A stretch of 64,000 nt of DNA from Paenibacillus polymyxa M1. GTDB taxonomy: Bacteria; Bacillota; Bacilli; Paenibacillales; Paenibacillaceae. The first letter of the stretch is position 1. Each line of letters begins with the position of its first letter. The stretch covers positions 3,258,501 through 3,322,500 of the forward strand of contig NC_017542.1 of NCBI RefSeq assembly GCF_000237325.1. Direction: 5' to 3'. A program made the position numbers and the translations under genes. Of this stretch, positions 1 through 64,000 are shown piece by piece. The notes under the pieces were generated by a model. It was not told where the DNA came from. It searched no databases and saw nothing but the letters and a program-made list of their open reading frames with translations.

Positions 1-1136
1 ATTCGCTCTTCCTCGGACATCACGTAGATGTTGCGATCGATTGGGGCTGGCAAAGCCATCTGACGTTTGATACCATCCAAACCTGCTCTCAGCATTACAG
101 CCAAGGCTAGATAAGGATTCGCTGCCGGGTCAGGGTTCCGAACTTCGACGCGAGTGCTCAGGCCACGAGATGCGGGGATCCGAATCATCGGACTCCGATT
201 GCTTGCAGACCAAGCAACATAACAAGGCGCTTCATAACCTGGTACGAGACGTTTGTAGGAATTTACTGTTGGATTCGTGATCGCTGCCATTGCACGTGCA
301 TGTTTAAGAATACCTGCCATATAGTGGCGAGCTGTCTGGCTTAATCCGAGTTCATCCGTCTCATCATAAAATACGTTTTCATTGTCCTTAAACAACGATT
401 GGTTGCAGTGCATACCGGAACCATTCACGCCGAACAAAGGTTTTGGCATAAAGGTTGCATGCAAACCATGCTGACGAGCAATGGTCTTAACAACGAGCTT
501 GAACGTTTGAATCTGATCGGCAGCTTTAACTGCATCTGCATATTTAAAGTCAATCTCATGCTGACCAGGTGCGACCTCATGGTGGGATGCTTCAATTTCG
601 AAGCCCATCTCTTCAAGCTTAAGAACAATTTCACGACGGCAGTTCTCACCCAGATCCATTGGAGCCAGGTCAAAATATCCGCCTTGGTCATTCAGTTCTG
701 TGGTTGGATCGCCTTTTTCATCGGTTTTGAACAAGAAGAATTCAGGTTCTGGTCCGACATTCATCGAAGTGTATCCCATTTCTTCAGCTTCCTTAAGTAC
801 ACGTTTCAAGATCCCCCGCGGGTCACCTGCAAATGGAGAGCCGTCTGGCTTGTAAATATCGCAGATCAAACGAGCTACACGATCTGAGGTTACCCATGGG
901 AATACAACCCAAGTGTCCAAATCTGGATATAAGTACATGTCAGATTCTTCGATACGTACATAGCCTTCTATGGAAGAACCGTCAAACATCATTTTGTTAT
1001 CCAAAGCTTTTTCCAGCTGGCTAACAGGAATTTCAACGTTCTTAATGGTGCCCAGCAAATCTGTAAACTGCAAACGAATAAAACGAACATTTTCTTCTTT
1101 CGCAATCCTAATGATATCTTCTCTGGTATAACTCAC
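1..1136 (-). CDS. glnA: Glutamine synthetase type I, C-terminus cut by window edge
   Basis: This gene makes glutamine from glutamate, ammonium and ATP in the cytoplasm. The 378 visible residues of a protein usually near 440 include the N-terminal beta-grasp part ([20 protein letters not shown]), the FDGSSIEGY segment, the GPEPEFFLF metal-binding segment, [11 protein letters not shown] and the [20 protein letters not shown] region. The last ~65 residues, including the adenylylation-loop region, lie outside the window. The start is GTG at 1136, chosen because a strong AGAAAGGGAGAGG site precedes it and the product begins like known GlnA. It lies 115 bases behind glnR on the same strand, the usual glnRA operon, in which GlnA (feedback-inhibited form) also controls GlnR and TnrA activity in Bacillus. 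No strong terminator was seen between glnR and glnA, so co-transcription is likely. Confidence 0.97.
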
Positions 1137-1251
1137 ACTAACCTCTCCCTTTCTGTAACGACTATATGCAAATCGGCTGTATCATAAATGACTTAAATGA
1201 TGAGACCGTTTTTAAGTAGAATAAACTTATGCCAAAAGGTAAGCCACAGCA

Positions 1252-1665
1252 TTATCTTTTGTTGAAAAACCGTGATAATTCGCCTTGGATCAAAGATACC
1301 TGTCCTGGTCTTTTGCCTGCAACAAGTTGTTGCTTCAACAAACGATGAAGCTGAGTGTCGGACATTTCACGGCGTTTGACTTCCGTATCTGCAGTAATAA
1401 CTGTAGCTTCCTCCGATTCCTTGGTAACCGGATTCATGACTTGTTTAATTCCTGCAATGTTTACACCCTTCTCGATCAACGCCTTAATTTCGAGCAGACG
1501 CTCTACATCATTAAATGAAAAAAGTCGTTGGTTACCTGATGTACGGGCAGGAACTATCAAATTATGCTGCTCATAATAACGAATCTGACGTGCTGACAAG
1601 TCCGTTAGCTTCATGACAATACCTATTGGAAACAAGGCCATATTTCTGCGAATTTCGTCGCCCAT
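1252..1665 (-). CDS. glnR: MerR-family nitrogen regulator GlnR
   Basis: GlnR represses glutamine synthetase and other nitrogen genes when nitrogen is ample. The 137-residue product is the usual length. Residues about 14-80 form a MerR-type winged helix (KLTDLSARQIRYYEQHNL, then RLFSFNDVERL), and the C-terminal tail (KRPGQVSLIQGELSRFF) matches the GlnR tail that senses feedback-inhibited GlnA. Start ATG 1665 is preceded by GGAAGG. It stands directly upstream of glnA. A perfect GlnR/TnrA-type box overlaps the upstream gene's stop codon next to the glnR -35, which points to autorepression. Confidence 0.96.
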   Translation of the reverse strand: MGDEIRRNMALFPIGIVMKLTDLSARQIRYYEQHNLIVPARTSGNQRLFSFNDVERLLEIKALIEKGVNIAGIKQVMNPVTKESEEATVITADTEVKRREMSDTQLHRLLKQQLVAGKRPGQVSLIQGELSRFFNKR

Positions 1666-1701
1666 TTGTCATCAACCTTCCAGTGATCTATTATTCACCT
1701 T

Positions 1702-1731
1702 ATTGTACATTTAGCTGATGCAAAGTGTCAA
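1702..1731 (-). promoter_or_regulatory. glnRA promoter (sigma-A type)
   Basis: On the minus strand TTGACA (1731-1726) and TACAAT (1707-1702) are separated by 18 bases, about 37 bases ahead of the glnR start. The GlnR box lies 5 bases upstream of the -35. Confidence 0.75.
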
Positions 1732-1736
1732 TGATA

Positions 1737-1753
1737 TGTTAGAAAAACTCACA
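1737..1753 (-). promoter_or_regulatory. GlnR/TnrA box upstream of glnRA
   Basis: TGTTAGAAAAACTCACA matches the consensus TGTNA-N7-TNACA at every fixed base. It sits just upstream of the -35 element of the glnRA promoter and overlaps the stop codon of ynbB (TGA at 1749-1751). Confidence 0.85.
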
Positions 1754-3002
1754 ATAATTTACGTTCTTTCATCGTTTGCAGAGCCATAAGTACTCCATAT
1801 TTGACATGAGAGTAGGTTAAGCCCCCTTGCATGTAACCAATATAAGGCTCTCGAATCGGAGCATCTGCGGATAATTCCAAACTTCCACCTTGTATGAATG
1901 TACCTGCTGCCATAATAACCGGATGCTCATAACCCGGCATATCCCACGGCTCTGGCACCACATGGCTATCCACGGCGGCTGCGCGCTGAATGCCCTGTAC
2001 AAAAGCAATTAGATGTTCTGCTCCGCTAAAAGAAATGGCCTGAATCAAATCCGTACGCTCTTCATGCCAGGCCGGTTTGGTCTCAAAACCCATTTCCTCA
2101 AAGACTGCAGCTGCGAATATACTTCCTTTAACCGCTTGCCCCACCAATGTAGGAGCAAGGAATAGTCCCTGGTATATGCCTCGTGTAGTACCTAGCATCG
2201 CTCCTACTTCTCCCCCGATACCGGGTGCTGTTAATCGGTAGGATGCCAGCTCTACATATTGATGTTTGCCGCAGATATATCCACCCGTTTCTGCAATGCC
2301 ACCACCGGGATTTTTAATCAACGAACCTGCCATCAAATCAACACCGACCTGAGTAGGTTCCAGCTTCTCAGTAAATTCCCCGTAGCAATTGTCTACAAAG
2401 ACAATTACGTCAGGCTTTATCTTTTTCACTCGTGCCGTCATTTCTTCAATATCTGCCACACTAAAGGAAGCTCTCCAATCATAGCCGCGTGAGCGCTGGA
2501 TACCAATCACTTTGGTATTGTCATGGATTGCGGACTCCACCGCTTTCCAGTCCACTTTACCTTCTGCTGTCAGCGCTGTCTCTCCATAAGTAACACCAAA
2601 GTCCTGCAATGATCCTGTTCCGTCGCCGGGCTTACCAATCACTTTGTGTAAGGTATCATATGGTCGCCCTGTAATGTATAACAACTCATCCCCTGGTCGC
2701 AGCACACCAAATAAAGCCGTGGCGATGGTATGCGTTCCCGAGGCAAAATGCGGACGCACCAACGCTGCCTCCGCACCGAACACATCTGCATAGACTTCTT
2801 CCAGCACTTCACGCCCCCGGTCATTGTAAGCATATCCCGTTGAACCTGCAAAATGAAAATCGCTCACTTGCTTGCGCTGGAAGGCCTGAATGACCTTCCA
2901 CTGATTTGCATCTACAATATGATCTATGTGCTGTATACGTTCTTGTATTTTATGTTCTACCGTTTCCTGAATTTGCTGAATTTCCGGACTAAAAACTACC
3001 AT
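1749..3002 (-). CDS. ynbB: PLP-dependent methionine gamma-lyase family protein (aluminium resistance protein)
   Basis: The 417-residue product belongs to the fold-type I PLP family known as Met_gamma_lyase or aluminium resistance protein. Visible features are HFASGTHTIATALFGVLRPGD near residue 85-105, a conserved VDNCYGEF stretch typical of the PLP aspartate region, and SLIKNPGGG, where the lysine should carry the PLP aldimine. The in vivo substrate is not settled; cysteine or methionine C-S lyase activity is inferred from the family. It lies between hflX and glnR as in B. subtilis. Start ATG 3002 follows an AGAAGG site. The glnRA control box overlaps its 3' end. Confidence 0.9.
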   Translation of the reverse strand: MVVFSPEIQQIQETVEHKIQERIQHIDHIVDANQWKVIQAFQRKQVSDFHFAGSTGYAYNDRGREVLEEVYADVFGAEAALVRPHFASGTHTIATALFGVLRPGDELLYITGRPYDTLHKVIGKPGDGTGSLQDFGVTYGETALTAEGKVDWKAVESAIHDNTKVIGIQRSRGYDWRASFSVADIEEMTARVKKIKPDVIVFVDNCYGEFTEKLEPTQVGVDLMAGSLIKNPGGGIAETGGYICGKHQYVELASYRLTAPGIGGEVGAMLGTTRGIYQGLFLAPTLVGQAVKGSIFAAAVFEEMGFETKPAWHEERTDLIQAISFSGAEHLIAFVQGIQRAAAVDSHVVPEPWDMPGYEHPVIMAAGTFIQGGSLELSADAPIREPYIGYMQGGLTYSHVKYGVLMALQTMKERKLL

Positions 3003-3114
3003 TTACCTTCTTGACCCTCTCTCTTCCGCAGCCTTAGGCTAATCATGTTATATTGTTGTTCCATTTGGAACGATAAGCATTATGATCTTATTGACCCAAA
3101 AACGTCATTAGATG

Positions 3115-4401
3115 TTAACTTTCTGTGAACTCACTGAGAGCATGACCATACTTTTCGTATTCGCCTCTTTGAATTTCTACCTCATAAATGACATCATTGC
3201 CATCATACTCTGTCAGCAGTACATCTCCAATTCGATAAAGCACAGATGTTAAATCCCCACGTTCCGCAGGAATACGGAATCTCAGTGTGTCACCGCTCAG
3301 ATGCTCCTGAACCAGTTCGCGAATGCGTAGCAAATCCGCTTCATCAAATGCACTGATTTTCAAATAGCCTTCCCCGGAAGGAAGCATTTCCAATTGTTCA
3401 GGGGTGCAAGCATCTTTTTTGTTAAACAATACAATCTGAGGCTTGTCCGCAGCCCCAAGCTGTTGCAGAATTGACTCTACAACTTTCATTTGTTCGTCAC
3501 GCATGTCTGAAGAGGCGTCCACGACATGTAAAATGAGATGGGCCTCATTGGCCTCTTCCAAAGTGGCCCGGAAAGAGGCTACCAAATCATGAGGCAGATT
3601 TTGAATAAATCCTACTGTATCTGTGAGAATAACTTCTTTGCCACTCGGCAATTCCATTGTTCTGGAGGTAGGGTCGAGCGTTGCAAACAGTTGGTTCTCA
3701 ATATATACATCGGCAGCTGTCAGTTGCTTCAACAGTGTTGATTTCCCGGCATTCGTATAGCCAACAAGTGCCACCTGAACGATGCCAGCCTTTTGTCTGC
3801 GCTCCCTGTGTAAATACCGATGACGCGTCACTTCCTCAAGTTGGCGTTTCAGATCACTAATTCGGTCACGAATGTGACGACGGTCCGTCTCGAGCTTGCT
3901 TTCACCAGGACCACGTGTTCCGATTCCGCCACCGAGCCGTGAAAGGTTTTTACCGTGTCCAGACAGTCGAGGGAGTAAGTATGACAACTGCGCCAGTTCA
4001 ACCTGGATAATACCTTCCCGTGTTTTTGCACGCTGAGCAAATATGTCCAGAATTAACTGTGTTCGGTCAATTATTTTGAGATCCAGGCTCTCTTCCAGAT
4101 TTCGTACTTGAGCTCCCGAGAGCTCCTGATCAAAAATAGCTGTATTCGCTCCCAATTCTTCAGCAACTGCACGCAATTCATCTACTTTTCCTTTGCCAAT
4201 AAACCATTTTGAGTCTTTGGATTCCCTATTTTGTGTGAGGACGCTTAGGACTTCAACTCCCGCTGTTTCAGCCAGCTTCACCAGTTCTTCCAACGAATAT
4301 TCTGTATTGATGCCAGATCGTTTGACTTCATCCGTAATTAGACTGACCAGTACCGCCTTATCCTGCATTTCGGTTTGTGTATCATGAGTGGAGTTCGCCA
4401 T
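3115..4401 (-). CDS. hflX: Ribosome-associated GTPase HflX
   Basis: HflX is a translational GTPase that binds the 50S subunit and helps split stalled or heat-damaged ribosomes. The 428-residue protein has the HflX N-terminal domain, the family glycine signature GGIGTRGPGE at 158-167, a helical linker and a G domain with G1 GYTNAGKS at 214-221, G3 DTVGF at 261-265 and G4 NKKD at 327-330. Start ATG 4401 follows AAAGGAG. It is the B. subtilis YnbA counterpart, between spoVK and ynbB in the same orientation. Confidence 0.96.
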   Translation of the reverse strand: MANSTHDTQTEMQDKAVLVSLITDEVKRSGINTEYSLEELVKLAETAGVEVLSVLTQNRESKDSKWFIGKGKVDELRAVAEELGANTAIFDQELSGAQVRNLEESLDLKIIDRTQLILDIFAQRAKTREGIIQVELAQLSYLLPRLSGHGKNLSRLGGGIGTRGPGESKLETDRRHIRDRISDLKRQLEEVTRHRYLHRERRQKAGIVQVALVGYTNAGKSTLLKQLTAADVYIENQLFATLDPTSRTMELPSGKEVILTDTVGFIQNLPHDLVASFRATLEEANEAHLILHVVDASSDMRDEQMKVVESILQQLGAADKPQIVLFNKKDACTPEQLEMLPSGEGYLKISAFDEADLLRIRELVQEHLSGDTLRFRIPAERGDLTSVLYRIGDVLLTEYDGNDVIYEVEIQRGEYEKYGHALSEFTES

Positions 4402-4437
4402 ATTGTTTGCTCCTTTATTTTCATGTCAACTCTCGAA

Positions 4438-4475
4438 CAGAAACCGACCTGATGTCAGGCCGGCCCTCGTTCGAT
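4438..4475 (-). terminator. Possible hairpin between spoVK and hflX
   Basis: Minus-strand CCGGCCTGA and TCAGGTCGG can pair with one G-U, but only a short TTTC follows. This is a weak terminator or processing site at best. Confidence 0.3.
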
Positions 4476-4513
4476 GTCATACAATTCGATATGATTCAGA
4501 TTCCTATTATCGC

Positions 4514-5497
4514 CTATCTTTTGTCCATTTTCAAATCCTCTGGTCGCAACGTCATCAACTCCTGCTTACCGGGTTGCCCGCTCCTGTACTGATTAAGCAG
4601 CCTGACAGCTTGGTGTCGAATCGCTTTTTCAATCACATTACGAACATAACGTGCATTACTAAATGCATGGAGACTGTCATTTCGCTCATTTAGCAAATGC
4701 TCCTTCATTTTGAGTATAGACTGAGGCATGAGAATATAATCCCTTTCCTTAGCCATCAATTCCGAAATTTGAATGAGCTGATCCACAGTGTAGTCAGGAA
4801 AATCCAACTGGATTGGAAAACGAGAAGGAAGACCAGGATTTGTCCGTAAAAAAAAGTCCATTTCTCCCGAATACCCTGCGAGGATCAAAATAAATTGATT
4901 TTTTTGGTCTTCCATGGCCTTTACCAGGGTATCAATCGCTTCTTTTCCAAAATCCTTTTCCCCTCCGCGTGCTAAACTGTAAGCCTCATCAATGAACAGC
5001 ACGCCGCCAAGAGATTTCTTTACCAGGTCCCGCGTTTTTTGTGCAGTGTGGCCGATATACTCACCTACCAAATCAGCCCTCTCCACCTCAATCAGATGGC
5101 CCTTACTCAGCACCCCCATTTTTTGCAGCATTTTAGCGATAATGCGGGCTACTGTCGTTTTCCCCGTACCTGGATTTCCTTTGAAAATCATGTGATATAC
5201 GTGTGCGTTGCTCAACAGACCTGCATCAGTGCGCATGTGGGCGATTTGTAAAAAGGCATATACCTCAAATACCAGCTCTTTGATGTTATCCAAGCCGACG
5301 AGATGATCGAGTTCTTTCTGAATTTCCTGATAAAGACTGAGATACTGTGGTAGCGCCTGCGACTTGGTCGAAGCCACTGCTTCCGTCTCGTCCACAGTCA
5401 CCGAAGCGATCGGCTCCGGGCTACGCAGGACGACATTGATTTGTCTGGAAGGTCTCTCCTCCGACCGCTTGCCCGCGGCGATTCCCCGTCCGTTCAT
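4514..5497 (-). CDS. spoVK: Stage V sporulation AAA+ ATPase SpoVK
   Basis: SpoVK is a mother-cell AAA+ protein of the CbxX/CfxQ family needed for spore maturation; its exact substrate is unknown. The 327-residue product has a variable N-terminus, then Walker A GNPGTGKT at 107-114, Walker B VLFIDEA at 166-172, and a downstream TNPGLPSRFP segment holding the likely arginine finger. Start ATG 5497 is preceded by a GAGGTGATG site. Upstream there is a match to a sigma-E promoter, which would fit mother-cell expression. Synteny with B. subtilis spoVK-hflX-ynbB-glnRA supports the call. Confidence 0.93.
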   Translation of the reverse strand: MNGRGIAAGKRSEERPSRQINVVLRSPEPIASVTVDETEAVASTKSQALPQYLSLYQEIQKELDHLVGLDNIKELVFEVYAFLQIAHMRTDAGLLSNAHVYHMIFKGNPGTGKTTVARIIAKMLQKMGVLSKGHLIEVERADLVGEYIGHTAQKTRDLVKKSLGGVLFIDEAYSLARGGEKDFGKEAIDTLVKAMEDQKNQFILILAGYSGEMDFFLRTNPGLPSRFPIQLDFPDYTVDQLIQISELMAKERDYILMPQSILKMKEHLLNERNDSLHAFSNARYVRNVIEKAIRHQAVRLLNQYRSGQPGKQELMTLRPEDLKMDKR

Positions 5498-5541
5498 GCA
5501 TCCATCACCTCAACATTTCTTCAGGCACAGCTTACCCTATT

Positions 5542-5570
5542 AATGTATTCGGTCCAGCATGTCCTTATTA
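5542..5570 (-). promoter_or_regulatory. Candidate sigma-E promoter of spoVK
   Basis: On the minus strand TAATAAG (5570-5564) and AATACATT (5549-5542) are separated by 14 bases. This compares with the sigma-E pattern KMATATT-N14-CATACAHT, with 5 of 7 and 7 of 8 positions agreeing. Found by eye. Confidence 0.5.
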
Positions 5571-5611
5571 GCATAAAAGCAACGAGAACGTGCACTAAGC
5601 CTTCCCTCAAT

Positions 5612-6307
5612 TCAGGCAATCCAAGTTTGAGCACTGATCCACCACCGTTGCAGCGTCCATTTAGCGTAAGCCAACACTTCTCTTGATTGATGGATTGGCA
5701 TATTCAGCACTTTGGATTCGGTCAGAGCCATCTGAGGATGATCAAAATTCAAAAATTGAGCAATCTCCATCGCCCGAGGTCCATGATAGCTATGTGTGAT
5801 GATTACGGTGGAGTTCCAGTCATATTCCTTCATGATACGCTGGCTGTAGAGCAGATTTTCGTAAGTACTGGTCGCCTGGTTTTCTAATAGAATATGCTGT
5901 ACAGGAACTCCTCTATCTACCAAGTAGCGTTGCATCCCCTCGGCCTCCGTGTACGGAAAATCAGGTTGATCCAGTCCTCCACTTACAATTAGTCGCTGCA
6001 CCGTCCCGTTGCGATATAACCACAAGGCTTCTTCTAATCTTTCTTTTAAACCAGGACTGGGTTCAGCTCCCCACATAGAGGCACCTAGTACGATACCAAT
6101 TTGTGCATGCTGGAGTGGATTGGTAGAGGCAGCTGTATTCATATTCCATACTCGGATACCTGCCCATACGAATCCGACCAAAATGAAAATCATCAAACCA
6201 AGTATGAAACGCTTCGATACCATAAATATTTTCCCATTGCGACTTTGCCTGCTTTTTGGCTCATGAAGTTGGGGCCCAGTGCTTTTAATCCACTGCAAAA
6301 ATTTCAC
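5612..6307 (-). CDS. YdcF family (DUF218) membrane-anchored protein
   Basis: The 231-residue protein has a short cytoplasmic N-terminus, one membrane segment at about 33-54 (FILGLMIFILVGFVWAGI) and an extracellular DUF218 domain. That domain shows VLGASMWG, an RLIVSGG strand and the ENQATSTYENLLYSQ helix typical of the family (SanA/ElyC/YdcF). Relatives affect envelope or peptidoglycan homeostasis; no reaction is established. The start is GTG 6307, which overlaps the stop of the DUF402 gene as GTGA, so the two are translationally coupled. A sigma-E-like promoter for the next gene, spoVK, lies just downstream of it. Confidence 0.85.
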   Translation of the reverse strand: MKFLQWIKSTGPQLHEPKSRQSRNGKIFMVSKRFILGLMIFILVGFVWAGIRVWNMNTAASTNPLQHAQIGIVLGASMWGAEPSPGLKERLEEALWLYRNGTVQRLIVSGGLDQPDFPYTEAEGMQRYLVDRGVPVQHILLENQATSTYENLLYSQRIMKEYDWNSTVIITHSYHGPRAMEIAQFLNFDHPQMALTESKVLNMPIHQSREVLAYAKWTLQRWWISAQTWIA

Positions 6308-6861
6308 CGTTCTCTCTTGAAATCACCGTTGTGAAACCATTCAGCCCGGTGTTTCAGCGACATTTTAAAATAGGGGAACATATGAGCATCGATCTGATGT
6401 AACAAGTCAGCCGCCGTTCGGTTAGCCAATTCTGCTTCTTGCGTAGAAATATGCCCTCGTTGTAGCGCCTCCTCCAGTTCATCCTCATCCACCAGAAAGA
6501 TTTCACCGTTTTTAAGCACGACCACATCCAAATACAAATCATCAAACCAAGGAACTCCTTGATCGGTTACTCCTTGATTTCGGCAGGTGTCAATGTACCA
6601 TTCAACGATTTGCTCTCGATTGTCAAACATAGCAGTCACCACATAATGCTTACCTTTGGGATAATATTGTAACCAGGAATAACCTTTATCGGCTATGCAA
6701 AACGTATGACCACCATAACTTTTCCATAATGGCTCCTTGAGACTCAAAATAGTATACAGGGTCACATATCCTGTAAACGCATCACTTTCTACATACCGGC
6801 AAGCAAACTTGCGATTGGTGATTCTGCGCCAGTTGGCCCGGTCTCCGAATTTGCGCTTCAT
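6304..6861 (-). CDS. DUF402 domain protein
   Basis: A 185-residue cytoplasmic protein with the DUF402 fold. The core runs from SYLQYYPKG-like residues (seen as WLQYYPKGKHY) through DLYLDVVVLKNGEIFLVDEDELEEAL to the C-terminal helix. Family members include nucleoside tri/diphosphatases (B. subtilis Ntdp) and parts of RNA-processing proteins, so a phosphatase role is only inferred. I chose ATG 6861 because GGAGAGGA lies 9 bases ahead; an in-frame extension to 6918 has no such site. It precedes and overlaps the ydcF-like gene. Confidence 0.8.
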   Translation of the reverse strand: MKRKFGDRANWRRITNRKFACRYVESDAFTGYVTLYTILSLKEPLWKSYGGHTFCIADKGYSWLQYYPKGKHYVVTAMFDNREQIVEWYIDTCRNQGVTDQGVPWFDDLYLDVVVLKNGEIFLVDEDELEEALQRGHISTQEAELANRTAADLLHQIDAHMFPYFKMSLKHRAEWFHNGDFKRER

Positions 6862-6943
6862 AAATGATGTTCCTCTCCAACATTGGTAAAACCAGCTTAC
6901 CATATTTAAACTGTACACTCAAAAATAACCCCTGTATTACAGC

Positions 6944-6988
6944 AAAAAAGGTATTTTCAGACTGTCAAAACAGTCCGAAAATACCTTT
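6944..6988 (-). terminator. Terminator of the class A PBP gene
   Basis: A long hairpin with arms AAAGGTATTTTC and GAAAATACCTTTT plus inner pairing GACTGT/ACAGTC. On the minus strand it ends in a T6 run. Confidence 0.85.
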
Positions 6989-7026
6989 GATTTGAAGCCA
7001 CTATCATCTTACATAAAACATATTTG

Positions 7027-9687
7027 CTAATCCCGGTTGTGACGTCCACGATTGGAGTTTGAATGACCGTTGGATGTGCCTTCCTGACTTCCATCCATAA
7101 TAGCACCTGTGGTAGATGCATCTGTATTTTCTGGATTGGTCATAGTATTTTCATCAGTTATACCTGAATCCGGTGTAGTCGTCTGACCATTCCCCGTATT
7201 TGTATCGTTTCCGTTCCCAAAATTGTCGTTACTGTTGCCTGTGCCTCCAGTACCATTTCCATTGTTACCTCCAGGAGACGTTGGAACTTGGTCAGTACCA
7301 GTACCGTTATCAGTACCTCCAGGAATCGTATTCCCCTGGTCTGTGCCGTTCTGACCGTCTATATTCTCGCCATTATCCGGTACGGTTTCATCCTGATTAG
7401 GATCGTTTCCTGGCTGCGGATCTATCGGAGTAGTCTCTGCCGGAATTTCTACACTAATCGTATTGGAAGCTGCGGATTCTTTACCATCCGCTCCATAAGC
7501 TACGACATAGTATTGATACGTTTTTCCAGCTACAGGAGACGTATCTTCACCACTCGTGCCTCTCATCGCCTCCATAATCGTCCGGAAGCTTCCTTCGGAA
7601 GACTCTTTACGATAAACACGGTATTGTACATTGTCTCCCTCTGCCGCATTCCAAGACAACGATACAATTTGGGTATCCTGACTATAAGACCCGCTCAGTC
7701 CGCTAGGAGCGGTGGCCTGAACCGGCTCTTCTGGCTTCTCTTCAACCGGTGGTTCATATCCCTTCGGCTCGCTAAATTGCGTTACCGGATGCCCCTTGAG
7801 AGCTTCACCCATGACCCTTCCGAAGAAGGCTGCCGACTGTCCACTGTAGTTTCTCAACATATGCTTACTGTCCGGCTTGTCATACCCCATCCATACCGCT
7901 CCGGTATATTCCGGCGTATAACCGACAAACCAAATGTCCCGGTTACCACTGTTGCCGCTGATTCCACTTTGGGTCGTACCCGTTTTACCAGCTACAGGCC
8001 AGTCAATACGTGCTTTGCGACCTGTACCGCTATTGACCACATTTTGCATCATTTTTGTCATTTCATAAGCCGTTTTCTCACTCATAACAGATTTGGATTC
8101 CTCATTATGAGTATAAACCACTTGATCATCACTATTGTTAATTTGCTTAATGGAGTAAGCCTTTTGGAATTGTCCCTTATTGGCAAAAGCGCTATAGGCC
8201 TGCGCCATTTCGAGGGTATTTGTTCCTTTGCTTAACCCCCCCAATGCGATAGCAAGCGAGTGATCATTTTTGTCCATCGGTATGCCTACGCTCTCGGCGA
8301 ATTGAACCCCTTTTTCCACACCGATTTGGTTCAACAACCATACAGGTGGTATATTTTCAGACTTCGTAATGGCATCGATCATGCTGATGGTCGAAGAGTA
8401 ACCATGCAAGTTTTTCGGACTGTATCCGTTAAAGCTCTGCCGTTCGTTACTCAAAGGAGTATCTATCGTAAATTTACCGGATTCAAGAGCTGGCGCATAG
8501 GCTACAAGCGGCTTAAAGGCCGATCCTGGCTGTCTGCGGCTCTGTGTCGCACGATTGAAGGTTCCCTTTTTGTAATCCCGTCCGGGTGCCATCGCGGCAA
8601 TACCACCTGTTTGGTTGTTAATAATAACCATAGAGGCTTGAACAGGCTGATCGTCTGGACTCTTTTCGAACATATCATCATCTGCCATCGCTTGGTCCAG
8701 CGCATTTTGAGCCTGAGCATCCATTGTCGTATGAATTTTATAACCACCAATAATCAGATCATTGCCGCTGACTCCTGGCAAGGCATCCTCTGCCTCATCC
8801 ATGACATATTCCATAAAATTTTGATACTTTTGCACTTTTTCCGGTTGTTTGTAATCGTAATTTATAGCCTTGGCTTCTTCCATTTCCTGCTTGCCAATCA
8901 TTCCCTGCTCAAACATCAGCTGGAGAACCACTGCACGCCGGGCCTTTGAGTTTTCCGGGTTACTGATCGGATTATACTTGGATGGCCCTTTCGGAATTGC
9001 TGCTAGTGTAGCGACTTGCCACAACTTTAATTCGTTTAAGTCTGACACACCAAAATAGCCTTCCGACGCTGCCTTAATTCCAGAATATGAGCGTCCAAAC
9101 CAAATCCGATTCAGATATAACGTAATAATTTCATCTTTAGTCAAATTCCGCTCCAGCGCCATTGCGATGGATACCTCTGTCGCTTTACGGAAAAAGGTTT
9201 TGTCACGTGTCAAAAACAAGTTTTTGGCCAACTGCTGAGTCAGCGTACTGCCGCCCTCCACCGCAGAACGAGCAACGATATCCTTCACTGCCGCCCGACC
9301 GATAGACCAAATATCAACTCCTTGATGCTCCATAAAACGCTTATCCTCAGTTGCGATAAAAGCTTTTTTGAGCAACGGTGGAATTTCTTCACTTTTCACT
9401 GGGTCACTTTTTTGCACAGACAGCTCACCCATGAGCACACCGTTGCGGTCATACACCTTTGATGTCTCGTTCACTGTAATTTTGTCCTTGTTGGCTTTGT
9501 AGATTTTTTCGCCATTAACCATGACAAATAAATAACCACCAAGTGCGCAAAATATGGCTAATGCTGCTGTAATAAACAGCGTCCACCCAACTCGCTTACC
9601 TGTTATTTTCTTTTTCTTGCCCTTCGGCTTCTCTTTAGATGTGTTTCTATTGCGATTGCCGGATCTGGACAATGAATCGTTTGGCAT
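7027..9687 (-). CDS. ponA: Class A penicillin-binding protein 1 (bifunctional glycosyltransferase/transpeptidase)
   Basis: This enzyme polymerises lipid II into glycan strands and cross-links them outside the membrane. The 886-residue protein has a Lys-rich cytoplasmic N-terminus, one membrane segment at about 34-56, a GT51 domain with EDKRFMEHQGVD and EGGSTLTQQLAKN, and a transpeptidase domain with SxxK in PGSAFKPL, SxN in KSENIPP and AGKTGTTQ. A fibronectin type III domain (SGSYSQDTQIVSLSWNA onward) and a tail of about 110 residues rich in Gly, Asn, Thr and Asp follow. B. subtilis PonA has the same order including an FN3 and low-complexity tail, so I use that symbol, with some risk that the species carries paralogues. 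RBS AAAGGGAG precedes ATG 9687. A strong terminator follows. Confidence 0.93.
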   Translation of the reverse strand: MPNDSLSRSGNRNRNTSKEKPKGKKKKITGKRVGWTLFITAALAIFCALGGYLFVMVNGEKIYKANKDKITVNETSKVYDRNGVLMGELSVQKSDPVKSEEIPPLLKKAFIATEDKRFMEHQGVDIWSIGRAAVKDIVARSAVEGGSTLTQQLAKNLFLTRDKTFFRKATEVSIAMALERNLTKDEIITLYLNRIWFGRSYSGIKAASEGYFGVSDLNELKLWQVATLAAIPKGPSKYNPISNPENSKARRAVVLQLMFEQGMIGKQEMEEAKAINYDYKQPEKVQKYQNFMEYVMDEAEDALPGVSGNDLIIGGYKIHTTMDAQAQNALDQAMADDDMFEKSPDDQPVQASMVIINNQTGGIAAMAPGRDYKKGTFNRATQSRRQPGSAFKPLVAYAPALESGKFTIDTPLSNERQSFNGYSPKNLHGYSSTISMIDAITKSENIPPVWLLNQIGVEKGVQFAESVGIPMDKNDHSLAIALGGLSKGTNTLEMAQAYSAFANKGQFQKAYSIKQINNSDDQVVYTHNEESKSVMSEKTAYEMTKMMQNVVNSGTGRKARIDWPVAGKTGTTQSGISGNSGNRDIWFVGYTPEYTGAVWMGYDKPDSKHMLRNYSGQSAAFFGRVMGEALKGHPVTQFSEPKGYEPPVEEKPEEPVQATAPSGLSGSYSQDTQIVSLSWNAAEGDNVQYRVYRKESSEGSFRTIMEAMRGTSGEDTSPVAGKTYQYYVVAYGADGKESAASNTISVEIPAETTPIDPQPGNDPNQDETVPDNGENIDGQNGTDQGNTIPGGTDNGTGTDQVPTSPGGNNGNGTGGTGNSNDNFGNGNDTNTGNGQTTTPDSGITDENTMTNPENTDASTTGAIMDGSQEGTSNGHSNSNRGRHNRD

Positions 9688-9773
9688 TCCCCTGACTCCC
9701 TTTCGCGAATAATCATTATGTCACCGAGCCTAAGCTTAGAGCTAGCTGTCGGCAGCATGAAAGTAAACGGAAT

Positions 9774-9798
9774 GAAAAGAACAACCCTGATCAGGTTG
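9774..9798 (-). terminator. Possible terminator after hfq
   Basis: Minus-strand CAACC and GGTTG arms around a TGATCAG loop are followed by TTCTTTTC. It is short but correctly placed between hfq and the PBP gene. Confidence 0.45.
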
Positions 9799-9877
9799 CT
9801 CCCGGTCACATTCCTATACAGTTAGACGAGACGGACGCCTGAAAAGTTTCATTACCCGGGCGGCCGTCCAGCCGTAA

Positions 9878-10120
9878 TCAGTTATCGCTAGCGTTATCTT
9901 GTTGTACAAGCGATACGTTGCGTTGCGGTGTAAAGGTGGAGATGGCATGCTTGTAGATCAGCTGTTGCTTTCCATCCGAATCGATAACAATTGTAAAATT
10001 GTCAAATGCTTTAATCGTTCCTCGCACCTGGAATCCATTGATGAGGTATACCGTTACAGGTATAGAATCCTTGCGCAATTGGTTCAGAAACGTATCTTGG
10101 ATATTAATAGACTTGTTCAT
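9878..10120 (-). CDS. hfq: RNA chaperone Hfq
   Basis: Hfq forms a hexameric Sm ring that binds U- and A-rich RNA. The 80-residue product carries Sm1 ([18 protein letters not shown], then [10 protein letters not shown]) and Sm2 (YKHAIST). It ends in a short tail ([13 protein letters not shown]), as in other Gram-positive Hfq. I start at ATG 10120 (MNKSINIQ) rather than the in-frame 10144, because Hfq proteins begin this way and a GGGGG run lies about 10 bases ahead. It directly follows miaA, the standard order. Confidence 0.95.
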
Positions 10121-10140
10121 TTTAGCCGTACCCCCAATAA

Positions 10141-11121
10141 TCATTTGGATTGTTTTGATGTATATTCAAGGTCTGTCCGGAACTTTCCTGCTATAATTTC
10201 GTGTATTCGGGCTACATGAGCAGAAAAATTTTCGAAATCAGTGACATCTACCCACTGGATATCCTTCATATGGCGAAACCACGAGAGCTGTCGCTTCGCA
10301 AAATGGCGCGTATCCCGTTTTAGCCAAGTCACCGCCTCCTCCAAAGACACCTCTCCCCGCAGGTAGGAGGATATCTCTTTATAGCCTAGACCTTGCATGG
10401 AGATGGCATCGCTTCGCACTCCCCGTTCCATTAAGGAGGTTACCTCAGCAACAAGCCCTTGATCGAGCATCCCGTCAATTCGGTCTTCAATACGTTTATA
10501 TAGCATTTGCCTATCCATTGTCAAACCTACGATGCAGAGTTGGTAGGGAGATTCCTTTTTTTGACTGGCAAGTTGAGAGCTAAGTGTTGTTCCGCTAACA
10601 TGGTAAATTTCCAGCGCTCTCACGACTCGACGACGATCATTAGGATGCAGACGAAGTGCACTTTCGGGATCAACTGCCTTTAGTCGCGCATGAAGCGCTT
10701 CGGCCCCAAACTGATCGGCATAGTCAAGCTGTTCCTGGCGAAAAGCTTCATCAGCCCCTACCTCAGAAAACTGGTATTCATAGCAAACCGATTCTACATA
10801 CAAACCCGTTCCGCCTACGATGAAAGGTAGCTTTCCCCTAGATTGAATATCAGGTATGAGACGACGACAGTCTTCCTGAAATTGGGCTACTGAATATGGG
10901 TATTCAGGCTCATGAATATCGATTAAATGGTGCTTGATTCCTTTCATTTCCTGTTCGGAAATTTTGGCAGTTCCAATGTCCATATGACGGTATACCTGCA
11001 TGGAATCCCCGGAAATAATTTCCGCGTCAAATTGTCGAGCCATTTCGATGCTTAGTTTCGTCTTGCCAACCGCAGTCGGGCCAACAAGAACAAGTAGTTT
11101 AGGCTTAGATGCCACTGTCAA
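10141..11121 (-). CDS. miaA: tRNA dimethylallyltransferase MiaA
   Basis: MiaA adds a dimethylallyl group to A37 of tRNAs that read UNN codons. The product is about 326 residues. It has the P-loop GPTAVGKT near the N-terminus, [26 protein letters not shown] and the C-terminal [15 protein letters not shown] typical of the family. The start is uncertain: TTG 11127, TTG 11121 and GTG 11115 are all in frame. I prefer TTG 11121 because GGAG lies 9 bases ahead. Any of them overlaps the end of the upstream methyltransferase, implying coupling. hfq follows. Confidence 0.94.
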
Positions 11122-11956
11122 TATCAATCACTCCGTACACTGTTTTCGTTGTGCCCCGTTGCTCCACACGGAAGCCGAGGCGGGCAAACTCTCCGCTACC
11201 CCTTTTTTCTTTCAATACAATTGTTTTTCGTGCAACCCTTTTCGCATGAGCAATACTTTCTTCATTCAACGCATCTGGATTAGCCAATCCTCTCAATGGA
11301 CCGATTGCACTGGAATCAAGCAACGGATCACGGAACATCGGGTCAAAATAAATAATATCTACACTTCGATTCGGCAAGCTACGCAAATAGTCCAGATGAT
11401 GACCATAACGAACGTCAATGTCTGAAAAGGCTTTATCCACTACAGCGTTACCGGAACGGTAATGCCTCATCCCATCCTTGATTAATGCATAGACAGGGAA
11501 GGAACTCTCCACAGCTGTAACTTGTCCAGAGCTTCCCGTTCCAATCGAGAATAGAAGAGAATCCGTACCGAGCCCTGCCGTGCAATCGAGCACGGTATCA
11601 CCCGGGGCAAGTCGGGCAGCCGTCAACATCGGATCAGCCTCGCCCTTTAATACCCTTTTAGCTCGAATGAATCCCATGCTTGGATGAAAAATCATCGGTG
11701 ATTGTTCCGGGCCAATCAGCCTCACCCCGCCCTGCACCAGCACCAGAGCCTGACGGACTCTGTGAGCAGCGATTAGCTTAGCTACTGATATGCCGCGACG
11801 TGGAGCGTACAGCACCCCAAGCTCGGCTGCAAGCAACTTTGCGCGCTCCACAACCTCGTCCGAGGGAGAATCTCCTGTCGTGACCAGTAATTCAGCTTGC
11901 TTCTCACGAAGCATCATCTGCTTTTCTTCTTCACGGTTTTCCCAATCCTGCAACAT
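11105..11956 (-). CDS. Class I SAM-dependent methyltransferase, RsmJ-like
   Basis: The 283-residue protein has a Rossmann methyltransferase domain with motif I DCTAGLGTDSLLF and motif IV DIIYFDPMF, as in the RsmJ/YhiQ family that methylates 16S rRNA G1516 in E. coli. The N-terminal ~60 residues (LLVTTGDSPSDEVVERAKLL) resemble the small N-terminal part of this family. Target specificity here is inferred only. It lies between mutL and miaA on one strand with gaps of 12 bases or overlaps, so it belongs to the mutSL-miaA-hfq unit. Confidence 0.8.
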   Translation of the reverse strand: MLQDWENREEEKQMMLREKQAELLVTTGDSPSDEVVERAKLLAAELGVLYAPRRGISVAKLIAAHRVRQALVLVQGGVRLIGPEQSPMIFHPSMGFIRAKRVLKGEADPMLTAARLAPGDTVLDCTAGLGTDSLLFSIGTGSSGQVTAVESSFPVYALIKDGMRHYRSGNAVVDKAFSDIDVRYGHHLDYLRSLPNRSVDIIYFDPMFRDPLLDSSAIGPLRGLANPDALNEESIAHAKRVARKTIVLKEKRGSGEFARLGFRVEQRGTTKTVYGVIDIDSGI

Positions 11957-11968
11957 ATTTATACTCCC

Positions 11969-14065
11969 TTACATTACTCTTTTAAACAGCTTCTCCAGAT
12001 CATATGTGGAAAAGGAAACAACGATGGGGCGCCCATGGGGGCAGGTATAGGGTTGTTTGCAGGCTGCCAAACGCTCTAGCAGCACGGAAGCCTGTCGGTC
12101 AGTCAGCTTCTGATTTGCCTTAATCGAAGCCCGGCAGGAGCACATGATTGAGGCTGCTTCCCGCAGTTTAGCAAGATCAATGGCTTTTTCCTCCAGTACC
12201 CATCCGGCCATTTCCTCAATGACATCCGCTTCTTCTCCTTTGGGGAGCCAGTACGGATATGAGCTGACACGGAAGGTTTGCCCGCCAAAATGCTCCAAAT
12301 ACACCCCCGCCTGTTCAAACCAGTGCAACCTCGTTTTCAATTTTTCCGTCTCGGAAGGCGTAAATTCCAATGTAATTGGCAGTAACAACTCCTGTGATAC
12401 TGATTCAGGATTGCCAAATTTTTCGTAATAAAATTCGTAATTGACCCGCTCATGGGCGGCATGCTGATCAATTAAATACAAGCCCTGGTCATTCTGCGCA
12501 ATCAGATAGGTCCCATGGTGCTGACCGATTAAATTCAGCTCAGGAAAAGTAGGCACCTCAGGGGCTGCCCCCGACAACGCTGTCAATTGCTCTGTATTTA
12601 GATGCTCCTGGCGCGGCTTCTGATCCGTGAATTTAGTAGTGTTGTCTGCAATTGGTGAAACAGCAGGACGGTAAGTAGCAGAAGCAGCCGTTTCCTGTAT
12701 CCCTTCGCTGTACGAGGAAGAGACATCTGTTTCGGCATGATCTCCTGTGGATATCCGAGTAGTCGTCCCATCAGGAAGCGACACGCCTCCTCTAACATCA
12801 CCCTCGTTGTTTTCTTCCACAAAATCTGCATCCAGCTCATCATCACTGATACTTTGACGAGCGAGAGTGTTGGCCTGTCCAATGACGGAATGGCTCCCCC
12901 TATTCGGAAGTTGCTCATGTTCATAGCTAAACTTCTTACTCTCTTCATTACTGCTTATATTATCTGTAGAAGTATCTACTTTTGCACTATTTCCTTTCGA
13001 GAAATGAAACTGCTCCTGCACAAATGAGCCGCTATCCTTGCCGCCAATTTCGCGTTTGACTGCCTTTGGAATCAGCACTTGCTGCCCTAAAACAGCTTTT
13101 ACCGAATCTTCAACCAGCTGAAACAGTTCAGCTTCTTTACTGAACCTCACCTCCAGCTTGGCTGGATGGACATTAACATCCACCAAAGAAGGATGCATGT
13201 CCAGTTGGATCACAGCCAGCGGATAACGATTAATCGGCAACAAAGTATGATACGCCTTGAGCAGTGCCTGATTGAGCCCATAGCTCCGCACAAATCGTCC
13301 ATTCACTACTGTCGAGATTGCATTTCGATTCGATCTGGTCCACTCTGGGCGACTGACATAGCCGCTAATTCGGTAATCAAGGCTCTCTCCTTCCACCATC
13401 AACATTGATTTCGCCGCAGAAGTTCCGTAAATAGCAGCAATCACTTGGAGCAAATCACCATTGCCCAGCGTTTGCAACAATGTATTACCATTATGCCGCA
13501 ATGTAAAGGCCACTTCTGGGTGCGAAAGCGCCATTCGATACAATACATCCGAAATGTGTCCCAATTCCGTCTGGATCGTTTTCATATATTTTAGCCGTGC
13601 AGGTGTATTATAAAACAGATCGCGTACGGTAAAATCCGTCCCCTGCCTTCCAGCAGCATTCTCGTGAAGCATCAGTTTACCGCCCTCAATCACCAATTTA
13701 CGGGCACGGCCGTCATCTCCTGCTGCTGTGAGTAGCTCTACTTTTGAGACAGCCGCTATACTTGGCAATGCCTCTCCCCGGAAGCCGAGACTTGTGATCT
13801 GGAACAAGTCTCGGCCATGTCCGATTTTGCTTGTCGCATGTCGATAAAATGCCGTTTCCACGTCCTCAGGCTCTATCCCACTGCCATTATCCGTCACCCG
13901 AATACTTTGCAGGCCGCCCTCTTCTACCCATACGTCCACTCGTGTACCGCCCGCATCAATCGCATTTTCCACCAGCTCCTTCACGACGGAGGCTGGACGT
14001 TCCACGACCTCACCGGCAGCAATCTGATTCGCAATATGCTCATCTAGCACTCGAATTTTAGACAT
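11969..14065 (-). CDS. mutL: DNA mismatch repair protein MutL
   Basis: MutL couples MutS mismatch recognition to strand incision. The 698-residue protein has a GHKL ATPase N-terminus (VVKELVENAIDAG, DNGSGI, GFRGEALPSI), an S5-like transducer domain (VDVNVHPAKLEVRF), a variable linker of about 200 residues rich in Ser, Glu and Asn, and a C-terminal endonuclease domain. The DQHAAHERVNYE metal site and CPHGRP show it is a nicking MutL, as in bacteria without MutH. It follows mutS by 69 bases. Confidence 0.97.
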   Translation of the reverse strand: MSKIRVLDEHIANQIAAGEVVERPASVVKELVENAIDAGGTRVDVWVEEGGLQSIRVTDNGSGIEPEDVETAFYRHATSKIGHGRDLFQITSLGFRGEALPSIAAVSKVELLTAAGDDGRARKLVIEGGKLMLHENAAGRQGTDFTVRDLFYNTPARLKYMKTIQTELGHISDVLYRMALSHPEVAFTLRHNGNTLLQTLGNGDLLQVIAAIYGTSAAKSMLMVEGESLDYRISGYVSRPEWTRSNRNAISTVVNGRFVRSYGLNQALLKAYHTLLPINRYPLAVIQLDMHPSLVDVNVHPAKLEVRFSKEAELFQLVEDSVKAVLGQQVLIPKAVKREIGGKDSGSFVQEQFHFSKGNSAKVDTSTDNISSNEESKKFSYEHEQLPNRGSHSVIGQANTLARQSISDDELDADFVEENNEGDVRGGVSLPDGTTTRISTGDHAETDVSSSYSEGIQETAASATYRPAVSPIADNTTKFTDQKPRQEHLNTEQLTALSGAAPEVPTFPELNLIGQHHGTYLIAQNDQGLYLIDQHAAHERVNYEFYYEKFGNPESVSQELLLPITLEFTPSETEKLKTRLHWFEQAGVYLEHFGGQTFRVSSYPYWLPKGEEADVIEEMAGWVLEEKAIDLAKLREAASIMCSCRASIKANQKLTDRQASVLLERLAACKQPYTCPHGRPIVVSFSTYDLEKLFKRVM

Positions 14066-14134
14066 CCTTTTAACCTCCTCCTGACTTCAAAGTGTGATGA
14101 AAAATAAGCAAAAAAATAATTTAGTATATTTTAA

Positions 14135-16954
14135 TTACAGACCATTGGCCTTATTCTTTAATTCATTTAACAGTTGCATCGCCTGTAAGGGTGTCATATT
14201 CATGACATCAGCATTTTTCACCTTCCGCAAAATTTGGCGCACGATCGGATTAGCTTCTACCGTCTCTGAGTGTGGCTTGGAGGGAGCAAGGTCCTGCTCT
14301 CCGAAAATGGACAGCTGTACCACGTCAGAAGCTGCATGCTCCAACTCACCTGAATCTTCCACAATCTGTAGAGTATCTTCTTTTACCAGGGTAGCTTGCT
14401 GTGATCCAGACTGGACTGGTGGTGCAGTTTCTCCGTTTGCTCGCAATGTCTGGTCCGCATATTTTGCGGACATTGGAGAAATCTCTTCTGTCCCTGGCAC
14501 TGTACGAAGATCAGTCCCTTCCTTCGCTCCTCTTGCTGTCTCGGTGCCTGCCGTTACTTGAGCTGCCGCCTGTTCAAAACCATACAGCAGACCATTTGCT
14601 CGCTCAATAATGTTATTAGGCAAACCTGCAAGTCGGGCACAATAAATACCATAGCTACTACTAGCCGCACCCGGTATGAGCTTGCGTAGGAAATTCACCT
14701 TATCGCCGCTTTCCTGCACGGCCATGGAATAATTTCGCAGCGAAGTCAGACCTTGCTCCAAATGGGCCAGCTCATGGAAGTGCGTAGATACCAGCGCCTT
14801 ACAGCCAATCGTATCATGCACAAATTCGATGACCGCTTGTGCAATTGCCATCCCTTCGCTGGTGGACGTTCCTCGTCCCAGTTCATCAATTATAATCAGA
14901 CTTCGTGGAGTTGCCTTGTCCGTCATGACTTGAATATCTGCCATTTCGACCATAAACGTACTCTGTCCGCCAATGAGATCATCCGCTGCGCCGATCCGTG
15001 TGAAAATGCGATCCAGCATCGGCACTTTAGCACGTGCAGCCGGGACAAAGCAGCCAATTTGAGCCATAATCGCAATGAGTGCAACCTGACGCATATACGT
15101 ACTTTTCCCAGCCATATTCGGACCGGTGATGAGTAGAATATGCGCATCGGCTTCTTCCAACACTGTGTTGTTGGCGATAAAGCCGCCATCTTTCATGACG
15201 GCTTCCACAACGGGGTGCCGTCCCTGTTCCACTACAAAATCATATCCTGTTGTCAGCTCAGGCTTTACAAACCCTCGTTCCGCGCTAACCGTCGCCAGCG
15301 ACTGATACACGTCAATTTCAGCAACTTGCTCTGCCAGCTTTTGCAGGCGAGGAATTTCAGCGTTCAGTTTACTGCGAAGCTCAGAGAAAAGCGTGTACTC
15401 CAGATCCACCATCTTATCCTCAGCTTCCAGAATTAGCGATTCCTTTTCCTTCAATTCTGGTGTGATATACCGCTCAGCATTCGCCAACGTCTGTTTGCGT
15501 TCATATCGACCTTCCGGTAATGAAGCCAAATTGGATTTGGTCACCTCAATGTAGTAACCAAATACTTTGTTGTATCCGATTTTGAGTGACCGAATGCCGG
15601 TTGCTACTCGTTCTTTGGCCTCCAGCTCAGCAATCCAACGCTTACCGTTCACACTCGCCTCACGCAGTTCGTCTAGACGCTGATGGTAGCCTTCCTTTAT
15701 AAGCCCTCCATCTCTTACGGAAATTGGGGGTTCATCAGCCACTGCTTCCTCAATCAGCGTACACAGGTCTGCACAGCTGTCCAATGTTTGTGCAATTCGT
15801 CTCAGCGTATTCGACGGAGATTCAGCGCACAGCTCGCGTAAAGACGGAATTTGGGCCAGAGACAGCTTGAGGGCGATCAAATCTCGTGCATTAGCACTAC
15901 CAAAAGCGATCCGTCCTACCAAACGCTCTAGGTCGTAAATCTCTTTAAGCTGAGCACGTACATCCTCGCGGAAAATAAACTGGTGGTATAGCTTGTCTAC
16001 CGCTTCTAACCGTTCCTCAATTAAATTGCTACTCAACAGCGGCTTGTCGATCCAACGACGCAACAAACGTGCGCCCATGGATGTCTCTGTGCGATCCAGC
16101 AACCACAGCAACGAGCCTTTCTTGGAGCGTTCACGCACCGTCTCCACCAGTTCCAGATTCCGGCGGGTAAATGGATCCAGAATCATAAAATGATTAGGCT
16201 CATAGACCGAGATTTGGGTCAGTTGACCTAACGATCTTTTTTGCGTTTCATTTAAATAGGAAATCAGGCGCGATACGCACCGTCTGCGTTCCTCCGTAAG
16301 CCTTGCCCACGTGGCTTCACCAAATTGATCCCGTACCAGATCATCTTTGGATTTGTCCCACGCCGTATACACAACCCGCCTTCCAACAGGGGACATACGA
16401 GAGGTCACGAAATCGAGCAAATGACCATCTCCCAACATTTCGGACGGCTCATAAATGTTAATTTCATCTAATAGCCATTCTTTCGAATCAGGTACGGAAG
16501 TCACATAGAGTTCACCTGTCGACAAGTCGCATGCCGCCAGCGCCAGCATCCCGTCCGTCTCTGTGACACATACCATGTAGTTGTTGGATTTATCACCCAG
16601 CACCTTGCCTTCCATGACCGTACCCGGGGTCACAACACGGACAATATCCCGCCGTACCATTCCCTTGGTAGCTGAGGCTTCCTCCATTTGTTCACAGATG
16701 GCCACCTTATAACCCTTCTCAATGAGGCGTTGTATGTAATTTTCTGCTGAATGATAAGGCACGCCGCACATCGGAATTTTCTCCGCGGCGCCACCCTCAC
16801 GACCAGTCAGTGTAATTTCCAGCTCCTTGGATGCAAGAATCGCATCATCAAAAAACATCTCGTAAAAATCGCCCAGGCGGAAAAACAAAAATGCGTCTTT
16901 AGCCTGCTCTTTTATAGATAAATATTGCTCGATCATCGGTGTATATTTAGACAT
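14135..16954 (-). CDS. mutS: DNA mismatch repair protein MutS
   Basis: MutS binds mispaired bases and small loops. The 939-residue protein begins MSKYTPMIEQYL and shows the mismatch-wedge motif in FRLGDFYEMFFDDA. The YNKVFGYYIEVTKSN clamp region follows, then Walker A GPNMAGKST, the ELGRGTSTSEG Walker B/signature region and STHFHEL. A long variable stretch of about 100 residues separates the ATPase from the C-terminal helices (MTPLQAMQLLNELK). I start at ATG 16954; the in-frame extension to 17035 is not conserved in the family. It is the usual mutS-mutL pair. Confidence 0.97.
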   Translation of the reverse strand: MSKYTPMIEQYLSIKEQAKDAFLFFRLGDFYEMFFDDAILASKELEITLTGREGGAAEKIPMCGVPYHSAENYIQRLIEKGYKVAICEQMEEASATKGMVRRDIVRVVTPGTVMEGKVLGDKSNNYMVCVTETDGMLALAACDLSTGELYVTSVPDSKEWLLDEINIYEPSEMLGDGHLLDFVTSRMSPVGRRVVYTAWDKSKDDLVRDQFGEATWARLTEERRRCVSRLISYLNETQKRSLGQLTQISVYEPNHFMILDPFTRRNLELVETVRERSKKGSLLWLLDRTETSMGARLLRRWIDKPLLSSNLIEERLEAVDKLYHQFIFREDVRAQLKEIYDLERLVGRIAFGSANARDLIALKLSLAQIPSLRELCAESPSNTLRRIAQTLDSCADLCTLIEEAVADEPPISVRDGGLIKEGYHQRLDELREASVNGKRWIAELEAKERVATGIRSLKIGYNKVFGYYIEVTKSNLASLPEGRYERKQTLANAERYITPELKEKESLILEAEDKMVDLEYTLFSELRSKLNAEIPRLQKLAEQVAEIDVYQSLATVSAERGFVKPELTTGYDFVVEQGRHPVVEAVMKDGGFIANNTVLEEADAHILLITGPNMAGKSTYMRQVALIAIMAQIGCFVPAARAKVPMLDRIFTRIGAADDLIGGQSTFMVEMADIQVMTDKATPRSLIIIDELGRGTSTSEGMAIAQAVIEFVHDTIGCKALVSTHFHELAHLEQGLTSLRNYSMAVQESGDKVNFLRKLIPGAASSSYGIYCARLAGLPNNIIERANGLLYGFEQAAAQVTAGTETARGAKEGTDLRTVPGTEEISPMSAKYADQTLRANGETAPPVQSGSQQATLVKEDTLQIVEDSGELEHAASDVVQLSIFGEQDLAPSKPHSETVEANPIVRQILRKVKNADVMNMTPLQAMQLLNELKNKANGL

Positions 16955-17064
16955 ACCGTTACCTAACCCCCACACTTCATTCCGTTTAAACTCATAATTA
17001 TCTTTCATTATATCAAAAATGACAGTCGATAACATGAAACCCTCTCGGGTGTTGACACTTGATT

Positions 17065-18300
17065 TTACGAAAGCTTCCAGTACGGGCGCAAATCCCGTGT
17101 TTCATCCCATTGTTTTCCCTTGCGAAGGCTATCCAGCAGTGGCGCTATATAAGCTTCATATTGAGAAAAGATCTCTAATGAAATCATATCTAAAATAAGT
17201 GGCTCCATATACTCTCTAAGTACAACCTGATTCCCTTCATAAAAAGCTCTGTGAGCCTCTTCTTCTCCCAGCGGCCTACGCTGCAAACGTGAGTATTGGG
17301 AAGCAATCAGAAACGCCATCCCAATCACACCTTTCGCCAGCTGTGGCGAGATTAGAAAACTGGGCAGTGTTCGATATTCAAAGCCTCCATAAGACTGACG
17401 GCGAAAATCGCCCAAATTGCCATAATGCGGTCTGCGCCGAGCCGAGCGCTTGTCTTCCAGCAGCGCCAGAGGCAACGCCAAATAGTTATCTAGTGCCCTG
17501 AGCAGGGCACCATTTAGCGGAACCCCGCTGAAATGCAGATGTCCGCCCAAGGGAAAACCCGGTTGCGGCATTCCGCCCGCCTGCCAGATGAGCGTATGGT
17601 CATCTATCTGCCGAGCTGCTATCGCAAAAGCTTGGCGCAGGTGCCTCAGCAGACGGGCCGGATCTTCACTTGGTGCAGGACGAAGCTCAGCGACTGGGTA
17701 TAGCGTTCGTCCTCGGCGGGTAACGGCATCGCAGCCGGCTACGCCTAATCGGCCCAAATATCGAGAGGCCGGAACAACCCTCTCCTCTGGCATACGAACC
17801 AGCACAAATTCGGGATCCATTCCGATTAATAGTCGCGCTCTGCCCCGTTCCGCTGAAAGTTCCTCTCCCGGAGCATCCTCTTCACGAGCAGCAGCTTCAT
17901 ATAGCGTGGCCAAACGTCTATCGTTCAGCCATGGCTGTGCCAAGACATGGCGAACCTGACAATTACGTTCTCCCAGCGGCGTTAGCACTACCTCACCACT
18001 GTCCAAACCGAGAGTATACAACGCACGTACAGCCAGCCGCTCCATCCGGACATAGAGCGGTGATTGATAATCTAGTTCAGACCGATCATATGTACTAACC
18101 TTAGTAGAACCTTCGAGGGCACGTCTACGGATTTCCAGCACCCGTAGTTGATGGATTTGCACCGCGTAGCCGATCGCAAAATCTGCTGTACTCTCATCCA
18201 GCCAACGAACCGAAATACCTGAGCGCTCCAATCTGCGCATTTTTTCATCGTCCGTCATCTGTCTGAAACGTCTGAGCGCCTGTCCCGGTTGCCGCATCAT
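17065..18300 (-). CDS. Putative amidoligase (COOH-NH2 ligase type 2) protein
   Basis: This 411-residue protein carries signatures of the putative amidoligase family, a glutamine-synthetase-like fold proposed to join carboxyl and amino groups using ATP. GMDPEF at 160-165, AELRP at 204-208 and GGHLHFSG at 252-259 supply the expected metal- and ATP-binding Asp, Glu, Arg and His residues. The N-terminal ~150 residues are Arg/Leu-rich and not recognised. RBS AAGGGGGAG precedes ATG 18300. It sits between cotE and mutS, separated from cotE by a strong terminator. A role in modifying a spore-coat or wall peptide is a guess from position only. Confidence 0.7.
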   Translation of the reverse strand: MMRQPGQALRRFRQMTDDEKMRRLERSGISVRWLDESTADFAIGYAVQIHQLRVLEIRRRALEGSTKVSTYDRSELDYQSPLYVRMERLAVRALYTLGLDSGEVVLTPLGERNCQVRHVLAQPWLNDRRLATLYEAAAREEDAPGEELSAERGRARLLIGMDPEFVLVRMPEERVVPASRYLGRLGVAGCDAVTRRGRTLYPVAELRPAPSEDPARLLRHLRQAFAIAARQIDDHTLIWQAGGMPQPGFPLGGHLHFSGVPLNGALLRALDNYLALPLALLEDKRSARRRPHYGNLGDFRRQSYGGFEYRTLPSFLISPQLAKGVIGMAFLIASQYSRLQRRPLGEEEAHRAFYEGNQVVLREYMEPLILDMISLEIFSQYEAYIAPLLDSLRKGKQWDETRDLRPYWKLS

Positions 18301-18346
18301 AACTCCCCCTTACCGATCTACGTACGGACTTAAACAATCCAAACGA

Positions 18347-18416
18347 CAAAAAAGGAGGGCCTTTGCCCCCTGCGCAATATCAGCCGGCGCAAAGAGTAAA
18401 GTGGCCCTCTTTTTGG
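18347..18416 (-). terminator. Terminator of cotE
   Basis: Minus-strand GAGGGCC and GGCCCTC arms enclose a smaller nested hairpin and are followed by a T6 run. Confidence 0.8.
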
Positions 18417-18425
18417 TCACTCCTG

Positions 18426-18983
18426 TCAGAGCTCGTCGTCAATGAGGTCGGGGTCGAGCTCCTCATAGTCCCCCTCTTCCGCTCCAAAATCAAAGTCCTT
18501 GTCAAAATCGTCACTGCTGCCATACGGGAATACTTCTACAACAATCTTCGTTTCCGCCACCAGCTCCACCGCAAATTCCCGCTCGACCCGGATCATTACG
18601 CTGCCACCTCCAGAAGACACACTGGCCTCGACGCAACTTGGCTCCTGTGTAGCTTCGGCGGATACTTCCACTGTAGACGCCCGGTGCTTCGGATCAAGAT
18701 ACGAGAGCGGCACATTTTCTACGTACGACACCGTTTCCTTAGCCACATCGGTCTGCGAGTTTTTATCGTATGAGTACCAAATATTGATATCATACGTCCC
18801 GATGACCTCAATGCCGTCTCCAGCCGCCACAGCTTCATACTGGTGGTTAATAATCCATGCCCCCAAAATACTGGTCGGATTATTCGGCGGAGTTACGGTA
18901 TGGGTTACGGTAGAGAATCTGCGACCTTTACCACAGATCGCTTTGGTAATAATCTCTCTACGATTTTTATGACTTAATGCCAT
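18426..18983 (-). CDS. cotE: Outer spore coat morphogenetic protein CotE
   Basis: CotE directs assembly of the outer spore coat around the forespore. The 185-residue product matches B. subtilis CotE in REIITKAICGKGRRFS, SILGAWIINHQYEA, YDINIWYSYDKNS and EREFAVELVAETKIVVEV. It ends in the typical very acidic tail (DFDKDFDFGAEEGDYEELD). The start is ATG 18983, next to an AGGAGG site; the in-frame 19004 codon lacks one. In B. subtilis cotE also lies just upstream of mutS-mutL; here an amidoligase gene is inserted between them. Confidence 0.93.
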   Translation of the reverse strand: MALSHKNRREIITKAICGKGRRFSTVTHTVTPPNNPTSILGAWIINHQYEAVAAGDGIEVIGTYDINIWYSYDKNSQTDVAKETVSYVENVPLSYLDPKHRASTVEVSAEATQEPSCVEASVSSGGGSVMIRVEREFAVELVAETKIVVEVFPYGSSDDFDKDFDFGAEEGDYEELDPDLIDDEL

Positions 18984-19020
18984 TCTTGAACCTCCTCCAT
19001 ACAATCAATCATTCCATACA

Positions 19021-19048
19021 TATGTATGCAGGTTGTGGGCGAATGTTG
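19021..19048 (-). promoter_or_regulatory. Candidate sigma-E promoter of cotE
   Basis: On the minus strand CAACATT (19048-19042) and CATACATA (19028-19021) are separated by 13 bases, close to the sigma-E pattern KMATATT-N13/14-CATACAHT. The -10 falls inside a perfect palindrome CATACATATGTATG (19015-19028). Confidence 0.5.
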
Positions 19049-19109
19049 AGTGAATAGGCGAAAAGGAAAAAATATTATTTGTATAAGCATATGCCGCCAT
19101 GGCTTGAAC

Positions 19110-20006
19110 TCATGCACGCCAATGTGTTACATACTGCTCAACGATCTGTAAAAATTCGCTAAGAGCTGGCGATTTCCACTTTTTCGTGTGATAAGCGACC
19201 TGAGTAGCCACCTGCTGTTCACTGTCATCCCAGGCTAGACGTGCCATTTTCCCTTCTCGCAGCTCATTTTGTACCGTAACCAGCGGAAGCAGCGCGATAC
19301 CCAGTCCAGCCATGACGCATTGCTTGATGGCTTCTATGCTCCAAAATTCCAGACTAGGGTCTGCAAAAATACCGTGTTTGTTCAAATACTGCTCAAAAAG
19401 GATTCGGTACGTACATCCAGCCTCCGTATGCAAAATGGTTTCGTCCTTCAAGTCGGCAGGCTCTACCTGTGTATAGGCAACCAGCGAATGCTTCAGTGGC
19501 GCCACCAGCGCCATCGGCTCATGAATAAGCGTGGTGATATTCAGTTCCCTATCCTCCGTCTCAGGTTGAAGCAAAAAAGCCAAATCCAATTCACCGGAAC
19601 GGATCAAATCACGTAATTCCCAGCATTCGCCGGGTTTAAGTACAATTTTAACCTTTGGGTACCGCTCCCTGTACTCACGGATCAGACTCGGCAAACGAAA
19701 AGCAGCCAGAGACTCTGGTGCTCCTATTTTTAGCGTTCCTGCTAATTCTGTTTCTGAACGAAGCGCATCCTTGGCCATAGCATGCATCTTGGAAATTTCC
19801 TGCGCATAGGGCAGCAGGCGTCGTCCGGCATCGGTCAGCATAATTTTCTTGCCAATGCGATCAAACAGCGGCGTACCCAATTCCGTCTCCAGTGTTTGAA
19901 TTTGAGCAGTAATACTTGACTGTGCATAATCCAGTATACGCGCTGCTCGCGTAAAACTGCCTGCCTCCACCACATTTATAAAGGTAAACAAATGCCGCGA
20001 TTCCAT
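19110..20006 (-). CDS. LysR-family transcriptional regulator
   Basis: A 298-residue regulator with an N-terminal winged helix (LFTFINVVEAGSFTRAARI, then SSITAQIQTLETELGTPLF) and a periplasmic-binding-like effector domain from about residue 90. Start ATG 20006 follows AAGGAGCGG; longer in-frame starts lack a site. It is divergent from the YjeH-like permease gene 115 bases away, the standard arrangement for LysR proteins controlling a neighbouring transporter. The ligand is unknown; an amino acid would fit. Confidence 0.88.
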   Translation of the reverse strand: MESRHLFTFINVVEAGSFTRAARILDYAQSSITAQIQTLETELGTPLFDRIGKKIMLTDAGRRLLPYAQEISKMHAMAKDALRSETELAGTLKIGAPESLAAFRLPSLIREYRERYPKVKIVLKPGECWELRDLIRSGELDLAFLLQPETEDRELNITTLIHEPMALVAPLKHSLVAYTQVEPADLKDETILHTEAGCTYRILFEQYLNKHGIFADPSLEFWSIEAIKQCVMAGLGIALLPLVTVQNELREGKMARLAWDDSEQQVATQVAYHTKKWKSPALSEFLQIVEQYVTHWRA

Positions 20007-20063
20007 AATCCGCTCCTTCAATCGATTTTTCCGATGCAAGCAATCGTAATATTCCGTTTTTCC

Positions 20064-20084
20064 GATAGATTGATTATCTGATAA
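20064..20084. promoter_or_regulatory. Overlapping palindromes in the lysR-permease intergenic region
   Basis: GATA-N7-TATC (20064-20078) overlaps TTATC-T-GATAA (20074-20084). Such interrupted dyads are typical LysR recognition and activation sites, so this is the likely operator for both divergent genes. Confidence 0.5.
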
Positions 20085-20121
20085 GCTGGAGAAAATAACA
20101 AGAGAAAGAAGGCTTTTCTGC

Positions 20122-21438
20122 ATGACGAATGAAAATAAGCTTCAATCCACTATTGGTCTTCCACAGGCCATTGCGCTCTATATCGGAGCTGTATTGGGTT
20201 CGGGGGTATTGATTGTGCCTGGTCTTGCCGCCCAAATGGCGGGTCCAGCATCGTTGCTGGCATGGGGATTCATGACCCTGCTCATTCTGCCAATGGCGCT
20301 TTCCATGGGACTTCTATCCGCGAAATTCCCAAATGCGGGAGGGGTATCGCATTTTGTGACGTTGGCCTTTTCCCCACGTGCTGGTGCTTATATCGGGTGG
20401 TTTTTTCTCATGTCGGTTCCAATTGGGGCCCCTGTTGCCGCACTTACCGGAGCCGGCTATATGACCGCAGCTATGGGCTGGGGAGAGGAAAGCCGCATAA
20501 TGTTGGCCGCTGCCATGCTGGCGGTGGGCCTGGTTATCAACTGGATTGGTATGAAGGTTGCCGGACGTATTCAGATTGCCGTCGTTATAGCCATCGTTGC
20601 CGTCCTGATATTCGCTATCGCCGCAGCACTCCCTCAGATGAAAACTGTTCACTTCACGCCGTTTGTTCCACATGGCTGGCTTTCTGTCGGCCAAGCAGCT
20701 GCGATTCTGTTCTGGTGCTTTATCGGCTGGGAGGCTGTGTCCCATATGTCAGAGGAATTTACCAATCCCGAGCGGTCTGCCGTTAGAGGTGTGACCATTG
20801 CAGCCGTCATTGTGGGTTTGCTTTATTTCCTTACTGCGCTTGCTACGGTAGGCACACAAAGTTACCTTGCAGGGGGTTCGGATGCTTCGCTCATATGGGT
20901 GATTAGTCGGGCTATCGGGCCATGGGGTGCGATCATTGCGGGCTTGACGGGGATCTTTATTTGCACCGCTACTATTATTGCTTACGTGGGTGCCGCTTCA
21001 CGAGTCGCTTATGCTTTATCTCGACAAGGACAGGCCTTTCGCTGGATGGGCGTGTTATCCCAACGCTTCCATACCCCCATCGGGGGCATTGCTTTTCTTA
21101 GCGTCTGCTTCGTGATCATTATGGTGTTGTACAGTAGCGGTGCTGTTTCACTCACCAACCTGATCCAATTGCCGAACGCTACCTTCATTCTGACCTATCT
21201 AGGGGGTTGTGCAGCAGGAATCAAGCTCCTACGTGGGAGTCGTTGGGGAGTTTCCATTAGTTGGATTTCCTTCATTTCCACGGCAGTTGTTTTCCCCTTT
21301 GTCGGGTGGGCCATGCTTTACCCTTGCCTGATCACCGTTGTCTTGTGGATCACAGATCGAATTCGGCATAAACGGACTTTCACTCATCCGAATTCTGCCG
21401 TTACTGAACAAGAAAAGGCTACTGTCCGTCATGGATAG
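20122..21438 (+). CDS. APC-family permease, YjeH-like amino-acid exporter
   Basis: A 438-residue membrane protein with about 12 hydrophobic segments of the APC superfamily. The opening ALYIGAVLGSGVLIVPGLAA is the first unwound helix of the fold. FPNAGGVSHFVTLAF and FWCFIGWEAVSHMSEEFTNPE resemble E. coli YjeH, an exporter of methionine and branched-chain amino acids. Substrate and direction here are inferred. RBS AGAAAGAAGG precedes ATG 20122. It is divergently arranged with a LysR gene that probably controls it. Confidence 0.85.
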   Translation: MTNENKLQSTIGLPQAIALYIGAVLGSGVLIVPGLAAQMAGPASLLAWGFMTLLILPMALSMGLLSAKFPNAGGVSHFVTLAFSPRAGAYIGWFFLMSVPIGAPVAALTGAGYMTAAMGWGEESRIMLAAAMLAVGLVINWIGMKVAGRIQIAVVIAIVAVLIFAIAAALPQMKTVHFTPFVPHGWLSVGQAAAILFWCFIGWEAVSHMSEEFTNPERSAVRGVTIAAVIVGLLYFLTALATVGTQSYLAGGSDASLIWVISRAIGPWGAIIAGLTGIFICTATIIAYVGAASRVAYALSRQGQAFRWMGVLSQRFHTPIGGIAFLSVCFVIIMVLYSSGAVSLTNLIQLPNATFILTYLGGCAAGIKLLRGSRWGVSISWISFISTAVVFPFVGWAMLYPCLITVVLWITDRIRHKRTFTHPNSAVTEQEKATVRHG

Positions 21439-21443
21439 TAGCC
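21413..21443 (-). terminator. Terminator of the aromatic acid exporter gene, inside the convergent permease end
   Basis: Minus-strand GGCTACT and AGTAGCC arms with extra TCC/GGA pairing are followed by TTTTCTTG. It overlaps the last codons of the convergent permease gene. Confidence 0.65.
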
Positions 21444-21459
21444 GCTCAAGGTCCTTACT

Positions 21460-22416
21460 CTAATTTTTCACCGGAGTAGGGGCCTTGTCCTTTTTAGCGA
21501 TTTTCAAATACTGGTGAAGCTCATGTGTAAGCTGCAATAATGCTGAACGAATCTCAAATTCCTCCCGAGTTGCGGGAAGCTCCATGGCTTTAAATTCTTC
21601 ACGAACCTGCTCCAACAGCTTCTCGGTCTGTCCTGTATAATGTCCAGCCAAAACGTCGTTGCTAAGCTGGTCGAACAGCTCGGCTAGAAGCTTGGCCTGC
21701 GGCATGTGCTGATACATTTGTGCGATCAACTGCATCATGTTTTGAATCGAATCCAGCTGTTCTTTGCGCATATAAAAATACACATTCCAGCCTTCTTGGG
21801 GACGAAGCATTTGATTTTCCAATGAACGACCCGCCTCAGTGACCCCTTTGGTGATCACGCTGTCCGCTTCAATAACTTCCTTGCCATCCCATATGTATGC
21901 CGGACTACGCAGCGTGTTGGCCATATTTCTGAATATAACAGAAAATGTCCGATCCACCTCCTGCCGGATTTGTTGCATTGTATTATCAGAACGCGGCATA
22001 TAAGCTAGATTGACAACCATCGCAGAACCCAGCCCAATCACCAGCAGAGCCAGCTGGGTCAGCAGTACCTCCATATCAATCACACCGCCGCTGAATACTC
22101 GGAAAACCACGACCGAACCCGTGACAATGCCTTCCTTAAAGCCCACCCGTACAATGACCGGAAACGCCGTTAAAATATATAATGCAAGCACCCAATCATG
22201 GAATCCGAATACCACAAACAAAACACAAGCAAAAAGAAGTCCCACGACGGATGCAAAAAATCTCGCCGAAATGGTGCGGAGACTTCTCTTGCGTGTGACA
22301 TCCACCCCCAAAATTGCTAAAAGCCCTGCCGAGGTGGCTCCGTGAATGCCTACTCCCTCCGCAATAAGTACGGCCATTAATGCGGCAATAGCCGTTTTAA
22401 TCGTACGAAAGCCCAT
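21460..22416 (-). CDS. Aromatic acid exporter family protein (DUF939-type)
   Basis: The 318-residue protein has an N-terminal half with about four to six membrane segments (KTAIAALMAVLIAEGVG, LLFACVLFVVFGFHDWV, VLLTQLALLVIGLGSAMV). The C-terminal half, from about residue 155, is a soluble helical domain. This layout matches the ArAE/DUF939 family found in Bacilli, related to FUSC and AaeB exporters. No substrate is known. It converges with the permease gene and has its own terminator. The 117 bases between it and the ABC permease gene are AT-rich without a recognisable operator. Confidence 0.82.
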   Translation of the reverse strand: MGFRTIKTAIAALMAVLIAEGVGIHGATSAGLLAILGVDVTRKRSLRTISARFFASVVGLLFACVLFVVFGFHDWVLALYILTAFPVIVRVGFKEGIVTGSVVVFRVFSGGVIDMEVLLTQLALLVIGLGSAMVVNLAYMPRSDNTMQQIRQEVDRTFSVIFRNMANTLRSPAYIWDGKEVIEADSVITKGVTEAGRSLENQMLRPQEGWNVYFYMRKEQLDSIQNMMQLIAQMYQHMPQAKLLAELFDQLSNDVLAGHYTGQTEKLLEQVREEFKAMELPATREEFEIRSALLQLTHELHQYLKIAKKDKAPTPVKN

Positions 22417-22533
22417 GAAAAAATTCTGTCCCCTCTAGATGAAATCTGTTTTCTCATTTTCATAAATATTAAGTATTTCATTTTCATGGTACTTTATTTT
22501 CACGTTTTGCACAAATATTCAGAAATTTAATAA

Positions 22534-23367
22534 TTACCGATGAGGGCGACCTGAAAGCAAGCGGTGCTCCACATACACAACTGCCTGGTACATCAATGTA
22601 GCTACGACAGCAATGATCAACAGACTGGACATGACCAGTGTGAAATTGAACACCTGAAAACCATAAATGATCAAATAACCTAAGCCATTTTTAGCAACCA
22701 AAAATTCACCAACAATCACGCCAACCCATGCCATGCCGACATTCACTTTCAGCGTAGAGACAATTGCGGGAAAGGAGGCAGGCAAAATCACCTTTTGAAA
22801 CGTATCCCGGCGTGTTCCTCCAAACGTGCGAACCACTTTGACCAAATTGGGATCGACTTCCTGAAAACTGTTGTATACCACAAGGGTCGTAATGATAACC
22901 GTAATGGAGAGGGTTGTCATCAGAATCGCGGTAAAACCCGCCCCAAACATGACGATAAATATTGGCCCTAGCGCTACCTTGGGCATACTGTTAAACACAA
23001 CCATATATGGATCAAGTACCCTTGATAAAAACGGCGACCACCAAATAAGTACCGCGAGCAATGTGCCGAGCAGAGTACCGAGCAAAAAACCTGCCATCGT
23101 TTCTCCAACAGTGACACCTACATGTCCCCATAATTCCCCGCTGACCGCATCCTTGCCAATCTGAGTGAAAATTTTGCTAGGATAGCTAAACAACAATACA
23201 TCAATCCACTTCAAACGACCTGCAATTTCCCACAATACAAATAAAAGCAGCAAAATAGCTATCTGCACACCTGTTACTAACCACTGTTGCATACGCCTGT
23301 TACGCAAATACGTCTGATGCAGTCCTTGAATCCAACGTTGCTCAGGCTGATCAGCTTCGTTCTTCAT
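22534..23367 (-). CDS. ABC importer permease (SsuC/ThiX type)
   Basis: A 277-residue permease with about six membrane segments and the BPD_transp_1 coupling motif (EVDPNLVKVVRTFGGTRRD, then FQKVILPASFPAI). It is related to sulfonate, nitrate and thiamine-precursor importers. It is last in the binding protein-ATPase-permease operon, 8 bases after the ATPase stop, with its RBS (AAAGGAG) inside the end of the ATPase gene. Confidence 0.9.
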   Translation of the reverse strand: MKNEADQPEQRWIQGLHQTYLRNRRMQQWLVTGVQIAILLLLFVLWEIAGRLKWIDVLLFSYPSKIFTQIGKDAVSGELWGHVGVTVGETMAGFLLGTLLGTLLAVLIWWSPFLSRVLDPYMVVFNSMPKVALGPIFIVMFGAGFTAILMTTLSITVIITTLVVYNSFQEVDPNLVKVVRTFGGTRRDTFQKVILPASFPAIVSTLKVNVGMAWVGVIVGEFLVAKNGLGYLIIYGFQVFNFTLVMSSLLIIAVVATLMYQAVVYVEHRLLSGRPHR

Positions 23368-23375
23368 ACGTTAAC

Positions 23376-24188
23376 TCACTCCTTTGCTCCCGAAGCCTCC
23401 AGTTCCCGCCATATTTCATGAAATAGCTCATTAAAGCCCGGCTGTTCGCGCGCATAAAAAGGCTGCGCTTCCCGAATGGAATCCGGAATCTCGAAAGTAC
23501 GCCGGATATGACCAGGATTTCGCCCCATCACTATAACCCGATCACTGACTGCAATGGCCTCGGCCAAATCGTGCGTGACTAAAATCGCCGTTTTCTTTCG
23601 TTCGCGCAAGGTTTGCACAACGAGGTCCTCCAGCTGCAGCTTAGTTTGATAATCCAGCGCGGAGAACGGCTCATCCAGCAGCAGCAATCCCGGATTCGTC
23701 GCCAGCGTCCGTACCAGCGCCACACGCTGGCGCATTCCTCCAGACAACTGGGATGGATGCAAATGCTCCTTTCCTCCCAAACCCATACCTTCCAGCAATA
23801 ATCGCGTCCGCTCACGCGCAGCTTCATCTACTCTGTTGCTTAGTTCCAGACCTAACAATGCGTTATCCATGATCGTCCGCCACGGGAAAAGATAATCCTG
23901 CTGCAACATGTAACCGACCTCAGGACTCGGGCCACTTACCGGCTGACCTTGCAACATAACTTGACCTGCCGCTGGACGCAGCAGCCCGGCGATCATAGAC
24001 AGGATCGTCGTTTTGCCGCAGCCGCTTGGACCGACTAAACTGACAAATTCCCCTGTATTTACGGAAAAATCGATATTCTCAACCGCCAATGAAGCTTCCC
24101 GATCTGTTACGTATACATGGGTCACTTGCTCCATTCTCACCATCGGGATCGTCACATCCGCAGTGAGACCACTCTGTTCCTCCGTCAT
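23376..24188 (-). CDS. ABC importer ATP-binding protein
   Basis: A 270-residue ATPase with Walker A GPSGCGKTT, Q-loop MLQQDYLFPW, signature LSGGMRQR, Walker B LLLLDEPFSALD and the H-loop in VTHDLAEA. The subfamily is that of nitrate/sulfonate/taurine importers. Its ATG 24188 overlaps the binding-protein stop as ATGA, so expression is coupled. Confidence 0.93.
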   Translation of the reverse strand: MTEEQSGLTADVTIPMVRMEQVTHVYVTDREASLAVENIDFSVNTGEFVSLVGPSGCGKTTILSMIAGLLRPAAGQVMLQGQPVSGPSPEVGYMLQQDYLFPWRTIMDNALLGLELSNRVDEAARERTRLLLEGMGLGGKEHLHPSQLSGGMRQRVALVRTLATNPGLLLLDEPFSALDYQTKLQLEDLVVQTLRERKKTAILVTHDLAEAIAVSDRVIVMGRNPGHIRRTFEIPDSIREAQPFYAREQPGFNELFHEIWRELEASGAKE

Positions 24189-25273
24189 GGTGAACCTCCT
24201 GCATCCACAGCTGTATCCGTAGCTTCGGTTGTGCTCTTTTTCACATCTGTTTCAGTATTCCCGATAGAGTTAGAGGAGATCGCCTGTTTTGCAAAACTTG
24301 GGTTTACCAGCTTATCTAGTGCAACCGGGCTTTTCAGCTCACCTGCCGAAGCCATGACATCCTGTAAATTATTCCATTCATTTTCCTCAATCATCGGGTT
24401 CATTGCATAGGTACCCTGTTCCTTATAGCGCTTGATACTACTCGTCAAAACAGCTAATTCTGTATCCTTAAAATAAGGTGTAATAGCTTCGGCGATCTGT
24501 TCAGGTGAATGCGCAGCAATCCACTGCTGTGCCCGATATATGGCATTTGTAAATTTCTGAGCGGCTTCGCTATTGGTGTTTAGATAGCTTTGCTTCGCCA
24601 TATATACCGTATACGGCAACTCGCCACTCTCTACGCCGATAGAGGCAACTACCCGACCTCGACCTTCCTTTTCAAAAATAGACGCCTGTGGCTCAAACAG
24701 CTGCACATAATCCCCTGTACCCGAACCAAAAGCAGAGGCGACATTGGCAAAATCAATATTTTGAATCAGCTTCAGATCCTTATGAGGATCAATGCCGTGT
24801 TTGCGAAGCGTAAATTCAAGTGACATTTGTGGCATTCCGCCCTTGCGTTGTCCCAAAAAACTTTGTTGTTTCAGCTTTTCCCAGTCAAAGCTATCCTTTG
24901 TTTGCCGAGCAAACAAAAAGGTTCCGTCCTTCTGTGTCAGCTGAGCAAAATTAATGATAGGGTCCTCTGATCCTTGCTGATACACATAAATAGATGTTTC
25001 CGCGCCGATCAGTGCGATATCTGCCTGATTGGACAACAACGCCGTCATCGCCTTGTCTCCGCCAGGGATCGTAGCCAGTTGGACATCCAGTCCCTCCTGA
25101 GCAAACATCCCCTGGCTCAAGGCTACATACTGCGGCGCATAAAAGACCGTACGGGCTACCTCGCCAAGTCTGATCTCAATCGTCTGCCCCCCCTTGGGGG
25201 CACACCCACTGAGCAACAGTAATCCGAGTAGTGCCGCAGCCACCACTGCTTTGCAACGAGCGCCGTATTTCAT
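24185..25273 (-). CDS. ABC importer substrate-binding lipoprotein (NMT1/SsuA-like)
   Basis: A 362-residue lipoprotein. The signal peptide ends in the lipobox LLSGC (about residues 20-24), followed by a type II binding fold (FYAPQYVALSQGMFAQEGLD, NQADIALIGAETSIYV). Relatives bind sulfonates, nitrate or pyrimidine precursors of thiamine. I saw no thiamine riboswitch upstream and no other clue to the ligand. The last ~35 residues are Thr/Ser/Ala-rich. First gene of the three-gene operon; a TATAAT lies ahead of it. Confidence 0.88.
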   Translation of the reverse strand: MKYGARCKAVVAAALLGLLLLSGCAPKGGQTIEIRLGEVARTVFYAPQYVALSQGMFAQEGLDVQLATIPGGDKAMTALLSNQADIALIGAETSIYVYQQGSEDPIINFAQLTQKDGTFLFARQTKDSFDWEKLKQQSFLGQRKGGMPQMSLEFTLRKHGIDPHKDLKLIQNIDFANVASAFGSGTGDYVQLFEPQASIFEKEGRGRVVASIGVESGELPYTVYMAKQSYLNTNSEAAQKFTNAIYRAQQWIAAHSPEQIAEAITPYFKDTELAVLTSSIKRYKEQGTYAMNPMIEENEWNNLQDVMASAGELKSPVALDKLVNPSFAKQAISSNSIGNTETDVKKSTTEATDTAVDAGGSP

Positions 25274-25329
25274 CCTTGTTCCCTCCCCACCTTTACATCG
25301 TTGACTTCATATATTGTTATGCGGCTGAC

Positions 25330-25335
25330 ATTATA
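25330..25335 (-). promoter_or_regulatory. Probable -10 of the ABC importer operon
   Basis: A perfect TATAAT on the minus strand lies 57 bases upstream of the binding-protein start. No good -35 was found at the expected distance. Confidence 0.45.
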
Positions 25336-25351
25336 ATGGTTAACTGTATAC

Positions 25352-25389
25352 AAAAACCCCGCATTTGCCTATGAATGCGAGGTTTTTGT
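25352..25389 (-). terminator. Terminator of the M32 carboxypeptidase gene
   Basis: Arms AAAAACC-CGCATT and AATGCG-GGTTTTT flank a short loop. The hairpin has T runs on both strands, but only the minus-strand carboxypeptidase gene ends here. Confidence 0.85.
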
Positions 25390-25413
25390 GTGCGATTGTA
25401 TAAGAACTCTAAA

Positions 25414-26931
25414 TCAGAGCTTGTATATGGATGTATATTTATCTTCCAGATAGTCGGCGAGATAATCAGGATTCAGATCCTCACCCGTAATGGCTACAAT
25501 CAACTCAGACGGCGTCCGGCTCTTGCCGTAACGGTAAATCCGTTCAGTCAGCCATTGCTTGATCGGCTCCAGCTCACCAGCAGCAATCAGCTCATCCAGG
25601 TTCGGCAGCTCCTTACGCAGAGTCGCCAAAATTTGGGCTGCATACATATTGCCAAGTGAGTAAGAAGCAAAATAGCCAAAATCACCACCGGACCAGTGAA
25701 CGTCTTGAAGTACGCCCAGCCCGTCGTTCGGGGGTAGAAGCCCCAGGTATTCTTTATATTTTGCATTCCACACTTCGGGGAGACGCTTTACATCCAGCTT
25801 TTCATTAAACAGCATTTTCTCAATTTCATAGCGGACAATGATATGTAAATTATATGTCAGCTCATCCGCTTCAATACGAATCAATGAATTTTCCACGCGA
25901 TTGACTGCCCGGTAAAATTGCTCTGCCGTGACCTTCGCCAAACGATCAGGAAAATGCTTTTGCAGATCATCGTAATACCGATCCCAGAAAGCACGACTGC
26001 GTCCGATTTTATTTTCCCACAAGCGGGACTGGGATTCATGAATCCCCATAGAGGTTCCTCCGGACAGTAGTGATCCTGCCAGCTCAGGAGCAATGTTTTG
26101 TTCGTACAGTGCATGGCCTCCTTCATGCAGTGAGCTGAAAATAGCACTGGTTACATCATCTTGCAAATAGTGTGTTGTTATACGCACATCACCTGGATTT
26201 AATCCTGTCGCAAAAGGATGCACACTCTCATCCAAACGACCTGCATCAAAGTCATAACCCATCTGCCCTAAAATGAACAGACTGAACTTTTCCTGCTGCT
26301 TCACATCAAATACACCGTCTAAAAAGCTCTTATCCGGCTGGTTGGGTGAAGTCTGAATTTTAGACAGAAGGGGTACAAGGCGCTTTTTGAGTCGATCAAA
26401 GACAGCATCCAGCTTTTCAACCGTCATCCCTGGCTCATATTGATCCAAAAGTGTGTCGTACTCTGTATCCTTAACACCCCAGTAGCCGATAAACTCACGC
26501 TTCATGTCTACGATTTTAGACAAGTACGGTTCGAATCCGGCAAAGTCGCTATGTTCCTTTGCTTCCTCCCACTTGCTTTCTGCCTGAGCCGCTAAAATGC
26601 TATACTCCCGGTAGCGGTCTGTTGGGACTGAACGATTCAAGTCATAATTTTTGCGACATTCCTCTACCAATCTGCGATCATTGTCCTCCAGTTGCTCCAG
26701 CTTGTCTTTTGCGGCAAAAAATTGCAGCAACTGCCCCATTTCATCTGAGATCATCAGCTTGAACATTTCCGTGGACAGCATCCCCAACGTCTCGGACCGA
26801 ATGTCAACTCCCTTGCGTGGAGCTCCTGTCCGTAAATCCCAGTGCAGCAAGCCGACTGCTTCGCCATAACCGCTGATTTTGTGTGAGATTTCCTTTAAAG
26901 CCGTCCATTGATCCAACGTCTGTTGCTCCAT
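25414..26931 (-). CDS. M32 family metallocarboxypeptidase (Taq-type)
   Basis: A zinc- or cobalt-dependent cytoplasmic carboxypeptidase that removes C-terminal residues from peptides. The 505-residue product has the family's HEGGH metal motif at 269-273, the third ligand in ESQSRLWEN, and the conserved DVHWSGGDFGYFASYSLGN stretch near the end. Start ATG 26931 follows AGAGGTGA; the in-frame start at 26943 is less well placed. It stands alone, with its own terminator, and is divergent from the carbonic anhydrase gene. Confidence 0.93.
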   Translation of the reverse strand: MEQQTLDQWTALKEISHKISGYGEAVGLLHWDLRTGAPRKGVDIRSETLGMLSTEMFKLMISDEMGQLLQFFAAKDKLEQLEDNDRRLVEECRKNYDLNRSVPTDRYREYSILAAQAESKWEEAKEHSDFAGFEPYLSKIVDMKREFIGYWGVKDTEYDTLLDQYEPGMTVEKLDAVFDRLKKRLVPLLSKIQTSPNQPDKSFLDGVFDVKQQEKFSLFILGQMGYDFDAGRLDESVHPFATGLNPGDVRITTHYLQDDVTSAIFSSLHEGGHALYEQNIAPELAGSLLSGGTSMGIHESQSRLWENKIGRSRAFWDRYYDDLQKHFPDRLAKVTAEQFYRAVNRVENSLIRIEADELTYNLHIIVRYEIEKMLFNEKLDVKRLPEVWNAKYKEYLGLLPPNDGLGVLQDVHWSGGDFGYFASYSLGNMYAAQILATLRKELPNLDELIAAGELEPIKQWLTERIYRYGKSRTPSELIVAITGEDLNPDYLADYLEDKYTSIYKL

Positions 26932-26985
26932 AATTAGGGTCACCTCTTTAACTTAAAATGGTTAAAACTTTACAACTACCTATAC

Positions 26986-27014
26986 TTGATGATACTTATA
27001 TTAAAAAGTATAAT
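26986..27014 (+). promoter_or_regulatory. Promoter of the carbonic anhydrase gene
   Basis: TTGATG and TATAAT are separated by 17 bases, about 90 bases ahead of the start codon. Confidence 0.7.
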
Positions 27015-27104
27015 CAACACACAACATGTACGACCAACTCCTAATATCTGGATCAACGTTGGGCAGTACATATTGCACTTTATTAGAATCTGGAGGGAAC
27101 TATC

Positions 27105-27668
27105 GTGGATCACATCCAAGAAATTTTAGAGTACAATCGTGTTTTCGTAGAAAACAAAGAATACGAGGCCTATAGAACGGGCAAGTTCCCTAACAAAAAA
27201 ATGGTCATCATAACCTGTATGGATACGCGGCTAACGGAATTGCTCCCCAAAGCCATGAACCTGCGTAACGGGGATGTCAAAATTATTAAAAATGCGGGTG
27301 CCATTATTTCACAGCCTTTTGGAAGTGTAATGCGCAGTGTGCTAGTCGCTCTATATGAGCTGGGAGCAGACGAAGTACTCGTTGTAGGTCATTATGAATG
27401 CGGTATGGCTGCATTGAATGCTGATCATATGGTTAATGAGATGCTGGAACGTGGAATTTCGCAGGAAGTGCTAAGTACATTAGAAAATTCAGGTATTAAG
27501 TTAAATAAATGGTTGAAGGGTTTTGACAACATTGAAGAAGGGGTACAGACTACAGTGAAGCTTATTAAAAACCACCCCCTTCTCCCTCCCAATACGCCCG
27601 TTCATGGTATGGTAATACATCCGGATACAGGCGCGTTAACCCTTGTTGTTGACGGGAATAACCAATAA
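27105..27668 (+). CDS. Beta-class carbonic anhydrase
   Basis: Interconverts CO2 and bicarbonate. The 187-residue product has zinc ligands Cys38 (TCMDTR), His96 and Cys99 (GHYECGM), with the Asp40-Arg42 dyad next to the first. This is the short YtiB-like type of Firmicutes. The start is GTG 27105 after a TGGAGGGAAC site. It is monocistronic, with a promoter upstream and a hairpin terminator downstream. Confidence 0.93.
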   Translation: MDHIQEILEYNRVFVENKEYEAYRTGKFPNKKMVIITCMDTRLTELLPKAMNLRNGDVKIIKNAGAIISQPFGSVMRSVLVALYELGADEVLVVGHYECGMAALNADHMVNEMLERGISQEVLSTLENSGIKLNKWLKGFDNIEEGVQTTVKLIKNHPLLPPNTPVHGMVIHPDTGALTLVVDGNNQ

Positions 27669-27694
27669 ACAGAATCCTTATCCTCAAAAGTTAT

Positions 27695-27740
27695 CAGGGT
27701 AGTTCAGGCGCGTATATACGTGCTTAAACTACCCTGTTTC
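27695..27740 (+). terminator. Terminator of the carbonic anhydrase gene
   Basis: CAGGGTAGTT and AACTACCCTG arms with a further GCGCG/CGTGC-type inner pairing, followed by TTTCT. Confidence 0.7.
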
Positions 27741-27919
27741 TATGAAAAAAAGCACATATACATACCGAATGACCCCAGCCAATTTTGGCTAACCTGTGAA
27801 CGACTGGTGTGAAAGTTGTCAAACCATACAGTTTCAGTGTACACTTTTTATGGAGCCGCAGATTACCTGCCGCAGAGCTGTTACAACCGTTACTTTGATG
27901 GATGAAGGAGATAAGATAT

Positions 27920-28486
27920 ATGAATTTACTATCGTATGGTCTGTTGGGACTTCTCGCCAGAGAGGAATCCTCCGGCTATGATCTGATGCTGCGTATTCAG
28001 CCTTTTTGGCAGGCCAAGCACAGCCAGATCTATCCGCTACTGGCCCGTATGGAGAGCAAGGAACTGCTAGCCTCCCGATGGATTCAGCAGTCCGACAAGC
28101 CTGATAAAAAGATGTATACCATTACGGACAAGGGAATCCATATGCTTCAGCAATGGTCTCAGGAAACGTTAGCTGCTCCGGTTACACGGGATGAATTAAG
28201 CCTTCGACTATTCTGTCTCTGGTTGACGGACAAAACTAGCGCCAATCGTATGCTAGAGGAACGCAAACGTTATTTTATTCAGAAAATCCGTCATCTAGAG
28301 GATATACTGAACGACATTCCCGCAGAAAATTTACACTTTGGCAGTAAGAATTTCGGTGACTATATTCTAGTACAAAAAGGGCTTATGAATGCCAAAGCAG
28401 GCCTGGAATGGTGCCAAATGGTGCTGCGCATGCTGCTTGCCGGTGATGTCAGAGCGGACACTAATCCGTTTTTACTTAAACCCTAA
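27920..28486 (+). CDS. PadR-family transcriptional regulator
   Basis: The 188-residue product has an N-terminal PadR winged helix (LLSYGLLGLLAREESSGYD, QIYPLLARMESKELL) and a helical Vir_C-type C-terminal domain (LSLRLFCLWLTDKTSANRM, then LEDILNDI). The start is ATG 27920 after AAGGAGAT; the 27902 codon in frame lacks a site. A short AAAGCA/TGCTTT hairpin follows the stop. Its target is not evident; PadR proteins often repress an adjacent gene, and the next gene downstream encodes a small membrane protein. Confidence 0.88.
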   Translation: MNLLSYGLLGLLAREESSGYDLMLRIQPFWQAKHSQIYPLLARMESKELLASRWIQQSDKPDKKMYTITDKGIHMLQQWSQETLAAPVTRDELSLRLFCLWLTDKTSANRMLEERKRYFIQKIRHLEDILNDIPAENLHFGSKNFGDYILVQKGLMNAKAGLEWCQMVLRMLLAGDVRADTNPFLLKP

Positions 28487-28645
28487 AGCAAAATGCTTTT
28501 ATCAATCCATGCATGGGATTTATGTACGTTATCGTTTAATTTTTTAAAATTTAAAATTCTTTGAAACCCTTTTCCATACTATATCGTATTACGGGTAAGC
28601 GGTTGTTTGACCTATAACACAAATTACTAGGGGGATTATATTTAC

Positions 28646-29101
28646 ATGAAAAAGACATTCACTTTGAAAAATATGATGATGCTGATGATGGCTTTCACCC
28701 TACTCATTGCTATGATCGCACCATCTACAGCTGATGCAAGGCGTGGTGGCGGATTTAAATCCGGACCAAAATCATACCAATCTACACCAAGCAAGGCGAA
28801 TGACAGCAGCGGCATCAATAAGTCTGATAGCGGAACTAAATCTAGTGCGGCTACGGGCAACACAAGCAGAACCGGTGGGTTCCTCGGTGGCGGTGGCGGG
28901 TTCCTCAAAGGTATGATGCTGGGCGGCTTGGCAGGTATGCTTTTCGGCGGATTGTTCGGCAACATGGGTGCATTGGGCAGCTTACTTGGCCTGGCCGTTA
29001 ACGTTCTAGCTATTTATGTCCTGATTATGGTTGGTGTAGGGATCTACCGAGCTATCAAAAATCGCCGTAGACCCGATGATTCTCGTGGAGGACGTTACTA
29101 A
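28646..29101 (+). CDS. Small Gly-rich membrane or exported protein
   Basis: A 151-residue protein of no recognised function. Residues 1-32 form a signal peptide or membrane segment with many Met residues (MMMLMMAFTLLIAMIAPSTADA). A polar Ser/Lys linker follows, then a Gly-rich segment (GGFLGGGGGFLKGMMLGG), two more hydrophobic stretches and a basic tail (RAIKNRRRPDDSRGGRY). It resembles TIM44-domain-like Gly-rich proteins in composition, but I cannot support that assignment. RBS AGGGGGAT. The DUF2653 gene follows 3 bases later, so the two form a unit. Confidence 0.8.
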   Translation: MKKTFTLKNMMMLMMAFTLLIAMIAPSTADARRGGGFKSGPKSYQSTPSKANDSSGINKSDSGTKSSAATGNTSRTGGFLGGGGGFLKGMMLGGLAGMLFGGLFGNMGALGSLLGLAVNVLAIYVLIMVGVGIYRAIKNRRRPDDSRGGRY

Positions 29102-29104
29102 GTT

Positions 29105-29383
29105 ATGATTTTAAGCATGGATGAGATTGTCAATGCCATTTGCCTGCATATGGCTGAACGCAAGGGCGTACGACCGACCGATGTGGTTGTGGAGCTAAGC
29201 TGGGAAGAGGATACAGGCTATACAGCCGAAGTTCATGTCCAGGGACGCAGTCAATATCTGGTGGAAGCCAATATGATTGAAGCCATTCTGAGATACCTTC
29301 ATTCCGAATACAATATTCGTGCCTATCGCGAGCAGGTCAGATTGGATCTGGATGAAGAAATTACCGCTATTGTCCAAACTTAA
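29105..29383 (+). CDS. DUF2653 (YxcD-like) protein
   Basis: A 92-residue acidic cytoplasmic protein that looks like the DUF2653/YxcD family by its ELSWEEDTGYTAEVHVQGR core and an ANMIEAILRYLHSEYNI helix. The function is unknown. GGAGG of its RBS lies within the last codons of the preceding membrane protein gene, so they are probably co-expressed. Confidence 0.75.
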   Translation: MILSMDEIVNAICLHMAERKGVRPTDVVVELSWEEDTGYTAEVHVQGRSQYLVEANMIEAILRYLHSEYNIRAYREQVRLDLDEEITAIVQT

Positions 29384-29422
29384 TTAATTGCATAGGACCG
29401 TCGTACAAACTTGTTTCAAAAT

Positions 29423-29465
29423 AAAAGAACCGCTCTTTGCCTGGTGGCAAGGGCGGTTCTTTTTC
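29423..29465. terminator. Bidirectional terminator between the DUF2653 gene and the STM4011-4015 operon
   Basis: AAAAGAACCGC and GCGGTTCTTTTT arms with TTGCC/GGCAA inner pairing. T runs occur on both strands and two convergent units end here. Confidence 0.85.
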
Positions 29466-29478
29466 TGCTCTTTTCTCT

Positions 29479-30348
29479 CTAATAGATCGTCATGGTTGTA
29501 CGCGGCACCCTTTCAAGCAAACCACTACCATACATTTCCCGAAATGGCTGCTCTTCCATATGGATATAACCGATATAACAGCCACATTCTTTCATCCGGC
29601 ACGGACGCTGAGCACTCAGCCCCTCCAGACCGTCTCTGTACAGGTGCCCAATCACACGTCGATCCTGATAGCAGTGTTTTACTCGCCCGTCACCTTGGAC
29701 GTAGAATACATCTTCTCCCGCGCGACATGCTCGTCCCTGGCTGCTATAATCCTTTAAATTCCATTGAAAATAGGGATCTATCTCAGTTAATTCGGCAACC
29801 TCGGCATCCGTATAATAATGTGGTTGGTCCTTGTAGGCGTTGATCCACATATAAACTTCTTTTGGAAGTTGCGCCCGCAAGGAACGAATAGCCGGGAACG
29901 CCTGTCTCAATCCAACTGTACCGACACTATAGGAAATGCCAAGTTCATATAGCTTCATCGCCTGCGATATAAAAGCTTGCTCTTTGGTTTCTCCAGGATG
30001 ATAAGTAGCCCACAGCGCAGCCGTATCTGGATTTAGTTCGTTTGTCCAATCCAGCTTAGCCGATAGATTCGTCTGTACCGCCACTTTTTCCACATGCGCC
30101 ATATGGGAGAACTCAATCATAGCCTTACGATACCAGGAATGAATCAAGGCTTCTCCGTACGGATTAAAAAAAATGGAGAGCTGGTGCCCCAAAGCACCCT
30201 GCTCCCGTACCCAATCAGCAAAACGCTCCAACTGCGCCCGATCCTTGTTTAACGTTTCCCGACTATCGACGTTTTTACTGAATGGGCAGTAAGGGCAAGC
30301 ATAGTTGCACGAGGTCAACGAACCACGATAATATAAGGTCGATCTCAT
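29479..30348 (-). CDS. STM4011-family radical SAM protein
   Basis: The 289-residue protein binds a [4Fe-4S] cluster through the CxxxCxxC motif in CNYACPYCPF near residue 13. Its C-terminal third is Cys-rich in a SPASM/twitch-like way (GRACRAGEDVFY, HCYQDRR, CRMKECGCYIG), so a second cluster is likely. The ATG at 30348 overlaps the upstream STM4012-family stop as ATGA; the longer in-frame frame to 30546 only runs inside that gene. The substrate is unknown. It is last in the five-gene operon, before a bidirectional terminator. The family name comes from the Salmonella locus and is recalled, not searched. Confidence 0.88.
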   Translation of the reverse strand: MRSTLYYRGSLTSCNYACPYCPFSKNVDSRETLNKDRAQLERFADWVREQGALGHQLSIFFNPYGEALIHSWYRKAMIEFSHMAHVEKVAVQTNLSAKLDWTNELNPDTAALWATYHPGETKEQAFISQAMKLYELGISYSVGTVGLRQAFPAIRSLRAQLPKEVYMWINAYKDQPHYYTDAEVAELTEIDPYFQWNLKDYSSQGRACRAGEDVFYVQGDGRVKHCYQDRRVIGHLYRDGLEGLSAQRPCRMKECGCYIGYIHMEEQPFREMYGSGLLERVPRTTMTIY

Positions 30349-31772
30349 GCGCCTACATATCCTTCCATACGCTCGCGTACTGATGTGGAGATCATCCAGT
30401 CTCCAATCGCATCGGAATAGGCCATTCCTTCCTCCGTAAGTCGAAGCGTGCCCTCCTCGACCACAGCCATACCCGATTCCAGCAGCAGCGACATTCCTGT
30501 AAAATCGTCTTCCAGGCATACACCAAAGCGCTCTGCATAGGCACATAGCTCCAAACCTTCCCGATGAAGAAGCGCCTTCAGGATAAAACGTCGCTTACGC
30601 TCATCCGCATTTAAAATAAAGCCGTAGTCAGCCAGATCATGACGCTCCGCCGCCACATAATCCGCGATAATACTACGTGTAGCTGCTGTACTGACACCAT
30701 ACCGGCTGGCATAGTGTACATCGCGTGTATAAGAGCGTGCACCACACCCCAGTCCAGCCATGCCCTCCTCCTGGCAACTGTAGGGTAAAAGCTCTTTGCT
30801 AGATGTACCCTCATTTTTAGCAAAACGGCGCATGGAATATTGTACATATCCTGCCTGTTTGAGTCGTTCGCGCGCTACTTCATACAAGCTGAGGCGAATA
30901 TCATGATCCAGCCCAGTATAGCCAGGCTTTAAAATCGTATTTTCACGAATGTATAACGGGTAAAGAAAAATCTCTCCTGGCGAATAGGACAGGGCTTCCT
31001 CGAGAGAATACAGCCAGGTTTCCACCGTTTGACCAGGCAGACCATAGATCAGATCCACGTTGAGCAAAGGAAAATTGTATTCTACCAGCCGCTCAAGTGC
31101 TTCTCTAACAAGCTTGGGCTTCTGAGGTCGGTATATGGCGGCACTTTCTGATTCCACAAAGCTCTGGATTCCCATGCTAACACGATCTGTACCGCGGCGC
31201 TTGAGCACCTCCAGCCTATCCTCAGTTACAGTATCGGGAGAGGTTTCGACTGAAATAGAAGCTCGCTTGGGGTCCAATCCCATAATATTTTCCGCAATGT
31301 CAAATAAACGCTCCACCAAAGGAGCCTCCAATAAGGTCGGCGTACCACCGCCAATCGCAAAACGTGAAAAAGGCCGACCGCCCATAATTGGGGCCCATTG
31401 CCGAGCTTGTCTTTCTAGCGCATCCACATACTCCTTGTGCACATCCTGACGCTTATCCGGTAAAGTGAACAGGTTACAAAATCCACAGCGAGCTGCGCAA
31501 AACGGTATATGCATATACAAAAAATAGCTTTCCAACTCTTCTTTCTCCCACAATTCCTGCAATGAGAGCGGTGTATCGAACGAACGATAGGCCGTTTTAT
31601 GCGGATAAGAGTACAGATAGGAGCGATAGGGAGCTTCTCGGATCGTACGTGCCCATTCTACAGGAGTATCCGGCCACTGAAATCTAGTCGTTACTAATTT
31701 TGTGTCCATTCCCGGAGAAGTTTGGGTTGCTGCGCCCATCGGATGTAGGTGATTCAGATTCATGGCTTTCAT
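30345..31772 (-). CDS. STM4012-family radical SAM protein (HemN/HemW-like)
   Basis: A 475-residue protein with the HemN/HemW-type radical SAM barrel: MHIPFCAARCGFCN holds CxxxCxxC, then AIGGGTPTLL, VSMGIQSF and DLIYGLPGQT. A winged-helix-like C-terminal domain (LKALLHREGLELCAYAERF) follows. The HemW heme-binding HNxxYW segment is replaced: the residues before GLGCGARSYT read LLPYSCQEEGMA. This is therefore probably not a heme chaperone or coproporphyrinogen enzyme. The start is ATG 31772, 5 bases after AAGGAG. Coupled to the STM4011-family gene. Confidence 0.88.
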   Translation of the reverse strand: MKAMNLNHLHPMGAATQTSPGMDTKLVTTRFQWPDTPVEWARTIREAPYRSYLYSYPHKTAYRSFDTPLSLQELWEKEELESYFLYMHIPFCAARCGFCNLFTLPDKRQDVHKEYVDALERQARQWAPIMGGRPFSRFAIGGGTPTLLEAPLVERLFDIAENIMGLDPKRASISVETSPDTVTEDRLEVLKRRGTDRVSMGIQSFVESESAAIYRPQKPKLVREALERLVEYNFPLLNVDLIYGLPGQTVETWLYSLEEALSYSPGEIFLYPLYIRENTILKPGYTGLDHDIRLSLYEVARERLKQAGYVQYSMRRFAKNEGTSSKELLPYSCQEEGMAGLGCGARSYTRDVHYASRYGVSTAATRSIIADYVAAERHDLADYGFILNADERKRRFILKALLHREGLELCAYAERFGVCLEDDFTGMSLLLESGMAVVEEGTLRLTEEGMAYSDAIGDWMISTSVRERMEGYVGA

Positions 31773-31841
31773 TTCTGCTCCTTCCTCGCGCTGGATTGGA
31801 TTCTTGATCATTTATCAGTGCAAACTACTTTTCTTTTTGTC

Positions 31842-32624
31842 CTACAGTATAAAATCGCGGTAAGGCACATTCCACACTACCTCATGCGCCAGACGATGCC
31901 CTTCGTAGCCGTCTTCGCCATAAGCTGTACCATGATCGGAAAAAGCCATGCAAAACGTCTTGCCACGCTTACGCAAAGCATCAAACAAGCGTCCAAGTTC
32001 ACCATCCACATACCGCAAAGCTGCTCGTTGAGACTCTACTGAATCTTTTGAAGAGCCCTTTACAAAATAATGATTAGGCCCATGGATTGCTGATACATTC
32101 AGAAACAAAAACAAGCGCTGTGCAGGGTCTGCCTTTTCCAACAGCTTCAAGGCATGATTCACCTGATGCTCTGTTGAACGAGGGTTGGTAACGCCAAAGT
32201 TCATGCGCCAGTAGCTCTCTTGAAAATATCCGGGCAGCACCTTGGCCAGCTTGTTCTTCTTCGTGAAAAAAATAACGCCACCGATACAGATCGTCCGATA
32301 GCCCTCGTTCTCCAGCCCGGACACAATGTCCGGAGCATCGAACAGCCAGGTATGTGGATGCGTTCGCAATCCCGTATCCTTTGTGTGAAACAGCCTGATA
32401 TGTGAAGCCTTATCTGTATTGGCCGGAGTCGGTAAAAATCCGCCAAAAAAAGCATGGTGTGCAGCATATGTAAAGCTCCCTGGTGTATGGCGCTTTTCCC
32501 ACGACCCGGAGCCGCATAAATTCGAGCAGTTTTCTTCCTCCAGCTTGGCTACGTCATAACGCAGGGTATCCAGTGTAATCATGACAATATCATGAGAGCC
32601 GACAATTTGATTCATATCAGTCAT
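31842..32624 (-). CDS. STM4013-family hydrolase (alkaline phosphatase superfamily)
   Basis: The 260-residue protein shows the metal-binding features of the alkaline phosphatase/sulfatase fold. Asp19-Thr20 in MITLDTLRYD provides a ligand and the likely nucleophile, and SDHGTAYGEDG near the C-terminus gives the Asp-His metal pair. It has no signal peptide, so it acts in the cytoplasm, unusual for sulfatases. Whether it cleaves or transfers a phosphate, sulfate or phosphonate group is unknown. Its ATG overlaps the stop of the STM4014-family gene by one base (TAATG). Confidence 0.87.
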   Translation of the reverse strand: MTDMNQIVGSHDIVMITLDTLRYDVAKLEEENCSNLCGSGSWEKRHTPGSFTYAAHHAFFGGFLPTPANTDKASHIRLFHTKDTGLRTHPHTWLFDAPDIVSGLENEGYRTICIGGVIFFTKKNKLAKVLPGYFQESYWRMNFGVTNPRSTEHQVNHALKLLEKADPAQRLFLFLNVSAIHGPNHYFVKGSSKDSVESQRAALRYVDGELGRLFDALRKRGKTFCMAFSDHGTAYGEDGYEGHRLAHEVVWNVPYRDFIL

Positions 32625-33958
32625 TATCTGTCTTTCCTTTCCAAAACTACGCTCCTATTAGCAAGGTGCAGCATTTCCCATTCATATGGATTCCAACCCT
32701 GATACTCAACCCGATACAGTAAATCACCGAACGGATTAACATCCAATACATAGGGACGACCACCGTGAGCCGGAACGAGCACATCCAGTCCAGCAACCAT
32801 AGATGACGGAAAAACCCTCATGGCGGCTATTGCAGTATGCTGGACCGATTCTACCGTATTCTGTGGTAGTCCGGCTTCCTCCAGCAAGAGTCGCTCATTA
32901 CGCAAATGTAGATTTGTAATGGGGCTGTGACTCAAACGTAAAACCGCATGACAAGCTTCTGATTCACACACGAGTTGACGCACATCATAAACACGTCCGT
33001 TCAGGGTCGCTTTGGGAATCCAGCGTTCCACATGTACCCCTTCCAAACATAGCCAGTTAAGGATGGCATGAATGTCCTGCTTGTCTGTATAACGACGCAA
33101 TCGTCCGGCATTATAATACACACGCTGTCCGTGTATGATCTCTGTTCCAATCGTAGTTACCGCCAGCTCTGCATGTGTCTGGGGATGTACCTGATATGCC
33201 ATAACACCAGAAGCACCTGACCCGCAAAATATTTTCACAAATACGCGGTGAAACCCACTCTCTTTCATAGCTGTATGCAGATCGACAGCATCACGAAATG
33301 CACCGCCTGAAGCTGTAAGCACAGGCGGGACCCTGATGTCTGCCTGGTCTAATACGGCGCTACAACGCCGTTTGTCAAACATGACGGCTACTTCCGCAGG
33401 ATCGTTCATCCAGCGCGACGAAGGCCAGAGCCGATCTACTTCATGCCGCAGCCAAGCCAGCAGACGGCAATAGCCCCGGAACCATTGTGCCGGGTGCCAA
33501 ATGCGACCATGCTGCTCCTGCAAACGGCGCGCTTCTGCCGCCAGTATACCTGTGTCATGTGCCCATTCCGGCCATGGCAACAAAGAATCGTCTCCCTCGG
33601 CATCCGGGGCGCCCAGAGCAATCAATTCCCGCTCTACCTCAAAGTTTTCGCCCGGTGCATCCAGACGTAGCAATGGACCTCTGTCCACCCGCCCTGCCAG
33701 TAATTGATCAATGCTCTCTCGCACATGGACACTGCCATTCACGCTATCTTGCGCAGCTTGTGCAGCTATCCTGACCATCAGTTCGCTCAGACTGTGCTTC
33801 TCTCGAATGGCCCCCAACACATCTGTATAGGAAACCTCCAGAGCTGGCGGAAGCATTAATCTGCTTCGTGCTTTCTGCAGCCCCGTAGTTCGACGATTCC
33901 CCGAATTACCGAACAAGATAAACGGCTCGTTGACATTACTATCCCACATCTTCATCAT
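32624..33958 (-). CDS. STM4014-family ATP-grasp-like protein
   Basis: A 444-residue cytoplasmic protein. The C-terminal half reads like a RimK-type ATP-grasp: MFDKRRCSAVLDQADIRVPP (central domain entry), HRVFVKIFCGSGASGVMAY (ATP-binding lysine and glycine loop) and VLDVNPFGDLLY (the Asp-Asn metal site). The N-terminal ~190 residues are not recognised. ATP-grasp enzymes join a carboxylate to an amine or thiol, so ligation is the likely chemistry, but no substrate can be named. RBS GAGG precedes ATG 33958. It is the second gene of the operon. Confidence 0.85.
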   Translation of the reverse strand: MMKMWDSNVNEPFILFGNSGNRRTTGLQKARSRLMLPPALEVSYTDVLGAIREKHSLSELMVRIAAQAAQDSVNGSVHVRESIDQLLAGRVDRGPLLRLDAPGENFEVERELIALGAPDAEGDDSLLPWPEWAHDTGILAAEARRLQEQHGRIWHPAQWFRGYCRLLAWLRHEVDRLWPSSRWMNDPAEVAVMFDKRRCSAVLDQADIRVPPVLTASGGAFRDAVDLHTAMKESGFHRVFVKIFCGSGASGVMAYQVHPQTHAELAVTTIGTEIIHGQRVYYNAGRLRRYTDKQDIHAILNWLCLEGVHVERWIPKATLNGRVYDVRQLVCESEACHAVLRLSHSPITNLHLRNERLLLEEAGLPQNTVESVQHTAIAAMRVFPSSMVAGLDVLVPAHGGRPYVLDVNPFGDLLYRVEYQGWNPYEWEMLHLANRSVVLERKDR

Positions 33959-34025
33959 AGAGCCGCCTCACTTTTATTCTTTTTAATTTTAAATTCAATC
34001 CGTTTTAGAAATCCATTGGAGCAAA

Positions 34026-34868
34026 TTACTCTGTCAGTGATGGATAGCGCCAATCATCTTCTTCATCTGCTTCTTGTTGATCTTCTACGTTCACAGATAA
34101 ACCTGAGTTTTTCCAGCGTTCCATCATTTCACTAGACATATAATGATAGCTCAAATCCAGATGTTTTAGCCCTTTTATACTTTCACTAGCCAGCAGCGCT
34201 TCTGCACCTTGATCAGACAATGTACCTTGTGAGAGATCTAGCACTTCCAGTTGTCCAATCACAGGGGCATTAGCAGCAGCAATGGCAATTTCATCCTGTA
34301 TCTCACTGTCTTTGAGTCCCAAGTATGTAAGTTTGGGAAAAGGATTGCTGTCTAAAAACGGTAAAATATCTTCCAGTTTACCGTCAAAACCATAATCCTC
34401 GACACCCAAATACAGCTCCAGCTTGCGCAGTTCAGGCAGTTCGGCATTACGGATTTGCTGAAGGACGCTCACAGGCAGACCACCACAAATAATAACCAAT
34501 TCTTGAAGATGATTATGGCGAAGTGGTTCCAAGCTCAGGTCTTGGCTTCCTTTAATATGTAAGGATTCAAGCTTTGGAAACGCTTCTAACAGCGGCGACA
34601 GATTCGTTTGGTTAATCCATGATACCTCACACTCATCATATTCCATATCACCAATAAACAGCTTGCGTACCTTAGGAAATTGATCTTTAAGCTTCACTAA
34701 CACCGGTATAAAATCATCTGGTGAGTTTTCATAGGCGCCTCCCCAATCTCCAATGATCAGATCCGTAACTTGGGCACTCTCCGGCTTGGCTGCCAGTTCC
34801 TCAATAGATTTAGCCATCGTTTGGCCATTCTCATAAGCTTCATAATCTACAACCAATTTCACTTCCAT
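34026..34868 (-). CDS. STM4015-family leucine-rich-repeat protein
   Basis: The 280-residue acidic protein consists largely of leucine-rich repeats. Examples are RKLFIGDMEYDECE, LESLHIKGSQDLSLEPL, LRKLELYLGVEDYG, LEVLDLSQGTLSDQGAEALL and LKHLDLSYHYMSSE. There is no signal peptide. It probably serves as a protein-binding scaffold or specificity factor. First gene of the operon, with GGAGG ahead of ATG 34868 and a candidate promoter further up. The gap of 67 bases to the ATP-grasp gene holds no short ORF. Confidence 0.85.
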   Translation of the reverse strand: MEVKLVVDYEAYENGQTMAKSIEELAAKPESAQVTDLIIGDWGGAYENSPDDFIPVLVKLKDQFPKVRKLFIGDMEYDECEVSWINQTNLSPLLEAFPKLESLHIKGSQDLSLEPLRHNHLQELVIICGGLPVSVLQQIRNAELPELRKLELYLGVEDYGFDGKLEDILPFLDSNPFPKLTYLGLKDSEIQDEIAIAAANAPVIGQLEVLDLSQGTLSDQGAEALLASESIKGLKHLDLSYHYMSSEMMERWKNSGLSVNVEDQQEADEEDDWRYPSLTE

Positions 34869-34924
34869 CTCACAATTCCTCCGATCGCTTGTCTGAGATC
34901 TCGTAAACTATCTATTTCCAATTT

Positions 34925-34954
34925 AGTCTATCCTATTCTACCAATGTTCGTCAA
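34925..34954 (-). promoter_or_regulatory. Candidate promoter of the STM4015-4011 operon
   Basis: On the minus strand TTGACG (34954-34949) and TAGACT (34930-34925) are 18 bases apart, about 57 bases ahead of the first gene. Confidence 0.45.
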
Positions 34955-35000
34955 AAAAAGTCCCAAATCGACATTAATTCTATGTAAAATGTGCAAATGA

Positions 35001-35034
35001 AATAAAAACAAGACAGCCCACTTGCGGGCTGCCT
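35001..35034 (-). terminator. Terminator of the three-gene efflux operon
   Basis: Minus-strand GGCAGCCC and GGGCTGTC arms, followed by TTGTTTTTATTT. Confidence 0.75.
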
Positions 35035-35091
35035 TGGAATGTATCCATAATAAATTTCTACTATTATAAAGAACGCAAGTTTAGAACCAAG

Positions 35092-36558
35092 TTATTGGGT
35101 AATTGTAATCGGTGAGTTATCGGTCAGCAATGCCAGATTATTTACGATCACATTCTCTTCCTTGCTCAAGCCACTGGTAATGAGTGTTTGTGAACCTGTC
35201 GTTTGAACAGTCTTCACTTCCTTGCGTTTCGCATGGTCGCCGTTTACTACATATACATATTCTTTACCTTGATCCTGTTGCACTGCCGCAGTAGGAATAA
35301 CAATACCTTCTTGCGCATTGGCAGCGACAAAGCTGATATCAGCCAACATGCCGGATTTCAGTTTCATATCTGGATTGGCTACTGAGATTTTTACAGGATA
35401 GCCTTTTCCGCTTGCATCCAACGGGCTTACATTTTTGACTGTACCTGTTGTTACAATGTTAGAAGCTGCAACACGAACCTGTACCTTGTCACCTGCTTTT
35501 ACATTGTTGATCTGTTCCGCAGGGACATAGATCAATGTATTGACCGTACTCAAGTTAGCAATGACTAGCGCAGGAGACTGAGCGGATACCATTTCGCCCA
35601 CTTCTGCATTTTTCGTACCCACAATACCGTTGATCGGTGATGTAACAACGGTGTCATCCAATGCATCCTGAGCAATGTTTACATTCAGTTGTGCCTGCTT
35701 AAGAGATTGTTGGCTAGACTCAATGCCAGCCGTATTTTGAGATACTTTAAGTTGATTTTGTGCATTGCTGTAGCCGCTGTTGGCATTACTGTAGCTATTT
35801 TTTGCTGACTCATAGCTGTTGCGGGCTGTAGTTAGGGCCTTTTGAGCTGCTATCAATTGATCTTTTGCATTAGCCTGCGCATTTTGTGCATTATTATAAG
35901 CCGCTTCTGCATTCACAACTGCGGTTTTTGCTTGTTCTAATTGTGCTTGGGTGCTTGCACCAGCATCAAACAGACTTTGTGTACGTGTTACATTCTTTTG
36001 TGCATCTGCCAAAGCTTGCTGTGTTTGTTTCACCGTATTGGCTGCCGAGGAGACACTATGTGTCGCTTGTTCTACGGCTGTAGTTGCTTGATTAATAGCC
36101 CCCTGAGCCTGATTGATTGCGCTTTGGGATTGAATCACACCGCTTTTGGACTGCACTAAGCCCGAAGTTGCTTGAACCATCGTTGATTCATGGGATGCTT
36201 GAGCGGTGCTTACGCCTGCTGCTGCGGCGGCGGCGGCGGCACGGGCTTTTGCAACATTGTTACGCATATCCTTATCGTCAAGTTTGAATAGTACTTGGCC
36301 CTTTTTAACCTCAGAACCAATATCCACAGGCAGCTCAACCACTTTACCGCCTACTTTAGGCACAATATTGACTGTTTCCGAAGGTGTTACCGTACCTGTA
36401 TAAATATTTCCCTGTCCGATAACCCCCTGCTGTGCTTGACTAATTTTAACCGGTACGACCATGTCCTGAGCCGCTCCGCTATTACTGGAGCAGCCTGCCA
36501 GCACTGCGCCGCCGAGGACTAAAGCCGCTAATGTACTTTCTACTCTCAATATTTTCAT
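35092..36558 (-). CDS. HlyD/RND-adaptor-type efflux lipoprotein
   Basis: The 488-residue protein has a signal peptide with lipobox LAGC (about residues 19-22), a biotinyl-lipoyl half (VELPVDIGSEVKKGQVLFKL), then a very long coiled coil of about 170 residues. The coil repeats Ala, Gln, Ser and Asn heptad-like units (QSQSAINQAQGAINQATTAV). The second lipoyl half (SPINGIVGTKNAEVGEMV) and beta-barrel and membrane-proximal domains follow. An alanine run at the start of the coil is coded by a GCN repeat (about 36216-36242). The start is ATG 36558 after AAAGGG; upstream in-frame codons overlap the pump gene. It is the third gene of an operon with a DHA2 pump and a shorter adaptor. Confidence 0.88.
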   Translation of the reverse strand: MKILRVESTLAALVLGGAVLAGCSSNSGAAQDMVVPVKISQAQQGVIGQGNIYTGTVTPSETVNIVPKVGGKVVELPVDIGSEVKKGQVLFKLDDKDMRNNVAKARAAAAAAAAGVSTAQASHESTMVQATSGLVQSKSGVIQSQSAINQAQGAINQATTAVEQATHSVSSAANTVKQTQQALADAQKNVTRTQSLFDAGASTQAQLEQAKTAVVNAEAAYNNAQNAQANAKDQLIAAQKALTTARNSYESAKNSYSNANSGYSNAQNQLKVSQNTAGIESSQQSLKQAQLNVNIAQDALDDTVVTSPINGIVGTKNAEVGEMVSAQSPALVIANLSTVNTLIYVPAEQINNVKAGDKVQVRVAASNIVTTGTVKNVSPLDASGKGYPVKISVANPDMKLKSGMLADISFVAANAQEGIVIPTAAVQQDQGKEYVYVVNGDHAKRKEVKTVQTTGSQTLITSGLSKEENVIVNNLALLTDNSPITITQ

Positions 36559-36629
36559 GATAATTCCCTTTCTTTCTGTCCGTGGAAATAATGTAAGCCA
36601 TCCAGTCGATATTTTTGTATTTCTCTTTA

Positions 36630-38147
36630 TTAAGCTTCCGGCTGTGTCTTTGCTTTCTTCCTCTGAATAAACAAAAAGATGAGTGGAATCGTGCAAAACA
36701 GCGGTATAGATGAAATGAGGAACGTATCCCCAATTCCTCTCGATGTAGCATCCAGTGTGATTAAACTACTTATGGATGACATCCATGAGCTACCCAATGT
36801 CGCTTGTAGCGTATGAGCCGAGTCTTGTGTAATGGACTCCGAAATTTGCTGGGCATGGGCAGCTGAACGGCTTTGCATAATGGCGGTCAGTACCGCAATC
36901 GCCATAGATGCAGCCACCGTACGTACCAGATTGGACGCTGTAGACGCATTGGCTACCTTGCTCGGATGAACAGCATTCATGCCGACCGTGGACAATGGCA
37001 TCATGCAAATACCAATTCCCAGACCCCGTAATGCCATTACGGTTTCCAACCAGGCATGCGAAGTATCTGGCGTAAGCTGATGAAGATGATAGGTCATAAA
37101 GCTGGTTAACGTCAGGCCCACAAGTCCCAAAGGCACAATGCCGAACTTATCGAACAGCTTCCCTGCAATAGGCATCATCGCCGCCATGGCAATGGCCTGT
37201 GGAATGAGGATAATACCAGTATCAATCGGTGACACGCGCTGAATATTTTGCAAAAACAACGGTGTTAGGAACGTTCCACCGTACATCCCCATCATGACCA
37301 GACTGGAGGCGATAACACTAATCGTATATTTTGAATTCTTGAATAATGAAATTTCAATTACAGCATTATCTTTGCCGCTTTCTACATAGATGAGAAAGAC
37401 AAGTGCCCAGAAAGAAATAAACAGCAGAGATACAATCCCAAAAGAAGTCCAGCCATCACGCTGGCCGTTTGTCAGTGCGTACAAGAGTGTTCCTGCACAG
37501 GTTGCCGCCAGTAAAAATCCTGGCAGATCAAACGGTTTCGGCGTAACCTTAGGCGGCTCCTTGATGAGAAGGATGACCATTAAAATGGCAAATAAAGCAA
37601 CCGGCAGACTGACAATAAACAAGAAACGCCAGTTAAACCATTCAATTAAGTAGCCACTCAGCGTAGGCCCTATAGCTGGTGCGGCCATTGCAGCGATCCC
37701 CCATATACCAAGGGACATCCCGATTTGTTCACGCGGCATAATTTTGTAAATAATCGTCATACTCAGCGGCATAATGACACCGCCGCCCAGACCAGCCAAT
37801 ACACGCGCTGCAATCAGGGAAGAATCACTCCATGCAAAAATACATATTCCTGTCCCCAGCGAGAACACGCTGAGCGCAAGAATCAAAAACTTTTTGTATC
37901 CGATACGCTGCTCCATATATCCGGTAATCGGGACGATTACGCCGGATGCAAGCGTGTAACCTGTAATAACCCACTGAATACGTGTCGTCGTTGACCCTAA
38001 ATCCGTCGTCAATCGTGGAATGGCGACATTGATCAGACTGTTGTTCAGAATGGCGACAAAGGCGCCTAAAACGATAGCAAAAAAGGCAAGCCAGCGTTCT
38101 TTGGAAGAATCTGTCGAAGGAGCAGCAGCAGTTTCATTGGCAGCCAC
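36630..38147 (-). CDS. DHA2-family MFS drug efflux pump (EmrB/QacA type)
   Basis: A 505-residue membrane protein with about 14 hydrophobic helices. It carries the MFS motif region after helix 2 (GYMEQRIGYKKFLILAL), motif C-like GIAAMAAPAIGPTLSGYL and the DHA2-type opening FVAILNNSLINVAIP. Such pumps export lipophilic cations or drugs by proton antiport. RBS AAAAGGAGGGG precedes ATG 38147. It lies 15 bases behind an EmrA-like adaptor and ahead of a lipoprotein adaptor, so it probably works with one or both. Confidence 0.92.
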   Translation of the reverse strand: MAANETAAAPSTDSSKERWLAFFAIVLGAFVAILNNSLINVAIPRLTTDLGSTTTRIQWVITGYTLASGVIVPITGYMEQRIGYKKFLILALSVFSLGTGICIFAWSDSSLIAARVLAGLGGGVIMPLSMTIIYKIMPREQIGMSLGIWGIAAMAAPAIGPTLSGYLIEWFNWRFLFIVSLPVALFAILMVILLIKEPPKVTPKPFDLPGFLLAATCAGTLLYALTNGQRDGWTSFGIVSLLFISFWALVFLIYVESGKDNAVIEISLFKNSKYTISVIASSLVMMGMYGGTFLTPLFLQNIQRVSPIDTGIILIPQAIAMAAMMPIAGKLFDKFGIVPLGLVGLTLTSFMTYHLHQLTPDTSHAWLETVMALRGLGIGICMMPLSTVGMNAVHPSKVANASTASNLVRTVAASMAIAVLTAIMQSRSAAHAQQISESITQDSAHTLQATLGSSWMSSISSLITLDATSRGIGDTFLISSIPLFCTIPLIFLFIQRKKAKTQPEA

Positions 38148-38162
38148 ATGGACCCCTCCTTT

Positions 38163-38825
38163 TTAAGATGTATGAATTTTTACTTCCACGTTCGTTCCAG
38201 GGATAAGCTTCATGTCCTTCGGCTTGTTCACAGCAATTTCTACAGGTACACGTTGAGTCACCTTATTAAAGTTACCACTTGTGTTCACAGCAGGAACGAG
38301 CGAAAACACTGCATTGGAAGCTTCGCCCACTTTACGAACCTTACCCTGAATGACCTGATCGCCTGCAGCATCAAGCGTAATGTCAACAAGCTGTCCTGGT
38401 TTAATACGGTTTATATCGGTTTCTTCAATATTCGTGGATACATACAGGTTGTTCATATCAACCATAGTCGCTACAGCACTACCCGGTGTTCCAATTTCAT
38501 GTTCTTTCGAATAAATCTTAATAACAGTTCCGTTAATCGGCGCACGCAGCACAGACTTGCTAATCATGCTTGCATCCAGTCCTGATACATCCTGTTCGGC
38601 AATCGGTTCATTGCGTTGCAGCACATCGCCTTCTTCAACATCAATGTGGCTAATCTCACCGGAAATTTGCGGCATCACCTTATACTGATCGGCTTGAATG
38701 CGCGCATCGTCACTTTTAACAAAGTGTGTTGCCTGATACCAATAATAGTAGCCAATAGCTCCACCACTCAGAATGAGCAGCACGATGAGAATCGGCAATA
38801 CAGTTTTCTTACTCACTTGTTCCAC
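38163..38825 (-). CDS. EmrA-like HlyD-family adaptor, short form
   Basis: The 220-residue protein has an N-terminal membrane segment at about 9-27 (LPILIVLLILSGGAIGYYY), a first lipoyl part (GEISHIDVEEGDVLQRNEPI), almost no coiled coil, a second lipoyl part (LRAPINGTVIKIYSKEHEIG) and a beta-barrel domain. It is far shorter than E. coli EmrA (about 390 residues) because the hairpin is missing. First gene of the efflux operon; an unusually long and structured leader precedes it. Confidence 0.88.
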   Translation of the reverse strand: MEQVSKKTVLPILIVLLILSGGAIGYYYWYQATHFVKSDDARIQADQYKVMPQISGEISHIDVEEGDVLQRNEPIAEQDVSGLDASMISKSVLRAPINGTVIKIYSKEHEIGTPGSAVATMVDMNNLYVSTNIEETDINRIKPGQLVDITLDAAGDQVIQGKVRKVGEASNAVFSLVPAVNTSGNFNKVTQRVPVEIAVNKPKDMKLIPGTNVEVKIHTS

Positions 38826-38858
38826 CCCTGTTGTCCAAAAAATTTTTATTATTCAACG

Positions 38859-38884
38859 CTAATATTTTAAAATTGAAATATTAG
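38859..38884 (-). promoter_or_regulatory. Inverted repeat just ahead of the efflux operon
   Basis: CTAATATTT and AAATATTAG are perfect arms around an 8-base centre, 34 bases upstream of the emrA-like start. AATATTTT...TTGAAATATT elements recur at 39006-39042. It could be a repressor operator or an RNA hairpin in the leader. Confidence 0.45.
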
Positions 38885-38905
38885 GGCATTAAACCAAATC
38901 TAGAG

Positions 38906-38956
38906 CATAAATAAACACATGGCAGCAAGCCATGCACAAGACAGGACTTATTTATG
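38906..38956 (-). promoter_or_regulatory. Leader stem-loop of the efflux operon
   Basis: Minus-strand CATAAATAA (38956-38948) pairs with TTATTTATG (38914-38906). A second hairpin CATGGC-TTGCT-GCCATG (38934-38918) is nested between the arms. The outer arm overlaps the stop codon of a possible 8-codon leader ORF. Confidence 0.45.
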
Positions 38957-38978
38957 TACGTAGGACAAGCTGATCCAT
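38952..38978 (-). CDS. Possible 8-residue leader peptide of the efflux operon
   Basis: ATG 38978 opens the frame MDQLVLRT and stops with TAA inside the outer arm of the leader stem-loop. The preceding GTGGACC is a poor ribosome binding site, so this is a suggestion only. Peptides of this kind control several resistance pumps by ribosome stalling. Confidence 0.25.
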   Translation of the reverse strand: MDQLVLRT

Positions 38979-39102
38979 GGTCCACAAACCGTCTTTATTA
39001 TATTTAAATATTTTCATATAACTATTGTACATTGAAATATTATAGATATATTTATCTATTCAGGCAATATAAATTTTCAGTTTTTTCAGAATTTTTTTTC
39101 AC

Positions 39103-39132
39103 AAAAAAGAACCTTGTTTCCAAGGCTCTTTC
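39103..39132 (-). terminator. Terminator after the flavodoxin-linked unknown gene
   Basis: Minus-strand AAGAGCCTTG and CAAGGTTCTT arms around GAAA, followed by a T6 run. Confidence 0.85.
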
Positions 39133-39174
39133 ATGAAAAGGGATAGTTTACATTTAAAGGTTCACACAATAAAC

Positions 39175-39987
39175 CTAAGAGAAAGGCGTAGGTCCAAATG
39201 ACCGATCCCTACAGTTTTTCGCCTCCCGCTCTTCCTTTTTGTCCTTATTCGCTCTGTTCTGCTGAGAACCTTGCTGCCCCATACATCCCCTACAACGACA
39301 GCGTTCTGCGATCCCATGCATATCCTCTCTGGAGTCTTTTAATAGTCGTACGTAATCCAAAGATTGCTGTAAAGAAGCCGAACCAGGAAGAAAACGAACC
39401 TTCTTGCCTTCTAGCAGACAGTATACTTCGATAAGCTGAGGGAGAGCTCCAAATGCATAATAACAAAATACATTTGTTAAATGTTGAAAAGTACTAATAA
39501 CGTTAGGGTTGTAGTCCACCATATACTTTTGAATCAGTAATGAATCCGCTTGTTCTGATTGTTGCCAGGCTGCCTGAATAATCAGCGAAATATCGACCTC
39601 CAACTCAGGCACCGCTGTACAAAATTGTTCATACAACATCACAGGCACCAATAAGTCATTATTTAAGGCACATATTTTTGACAACTCGCCTGACACTTTA
39701 TTTTTGACATCCCAGTAATGGAACAAGGATTCAAAACTGTTCGACTGTTTAGGCCACCACTTCTCCAGCACATACTGGACAGGGACTTCTCGCCGTACCT
39801 CTACTTCCATTCCAAAGTATTCGTTCAGCGCATGCCCTATCGCATACTGAACCCGTTGCCGCCAATTCCAACCCTCACGCCCTCGTTTTCTCTGTGATTG
39901 ACGGATTGGCTGCGGAGTTCTCCACATCTCCTCAAGCTGATAGTCGTGCAGAAGAGGAAAGCCGCTTAAGCTATCGCTATTGCGCAT
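39175..39987 (-). CDS. Unknown protein co-expressed with flavodoxin
   Basis: I do not recognise this 270-residue protein. It has a basic N-terminal region (RQSQRKRGREGWNWRQRVQ) and no signal peptide or membrane helix. The middle is mostly helical, rich in aromatic residues and Gln. Near residue 229 there is a cluster ERCRCRGCMGQQ, and the C-terminus is highly charged (NRANKDKKEERE). The three close cysteines could hold a metal or Fe-S centre. It starts 20 bases after the flavodoxin stop, with no terminator between, so it shares the Fur-controlled promoter. Confidence 0.7.
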   Translation of the reverse strand: MRNSDSLSGFPLLHDYQLEEMWRTPQPIRQSQRKRGREGWNWRQRVQYAIGHALNEYFGMEVEVRREVPVQYVLEKWWPKQSNSFESLFHYWDVKNKVSGELSKICALNNDLLVPVMLYEQFCTAVPELEVDISLIIQAAWQQSEQADSLLIQKYMVDYNPNVISTFQHLTNVFCYYAFGALPQLIEVYCLLEGKKVRFLPGSASLQQSLDYVRLLKDSREDMHGIAERCRCRGCMGQQGSQQNRANKDKKEEREAKNCRDRSFGPTPFS

Positions 39988-40007
39988 ACCTATCCCTCAC
40001 TCTCTTC

Positions 40008-40466
40008 TCAGGACACTCCAATACCAGCCTGCGCAAATTGTCTTCCGTAAGCCCGGCAATTCTCCTTCTCATCATCGAGTGGATTGAATTCAATCTTCAG
40101 ACTCTCCTGAACGACCGATGCGCCGCGTTCTTTGACTTTTTCCTCTACTAAGTCCACTGCGCCACAGAATTGTGTATAAGATGTATCTCCACTGCCAAAT
40201 ACAGCAGTCTTTTTACCAGACAGATCAAGCTCGTCTAGTTCCTCGTAAAAATCTAAAAATTCATCAGGAAGCTCACCATCTCCCCATGTATATACACCCA
40301 ACAGGAATCCGTCATATGCAAGCAATTCTTGCGCGCTGCAATCATACGAAGCCTTCAACTCCGCCTCATGCCCTGCCTGACGAACACCCTCGGCGATCAA
40401 TTCCGCGATTTCCTCTGTATTACCGGTCATGCTAGCATAAGCAATCATGATTTTACCCAAGTTCAT
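40008..40466 (-). CDS. Flavodoxin
   Basis: A 152-residue FMN-binding electron carrier. The phosphate-binding loop is SMTGNTEE at 12-19. GVYTWGDGELPDEF and FGSGDTSYTQFCGAVD are the two isoalloxazine-flanking loops. Flavodoxins replace ferredoxin when iron is scarce, and the promoter here contains a Fur box, which fits. RBS AAAGGTGAGGG precedes ATG 40466. An unknown gene follows in the same unit. Confidence 0.95.
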   Translation of the reverse strand: MNLGKIMIAYASMTGNTEEIAELIAEGVRQAGHEAELKASYDCSAQELLAYDGFLLGVYTWGDGELPDEFLDFYEELDELDLSGKKTAVFGSGDTSYTQFCGAVDLVEEKVKERGASVVQESLKIEFNPLDDEKENCRAYGRQFAQAGIGVS

Positions 40467-40515
40467 CCCTCACCTTTATTTGAAATATGGGATGCTTTCA
40501 TTCCCTATTACTCAA

Positions 40516-40545
40516 ATAATATTTGATAATGATTCTCATTGTCAA
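40516..40545 (-). promoter_or_regulatory. Flavodoxin promoter
   Basis: On the minus strand TTGACA (40545-40540) and TATTAT (40521-40516) are 18 bases apart. The Fur box fills the spacer and overlaps the -35. Confidence 0.8.
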
Positions 40546-40546
40546 A
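40522..40546. promoter_or_regulatory. Fur box of the flavodoxin operon
   Basis: TTTGATAATGA and TCATTGTCAAA are inverted arms around TTC with one mismatch, close to the classical GATAATGATAATCATTATC. Binding of Fe-Fur here would block the promoter. Confidence 0.85.
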
Positions 40547-40589
40547 TACTAATTTCAATCATCAACTGTATTTTGGTAAACATATACGC

Positions 40590-40613
40590 AAAAAAGTCGC
40601 ATTATATGCGACT
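40590..40613 (-). terminator. Terminator with no annotated gene upstream
   Basis: Perfect 8-bp arms AGTCGCAT and ATGCGACT with a 3-base loop; the minus strand ends in a T run. The next minus-strand gene upstream is beyond the plus-strand methyltransferase and pseudouridine synthase genes. Confidence 0.75.
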
Positions 40614-40722
40614 GTTCACAATTAAAATCTATAGATAGATGCGAAAATATTATGTACGTACAACATAATCCATCTTTCATAAATAGAATGAAAATCGGAT
40701 AGTTGTACGTACAAGTGGGATT
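40590..40722 (-). ncRNA. Candidate small RNA of about 130 nt
   Basis: A minus-strand promoter TTGTAA-N17-TAAAAT (40757-40729) and a strong terminator (40613-40590) bracket a stretch with no convincing ORF. The only frame (ATG 40680) has no ribosome site and runs through the terminator. Two copies of the palindrome TGTACGTACA (40653-40662, 40704-40713) lie inside. The RNA is inferred from signals alone. Confidence 0.4.
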
Positions 40723-40915
40723 GATTTCATTTTAATATGGAAGCGCTCTAATTACAAGTACATCCGAAAAAAATATTTTTGCTCTGTCTAACTACTTACT
40801 TATTCATGGAATCATTCGATTGTTGCTAAGGTTTGTTGTACAATAGACTCCATATGGGGATTTTACGCAGCTTACTGCCTAAATCCTGAATTGACTGCTG
40901 AAGGATGGATTGTAC

Positions 40916-41779
40916 ATGTATGTAGCACAAGAGTGGAAAGACTATGAAGTAATGGATACAGGCGGTGGTGAAAAGCTGGAACGTTGGGGCAATATTGTCC
41001 TGCGTCGTCCCGATCCGCAAATCATATGGCCTTTGACCCAGGAAACAGCGGAATGGCGGAATGTTCATGGGCATTATCACCGCAGCTCTTCCGGGGGAGG
41101 CCAATGGGATATGAAAAAGCCTATCCCCGAGCGCTGGACGATTAGCTATGGACCGCTTAAATTCCACATTAAACCGACCAGCTTCAAGCATACTGGCCTT
41201 TTCCCAGAGCAAGCAGCCAACTGGAGCTGGATGATGGATAAAATTAAAGGCGCGGGCAGACCTATTTCCGTACTGAACCTGTTTGCATACACAGGAGGGG
41301 CCACGACTGCCGCAGCGTATGCCGGAGCCAGTGTAGTTCACGTGGATGCCGCCAAAGGTATGGTGCAGTGGGCAAAGGAAAACGTTCAATTGTCCGGTCT
41401 GGCTGACCGTCCGGTGCGCTTCATTACAGACGACGTGTTCAAGTTCGTGCAACGGGAACAACGTCGAGGCAACCGTTATGATGCCATTATTATGGACCCT
41501 CCTTCTTACGGACGTGGACCTAATGGAGAAACCTGGAAGCTTGAAGAAAGCTTATATCCGTTCCTTGAATCCTGCATGAGCATCATTTCAGATCAACCCT
41601 TGTTTATGCTGATCAACTCCTACACGACGGGAATTTCACCTACTGTATTGCGTAACATGCTGAGCATGACGATGCAACAAAAGTATGGGGGCCAAATTAG
41701 CGCTGGTGAAATCGGATTGCCGATCACACGCTCAGGATTGAATTTGCCTTGTGGTATTCTCGGACGCTGGGAGGCTTAA
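40916..41779 (+). CDS. Class I SAM-dependent methyltransferase, RlmI/RlmK-like
   Basis: A 287-residue enzyme with a Rossmann methyltransferase fold: motif I NLFAYTGGATTAAAYAGA, an acidic ribose-binding HVDAAKGMVQWAKEN and motif IV IIMDPPSYGRGP. This is the arrangement of the large-subunit rRNA cytosine methyltransferase group (PF10672-like), but it lacks an N-terminal PUA domain. The rRNA target is inferred. I start at ATG 40916, 10 bases after AAGGA, rather than TTG 40910. The RluA-type gene follows 8 bases later, so both are probably RNA modification enzymes of one operon. Confidence 0.85.
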   Translation: MYVAQEWKDYEVMDTGGGEKLERWGNIVLRRPDPQIIWPLTQETAEWRNVHGHYHRSSSGGGQWDMKKPIPERWTISYGPLKFHIKPTSFKHTGLFPEQAANWSWMMDKIKGAGRPISVLNLFAYTGGATTAAAYAGASVVHVDAAKGMVQWAKENVQLSGLADRPVRFITDDVFKFVQREQRRGNRYDAIIMDPPSYGRGPNGETWKLEESLYPFLESCMSIISDQPLFMLINSYTTGISPTVLRNMLSMTMQQKYGGQISAGEIGLPITRSGLNLPCGILGRWEA

Positions 41780-41787
41780 TTCCTCTT

Positions 41788-42534
41788 ATGAATCAAGATG
41801 AACTTACTCGGCAAGAGCATGCACAGCCGAATATTCCCGTACTATATGAGGACAACCATGTCCTGGCGGTTGTAAAGCCTGTCAATGTTCCGACACAGGA
41901 GGATGCCAGCGGTGATCCCGATCTGCTGTCTTTACTCAAGGAAGATTTGAAAATCAGACACAATAAGCCTGGTAACGTCTTTTTAGGTTTAGTTCACAGG
42001 CTAGATCGGCCTGTAGGCGGAGCCATGATTTTTGCCAAGACGTCCAAAGCTGCTTCTCGCCTGTCAGAGTCGGTTCGAAGTCGTCATTTTCACAAGCTGT
42101 ACACAGCTGTTCTGAATGGCGTTCCTGCGGCTCTTCAAGGCCGGCTAACCCATTACCTGCTAAAGGACAGCCGTACCAACACGGTCAAAACGGTTCGACC
42201 CGGCACGGCCGGTGCCAAGGAAGCCATTTTGGAATACCGCGTTATCGGACAGGCTGCTGGACTCAGTCTTGTGGAAATTAAGCTACACACCGGACGCTCG
42301 CACCAAATTCGCGTACAGATGCAGGCAATCGGCTGTCCCCTCTATGGGGACCAAAAATATGGCGGTAATCTGAGCCGTCCTGGTCAACAGCTGGCCCTCT
42401 GGTCCTTGCTCGCTGGAGCACCGCATCCGGTCAGCAAGGAAGCGATGAGCTTCCACTCACTGCCTCCCGTCCAATTTCCTTGGAGTGAGTGGCCCTTGTC
42501 GCTTTATGAGAAGATGATTACGTCGGAGAATTGA
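41788..42534 (+). CDS. RluA-family rRNA/tRNA pseudouridine synthase
   Basis: The 248-residue protein isomerises uridine in RNA. The catalytic Asp lies in LVHRLDRPVGG. Other family signatures are VVKPVNVPTQ, KTSKAASRLSE, LHTGRSHQIRVQM and GCPLYGDQKYGG. It has no S4 domain, as in the YjbO/YlyB short forms. Start ATG 41788; GGAGG lies in the end of the methyltransferase gene. A strong terminator ends the unit. Confidence 0.92.
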   Translation: MNQDELTRQEHAQPNIPVLYEDNHVLAVVKPVNVPTQEDASGDPDLLSLLKEDLKIRHNKPGNVFLGLVHRLDRPVGGAMIFAKTSKAASRLSESVRSRHFHKLYTAVLNGVPAALQGRLTHYLLKDSRTNTVKTVRPGTAGAKEAILEYRVIGQAAGLSLVEIKLHTGRSHQIRVQMQAIGCPLYGDQKYGGNLSRPGQQLALWSLLAGAPHPVSKEAMSFHSLPPVQFPWSEWPLSLYEKMITSEN

Positions 42535-42548
42535 GCAGACTTACTACA

Positions 42549-42598
42549 AAGAACCCGCACTGCATGTAAACAAACATGCAATGCGGGTTCTCTTTTTT
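42549..42598. terminator. Bidirectional terminator between the RluA-type and MFS genes
   Basis: GAACCCGCA and TGCGGGTTC arms with TGCATGT/ACATGCA inner pairing; a T6 run on the plus strand. Both convergent units end here. Confidence 0.85.
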
Positions 42599-42627
42599 CA
42601 CAAAAGCAAATTAAAATGTATCCATGC

Positions 42628-44130
42628 TTATGATGAGGAAGCCACGGTATTCCCCTTCTCGCTGTTGACCAGCTGTTGACGGGAACGTGCGTTTTGTGCA
42701 TTCGTATTTTTGATGAAAAACGCTAAAACCAAAGCCGTCACGCTCAATAGTGTAGCAATGATAAAAGCCGAGTTAATACCGTAAATCGTAGCTTGATTGC
42801 CAGCAGCCAGCATTCCCGCTTTGTCCGTAACGTTCAGTCCTTCAGATGCAATCATCGTGGTCAAACGATTGCTGGTTTGAGTAGACATTACCGTCACTAG
42901 AATTGCTGTCCCAATCGAGCCCGAAATCATACGCAGCGTATTGCCCATCGCTGTACCATGGGCATTCAATCGTTGTGGAAGCTGATTCAGTCCGGCTGTT
43001 TGGATCGGCATCATCAGCAACGACATCCCGAACATCCGTACCGTATAGTTGATTAAGAGTGTCAAATAGGTGGTTGATTCGGTTAAACGTGTGAATTCCC
43101 AAGTCGTTATAGTCATGATCAACAACCCAATTACAGACAGCCAGCGCGCTCCAATTCGGTCAAAAATAGCCCCCGTCACAGGAGACATGATCCCCATCAG
43201 AATCGCTCCTGGCAGCATTAGCATACCAGACTGGAGCGGTGTAAATCCGCGAATATTTTGCAAATAAATCGGAAGCAATATCATACCAGCGTACAGAGCC
43301 ATCGTCACAATAACATTAATGATTGTCGTCAAGCTGTACACATCGTATTTAAAGATACGGAACTCCAGCATAGGCTCATCTACCTTCAGTTGTCGGACAA
43401 TAAATAAAATAAGCGCAATCGTCCCGACGATGAGTGTAGACAGGACTGGAATACTTCCCCAACCTGATGTTCCAGCATCACTAAAGCCGTATAACAGCCC
43501 GCCGAAACCGAGTGTAGACAAAATAACACTGAGAATGTCCAGCTTAGGCTTGGATTGCTCGGTTACATTTTTCAGAAAAATAAATCCGATCACAATCGAA
43601 ATCACGGAAATCGGCAGGATAATCCAGAACAATACTCGCCAGTCATAATGCTGCACTATATAACCAGATAAGGTTGGTCCAATGGCTGGAGCAAACCCCA
43701 TCGCAAGCCCCAGCGTTCCCATTGCACGGCCACGACGCTCTATTGGGTAAATGTTCAAGATAACGACCATCATTAATGGCATCATAATCCCTGCACCCGC
43801 AGCCTGAATAAGCCGACCGATTAGCAAGATACTAAAACTCGGCGCTATTGCACATAACAGCGTGCCGATTGAAAAAATAGTCATCGCACTAATAAACAAT
43901 TTACGAGTAGAGAAACGGGCAATCAGGAATGCGGTCACCGGGATTAATACCCCGTTTACGAGCATAAAGCCTGTGCTAAGCCACTGAGCTATATTGGCAT
44001 CTACATTCAGATCACTCATCATTTTCGGTAAAGCCACACTTATCAACGTCTGGTTTAAAATCGCAACAATTGCGCCAATCAACAGAGCGGCCACAATGGG
44101 TGCTCTGCGGACATTACCTGGTAGTGTCAT
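42628..44130 (-). CDS. DHA2-family MFS efflux pump (LmrB/EmrB type)
   Basis: A 500-residue transporter with about 14 membrane helices. IVAILNQTLISVALPKMM is the DHA2 opening, ARFSTRKLFISAM the loop 2-3 motif and GLAMGFAPAIGPTLSGY motif C. Unlike the other pump in this window it has no adaptor gene. ATG 44130 (MTLPGN) overlaps the end of the MarR gene; a TTG at 44145 is an alternative start. Co-transcription with MarR suggests autoregulated drug efflux. Confidence 0.92.
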   Translation of the reverse strand: MTLPGNVRRAPIVAALLIGAIVAILNQTLISVALPKMMSDLNVDANIAQWLSTGFMLVNGVLIPVTAFLIARFSTRKLFISAMTIFSIGTLLCAIAPSFSILLIGRLIQAAGAGIMMPLMMVVILNIYPIERRGRAMGTLGLAMGFAPAIGPTLSGYIVQHYDWRVLFWIILPISVISIVIGFIFLKNVTEQSKPKLDILSVILSTLGFGGLLYGFSDAGTSGWGSIPVLSTLIVGTIALILFIVRQLKVDEPMLEFRIFKYDVYSLTTIINVIVTMALYAGMILLPIYLQNIRGFTPLQSGMLMLPGAILMGIMSPVTGAIFDRIGARWLSVIGLLIMTITTWEFTRLTESTTYLTLLINYTVRMFGMSLLMMPIQTAGLNQLPQRLNAHGTAMGNTLRMISGSIGTAILVTVMSTQTSNRLTTMIASEGLNVTDKAGMLAAGNQATIYGINSAFIIATLLSVTALVLAFFIKNTNAQNARSRQQLVNSEKGNTVASSS

Positions 44131-44599
44131 TTGAGGACTGCTCAAGTTGATTCATTCCCTTCGGTGTTAATTTCATGATCATTTGTTTATGAACATCCAA
44201 GAGCAACTCTAGCTGCTCCTTCGGGATGTCCAGAATTGGCAAGACGCGCTCCATCCACATGGCGTCTACCTTTTGCATGATATCTTTTCCTTCTGGCGTA
44301 AGCGTCAGTACTAAAGATCTGCGATCATGCTCATGCCGTCCACGAGCGATATATCCCGCCTTGGTCAAGCGGTCAACCACCCCGCTCATAGAGCTGCTTC
44401 CCACATGAGCTATCTCTGCCAGCTCGGATAACCCAATATTGGGACGTTTATTTAGAATGGCCAAAGCCATGTGCTGCATCGCCGTCAGATCCAAATGCTG
44501 CTCCTCATTCCAGAAAGCATAAAATATTGTCTTGTTAACCTCCCTTACCGATTGAATAATCCGGTACACCTCAAGTCTGTCTTCCTCTCTGTCACTCAC
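44114..44599 (-). CDS. MarR-family repressor of the adjacent efflux pump
   Basis: The 161-residue protein has the MarR winged helix (LTAMQHMALAILNKRPNIG, LAEIAHVGSSSMSGVVDRL, RHEHDRRSLVLTLTPEG) between dimerisation helices. I start at GTG 44599, because AAGG lies 9 bases ahead; ATG 44608 would sit on top of that site. A palindromic operator lies between its promoter and start, and the pump gene overlaps its end. It most likely represses both. Confidence 0.9.
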   Translation of the reverse strand: MSDREEDRLEVYRIIQSVREVNKTIFYAFWNEEQHLDLTAMQHMALAILNKRPNIGLSELAEIAHVGSSSMSGVVDRLTKAGYIARGRHEHDRRSLVLTLTPEGKDIMQKVDAMWMERVLPILDIPKEQLELLLDVHKQMIMKLTPKGMNQLEQSSNDTTR

Positions 44600-44650
44600 T
44601 AGAACCATCCTTCTTCCCAATACATATTCTTTACCCATATACACAAACTA

Positions 44651-44676
44651 GTAACTATTCGTATACGAAATGTTAT
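44651..44676. promoter_or_regulatory. Palindromic operator of the marR-MFS operon
   Basis: A perfect core TTCGTATACGAA (44658-44669) lies inside wider arms GTAAC and GTTAT that match in 4 of 5 positions. It lies about 16-41 bases downstream of the -10, where bound MarR would block transcription. Confidence 0.7.
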
Positions 44677-44691
44677 TTATTTATAACTATT

Positions 44692-44719
44692 ATTTTATCA
44701 TCTCTTATGTAAATGTCAA
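44692..44719 (-). promoter_or_regulatory. Promoter of the marR-MFS operon
   Basis: On the minus strand TTGACA (44719-44714) and TAAAAT (44697-44692) are 16 bases apart. Confidence 0.7.
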
Positions 44720-44751
44720 CATTCCCCCAAATACTACCTATGCTTGAACAC

Positions 44752-44797
44752 AAAAAAGCGCGGAAATGAATACCACGATCGGCATTTACCCGCGCAT
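44752..44797 (-). terminator. Terminator of the second marR gene
   Basis: Minus-strand GCGCGG and CCGCGC arms with AAATG/CATTT inner pairing and a T6 run. Confidence 0.75.
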
Positions 44798-44816
44798 TTC
44801 TATTCGCCTCAGAAAG

Positions 44817-45287
44817 CTATTCTGCTCGCTCTATTTGTTCCTTTATTCCCTCGTTTTCACTGGCTGATACAGCAGTTTTCGACTTCGTTGTAATTTTCCC
44901 CAACAAATAAACTAGCAAATTCTGATTGTGCTGAGATATTCGGTTTAGCGCAGAACCCAGAAAATCGTCCCTGATTTGCAATCCACGCTCCACTTCTTCT
45001 CTACCTTGATCTGAAATAACAATCCATACAATTCTACGGTCCTTTACGTCTCTGAACCGGGTGACCAGTCGATTCCGCTCCATCCGATCCAATAGCATCG
45101 TAACTGCCGCAGGTGTGGTGGCGAGATATGGGATAAGTTGAGACGGCTTCATGCGGCCGTATTCGTTCAGAACCTCCAGCACCGTGAGTTGAGCCTCAGT
45201 TAGTGATGGAGCTAGTTGCTGCTCCATATGAACCTTGTAGTCCTTAGCCATTCTGGACCAGATTTTTGCAAATTCGGTCGTTTGCAT
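44817..45287 (-). CDS. MarR-family regulator, stand-alone
   Basis: A 156-residue MarR protein with winged helix LTEAQLTVLEVLNEYGRM, YLATTPAAVTMLLDRMERN and FRDVKDRRIVWIVISDQG. RBS AAAGGAGTGAGG precedes ATG 45287. It has its own terminator and no obvious target gene; the 3' neighbour marR-MFS unit is separately promoted. The 275 bases upstream hold the parC terminator and no clear operator. Confidence 0.88.
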   Translation of the reverse strand: MQTTEFAKIWSRMAKDYKVHMEQQLAPSLTEAQLTVLEVLNEYGRMKPSQLIPYLATTPAAVTMLLDRMERNRLVTRFRDVKDRRIVWIVISDQGREEVERGLQIRDDFLGSALNRISQHNQNLLVYLLGKITTKSKTAVSASENEGIKEQIERAE

Positions 45288-45486
45288 TTTGCCTCACTCC
45301 TTTGAATAACAGGGTCAGTAAAAGCATCAATGTTACCGTATGGGCCACCGTCCGGATTGTATTTCATCACATTAAATTTTCGCCATTTCCCTTCAGTTTC
45401 CTGCCGTTTTTGGAGCATCAAATGAAAAGGGGAAGGAAGTCTCACTTCGGATTTGGAGGCAGGTCAAGGTTCGACAGCATGACGGC

Positions 45487-45536
45487 AAAAAGGTCCTCAT
45501 TCGTGCCGGAATGGCACGTGAGGACCTCTCTTTTTC
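45487..45536 (-). terminator. Terminator of parC
   Basis: AGGTCCTCA and TGAGGACCT arms with CGTGCC/GGCACG inner pairing. T runs occur on both strands. Confidence 0.85.
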
Positions 45537-45562
45537 GAGCTAAAAAACGCTTGACTTTACAA

Positions 45563-48025
45563 TTATTCTACTGTCTGCGAACTCTGAGGTTCACTACGCG
45601 GCAGCACATTTACAATTTCGTCCTTCTTCTCCACAGGAGCCAGCAGCTTGCCTGTATCCTTGCGGTCGGTTAAAGGAGCTTTTTCCGAAAGGAAGGACAT
45701 CGTCTGCCCTTCTGATGTGATGACAAATAATTGAACAGCTTCACGACAATAGAAGGCAGCCACAATTCGAGTTCCGTTCGAACGCACCCGCTTGCCTTCC
45801 TTGAATTCGAAGGTGCTGATTCCTTTACCGCCTCTTCCCTGAGAAGGATAATCCAGCAGTAGCGTACGCTTACCGTAACCGGATTCGGTCAGTACCAGCA
45901 CCTCTCCTTCATCCTCTTCTACCCATAGTGCTGCGACAATTTCATCGCCTTCCGCCAGTTGTATACCTTTGACTCCCGCTGAAACGCGGCCCATGGCATT
46001 AACCTCTTGCTCCTTGAAACGTATGCTCATCCCCGCACGGGTAATCAACATTATATCCTTGCTATTGTCGCTTAACGTTACTGATAGTATCTCATCGTCG
46101 CCAGCCACCTTGCAGGCTGCTACAGCACTGGAGCGTTTTGTAGCATATTCTGTAAGTTCTGTTCGTTTGACTTGCCCTTTCTTCGTTACAAACACCAGGC
46201 TTTTGCCGATTTCCTCCATGTTTTTGATCGGAATAACGCTTACGATCCGATCTTCCTTCGCTAGCGAAATGACATTGACAATTGGAGTGCCCGGCTCTTT
46301 CCACTTATACTCTGGTACCTGGTGCACAGGCAGCAAAAAGTATTGTCCACGCTGGGTGAAGACGAGCAGCACATCGAGTGTATTCACGTCAAGGAACTGG
46401 GTAATGTAGTCCCCTTCTTTAACACCTGAGTTTGAACGTTCCCCGCCAGAACGAGTGAACGACAGCATACTCGTACGTTTCACATATCCATCTTTCGAGA
46501 GGGTCAGCAACACATCCTCTGCCGCAACCATGACCTCCAGGTTTACCTTAATCTCTTCTACCTCACCCTGTATCTCCGAGCGGCGGTCAATACCGTACTT
46601 TTCACGAATTTCCAGCAGTTCCTTGCGGATCAGACTGATCAGCTTGCGGTCGCTATCCAGAATAGAACGATATTGAGTAATTTTCTTCTGAATGTCAGCA
46701 AGTTCTTTTTCGAGAGTTGTAATTTCAAGATTCGTAAGACGGTACAATTGCAGAGTCAAAATGGAATCCGCTTGTCGTTCACTAAAGCCAAACATCCATT
46801 GCAAATTATTTTGTGCATCCTGACGATTTTTAGAAGCTTTAATAGCCGCGATGACCTCATCCAGAATGTTCAGCGCCTTGACTAAACCTTCCAGTACATG
46901 TGCGCGATCCTCCGCCTTTTCCAGTTCAAACTTGATACGGTTTGTGACAACCTCGCGCTGGTGAGCTATATACGCTTCCAAAATGGACTTTAATCCAAGC
47001 TGGTGTGGTGCTTTGTTTACGATGGCTACCATATTGAAGTTATAAGCCACCTGTAGATCGGTTTTTTTCAGCAGGTATGCCAAAATACCTTCTGCATCCG
47101 CTTCCTTCTTCAGCTCGACAACAATACGCAGGCCATTTCGCCCGCTCTCGTCACGAACCTCGGCAATCCCTTCTACCTTTTTCTCCAAACGGATGTTTTC
47201 CATAGCGGTTACGAGCCTGGATTTAACAACCTGGTATGGAATCTCTGTAATAACCAGTTGCTGCTTGCCTCCACGCAAAGACTGAATTTCCGTTTTGGAA
47301 CGGATATAAATACGTCCTTTGCCTGTTCTGTAAGCATCCTTGATGCCTTCGCCACCCATAATGAGTCCGCCAGTCGGGAAATCCGGACCTTTAATAAAGG
47401 TCATAATCTCTTCTAGCTCGATCTGCGGCTTTTCCATCACTGCGATGGTGGCGTCAATCACCTCACGCAAGCTATGAGTTGGAATTTCCGTTGCAAATCC
47501 CGCTGAAATCCCGCTGGATCCGTTTACCAACAAATTAGGATAACGGGATGGCAGCACAACAGGTTCCTTTGCCGAGTTATCAAAGTTATCCTTGAACAAA
47601 ACCGTACGTTTTTCGATATCACGCAGCATTTCCATTGCGATCGGAGATAATCGTGCCTCCGTGTAACGCATAGCTGCCGCAGGATCGTCGTCCTGAGAGC
47701 CCCAGTTGCCGTGGCCATCCACCAGTACGTGGCTCATTTTCCAAGGTTGCGCCATCCGTACCATCCCATCGTAAATAGATGAATCACCATGAGGATGGTA
47801 ATTACCCATAACGTCCCCAACGGTTTTGGCGGATTTGCGATACGCTTTTTCCGGGGTATTACCCGAATCGTACATCGCGTACAGTATTCGGCGTTGCACA
47901 GGCTTTAATCCATCCCGTACATCAGGTATCGCCCGATCCTGAATTATATATTTGGAATATCGGCCAAAGCGGTCACCGACCATTTCCTCCAGATAAGCTG
48001 GCAAAAATTGCTCCGATAAGCTCAT
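45563..48025 (-). CDS. parC: DNA topoisomerase IV subunit A
   Basis: ParC breaks and rejoins DNA in topoisomerase IV, which unlinks daughter chromosomes. The 820-residue protein has catalytic Tyr121 in [12 protein letters not shown] and the quinolone region [12 protein letters not shown]. Residues equivalent to GrlA S80 and E84 are Ser82 and Asp86, so no classical resistance change is seen. The C-terminal beta-pinwheel repeats run from about residue 500. The partner gene identifies it as ParC rather than GyrA. Start ATG 48025 after GAGGTG. It follows parE by 22 bases. Confidence 0.95.
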
Positions 48026-48047
48026 GTCTACACCTCATTTAATAGCA

Positions 48048-50027
48048 CTACTCTACGTATTCCGTGAAATCCACGTTTTCCACGATCCAGCGCTTACGTG
48101 GATCCACCTTATCACCCATCAATGTGGACACACGGCGTTCAGCTTTGGCAGCATCCTCAATCTGAACGCGCAACAGGGTGCGTGACTCGGGATTCATTGT
48201 CGTTTCCCATAACTGATCAGGGTTCATCTCCCCGAGTCCTTTATAACGTTGAAGCTCAAAATTCCGTCCAAATTCTTTTAAGTAATTATCAAGCTGCTCG
48301 TCAGTCCAGGCATAACGAACCGTTTCGAGCTTACCCGACTTGCGGGTTATTTTATACAATGGCGGCTGAGCAATAAATATGCGTCCTGCATCAATGAGTT
48401 CTTTCATGTACCGATAAAAGAACGTCAACAACAGTACTTGAATGTGCGCGCCATCTGTATCTGCATCGGTCATAATGATGATTTTGGAATAATTGCTGTC
48501 TTCCAGCGTGAACTCAGTTCCTACCCCCGCGCCAATCGCTGCCGTAATCGCACGATACTCATCATTTTTCATAATATCCGCCAACTTTGATTTTTCCGGA
48601 TTCATCGGCTTGCCCTTTAACGGCAAAATTGCCTGGATTTTGGAATCCCGTCCTTGTTTGGCCGATCCTCCAGCCGAATCGCCTTCCACGATAAATAACT
48701 CATTACGTGTAAAATCCTTAGACTGCGCAGGCGACAGTTTGCCATTCAAATTAGAACTTTCACTGCGTTTCTTGCCAGAACGCATTTCGTCCCGAGCCTT
48801 ACGTGCAGCTTCACGCGCTTTGGATGCTTGAACTGCCTTTCTGATCAAGGTTTGCGCTATCTGTGGATTTTCCTCCAAAAAGCGCTGCATTTGTTCAGAT
48901 ACGATGGCATCCACTGTACTCCGCGCCGAAGCACTACCCAGCTGATCTTTTGTCTGACCGACAAATTCAACCTCGGCCATCTTGACACTGATTACAGCCA
49001 TCATACCCTCACGCAGATCGTTACCTTCCAGGTTTTTATCCTTTTCCTTCAACATCGCTGTTTTGCGTGCATAGTCGTTCATGATACGAGTGTAAGCGGT
49101 TTTGAAGCCTGTTTCATGCGTACCCCCGCCACGTGTCGGAATGGAGTTAACGAACGAAGCAATCGTCTCTGTGTAGCCGGCATTGTATTGGATGGCAATC
49201 TCCACTTCAATGTCTTCTTTCTCGGCATTAAAGTGAATAACATCATGCAGTACATCCTTACCCTCATTCAAAAAAGAAACAAACTGACTTGCTCCACCCT
49301 CATAAAAATATTCATCTGACTTTCCGCTGCGCTCGTCTTTAAGCTGAATACGAAGGCCGGAATTCAGAAAAGCAATTTCCTGAAGGCGTTCAGCCAGCGT
49401 ATCGTAGTTAAAATGAATTCCTGACTGAAAAACGCGAATATCCGGTTTAAATGTAATTTTCGAGCCCGTCTTGTTAGTATTGCCCAGCACTTCAAGGCCT
49501 GTGGTCGGTTCACCGACATGCTCCACGCCCTTCTTGTCCTGCCAATATTCAAACCGCTGACGGTGAATCTTGCCGTCTCGGTAGATTTCCACTTCAAGCC
49601 ATTCCGAAAGAGCGTTCGTTACAGACGCACCTACCCCATGCAGACCCCCGGACTTTTTATATCCCGAACCGCCAAACTTACCTCCGGCGTGCAAAATGGT
49701 GAATACAACTTGAGGCGTAGGAATTCCCATTTTGTGCATTCCCGTAGGAATACCGCGCCCGTTGTCTGATACTGTAACAGAACCGTCCTTATGCATTGTG
49801 ATATCAATGCGAGAGCAAAACTTGGCGAGATGTTCATCCACCGCGTTGTCTACAATTTCCCATACCAAATGATGCAGTCCCGAAGAACTGGTGCTCCCGA
49901 TGTACATGCCCGGCCGTTTGCGAACTGCCACAAGCCCTTCGAGCACTTGAATGTCGTCCGCGCCATATTCTGAAGCTCCGTTCTGTGTACCGGAAGCTCC
50001 CGCAGACAAGTCGATTTTGTCGACCAT
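48048..50027 (-). CDS. parE: DNA topoisomerase IV subunit B
   Basis: ParE supplies the ATPase for topoisomerase IV. The 659-residue protein has a GHKL ATPase (EIVDNAVDEHLA, DNGRGIP, GGLHGVGASVTNALS), a transducer domain, and a TOPRIM region with EGDSAGG and DADTDGAH. It ends with the conserved RYKGLGEMNPDQLWETTM and RRVSTLMGDKVDPR segments. Its N-terminal ~22 residues are a non-conserved extension. RBS AAAGGGGGAG precedes ATG 50027. It lies 98 bases after an ABC-2 permease gene and is followed by parC. Confidence 0.95.
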   Translation of the reverse strand: MVDKIDLSAGASGTQNGASEYGADDIQVLEGLVAVRKRPGMYIGSTSSSGLHHLVWEIVDNAVDEHLAKFCSRIDITMHKDGSVTVSDNGRGIPTGMHKMGIPTPQVVFTILHAGGKFGGSGYKKSGGLHGVGASVTNALSEWLEVEIYRDGKIHRQRFEYWQDKKGVEHVGEPTTGLEVLGNTNKTGSKITFKPDIRVFQSGIHFNYDTLAERLQEIAFLNSGLRIQLKDERSGKSDEYFYEGGASQFVSFLNEGKDVLHDVIHFNAEKEDIEVEIAIQYNAGYTETIASFVNSIPTRGGGTHETGFKTAYTRIMNDYARKTAMLKEKDKNLEGNDLREGMMAVISVKMAEVEFVGQTKDQLGSASARSTVDAIVSEQMQRFLEENPQIAQTLIRKAVQASKAREAARKARDEMRSGKKRSESSNLNGKLSPAQSKDFTRNELFIVEGDSAGGSAKQGRDSKIQAILPLKGKPMNPEKSKLADIMKNDEYRAITAAIGAGVGTEFTLEDSNYSKIIIMTDADTDGAHIQVLLLTFFYRYMKELIDAGRIFIAQPPLYKITRKSGKLETVRYAWTDEQLDNYLKEFGRNFELQRYKGLGEMNPDQLWETTMNPESRTLLRVQIEDAAKAERRVSTLMGDKVDPRKRWIVENVDFTEYVE

Positions 50028-50125
50028 TCATGCTCCCCCTTTGTCTAATCGTAACCGTGTTTTGCCTTATTCTTGATGGTTTTCACCAAAAATGCAAACA
50101 GATGTTTTCTTTTACCTTGTCCATT

Positions 50126-51124
50126 TTAATTCAATATATCCCGTTTCGTAAAGACGGCGAATGAAACAATCAACGCCGCAGCCCCCCAAATGCCCAGTAC
50201 AGCTAAAGAAAACGGCAGGGTCATTCCCTCAATCGGGGCAGGGCTTCCAGATAAATAATCGGTTAATCCGAGGTTAACCATAAATAAATATTTGGCGCTC
50301 TGCCAAGATGAAGCCATGTTGGTCAGTATAGTGCCCGAAATGAGCGCGGCCATCATGACCACGATACTTGCAGCTGTACTACGTACCAGAACAGATACCA
50401 TAAAGGCTAACGAAGCAACCACCAGACTGACAAACCAGATCAATCCGGCTTGCAGCATCAGGTAATGCCATTGTGGAATGGCATGTACAGCAGACAAATC
50501 CACCGTCGATCCAACAATTTGAAAGCCGGTAAATACCGGAACATTAAAACCACGAAAACCAAAAAACAAGCCTGATATGAGATAACTAATGACAAATACG
50601 GCCAAAATGATGAGCGAAACGAACATATACAGTGTCAGCAGCTTGCTCAGCAGTATTTTCCACCGCCTGACCGGCCGAGTCAGCAACATTTTTATCGTGC
50701 CTGTCGTCCGTTCTCCTGAAACCAAGTCCGAAGCAATGGCCATGATCAACAACGGAACGAACAGATTTATGGAGTTATCCATAAACTCTCTGGTAAAAGT
50801 GACGCCACTCGGCTCATTAGGATTCACATCATTCTCCAGATAATATTGCATCTGCTGCACAAAGACCCGACGATAGGTCTTCCATTCCTCAGGAACCCTA
50901 TCGCTGCCCAGCGAGTTTTGGTTATCGGTAATGGCTTGACGCAGTTCCAGCCGCCAATCATTGCCGAATTTCTTGCGATTGTTTTCTGCCACTTTCATCT
51001 GAGCGTACGTAAAAATCGGCACAAGCACAAGCAAAACAAGTAAAATGACATAAAATCGTTTCTTCTTGATAATTTTAAGGGTTTCATTTTGTACGAGCGG
51101 TAAAATATTATTCAAGTATCTCAC
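50126..51124 (-). CDS. ABC-2 type transporter permease
   Basis: A 332-residue membrane protein. A single N-terminal helix (FYVILLVLLVLVPIFTYAQ) is followed by a large extracellular loop of about 90 residues and then five membrane helices. The conserved DLVSGERTTGTIKMLLTRPV segment contacts the ATPase. The start is uncertain: GTG 51124 or TTG 51115, both within the end of the ATPase gene. It pairs with that ATPase. The substrate is unknown. Confidence 0.87.
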   Translation of the reverse strand: MRYLNNILPLVQNETLKIIKKKRFYVILLVLLVLVPIFTYAQMKVAENNRKKFGNDWRLELRQAITDNQNSLGSDRVPEEWKTYRRVFVQQMQYYLENDVNPNEPSGVTFTREFMDNSINLFVPLLIMAIASDLVSGERTTGTIKMLLTRPVRRWKILLSKLLTLYMFVSLIILAVFVISYLISGLFFGFRGFNVPVFTGFQIVGSTVDLSAVHAIPQWHYLMLQAGLIWFVSLVVASLAFMVSVLVRSTAASIVVMMAALISGTILTNMASSWQSAKYLFMVNLGLTDYLSGSPAPIEGMTLPFSLAVLGIWGAAALIVSFAVFTKRDILN

Positions 51125-52184
51125 CTTCCGTCATTTTCAGGAATAGTTGCTCCAGTGTAGGATTAATTTTGGTTACACCTTTAACGGAAATACCGGAAGC
51201 TGTCATGTGTGCGACCAGCTTCGCAATATGCTCTTCATCCATTTCTGTAAAAATAGCATCGACTCCGCTGCCTGCAACAATGCTGTCATCAATTAATTCA
51301 TCGACGTTCGTAATTATGTGCACATACGGAGAATTTTGCAATAGGGCAAGGCCTTGATCGCGAGGCTCCAGCTGCCATACAGCCATATGTGAGTGTGTCT
51401 CAACCAGTTCCTGTACCCCACCAACAGCCAGCACCTTTCCCCGACTAATAATTGCCACACGATCACATAGCAACTGGATCTCGCTGAGCAAATGACTGGA
51501 AACAAATACAGCCATGCCTTCTGCCGCTAACAAACGGATAAAAGCTCTCATCTCTTTGATTCCCTTGGGGTCTAGCCCGTTCGTCGGCTCATCCAAAATG
51601 AGTAGCTTAGGTCTGCCAAGCAAGGCTTGAGCTATACCAAGACGTTGGCGCATCCCCAGTGAATATGTACTTACCTTATCATGGATGCGACGATCGAGCC
51701 GAACCAACTCAACCACCTCGCGGATGCGCTGTTCATCTACGCCAGGCTGCATGCGGGCAAAATGTTCTAAATTCTCCCATCCTGTCAGGTAGCTGTACAC
51801 CTCTGGATTTTCCACAATAGAACCAATATGCCGTAAAGCCTGCTCAGGGTCACGATTTACATTATGACCGCATACGGTAATCGTCCCTTCCGTAGGCTTA
51901 ATTAAATCGACCAGCATACGAATAGTCGTCGTTTTTCCTGCTCCATTGGGGCCGAGAAATCCGAAAATTTCACCTGCGCGAACGTCGAACGTTACATCAT
52001 GAATGATCATTTTGCGTTTAATGCGTTTTTTAACATGCTGAACAGAGAGCACGATTTCATTATTGCTGCTGTCTCTGTCTGCGCTACCAACCTGATTGGA
52101 GGAATGAAGACTGGACACTGCATTCGTGGATGTCGAATCTTGGGTCACGCCAGCCTCGGTCTTGTCAGCAGATTGGATGCTCAT
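51108..52184 (-). CDS. ABC-2 type transporter ATP-binding protein
   Basis: A 358-residue ATPase with Walker A GPNGAGKTT, signature YSLGMRQR, Walker B LLILDEPTNGLD and an H-loop in SSHLLSEI. The first ~45 residues are a Ser/Asn-rich extension not seen in typical family members. The C-terminal ~80 residues form the accessory domain common in exporters of the bacitracin/lantibiotic or Na+ type. ATG 52184 overlaps the stop of the GDSL hydrolase by one base, so the three genes form an operon. Confidence 0.9.
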   Translation of the reverse strand: MSIQSADKTEAGVTQDSTSTNAVSSLHSSNQVGSADRDSSNNEIVLSVQHVKKRIKRKMIIHDVTFDVRAGEIFGFLGPNGAGKTTTIRMLVDLIKPTEGTITVCGHNVNRDPEQALRHIGSIVENPEVYSYLTGWENLEHFARMQPGVDEQRIREVVELVRLDRRIHDKVSTYSLGMRQRLGIAQALLGRPKLLILDEPTNGLDPKGIKEMRAFIRLLAAEGMAVFVSSHLLSEIQLLCDRVAIISRGKVLAVGGVQELVETHSHMAVWQLEPRDQGLALLQNSPYVHIITNVDELIDDSIVAGSGVDAIFTEMDEEHIAKLVAHMTASGISVKGVTKINPTLEQLFLKMTEGEILE

Positions 52185-53095
52185 TACTTGTTCCCTCCCT
52201 TTTTCGCTTCTGCAGGTTGGCTACTTGTAGACTGTTGATTAGGATTTACATGATCGGTACCCTTCGTTGCGGTAACAGCAAATCCTTGTGCGATACGTTC
52301 AGCGATTGCCTGATAGCCTTGTCCGTTGGGATGAAAATGATCGGATGATAAATAGACCGGCAAATTTTGCTCGAATAAATCGAAAGTTGGAACCAGCGTC
52401 ATGTTACTGTTTTGGTTGGTAATTGCCATGGCAGCCATATTCCATTCAGTTACCACAAGATTACCGGGAATTTTCATTTCCCGCAGATCACTGAATGGAT
52501 TATACAATCCTACATAGACAATTTTAGCATTCGGATTGATTTTCCCTACCTTTGTTAGCACCTTTTGCAGACGTTTGGCTGCATCAGGCAGAGCTTTGCG
52601 CAAACCGCTGAGTGTAGGTGGCTCTTTGCCGGTTTGGGCCGCCTGTGCGCCCTGAAATAAATCATTTCCGCCAATCGAAACTATAATCACATTAGCCTTC
52701 TTCAGTACATAAGACACACCAGGCTCATCCAGCTTGGTTAATAGTCCTTGAGTCGTCAGTCCATTAATCCCTAGATTATTTATGAGCCGAGCTTTATGTC
52801 CTTCCTGATCATTTAACAAAGTCACCGACCGACGCACAAAACCACTTCCGGAGTCATCCCCTGTTCCTTTGGCTAACGAATCGCCAATGGCAGCTACACG
52901 CAACTCTTCCGTCTGAGCAGTAGCCGATGGTGCAGTTTGTGTCTGCGATGAACCGGATTGTACAGGTTGAGTACTTACCAATGGCTCTGGAGCCGTAATA
53001 CTTCGTACTGCTGCAATAAATCCGTACAATAATAGCAGTGTGGCGGCAATGGAAACGGAACCGACAGACCGCCAAATCCATTTTGATGAATTCAC
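52184..53095 (-). CDS. SGNH/GDSL hydrolase, membrane-anchored
   Basis: A 303-residue exported esterase or lipase-like protein. An uncleaved signal anchor (VGSVSIAATLLLLYGFIAAV) and a Ser/Gln/Thr-rich spacer precede the SGNH domain, which has block I AAIGDSLAKGTG (nucleophile Ser), block III GGNDLF and block V DHFHPN (catalytic Asp-His). The start is GTG 53095 after AGGAGGGAAC, with a longer in-frame extension rejected. Substrate unknown; extracellular lipid or polysaccharide acyl groups are possible. It is the first gene of the ABC-2 unit. Confidence 0.87.
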   Translation of the reverse strand: MNSSKWIWRSVGSVSIAATLLLLYGFIAAVRSITAPEPLVSTQPVQSGSSQTQTAPSATAQTEELRVAAIGDSLAKGTGDDSGSGFVRRSVTLLNDQEGHKARLINNLGINGLTTQGLLTKLDEPGVSYVLKKANVIIVSIGGNDLFQGAQAAQTGKEPPTLSGLRKALPDAAKRLQKVLTKVGKINPNAKIVYVGLYNPFSDLREMKIPGNLVVTEWNMAAMAITNQNSNMTLVPTFDLFEQNLPVYLSSDHFHPNGQGYQAIAERIAQGFAVTATKGTDHVNPNQQSTSSQPAEAKKGGNK

Positions 53096-53221
53096 TCGTG
53101 TTCCCTCCTGATAGCTTGGTGAAATAAACATAAAGCTTCTCCTGTCATTTTGCAAATAAACCGTTCTGGTTCAAGCGAAAATCAATGATTACAATCCCAT
53201 ATAATTTTCCATGAACATACT

Positions 53222-53252
53222 AAAAAAGGATGGCAAATTCCCATCCTTTTAT
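53222..53252 (-). terminator. Terminator of the AIM24-family gene
   Basis: AAAAGGATGG and CCATCCTTTT arms around a short loop; the minus strand ends in a T run. Confidence 0.8.
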
Positions 53253-53307
53253 TATACTTTTTGTGCGAATAGCCCTTCCTCTCATCAGCGGGATTAGACG
53301 GAAGGAA

Positions 53308-53988
53308 CTATTTGCTATCAGGGATGAAACTTCTAATCCATTGTCCAAAACTACCCGGATTTCGGCTTTGAATCAGTACTGTGCCTTCACCGCGAAAACG
53401 GCATACAAGGGCTTCCCCACTCGTTACGCTGGACAACCAGCCTTTAGATGCTTTTTCAATTCTATAATCCATATAATCCGGCCACGCCACTAGATGAGCA
53501 TTATCAATAATACGCTCCTCTCCTGGCGCAATATAAATAGGGTGAATGGCTCCATAAGAGGATAGGAATACTGTGCCTCGGCCACTGATTTCTACAATAA
53601 AAAAACCTTCACCGGAGAATAAACCTTTCATCAGGTTTTGCATTTTGGTACTAACCTCAATACCTTCTGTACAGGCCAAAAAACCGTCCTTTTGGACCAA
53701 CAGCCTATACGTGCCATCCAGTTCCACTGCTTGTACATCACCTATGCTTGCGGGGGCTAGCAGTACTTCAGCGGGTCCCCGGGCTGCCCTCAGCTCTTGA
53801 AAAAAGAATTTTTCTCCGCTCAGCATTCTGCCTAAACCACGTAACAGTCCACCGTCTACCGTCCCCTTTATATCTACACTGGAAGACATGGAAACCATCG
53901 CTCCCATTTCCGCTTTAATGGTTTCTCCGGGGCTCAACTGTACCTTGAGCATAGCAAAGGCACCTTCATGCACGATTTCGTAGCTCAT
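53308..53988 (-). CDS. AIM24 / TIGR00266 family protein
   Basis: A 226-residue protein of the AIM24 family, with stacked beta-strands of the double-psi/tryptophan RNA-binding attenuator-like fold. Family signatures are QLSPGETIKAEMGAMVSM, GLGRMLSGEKFFFQE, GEGFFIVEISGRGTVFLSS and NAHLVAWPDYMDY. It has no signal peptide. In yeast Aim24 helps organise mitochondrial membranes; the bacterial role is unknown. RBS AGGTGA precedes ATG 53988. Monocistronic. Confidence 0.9.
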   Translation of the reverse strand: MSYEIVHEGAFAMLKVQLSPGETIKAEMGAMVSMSSSVDIKGTVDGGLLRGLGRMLSGEKFFFQELRAARGPAEVLLAPASIGDVQAVELDGTYRLLVQKDGFLACTEGIEVSTKMQNLMKGLFSGEGFFIVEISGRGTVFLSSYGAIHPIYIAPGEERIIDNAHLVAWPDYMDYRIEKASKGWLSSVTSGEALVCRFRGEGTVLIQSRNPGSFGQWIRSFIPDSK

Positions 53989-54116
53989 TTGTTCACCTAG
54001 CTTTCCAAAAGTAGTCTGTTATCCATTCAGCTTACTGTCATCATACTATAAGCGCGTCCCATATGTCTTTTCTGGGATAGAGAAATGGTTTATGCTTGAA
54101 GAATCATGGGCGACAT

Positions 54117-54150
54117 AAAAAGACCCGCTGAACGTTGTCAGCGGGTCTCT
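54117..54150 (-). terminator. Terminator of the CAP-domain gene
   Basis: GACCCGCTG and CAGCGGGTC arms with a T5 run on the minus strand. Confidence 0.85.
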
Positions 54151-54215
54151 AAATTACGTTTCGTCACTATCTTTTTATAAACAGAAATCACGTTTGAAAC
54201 GTTTTTTCTATCAAC

Positions 54216-54953
54216 TTAGTTACGTGTGAACTCTTGTACCCAATATCCATTGTAGTAAGCCACACCGATTTGTGTATATTCTGCCTTCAAAATATTTTCA
54301 CGATGTCCCTGACTATTCATCCAGGCCTTCATTACTTCTTGTGGTGTTTTTTGTCCCATTGCAATATTCTCACCCGCATACGTATAAGTTACACCGAATT
54401 TTTTCATCATATCAAATGGTGAACCGTAAGTCGGAGATGTATGGGAAAAGTAATTGTTCGTGCTCATGTCCTTCGCCTTCGCTAAGGCTACTTCTGTAAG
54501 CTTCGCATTAGAGGTGAGGGGCTTCAGACCTTTTTGGCTGCGCTCGTTGTTTACAAGCTTTACCACCTCGGCTGCAAATTGAGACTTGCTCAGTTGTGCA
54601 TTAGAATCTGTAGACTGACCTGCACCTGAGTTGGCGTTTTGTGTTTGGGTCTGTTGCTTGGTAACAGTCTTTGAAGCCTTTTGGCTAGCCTGATTCGTCG
54701 TTTGCTTGCCAGAAGAAGGATTTGCTGTATTTGTTTTAGCCTTGTCCTTTTCAGAATAATCCTTAATGACAGTCTTCGTTATTGTTGTCGTCCCGTTGGA
54801 CATATTGACTGTGTATCCGTTATTTTGAAACCATTGTTGTAATTGGGCAGACAAATCGTCAGCTGGTGAAGCTGATGCCGGAACGATGAATCCTGCGGAT
54901 AAAACGGCGCTTAAGCTTCCCATCACCAGTGTTTTTTTCAACATATTCTTCAT
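54216..54953 (-). CDS. Secreted CAP-domain (SCP/YkwD-like) protein
   Basis: A 245-residue protein with a signal peptide (residues 1-29, ending in SASP-type residues), a Thr/Lys/Gln/Asn-rich linker of about 80 residues and a C-terminal CAP domain. The domain shows VNNERSQKGLKPL, the HTSPTYGSPFDMM histidine region, GENIAMG and WMNSQGHRENIL. Bacillus relatives such as YkwD are secreted and of unknown function; some are sporulation-linked. RBS AAGGAGATGA precedes ATG 54953. A promoter and a terminator flank it. Confidence 0.9.
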   Translation of the reverse strand: MKNMLKKTLVMGSLSAVLSAGFIVPASASPADDLSAQLQQWFQNNGYTVNMSNGTTTITKTVIKDYSEKDKAKTNTANPSSGKQTTNQASQKASKTVTKQQTQTQNANSGAGQSTDSNAQLSKSQFAAEVVKLVNNERSQKGLKPLTSNAKLTEVALAKAKDMSTNNYFSHTSPTYGSPFDMMKKFGVTYTYAGENIAMGQKTPQEVMKAWMNSQGHRENILKAEYTQIGVAYYNGYWVQEFTRN

Positions 54954-55027
54954 TTCGTCATCTCCTTGTTGTATAAGTGCCTTGGTGTGAACGTCTCAGG
55001 TTACAACTTTGTAATCTTTACTCTAGC

Positions 55028-55055
55028 AGTATATCATGTTTTATAGCATCATCAA
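55028..55055 (-). promoter_or_regulatory. Promoter of the CAP-domain gene
   Basis: On the minus strand TTGATG (55055-55050) and TATACT (55033-55028) are separated by 16 bases. Confidence 0.6.
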
Positions 55056-55070
55056 TGGTATAAAAGTTGG

Positions 55071-55108
55071 AAAAAAAATAGCCTGCTCGGCAATGGCGAA
55101 CAGGACTA
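55071..55108 (-). terminator. Terminator of the purT-GNAT unit
   Basis: Minus-strand CCTG-TCG and CGA-CAGG arms with small mismatches, followed by AT8. Confidence 0.65.
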
Positions 55109-55157
55109 AGTTAAAAATATTGAGGCTTTAAGTATTAGATTGTTTGTTGCAAGCTGA

Positions 55158-55619
55158 TTATCTAAGCTTTTTGCTGAAACGGTAGCCTTGCTTCTCAAAG
55201 CCGATTCGGTTGTAGAAAGCACGGGCCTCTACTTGTTTGATGCGGTTATTCGCTCCAGTAATGAATAAATGATAGCAGCCTTGCGCACGCCCCCACTCCT
55301 CACCACAAGCAACCAATCGTTTGCCAATGCCTTCGCCGCGATACTCCCCGCTCACGACCAGCATGGTGATTTGTACAGCAGGATCAGGATAGGCCAGGCT
55401 TTGAGCCGTATGCATGCCGATTACTCCGACAACACAACCATCCATTTCTGCAACCATCATATTCGCTTGACTGTCCTCCTGCGCTGTTCCCATAACTTCT
55501 TTCATAACGCCACAAGTCATCGGGTATCCGACTTCTCTAAGTAGTCCAGTTACGGCTTCACAATCGCCAAGCTCTACGGAACGAATTGTCAGTACTGGAA
55601 TCATCACACTGTTAGACAT
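55158..55619 (-). CDS. GNAT-family N-acetyltransferase
   Basis: A 153-residue acetyltransferase. The acetyl-CoA site is in [16 protein letters not shown], and [17 protein letters not shown] is the C-terminal motif B region. The acceptor is unknown. Its ATG 55619 lies inside the purT stop region, with GGAGG within purT, so the genes are translationally coupled. Confidence 0.88.
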
Positions 55620-56796
55620 GATTTACCTCCACTTTCAGCATATTGGCAGCTTCTTTGGCTGTCTTCCGTGCTGTCTCCACATCTTCTGCAGCGCTAAGCG
55701 CTACAGCCATCCGGCGTCCCGGCTTGGTTTCAGGCTTCCCGAACACTCGCACCTGTGTCCGGGGTAGCAATAGTGCATCATGCAGACCGCTTATTGCGAA
55801 ATCGCGCGTTGCCACTTCTGCCTTCAAGGTAGCTGAAGCTCCTGGTGTAAGCAGCGTGACCGAAGGCACCGGGAATCCGAGAATCGCCCGTACATGAAGC
55901 GCAAATTCAGACAAATCCTGCGTGATCATGGTTACCATACCTGTATCATGCGGACGCGGGGATACTTCACTAAATATGACGCTATCAGCCGTTAAAAACA
56001 GCTCTACGCCAAACAATCCGTAACCCCCCAGTTCATCCGTAATCGTACGGGCAATGTCTTGCGCCTCCGAAAGCTGCTTGTCCGTCATGCCATGAGGCTG
56101 CCAAGATTCGACATAATCCCCATCTTTTTGAATGTGGCCAATCGGTGGGCAAAAAGTCGTGCCTGATTCCGATCTGACGGTCAATAAGGTAATTTCGCTC
56201 TCAAACGGGACAAAAGCTTCAACAATGACACGTGTCGTTTTGGCACGCGCGCCTTCCAGCGCCGTATTCCAGCAGGATTCTGCGTCTTCGAGTGCCCGAC
56301 ATACAGACTGCCCTTTACCTGACGAACTCATTAAGGGTTTGACCACACATGGCGTGCCCAGCTCTTGAACCGCCGACCGTAACTGCTCAAAATGATCTGC
56401 AAAACGGTAGGCGGCAGTCGGAAGCTGTAATTTCTCGGCAGCCAACCTGCGGATACCCTCCCGGTCCATCGTAAGACGGGCGGCCCGGGCCGTTGGTACT
56501 ACGTGAAATCCCTCTTGCTCTAATTCTTCCAAAGCACCCGTAGCAATAGCTTCGATTTCAGGTACAATTATGTCGGGCTGTTCCTTGCGAATTAATGCCT
56601 TCAACGCCTCAGCATCCTGCATATCCAGACAGTGAGAGCGATGAGCCACCTGCATTGCTGGAGCCAGCTCATAGCGATCTACAGCAATACATTCCACGCC
56701 AAGCCGCTGAGCTTCAATAATGACTTCTTTTCCCAATTCGCCGCTACCCAGCAGTAGCATCTTCTTAGCCTTGGCAGAAAAAGGAGCACCCCACAT
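55612..56796 (-). CDS. purT: Formate-dependent phosphoribosylglycinamide formyltransferase
   Basis: PurT formylates GAR using formate and ATP, a folate-independent step of purine synthesis. The 394-residue ATP-grasp protein starts near the nucleotide-binding [20 protein letters not shown]. It has [40 protein letters not shown] and [14 protein letters not shown]. About 12 extra residues precede the usual start. RBS GGGGGAAG precedes ATG 56796. It is away from the pur operon and coupled to a GNAT gene. I saw no convincing purine riboswitch upstream. Confidence 0.95.
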
Positions 56797-56898
56797 CTTG
56801 AACTCTTCCCCCTCTGACGATATTGCTCTGATCTCTTTTCATCTTTATTTTCAGGGTTTAGCTCCAAGAATGCAATAGTGCTCGGCATTTTAATTTAC

Positions 56899-56916
56899 AA
56901 AAAACGCGATTTTTTG
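56899..56916 (-). terminator. Weak terminator after the ABC exporter operon
   Basis: AAAAAA-TCGCG-TTTTTT forms a small AT-rich hairpin 5-10 bases after the exporter stop, with T residues following. Confidence 0.35.
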
Positions 56917-56925
56917 ATCTTTTTT

Positions 56926-58764
56926 TTACAAAAATCTGAACTGTGCTTCCACCAGCCCCCGATATATTCCATGTTTTTTCATCAATTGTTCATGATTACC
57001 ACTTTCCTGGATTTCCCCATGGTCCAGTACAACGATATGATCAGCATTCCGAATAGTGGACAAACGGTGAGCAACCATAAAAGAAGTTCTGCCTTCCAAT
57101 AGAACCTGAAGAGCCTCCTGAATTTTCAGCTCCGTTTCCGTATCAATGCTAGCTGTGGCCTCATCCAGAATAAGAATTCGCGGATTAGCCAGTAAGGCAC
57201 GAGCAAAGGATAAGAGCTGGCGCTGGCCCATGGACAGCATCCCTCCACGCTCCTCTACCTCTGTTTCATAGCCATCTGGTAAGTGAACAATGAATTCATG
57301 AGCATTGACCGCCTTCGCAGCCGCTTCAATTTCCTCATCCGTTGCATCCAAACGGCCAAATCGGATATTATCGCGTATCGTCCCCGAAAAAATAAATGTA
57401 TCCTGAAGCACGATGCTAATCTGGCTGCGCAAGCTCTCCACCGTGACATCTCGCACATCATAACCATCAATGGTAAGTCGCCCTGACGTAATGTCATAAA
57501 AACGACTGAGCAAATTAATAATTGTACTTTTACCTGATCCGGTATGACCTACAAGCGCTATAGATTGACCCGCCTCGACAGAAAGATTAATACCTTTAAG
57601 CGCCTGACGTCCCTTTTCATATTCAAAAATGACTTTTTCAAATTGAATTTCACCCCGGATAGGCGGTAAGGCTTTTGCTCCCGGTTTGTTTGCAATATTC
57701 GGCTGTTCATCCATGAATTCAAAAATTCTTTCTGAAGAAGCCATCGCAACCAGTAGCTGATTGTACATTTGACCCAGCCGATTGATTGGCTCCCAAAAGT
57801 TCCCTACATAGTTGGCGAATGCAACCAGCAGCCCCACCGTAAGCTGATCTGTCTGAATTAAATGCGCTCCAAACCAGAACAGCACAAGCGTACCTAATCC
57901 TCCGGTAATATCAATAAGTGGGCCAAAGACCTGATTCATAGCAGAAGCCTTATCCCACGATTTTTTACTGGAGCTGTTCATATCGTCGAAATAAGCCATG
58001 TTTTCCTGCTCCTGCGTATACGCTTGTGTCACACGAATTCCCTGAATAGATTCATTCAAATGAGAATTGATACGCGAGTTCTTCATGCGTACTTCTTGCC
58101 AGGCGCGACGGATGCGTACTCGCAGCTTGGTCGAGATCAAAAACATGATCGGAACGGTCACAATCACTGCCAAACCGAGCTTCCAGTTAATAAGCAGCAA
58201 AATAACGATAATTCCGAAAAGCTGTACGCAGTCAATCAGGACATTCACTGCACCATTCGTAAATAAATCCTGTAGCGAGTTAATGTCATTCGTCACACGT
58301 ACTAATACAGAACCCGCCGGTCTTTTATCAAAAAAGTTAAAGGAAAGCTTCTGAATATGCTTGAACAAATCTTCACGCAAATCGTAAATAACCCGCTGAC
58401 CAATAATATTGGTGAATTTAATGCGGTACGTACTGGCTGCCCATTGAATTAAATATAACAAGAGCACGGCACCCGTAATGAGCAACAATAACTTTACGCT
58501 CGGCAGTGCAGGCCATGCGGGAGCAATGGCCTTGTCAATGGCCAGACTGATCAAATATGGAACCGTCAGCTTAGTAATCGTGCCGAGAATCATCATGACC
58601 AGAAGAATCGGCAGAATCTGACGGGCATAAGGTTTCATGTATGCTAGCAAACGTTTGAATTCCTCCCAGTTAAACGGTTTATCAATGACCTCATCATCTT
58701 GATAGACAAAGCGCTCATTGGTCGGCTTCTTTAACGGTTTGGCTTTTTCTACTGGAATATTCAT
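56926..58764 (-). CDS. ABC exporter half-transporter, canonical Walker B subunit (YheH/BmrD-like)
   Basis: The 612-residue protein has an N-terminal cytosolic extension of about 40 residues, six membrane helices and a nucleotide-binding domain. Walker A is GHTGSGKST, Walker B ILILDEATASID with the catalytic Glu, and the H-loop is in VAHRLSTI. The signature reads LSMGQ instead of LSGGQ. It pairs with the upstream half-transporter, which has an intact signature but lacks the catalytic Glu. This matches heterodimeric exporters such as BmrCD or YfiBC for drugs or lipids. ATG 58764 overlaps the upstream stop as ATGA. Confidence 0.92.
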   Translation of the reverse strand: MNIPVEKAKPLKKPTNERFVYQDDEVIDKPFNWEEFKRLLAYMKPYARQILPILLVMMILGTITKLTVPYLISLAIDKAIAPAWPALPSVKLLLLITGAVLLLYLIQWAASTYRIKFTNIIGQRVIYDLREDLFKHIQKLSFNFFDKRPAGSVLVRVTNDINSLQDLFTNGAVNVLIDCVQLFGIIVILLLINWKLGLAVIVTVPIMFLISTKLRVRIRRAWQEVRMKNSRINSHLNESIQGIRVTQAYTQEQENMAYFDDMNSSSKKSWDKASAMNQVFGPLIDITGGLGTLVLFWFGAHLIQTDQLTVGLLVAFANYVGNFWEPINRLGQMYNQLLVAMASSERIFEFMDEQPNIANKPGAKALPPIRGEIQFEKVIFEYEKGRQALKGINLSVEAGQSIALVGHTGSGKSTIINLLSRFYDITSGRLTIDGYDVRDVTVESLRSQISIVLQDTFIFSGTIRDNIRFGRLDATDEEIEAAAKAVNAHEFIVHLPDGYETEVEERGGMLSMGQRQLLSFARALLANPRILILDEATASIDTETELKIQEALQVLLEGRTSFMVAHRLSTIRNADHIVVLDHGEIQESGNHEQLMKKHGIYRGLVEAQFRFL

Positions 58765-60536
58765 GGTCTCACCTGCCCTTCGGATACACCGTCTGGAGCC
58801 TCCGCTATGTAATCGGCGTATTGAATATGATACACATCTTGATATGGACCTGGAGTAGCAATGAGCTGTTCATGTGTTCCACGTTGGACGATTCGTCCTT
58901 CCTCAAGCACTACAATTTCATTGGCATGACGAAGCGAAGAGATTCGATGAGCTATAATAAACGTTGTGCGTCCACGCATAACCTCTTGAAAACCGGACTG
59001 AATTTCATGCTCCGTCTCCATGTCGACCGCACTGGTAGCATCATCCAGCACGAGAATTTTCGGATTTTTGAGTAGTGCGCGCGCGATGGCGATCCGTTGT
59101 TTCTGCCCTCCAGACAGTCCCAATCCACGTTCACCAACAACAGTGTCGTAGCCCAGCGGTAATTCAGTTATGAATTCATGCGCCTGAGCCAGCTTGGAAA
59201 CACGTATGATGTCATCCATACTGACATGACTTAACCCATATGCAATATTGTTGCGTATAGAGGACGAGAACAGAAACGTCTCCTGAAACACAGAAGAAAT
59301 TTGAGCACGTAAATCGCGAATTTTCAAATGACGTATATCCGTCCCATCCAGCTTGATGCTTCCTGCATTCACATTGTAGGCTCGCATGAGTAGTTGAATA
59401 ATGGTCGACTTCCCGGAACCTGTTCCTCCTAAAATCCCAATAACCGATCCCGGTGGCGCATCCAGATTGATGTCAACAACAGCAGGTAGCTTATTTCCGT
59501 AAGCAAAGGTAACATGATCAAACGTCACATGTCCCTTCACCTGATCGGCGTTGAGTGTAAGTGCATCAGCTTCATCGGTTACATCTACAGACTGATTCAG
59601 CAACTCCAAAACCCTTTCACCGGAAGCTTTGGACTGCGTATAGTTATTGATATGAAAGCCAATGCTCCAGATGGGACCGATAATATACCAAATTAAGCTA
59701 AAGAAAGCGACGAGTTCCCCCAAGGTCATTGACTTCTGGATAACTAGATATCCACCCATGCCCAAGAGAAGAACCACACTGACCGAGGCAATCAGTTCCA
59801 TCGCAGGAAAAAATCGACTCCATAAGGAAGCAGCCTGAATTTGGTTACTTTTGTACTGCTCATTACGTACGGAGAATTTTTCCACTTCATAGGATTCGCG
59901 AGCAAAAGATTTAACGGTTCGCACACCTGTAATATTTTCTTGTACCGCTGTCGTCAGGGCGCTGAGAGCAATTCGCATTTCCTGAAAGGTGGGATGAATC
60001 CGAGATTCAAATTTGAATGTGACGAAGAGTAGCAATGGCATGCTGATCATCGTAAAGAGGGTGAGCTGCCAATTAATATACAGCATCATGATAGAGCCGA
60101 ATACGACCATCAGTAGCACATTGAGGAGTTGCGCAAAACCAAACCCGATAAAGTTGCGAATCGCCTCCAAATCACCAGTCAGACGGGACATAAGATCCCC
60201 CGTTTTGGCGGTGTCATAATATCTGAAGGACAGAAATTGCAGCTTTTCGTAACAGGCATTGCGAAGTCGATACGCCAGATAGTTACCCAGCCGTCCACCA
60301 AAAAAACCATGTAAAAATTGCATAAACCCTTTGATGATCACGACTCCCAGTACAGTCAGAGCCAGAACCGGAACTTTCTCGAAGTCACCGGGAATGATAG
60401 CGTTATCAATGAGCCGTTGGAGCAGGTTCGGATACACCAGTCCCAAGGCCGTCGCTATCGCAAGGCATAGAATGGAAAGAAATAGATAATGTCTCCTCTC
60501 ACGAAAAAAAACTTGCAGTTGCCTGAGCACTTCCAT
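58761..60536 (-). CDS. ABC exporter half-transporter, degenerate-site subunit (YheI/BmrC-like)
   Basis: The 591-residue protein has six membrane helices and an ATPase domain with Walker A GGTGSGKST, Q-loop FQETFLFSS, signature LSGGQ and Walker B ILVLDDATSAVD. The residue after Walker B is Asp instead of the catalytic Glu. It probably forms a heterodimer with the downstream protein, with one working ATP site. The start is ATG 60536 after GGAGGG; a 37-residue in-frame extension has no site. It is the first gene of the operon, and no BmrB-like leader ORF was recognised ahead of it. Confidence 0.92.
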   Translation of the reverse strand: MEVLRQLQVFFRERRHYLFLSILCLAIATALGLVYPNLLQRLIDNAIIPGDFEKVPVLALTVLGVVIIKGFMQFLHGFFGGRLGNYLAYRLRNACYEKLQFLSFRYYDTAKTGDLMSRLTGDLEAIRNFIGFGFAQLLNVLLMVVFGSIMMLYINWQLTLFTMISMPLLLFVTFKFESRIHPTFQEMRIALSALTTAVQENITGVRTVKSFARESYEVEKFSVRNEQYKSNQIQAASLWSRFFPAMELIASVSVVLLLGMGGYLVIQKSMTLGELVAFFSLIWYIIGPIWSIGFHINNYTQSKASGERVLELLNQSVDVTDEADALTLNADQVKGHVTFDHVTFAYGNKLPAVVDINLDAPPGSVIGILGGTGSGKSTIIQLLMRAYNVNAGSIKLDGTDIRHLKIRDLRAQISSVFQETFLFSSSIRNNIAYGLSHVSMDDIIRVSKLAQAHEFITELPLGYDTVVGERGLGLSGGQKQRIAIARALLKNPKILVLDDATSAVDMETEHEIQSGFQEVMRGRTTFIIAHRISSLRHANEIVVLEEGRIVQRGTHEQLIATPGPYQDVYHIQYADYIAEAPDGVSEGQVRP

Positions 60537-60732
60537 GTCAAGTCCCTCCATTAGTTGCACGACGTTGTTATATGGCTTAGTGAAGTTTACCATCCGTGTT
60601 CCAAGGCGGCAAAGAGGATAACGGGCCGTTTTCAGGCAGGTTCGCAATTGGTAGGTGATTAGACAAATTAAATCGCTTTCTTATCATTGAATATGGCTAT
60701 TTCCTCAGTTTTCCTTTCTTTTTGAAGTATGC

Positions 60733-60772
60733 TTAAAACACCGGATTGTCCCACAACCCGGTGTCTTGATCT
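60733..60772 (-). terminator. Terminator of the dynamin-family gene
   Basis: Minus-strand ACACCGG and CCGGTGT arms with TTGT/ACAA inner pairing and a T4 run. Confidence 0.8.
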
Positions 60773-60792
60773 TAATGCAATCATGAACATAT

Positions 60793-63700
60793 TTATATTG
60801 ACTCTAAATTCGCGAGCTGATCAGCAAGCTCTTCCCAAACTTGTGGCTCCTCACCGCCCTTAAGTGCATGTTCCATACCACGAATCGTCTCCAGCATTTG
60901 CTCTCGTAGCTGTGCTTTCTGCCATGTTTGTTCCTCTTGCATCATAGCAATGTAAAAAGAAGACATTCGTTCTCGCTGCTGATCCACAGCTTCTCCGATT
61001 AACTGGCGTAATATGGGCTCCAGTCTAGTTTGTAAATTCGCCCGACCCATCCCTTCAAAAAATAGCTTTGGATTTTTAAAGCTATTCCAATAATCCTTCC
61101 ACTGAATGGACTCCTGTAAGGAAATATCGCTCAGTTCGGGGACAACCCATTCTCTAAATCCAGGAACTGTGCAATCTAGCCCATTCAACTGAAGGTTCAT
61201 GTGATCTACGCACTGTTGGATAGCTTTACGCACCAAGGCTTGTCCCATTTTTTCTAGTCTGAGGGTGGTTGCCAGCAATTCCTGAGACAACTCCAGTTCG
61301 ATCAATCGCATCAGCTCACGACCACAAGATGCAAAGGCCAAACGAAGATCACCTACTCCTTCACGCAAAACAGATGGATGGAACGCTTCTGCCATAAATT
61401 CACCCGTCCGGTAGGCTAGCCTTTGGCGTACATGATACAGCAGTTCATCGGTTTCGTCCGACAGCACAGATCCACCATTGTTGTCAGTCGAACCAAGGAG
61501 CACATTCTCTAGTTCCCCACGAATTCGAGTTAATTGCTCTAATCGGAGCTCACGCTCTTCAGCGCTATACCGGGCATCAGCAGCATGTTGTTCTATTCGG
61601 CTCCGCAGACGTCCCAGCTCCTGCATAGCAGATGCAATAGACAAACCTGCCAGCTCTTCGGCTGCAAATGCCGAAAAATCATTTTCAAACACATCAAACC
61701 GTGAAGCTGCACGTAGCGAAGCCTCTCCCTGCTCGGCTGCTTCCAACGCCAGCATGCTGGAAAGCGAATAAATACGCGGCTTGCGGATTCCGTTCGCCTG
61801 AAGTTGTTCCTGCACATGCTGAGTCACAGAATATAGTTCATCTTCAGAAGACGCCAGATCGGATGCGTTGACGATAAAAAACGTCTGATTCAGCGCCAAT
61901 GTCTCTTTGACTCGGCCCAATTGATTCAAGAACTGCCGGTCTCCTTGCGTAAACGCATGGTTATAATATGTCACAAATACAAGAGCGTCTGCATGCTTCA
62001 TATAATTGAAGGTCACACCTGTGTGCCGTGCATTCACAGAATCGGCACCTGGCGTATCCACCAGCACGATGCCCTGACGAGTCAAAGTGCAATCATAATA
62101 AAGGTCGATATGCTCCACGAAGCATGATTTGCGCTCGGATGCGACAAAATCTCGATATTGCTCTAGATTCACCTGAAGCTGTTGTCCTAGCAAGCTTTCA
62201 GCTTCTTCCCATCCAGCTGCAGCAGCCTTCAAAAAGCTGTAATGAGGCCTTCCCGCAGGATGAATACCTTCTGGTGATAACGCATTTACGGCTTCTTGCC
62301 AGCCCACGGACGCTGGCTCTCCCAATCCTAATAACCGAAAAGAGTATTTAAGATCTTCCCGTAATGCGTCCACTGATTTCATGTAGACGTCAGCCGTGGC
62401 ATGGCGCTCATGACTTGTAGGCGCCATAATGCGGTTAATCGCCGCTGTCGTCGGATGGGGCGATACGGGCAACACCGCTTCGCCCAACAAAGCGTTGGCA
62501 AAGCTGGACTTCCCGGCGCTGAACGCTCCGAATAGCGCCAATGTAAAGCGCCCGCCCTCCAGTGCAGCGGCACGCGCATGTAAATCCCGAACAGCCGCTT
62601 GCATGGCAGGGTACGGGCTTATTAATGCAGCGGCGGCCTTCAATCGTGTCGCTGCTGCATCCAGCCGCGTACGGCGGCCCCCGGCGGCAGACCGCGCTGT
62701 CGTCGTGCTTGCTTGTGACTGCACCGATCCGTTGCGCGAGCCAGCAATGTCTGGACGCACGGCACCAGTTGATGCCGTATCTGTCGGGGCAGCAGCGGCA
62801 GTATCGGCCGCAGGAGCAGGCGTGCCCACACGGGGCAACCCGCCAGGCGCGGAAGCCTGCGGCAGCATGCTACGCAGCAGGTCGGCGTGCGAAGCCAAGG
62901 CTTGCAAGCGAGTGCTGTAACGGCTCGCAGCTTCCGCCTGCGCCAGCAACGCAGTGCGCGCATCCGCGAGAGCCTCGCGGCTGGCTTCGGCCCGTACCGC
63001 AAGCTGGGCCAGCAGGCGGTCTACCAGCGCCAACGCCTTGCGGCGGCAATCAGCGGTCACAGCAGCGCGCAGGTCCTTGCAATAGTTCAACGTATACTCC
63101 GGAGACAAAGCATTTTCCTTTACTGTCTGCTCTACCAGTTGCCGATCCATTGCAGGGCGGATGTCATCCAGCTCCTGTTCCATCGCAGCGGTCCACAAAC
63201 CTTGACCTTCTCCCCATGACCTCAGTAACTCACGCACATGAGGCAACAGTTGTCCCTCCACCTGATCACTCAGCATCCCTGCCAGCCGGTCCAAACGGCG
63301 CTCCTTTTCTCGCTCCGTCTTTCCTCCGGCAAACCATAACCCTGTTTTAAAGCCCGGCTTGCGGCTTTCTAAATATTCGCCAGCCGCTTCACGTAGCTCC
63401 GCAGGCGTGAGATGAGCATGTTCCAGTAGATGATCCAGTTCTTGACGAAGCCGTTTATGCTCCTGCTCTGGAAGCATCCTCCAGTGTTCATCCTCTTGCT
63501 GTAAGGCCTTCTGCTCTATGTCCAGGCGCAAAATGGCCTCTTCTCCACCTGCTTCTTTGAGCAGTGCGTTCAGTTCCTCTTCTTCAGCGGCCTGCACCGT
63601 CTCCACATGCTGCTCTACCAAATGGTGCATAGAAGACACTAAACTATAAGCCAAAAGCTCTGCTTTGCGCTCCAGCAAATTCGGAATCAAGTACGTCAAC

Positions 63701-64000
63701 TGCTCCCACTGATTCCAGGGGTGATTCTGTTCCTTCAAGGAAGTAAACAGAATGTCCGTGTAATGTACCTGCCAGGCATGAAAGCTGCTTTCCACCTCAT
63801 TACGATAACGTGTAAAGGATAGCTCCCGCTCTCGGTGCTTATCGATTTGATTGATTATCAAATATAGTGGCTTGCCCCAATCCGACAAACTTTTGGCAAA
63901 AGACAAATTATTCTCAGATTGGACATGATTGTAGTCCATCACATAAAAAACAATATCAGCCCAATGTAAAGCTGAATGTGTCGCCATCGCGTGTCCGTGG
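60793..64000 (-). CDS. dynA: Bacterial dynamin DynA-like, tandem GTPase; N-terminus outside window
   Basis: The open frame continues past the window edge; residues HGH read immediately before the first internal ATG. About 1069 residues are visible. The first part is the end of GTPase domain 1 (WADIVFYVMDYNH, IINQIDKH) and its stalk. A second GTPase follows, with P-loop GAFSAGKSS near visible residue 487 and G3 DTPGADSVN; then another helical stalk to the C-terminus. Two fused dynamin units are the layout of B. subtilis DynA (YpbR), which fuses and repairs membranes under stress. Between the units lies an Ala/Pro/Thr-rich linker of about 75 residues, coded by unusually GC-rich DNA (about 62640-62870). 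Confidence 0.87.
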   Translation of the reverse strand, partial: HGHAMATHSALHWADIVFYVMDYNHVQSENNLSFAKSLSDWGKPLYLIINQIDKHRERELSFTRYRNEVESSFHAWQVHYTDILFTSLKEQNHPWNQWEQLTYLIPNLLERKAELLAYSLVSSMHHLVEQHVETVQAAEEEELNALLKEAGGEEAILRLDIEQKALQQEDEHWRMLPEQEHKRLRQELDHLLEHAHLTPAELREAAGEYLESRKPGFKTGLWFAGGKTEREKERRLDRLAGMLSDQVEGQLLPHVRELLRSWGEGQGLWTAAMEQELDDIRPAMDRQLVEQTVKENALSPEYTLNYCKDLRAAVTADCRRKALALVDRLLAQLAVRAEASREALADARTALLAQAEAASRYSTRLQALASHADLLRSMLPQASAPGGLPRVGTPAPAADTAAAAPTDTASTGAVRPDIAGSRNGSVQSQASTTTARSAAGGRRTRLDAAATRLKAAAALISPYPAMQAAVRDLHARAAALEGGRFTLALFGAFSAGKSSFANALLGEAVLPVSPHPTTAAINRIMAPTSHERHATADVYMKSVDALREDLKYSFRLLGLGEPASVGWQEAVNALSPEGIHPAGRPHYSFLKAAAAGWEEAESLLGQQLQVNLEQYRDFVASERKSCFVEHIDLYYDCTLTRQGIVLVDTPGADSVNARHTGVTFNYMKHADALVFVTYYNHAFTQGDRQFLNQLGRVKETLALNQTFFIVNASDLASSEDELYSVTQHVQEQLQANGIRKPRIYSLSSMLALEAAEQGEASLRAASRFDVFENDFSAFAAEELAGLSIASAMQELGRLRSRIEQHAADARYSAEERELRLEQLTRIRGELENVLLGSTDNNGGSVLSDETDELLYHVRQRLAYRTGEFMAEAFHPSVLREGVGDLRLAFASCGRELMRLIELELSQELLATTLRLEKMGQALVRKAIQQCVDHMNLQLNGLDCTVPGFREWVVPELSDISLQESIQWKDYWNSFKNPKLFFEGMGRANLQTRLEPILRQLIGEAVDQQRERMSSFYIAMMQEEQTWQKAQLREQMLETIRGMEHALKGGEEPQVWEELADQLANLESI

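Follow-up and report, generated by a model that had tools for sequence, protein, structure and literature searches.

Background

LysX belongs to the ATP-grasp class of enzymes, as does RimK, which modifies a folded protein at its C terminus and is not known to have radical SAM partners. In the LysW/LysX pathway (lysine and arginine in Thermus and archaea; vazabitide), the C-terminal Glu of an acidic carrier protein is the attachment point and the intermediates are processed while attached (PMC10433800, PMC9303977). The pearlins 3-thiaglutamate and 3-thiahomoleucine are small molecules assembled at the C-terminal end of a carrier that is itself encoded by a gene, and one pearlin case uses a radical SAM methylase (PMC9303977).

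The locus described here belongs to the STM4011-STM4015 families, for which no function is given in the literature searched, in keeping with the first-pass annotation of this DNA. It resembles the LysW/LysX pathway in that STM4015 is acidic and ends in Glu, while STM4014 appears from its sequence to be an ATP-grasp protein. The remaining enzymes differ. A kinase, a reductase, an aminotransferase and a peptidase operate in the LysW pathway, whereas the STM set contains radical SAM and alkaline-phosphatase-clan enzymes and no LysZ-, LysY-, LysJ- or LysK-like gene. Pearlin formation, in contrast, involves an aminoacyl-tRNA-dependent PEARL enzyme and a protease, and such families were matched by none of the five STM proteins.

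Organization of the locus

The window analyzed is a stretch of 64,000 nucleotides of the Paenibacillus polymyxa M1 genome (NC_017542.1), and all coordinates refer to it. According to its open reading frames, positions 29479 to 34868 are filled exactly by five adjacent minus-strand genes, whose products all exceed the curated NCBIfam cut-offs, which confirms the complete operon reported by the first-pass annotation. In the direction of transcription, these genes encode an STM4015 family LRR protein of 280 aa (34026..34868; NF038076, 372 bits for a cut-off of 275), an STM4014 family ATP-grasp protein of 444 aa (32624..33958; NF038074, 460 for 175), an STM4013 family hydrolase of the alkaline-phosphatase clan of 260 aa (31842..32624; NF038075, 407 for 250), an STM4012 family HemN-like radical SAM protein of 475 aa (30345..31772; NF006067, 594 for 380) and an STM4011 family radical SAM protein of 289 aa with a SPASM/twitch-like C-terminal part (29479..30348; NF038073, 408 for 200). 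In NCBIfam these models are classed as hypothetical equivalogs and subfamily. The listed STM4011 ORF is longer (355 aa) and opens upstream of the probable start; the likely start at 30348 yields the length given above.

Three of the four junctions had been thought to overlap or nearly so. Only two do: STM4014 and STM4013 share one base (TAATG, 32626-32622), and STM4012 and STM4011 share four (ATGA). STM4015 and STM4014 are 67 nt apart, and the distance between STM4013 and STM4012 is 69 nt with an STM4012 start at 31772, or 30 nt with the upstream ATG at 31811 that opens the ORF. The former start is likelier because of a good ribosome site, judged by eye, and because the same start is annotated for the plasmid homologue in record L012. 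Neither intergenic gap (67 and 69 nt) has room for a short precursor gene. The earlier statement that the operon lacks such an ORF is correct to that extent; it nevertheless overlooked that STM4015 itself looks like a substrate.

Contrary to the earlier view that no transporter lies beside the operon, two efflux-type genes on the same strand (35092-36696 and 36630-38147) end 223 nt upstream of it. Their names, RND adaptor and DHA2-type MFS protein, were derived from synteny with L012, which is annotated. They are separated from the operon by a terminator-like hairpin on the minus strand (35009..35036, read from 35036 to 35009), made of a 12-pair stem and a T run, which we regard as the 5' boundary of the operon. 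A possible sigma-A promoter (TTGACG-18-TAGACT, minus strand, 34925..34954) was found in a consensus scan whose yield was not above chance, with 8 sigma-A-type sites as against 8.7 in shuffled sequences.

The LRR protein and its C-terminal Glu

The STM4015 family profile matches PDB entry 2ra8 at 1.5e-105. Beyond the LRR body, the proteins carry an acidic linker of varying length and a near-invariant end, R[YF]xAV[SGA]E, with the stop codon directly after the Glu; this end had been overlooked by the first-pass annotation. The linker and tail of the window protein occupy 34029..34085 on the minus strand and end in WRYPSLTE-COOH, the Glu codon being 34031-34029. The terminal Glu is present in 119 of the 121 homologous ORFs, a count restricted to closed ORFs above 100 bits, and in all 15 representatives sharing less than 50% identity, where the last position reaches 3.4 bits of conservation versus 0.1-1.4 at positions -8 to -40. 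It was also found in 9/9 copies outside that set, three of which come from close Paenibacillus relatives. One Herpetosiphon paralogue extends beyond the Glu (AVSEYLQD). The linker between the last recognisable LRR motif and the tail measures 41-54 residues in 116 of 119 proteins, the other three having no such motif, and the tail residue counts rest on these 116 of the 119 sequences. The residue at -6 is mostly Tyr (98 sequences), with Phe in 11 and Ser or Asn in 7. With a median pI of 4.4 and a net charge of -31 (n=119), STM4015 is strongly acidic.

Two planctomycete loci extend the pattern: the LRR proteins beside STM4014 score 64 and 45 bits, far below the family cut-off, and both end in Glu after an acidic stretch. 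Three generic LRR ORFs, two of them from these planctomycetes and one from another genome, have F, F and A as their last residues. A strict DNA pattern for the tail, searched in 11 genomes for other proteins bearing it, returned five matches, four at STM4015 and one without a stop codon; this is a weak test, as most known tails in these genomes were also missed.

A fixed C-terminal residue is also seen in the neighbour families DUF6745 and 'hyp100' and is thus not unique to STM4015. These families were considered as additional Glu-tail substrates and rejected, since they end in T/A and D, respectively.

Among 88 loci, a single enzyme set is accompanied by two LRR copies in 33 cases (one of which, L083, is one broken copy scored twice), by four in one and by six in one. 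The conserved C-terminal Glu, together with these LRR paralogues, argues for a carrier or a substrate rather than for the mere binding scaffold assumed by the first-pass annotation, and STM4014 is remotely similar to ligases acting on a C-terminal Glu of this kind. STM4015 differs from the small zinc-binding LysW in being an LRR protein, and its tail (RYxAV[SGA]E) differs from that of LysW (EDWGE).

Relationships of STM4014

The likeness to LysW/LysX had been set down before the STM4014 profile search was run. In that search against the PDB, the family profile placed LysX (1uc8) at the top and RimK next, an order retained in a repeat search; the value for LysX (1.7e-5) is significant only as a per-protein sum, the E-values of the individual stretches aligned with LysX and RimK ranging from 0.15 to about 9. 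Biotin carboxylases followed closely (1.8e-4, then 4.3e-4). When 23 STM4014 members were compared with curated families at E up to 1, rimK_fam was the most frequent foreign family (17 members, best 4.9e-7), followed by LysX_arch (15, best 4.7e-6), MptN (15) and CofF (11). With Pfam, the strongest models for the same members were ATPgrasp_ST (14, best 3.7e-10) and YheCD (12), RimK being matched by three.

The window protein is more distant. No RimK- or LysX-type model, rimK_fam and LysX_arch included, was reached at E up to 1, where only D-Ala ligases appeared (0.04-0.06), and it scores below every Pfam ATP-grasp cut-off (best PF02655, 17.7 versus 23.2 bits). The earlier wording 'ATP-grasp-like' was therefore fair, given the RimK- and LysX-type matches of other members. 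The family's own model NF038074 fits STM4014 far better than LysX_arch does, and the GG following the shared TNLxL motif is not retained (TNLHLRN in the window). STM4014 is not a member of the LysX/ArgX group, and its sequence points to a remote relative of RimK/LysX-type ligases. It is also the only clearly basic modifying enzyme (pI 8.95, n=84), the median pI being 7.7 for STM4011, 6.1 for STM4013 and 5.6 for STM4012. An acidic STM4015 facing a basic STM4014 resembles the situation described for LysW-type carriers and their enzymes (PMC9303977).

The radical SAM proteins and the hydrolase

Positions 13-414 of the 440 in the STM4012 profile align with HemN (1olt; 7.8e-53), and positions 40-311 align with NocN (9p2u; 4e-33), a radical SAM methyltransferase. 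STM4012 differs from both in having its own family (NF006067), and it lies below the curated HemN, HemW and HutW cut-offs (HemN, 148 bits versus 325). The CX3CX2C motif is present in 83 of 84 copies, the remaining one being gapped. STM4011 carries this motif and five further Cys (8 Cys in total) in 89/89 copies. It resembles SkfB and the SPASM peptide maturases by its C-terminal Cys pattern (CX12GX4C ... CX4CXC) and by the match of its C-terminal part to SkfB (6efn, 8.3e-5). It remains below the Pfam SPASM cut-off (15.9 versus 21.5) and below that of the SkfB family (15.2 versus 300 bits), and its Cys are fewer than those of a complete SPASM domain.

STM4013 matches Sulfatase PF00884 at 7e-11, with T52, D230, H231 and H243 present in 81/81 copies; Thr52, in the sequence GSFTYAAH, is at the nucleophile position. 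Formylglycine sulfatases have Cys/Ser-x-Pro-x-Arg at the nucleophile. A formylglycine sulfatase matured by STM4011 acting as an anSME-type radical SAM enzyme was considered and rejected, as the nucleophile is Thr in all 81 copies instead of Cys or Ser.

The motif counts were made on copies over a score limit (89/89 for STM4011, 84/85 for STM4012, 81/83 for STM4013 and 84/84 for STM4014), so that the nearly complete retention of catalytic residues, which agrees with the first-pass expectation, describes a set itself lying above 200-250 bits.

Distribution and co-inheritance

The five-gene set is accessory, yet it travels as a unit. Of 99 related genomes, 56 contain STM4011, and precisely these also contain STM4015. 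Where enough sequence is available, the set is complete in 78 of 83 loci, the genes not being mostly apart, which bears out the unit proposed by the first-pass annotation. Elsewhere, 73 of the 78 complete loci display the canonical gene order on one strand. The pairwise distances of the five proteins correlate across 16 loci (r 0.58-0.91). The set occurs in Salmonella and, among 5426 complete genomes of E. coli, in 154; STM4011 extends to ten phyla, as assigned from the titles of the matching records. In a sample of 249 genomes from the Janthinobacterium phylum, one distant STM4011-like match was found in an unrelated setting, and the sole genome above the STM4011 cut-off was the sample centre itself. 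Virus contigs yielded no match to the window STM4011 and one match when rescanned with alignment A8.

Proposed function and alternatives

The enzyme mix is best explained by a modification pathway, as the first-pass annotation had proposed. The explanation that we favor, at roughly even chances and on sequence comparison, is that STM4015 would be the carrier or substrate, that STM4014 would couple an amino acid to its terminal Glu and that the other enzymes would remodel the attached group. The chemical steps that we infer, in the order given, can be summarized as follows. The LRR body would present an acidic and flexible arm with a free Glu at its end. STM4014 would use ATP to activate a carboxylate of this Glu and link it to an amino acid through the amino group of the latter, Glu or an analogue being the likeliest choice. 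Radical remodelling of the attached group could then be performed by the HemN/NocN-like STM4012 and the apparently SPASM-type, SkfB-like STM4011, and a phosphoester may be made or broken along the way by STM4013 with its Thr nucleophile. The finished group would probably remain attached to the LRR protein, either as a modification or as a cofactor that is built in, since one enzyme set often serves at least two LRR proteins and no peptidase is found among the five.

Three other explanations use much of the same evidence. LRR proteins are common mediators of protein contacts, and the Glu could be a docking or recognition tag only, with STM4015 organising enzymes that act on a free metabolite. 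Several LRR paralogues would allow several assemblies, and the charge complementarity of STM4015 and STM4014 suits docking as well as catalysis. We nevertheless regard this explanation as unlikely: such a tag could sit elsewhere than at the carboxy-terminal residue, and the likeness to ligases acting on a C-terminal Glu would be a coincidence. Somewhat more doubtful is a RiPP-like precursor. The LRR body would then be a leader of unusual size, and the final 6-10 residues would form a core peptide; after crosslinking or ligation in the manner of graspetides, PQQ or mycofactocin, this peptide would be released by cleavage to serve as a small molecule or a cofactor. Graspetides also use ATP-grasp ligases, STM4011 appears to be a SPASM-type protein related to SkfB, and the aromatic residue at -6 (109/116) forms a conserved short segment with the terminal Glu. 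The tail is, however, nearly invariant instead of varied, and no peptidase or exporter family was matched by any of the five proteins. Tyr-based chemistry of the PQQ or mycofactocin kind was downgraded as well, Tyr being dispensable at -6, where Phe, Ser or Asn also occur.

RimK extends ribosomal protein S6 with Glu at its C terminus, and poly-glutamylation of the LRR tail by STM4014 as a regulatory mark, with the radical SAM proteins and the hydrolase engaged in a linked but separate task, would agree with the first rank of rimK_fam among the foreign families. This is the least probable of the three, and indeed improbable, because genes that are kept together and co-diverge argue for one joint task. 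A known anti-phage defence system was rejected: PADLOC gave only two matches across the set, PDC-M51A to STM4012 (7.5e-11, residues 183-294) and pVip to STM4011 (0.002), and none of its models was matched by STM4013, STM4014 or STM4015.

The preferred carrier explanation may, as a tentative and less probable extension, represent a new class of carrier-protein chemistry, in which the conserved Glu-terminated arm of an LRR protein would be the site where a dedicated ATP-grasp ligase, the two radical SAM enzymes and a hydrolase acting on phosphoesters assemble a protein-bound cofactor or modification derived from an amino acid, one set charging up to six different LRR proteins. The five families are already catalogued, and the C-terminal Glu narrows the question of their function to whether STM4014 modifies the LRR protein at its final residue. 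If the proposal is true, LRR proteins would be added to the gene-encoded carriers, beside LysW and the pearlin peptides, and their pathway would include two radical SAM steps.

Operon layout and genomic surroundings

The operon belongs to the STM4011-STM4015 families and lies on the minus strand, from 34868 to 29479, in a genome of 6.23 Mb. The genes follow the order STM4015 (LRR protein), STM4014 (ATP-grasp), STM4013 (alkaline-phosphatase-clan hydrolase), STM4012 and STM4011 (both radical SAM). The complete STM4011-STM4015-type operon recognised in the first-pass annotation is borne out by five same-strand genes whose products each exceed their NCBIfam cut-off in a profile search. Two other statements of that annotation are corrected here. 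Three of the four junctions had been described as overlapping or nearly so; overlaps are found at two (TAATG and ATGA), the others being gaps of 67 and 69 nt, the second reduced to 30 nt with the upstream STM4012 start. A transporter had been declared absent from the surroundings; an efflux-type adaptor gene and an MFS gene (35092-38147), named by synteny with an annotated plasmid locus (L012), lie directly upstream on the same strand, beyond a terminator-like hairpin. Their order is the same on that plasmid, pHD02. Downstream of the operon lies a short gene in convergent orientation that encodes a DUF2653 protein. On an annotated Paenibacillus plasmid, the homologues of STM4014 and STM4011 are 81% and 90% identical to the window proteins, which points to a Paenibacillus host.

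Conservation and distribution of the gene set

A genome scan with STM4011 returned at least 527 related stretches, and the best 80 of these, mostly from Streptomyces, were combined with 8 plasmid loci into a set of 88. The five genes, treated as a unit at first pass, are indeed kept together: among the 83 of these 88 loci with at least 5 kb upstream of STM4011, 78 contain all five above 100 bits, 73 of them in canonical order on one strand. The exceptions are a B. finegoldii plasmid with only an STM4013 fragment (7587-7965) and no detected STM4012 (L013), a Gemmata locus whose LRR gene has diverged to 64 bits (L023), a locus where STM4014 and STM4011 stand about 9 kb apart and neither STM4012 nor STM4013 was detected (L050), and two loci with two detected genes each (L078 and L097). 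The set is split or dispersed in Streptacidiphilus anmyonensis (L097, G112) and Plesiocystis pacifica (L050, G108), where the STM4015 copies on other contigs retain their terminal Glu. A virus-collection contig (L156) carries all five genes next to a probable integrase, as judged by eye.

STM4011 and STM4015 each occur in 56 of 99 genomes, a sample that includes the window's own and extends from members of its genus to members of its order; row-by-row comparison shows the two sets of 56 to be the same genomes. Broken copies of STM4011 or STM4015 in an otherwise present operon (Paenibacillus genomes G011, G057 and G059) are as expected for an accessory system under occasional loss. STM4014 and STM4011 were found on an identical set of 13 plasmid records, and over 16 non-redundant loci pairwise distances are correlated between the five proteins (r 0.58-0.91, each Mantel p <=0.001).

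The system is widespread but sparse. Judging from record titles, its hosts presumably include Bacillota, Actinomycetota, Pseudomonadota, Planctomycetota, Myxococcota, Chloroflexota, Verrucomicrobiota, Armatimonadota, Deinococcota and Bacteroidota, the Armatimonadota (L087) and Verrucomicrobiota (L027) contigs being too short to show all five genes. It is sparse because, among 249 genomes of one proteobacterial phylum, the centre genome alone passes the STM4011 cut-off. In E. coli the STM4014-STM4011 stretch occurs in 154 of 5426 genomes, always on the chromosome. In a single E. coli region that was inspected, ompL and typA flank the operon, an arrangement shared with the Salmonella record. The Salmonella 'plasmid 3' (L014, NZ_LN868945.1) carries typA, glnA, glnL, glnG and hemN around the operon; since these genes are usually chromosomal, it may be mislabelled or a chromosome-derived replicon.

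Another gene pair adjoins many of the operons (L015-L019, L160 and many Streptomyces loci). It encodes a DUF6745 protein (52/89 loci examined) and a protein of about 100 residues with GEVTGHxH and HEEH motifs (53/89). Their C-terminal ends are conserved, as T/A and D respectively, and both are matched by phage families of unknown function.

The C-terminal glutamate of STM4015

Glu is the last residue in 119 of 121 closed STM4015 ORFs above 100 bits, the two others being a Herpetosiphon paralogue that continues to AVSEYLQD and, in L083, a second-frame fragment belonging to a broken copy. After redundancy removal, this end is kept in 15/15 (<50% identity), 26/27 (60%) and 58/59 (70%) sequences. 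The tail follows an acidic stretch of variable length and reads R (105 of 116 ORFs), Y/F (109), V/T/I (109), A (100), V/L/I (113), S/G/A/T (114) and E (115). No comparable end was seen in STM4011, STM4013 or STM4014; that of STM4012 is moderately conserved. Nine of nine copies outside the main set also end in Glu (three Paenibacillus relatives, the Bacteroides-like L156, E. coli, Embleya, two Nonomuraea and Deinococcus). The diverged LRR proteins beside STM4014 in Gemmata and Fimbriiglobus (L147) fall far short of the family cut-off, the NCBIfam model giving 62 and 44 bits and our own profile 64 and 45, yet even they show an acidic stretch and a terminal Glu. Of three generic LRR ORFs, two taken from these genomes and the third from a different one, two end in F and one in A. 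Three Plesiocystis copies end in SVGE, two of them on a separate contig with no enzyme gene within the 16 kb read. By eye, the STM4015-like proteins of Bacteroides (L013, L156) and Gemmata display, N-terminal to the LRR, a motif that suggests a WGR-like domain. The nearest solved relative of the STM4015 profile is 2ra8, an uncharacterised Bacteroides protein. This sequence evidence supports a carrier role for STM4015.

Active sites and ligase kinship

The catalytic residues, whose lack across a family would have counted against the first-pass reading, are kept in nearly all of the 81 to 89 copies counted per enzyme. STM4011 retains CX3CX2C and five further Cys in 89/89 copies, STM4012 its CX3CX2C in 83/84 (the remaining copy is gapped), STM4013 Thr52, Asp230, His231 and His243 in 81/81, and STM4014 Lys242, Asp325, Arg327 and Asp392 in 84/84 and Glu311 in 83/84; one of 85 STM4012 and two of 83 STM4013 copies, under the score limit, were left out. 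Because of this conservation, STM4011 to STM4014 look like working enzymes. In profile searches, the nearest solved relatives are HemN and NocN for STM4012, SkfB for the C-terminal part of STM4011, and nucleotide pyrophosphatase/phosphodiesterase and sulfatases for STM4013.

The closest precedent considered is the carrier LysW, to whose C-terminal Glu the ligase LysX attaches an amino acid. Compared with solved structures, STM4014 matches LysX first, then RimK, with biotin carboxylases close behind, the LysW likeness having been noted beforehand; a profile of 23 diverse members repeats the LysX, RimK order. At E up to 1, the foreign NCBIfam families matched most often by these 23 members are RimK (17), LysX (15), MptN (15) and CofF (11), all of them ligases whose names refer either to glutamate or to the biosynthesis of lysine, and STM4014 shares with LysX the stretch D(L/I)RV..V..R.S...ITN. 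Against this kinship, at the same limit the window protein matches none of these four models and D-Ala ligases weakly, and it lacks the GG following the shared motif. Scores per stretch to LysX and RimK are weak, and Pfam prefers the ATPgrasp_ST and YheCD models. The ligase type is less strongly supported than the carrier role of STM4015.

Comparison with known systems and proposed mechanism

We propose that the operon works like the LysW/LysX pathway. Membership of that pathway by homology is ruled out: the carrier has another fold and the tail another motif, and neither the ligase family nor the remaining enzymes are the same. In LysW-type systems, charge pairing between carrier and enzymes is described in PMC9303977; the acidic STM4015 and basic STM4014 parallel it, whereas STM4012 and STM4013, which are not basic, do not. 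PMC10433800 reports a covalent link at Glu54 of LysW and an arginine requirement for the ArgW E54A mutant. A sulfatase-maturation pair was rejected as a class for this operon, position 52 of STM4013 being Thr in 81/81; a HemN identity for STM4012 and a PADLOC-listed defence system were also rejected. In a search covering subscription literature thinly, no paper was found on the STM4011-STM4015 families, DUF6745, or the combination of LRR, radical SAM and RimK/ATP-grasp; single STM401x loci appear in tables of two papers, one on sigma-54 binding and the other on positive selection.

Most likely, STM4014 would activate the tail Glu of STM4015 and attach an amino acid, STM4012 and STM4011 would remodel the attached group, and STM4013 would handle a phosphoester, together with an extra HAD-type protein in enterobacteria and Bacteroides. 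We infer these steps, whose chemistry goes beyond what the sequence evidence supports. In Salmonella (L014, 8834-9568) and E. coli (L157, 6947-7645) the end of STM4011 is overlapped by a gene for a Cof-type HAD hydrolase, and in Bacteroides (L013, L156) STM4011 is, by eye, C-terminally extended by a HAD-like stretch; these two lineages may therefore have a sixth component. In the same 88 loci (8 plasmid and the best 80 of at least 527), LRR genes above 100 bits number one in 44, two in 33 (including L083, a single broken copy scored twice), four in one, six in one and none in nine, each locus having one enzyme set whatever this number. Since several LRR bodies would be needless for a mere biosynthetic carrier, and no peptidase is present among the five operon proteins, the product would stay on the LRR protein.
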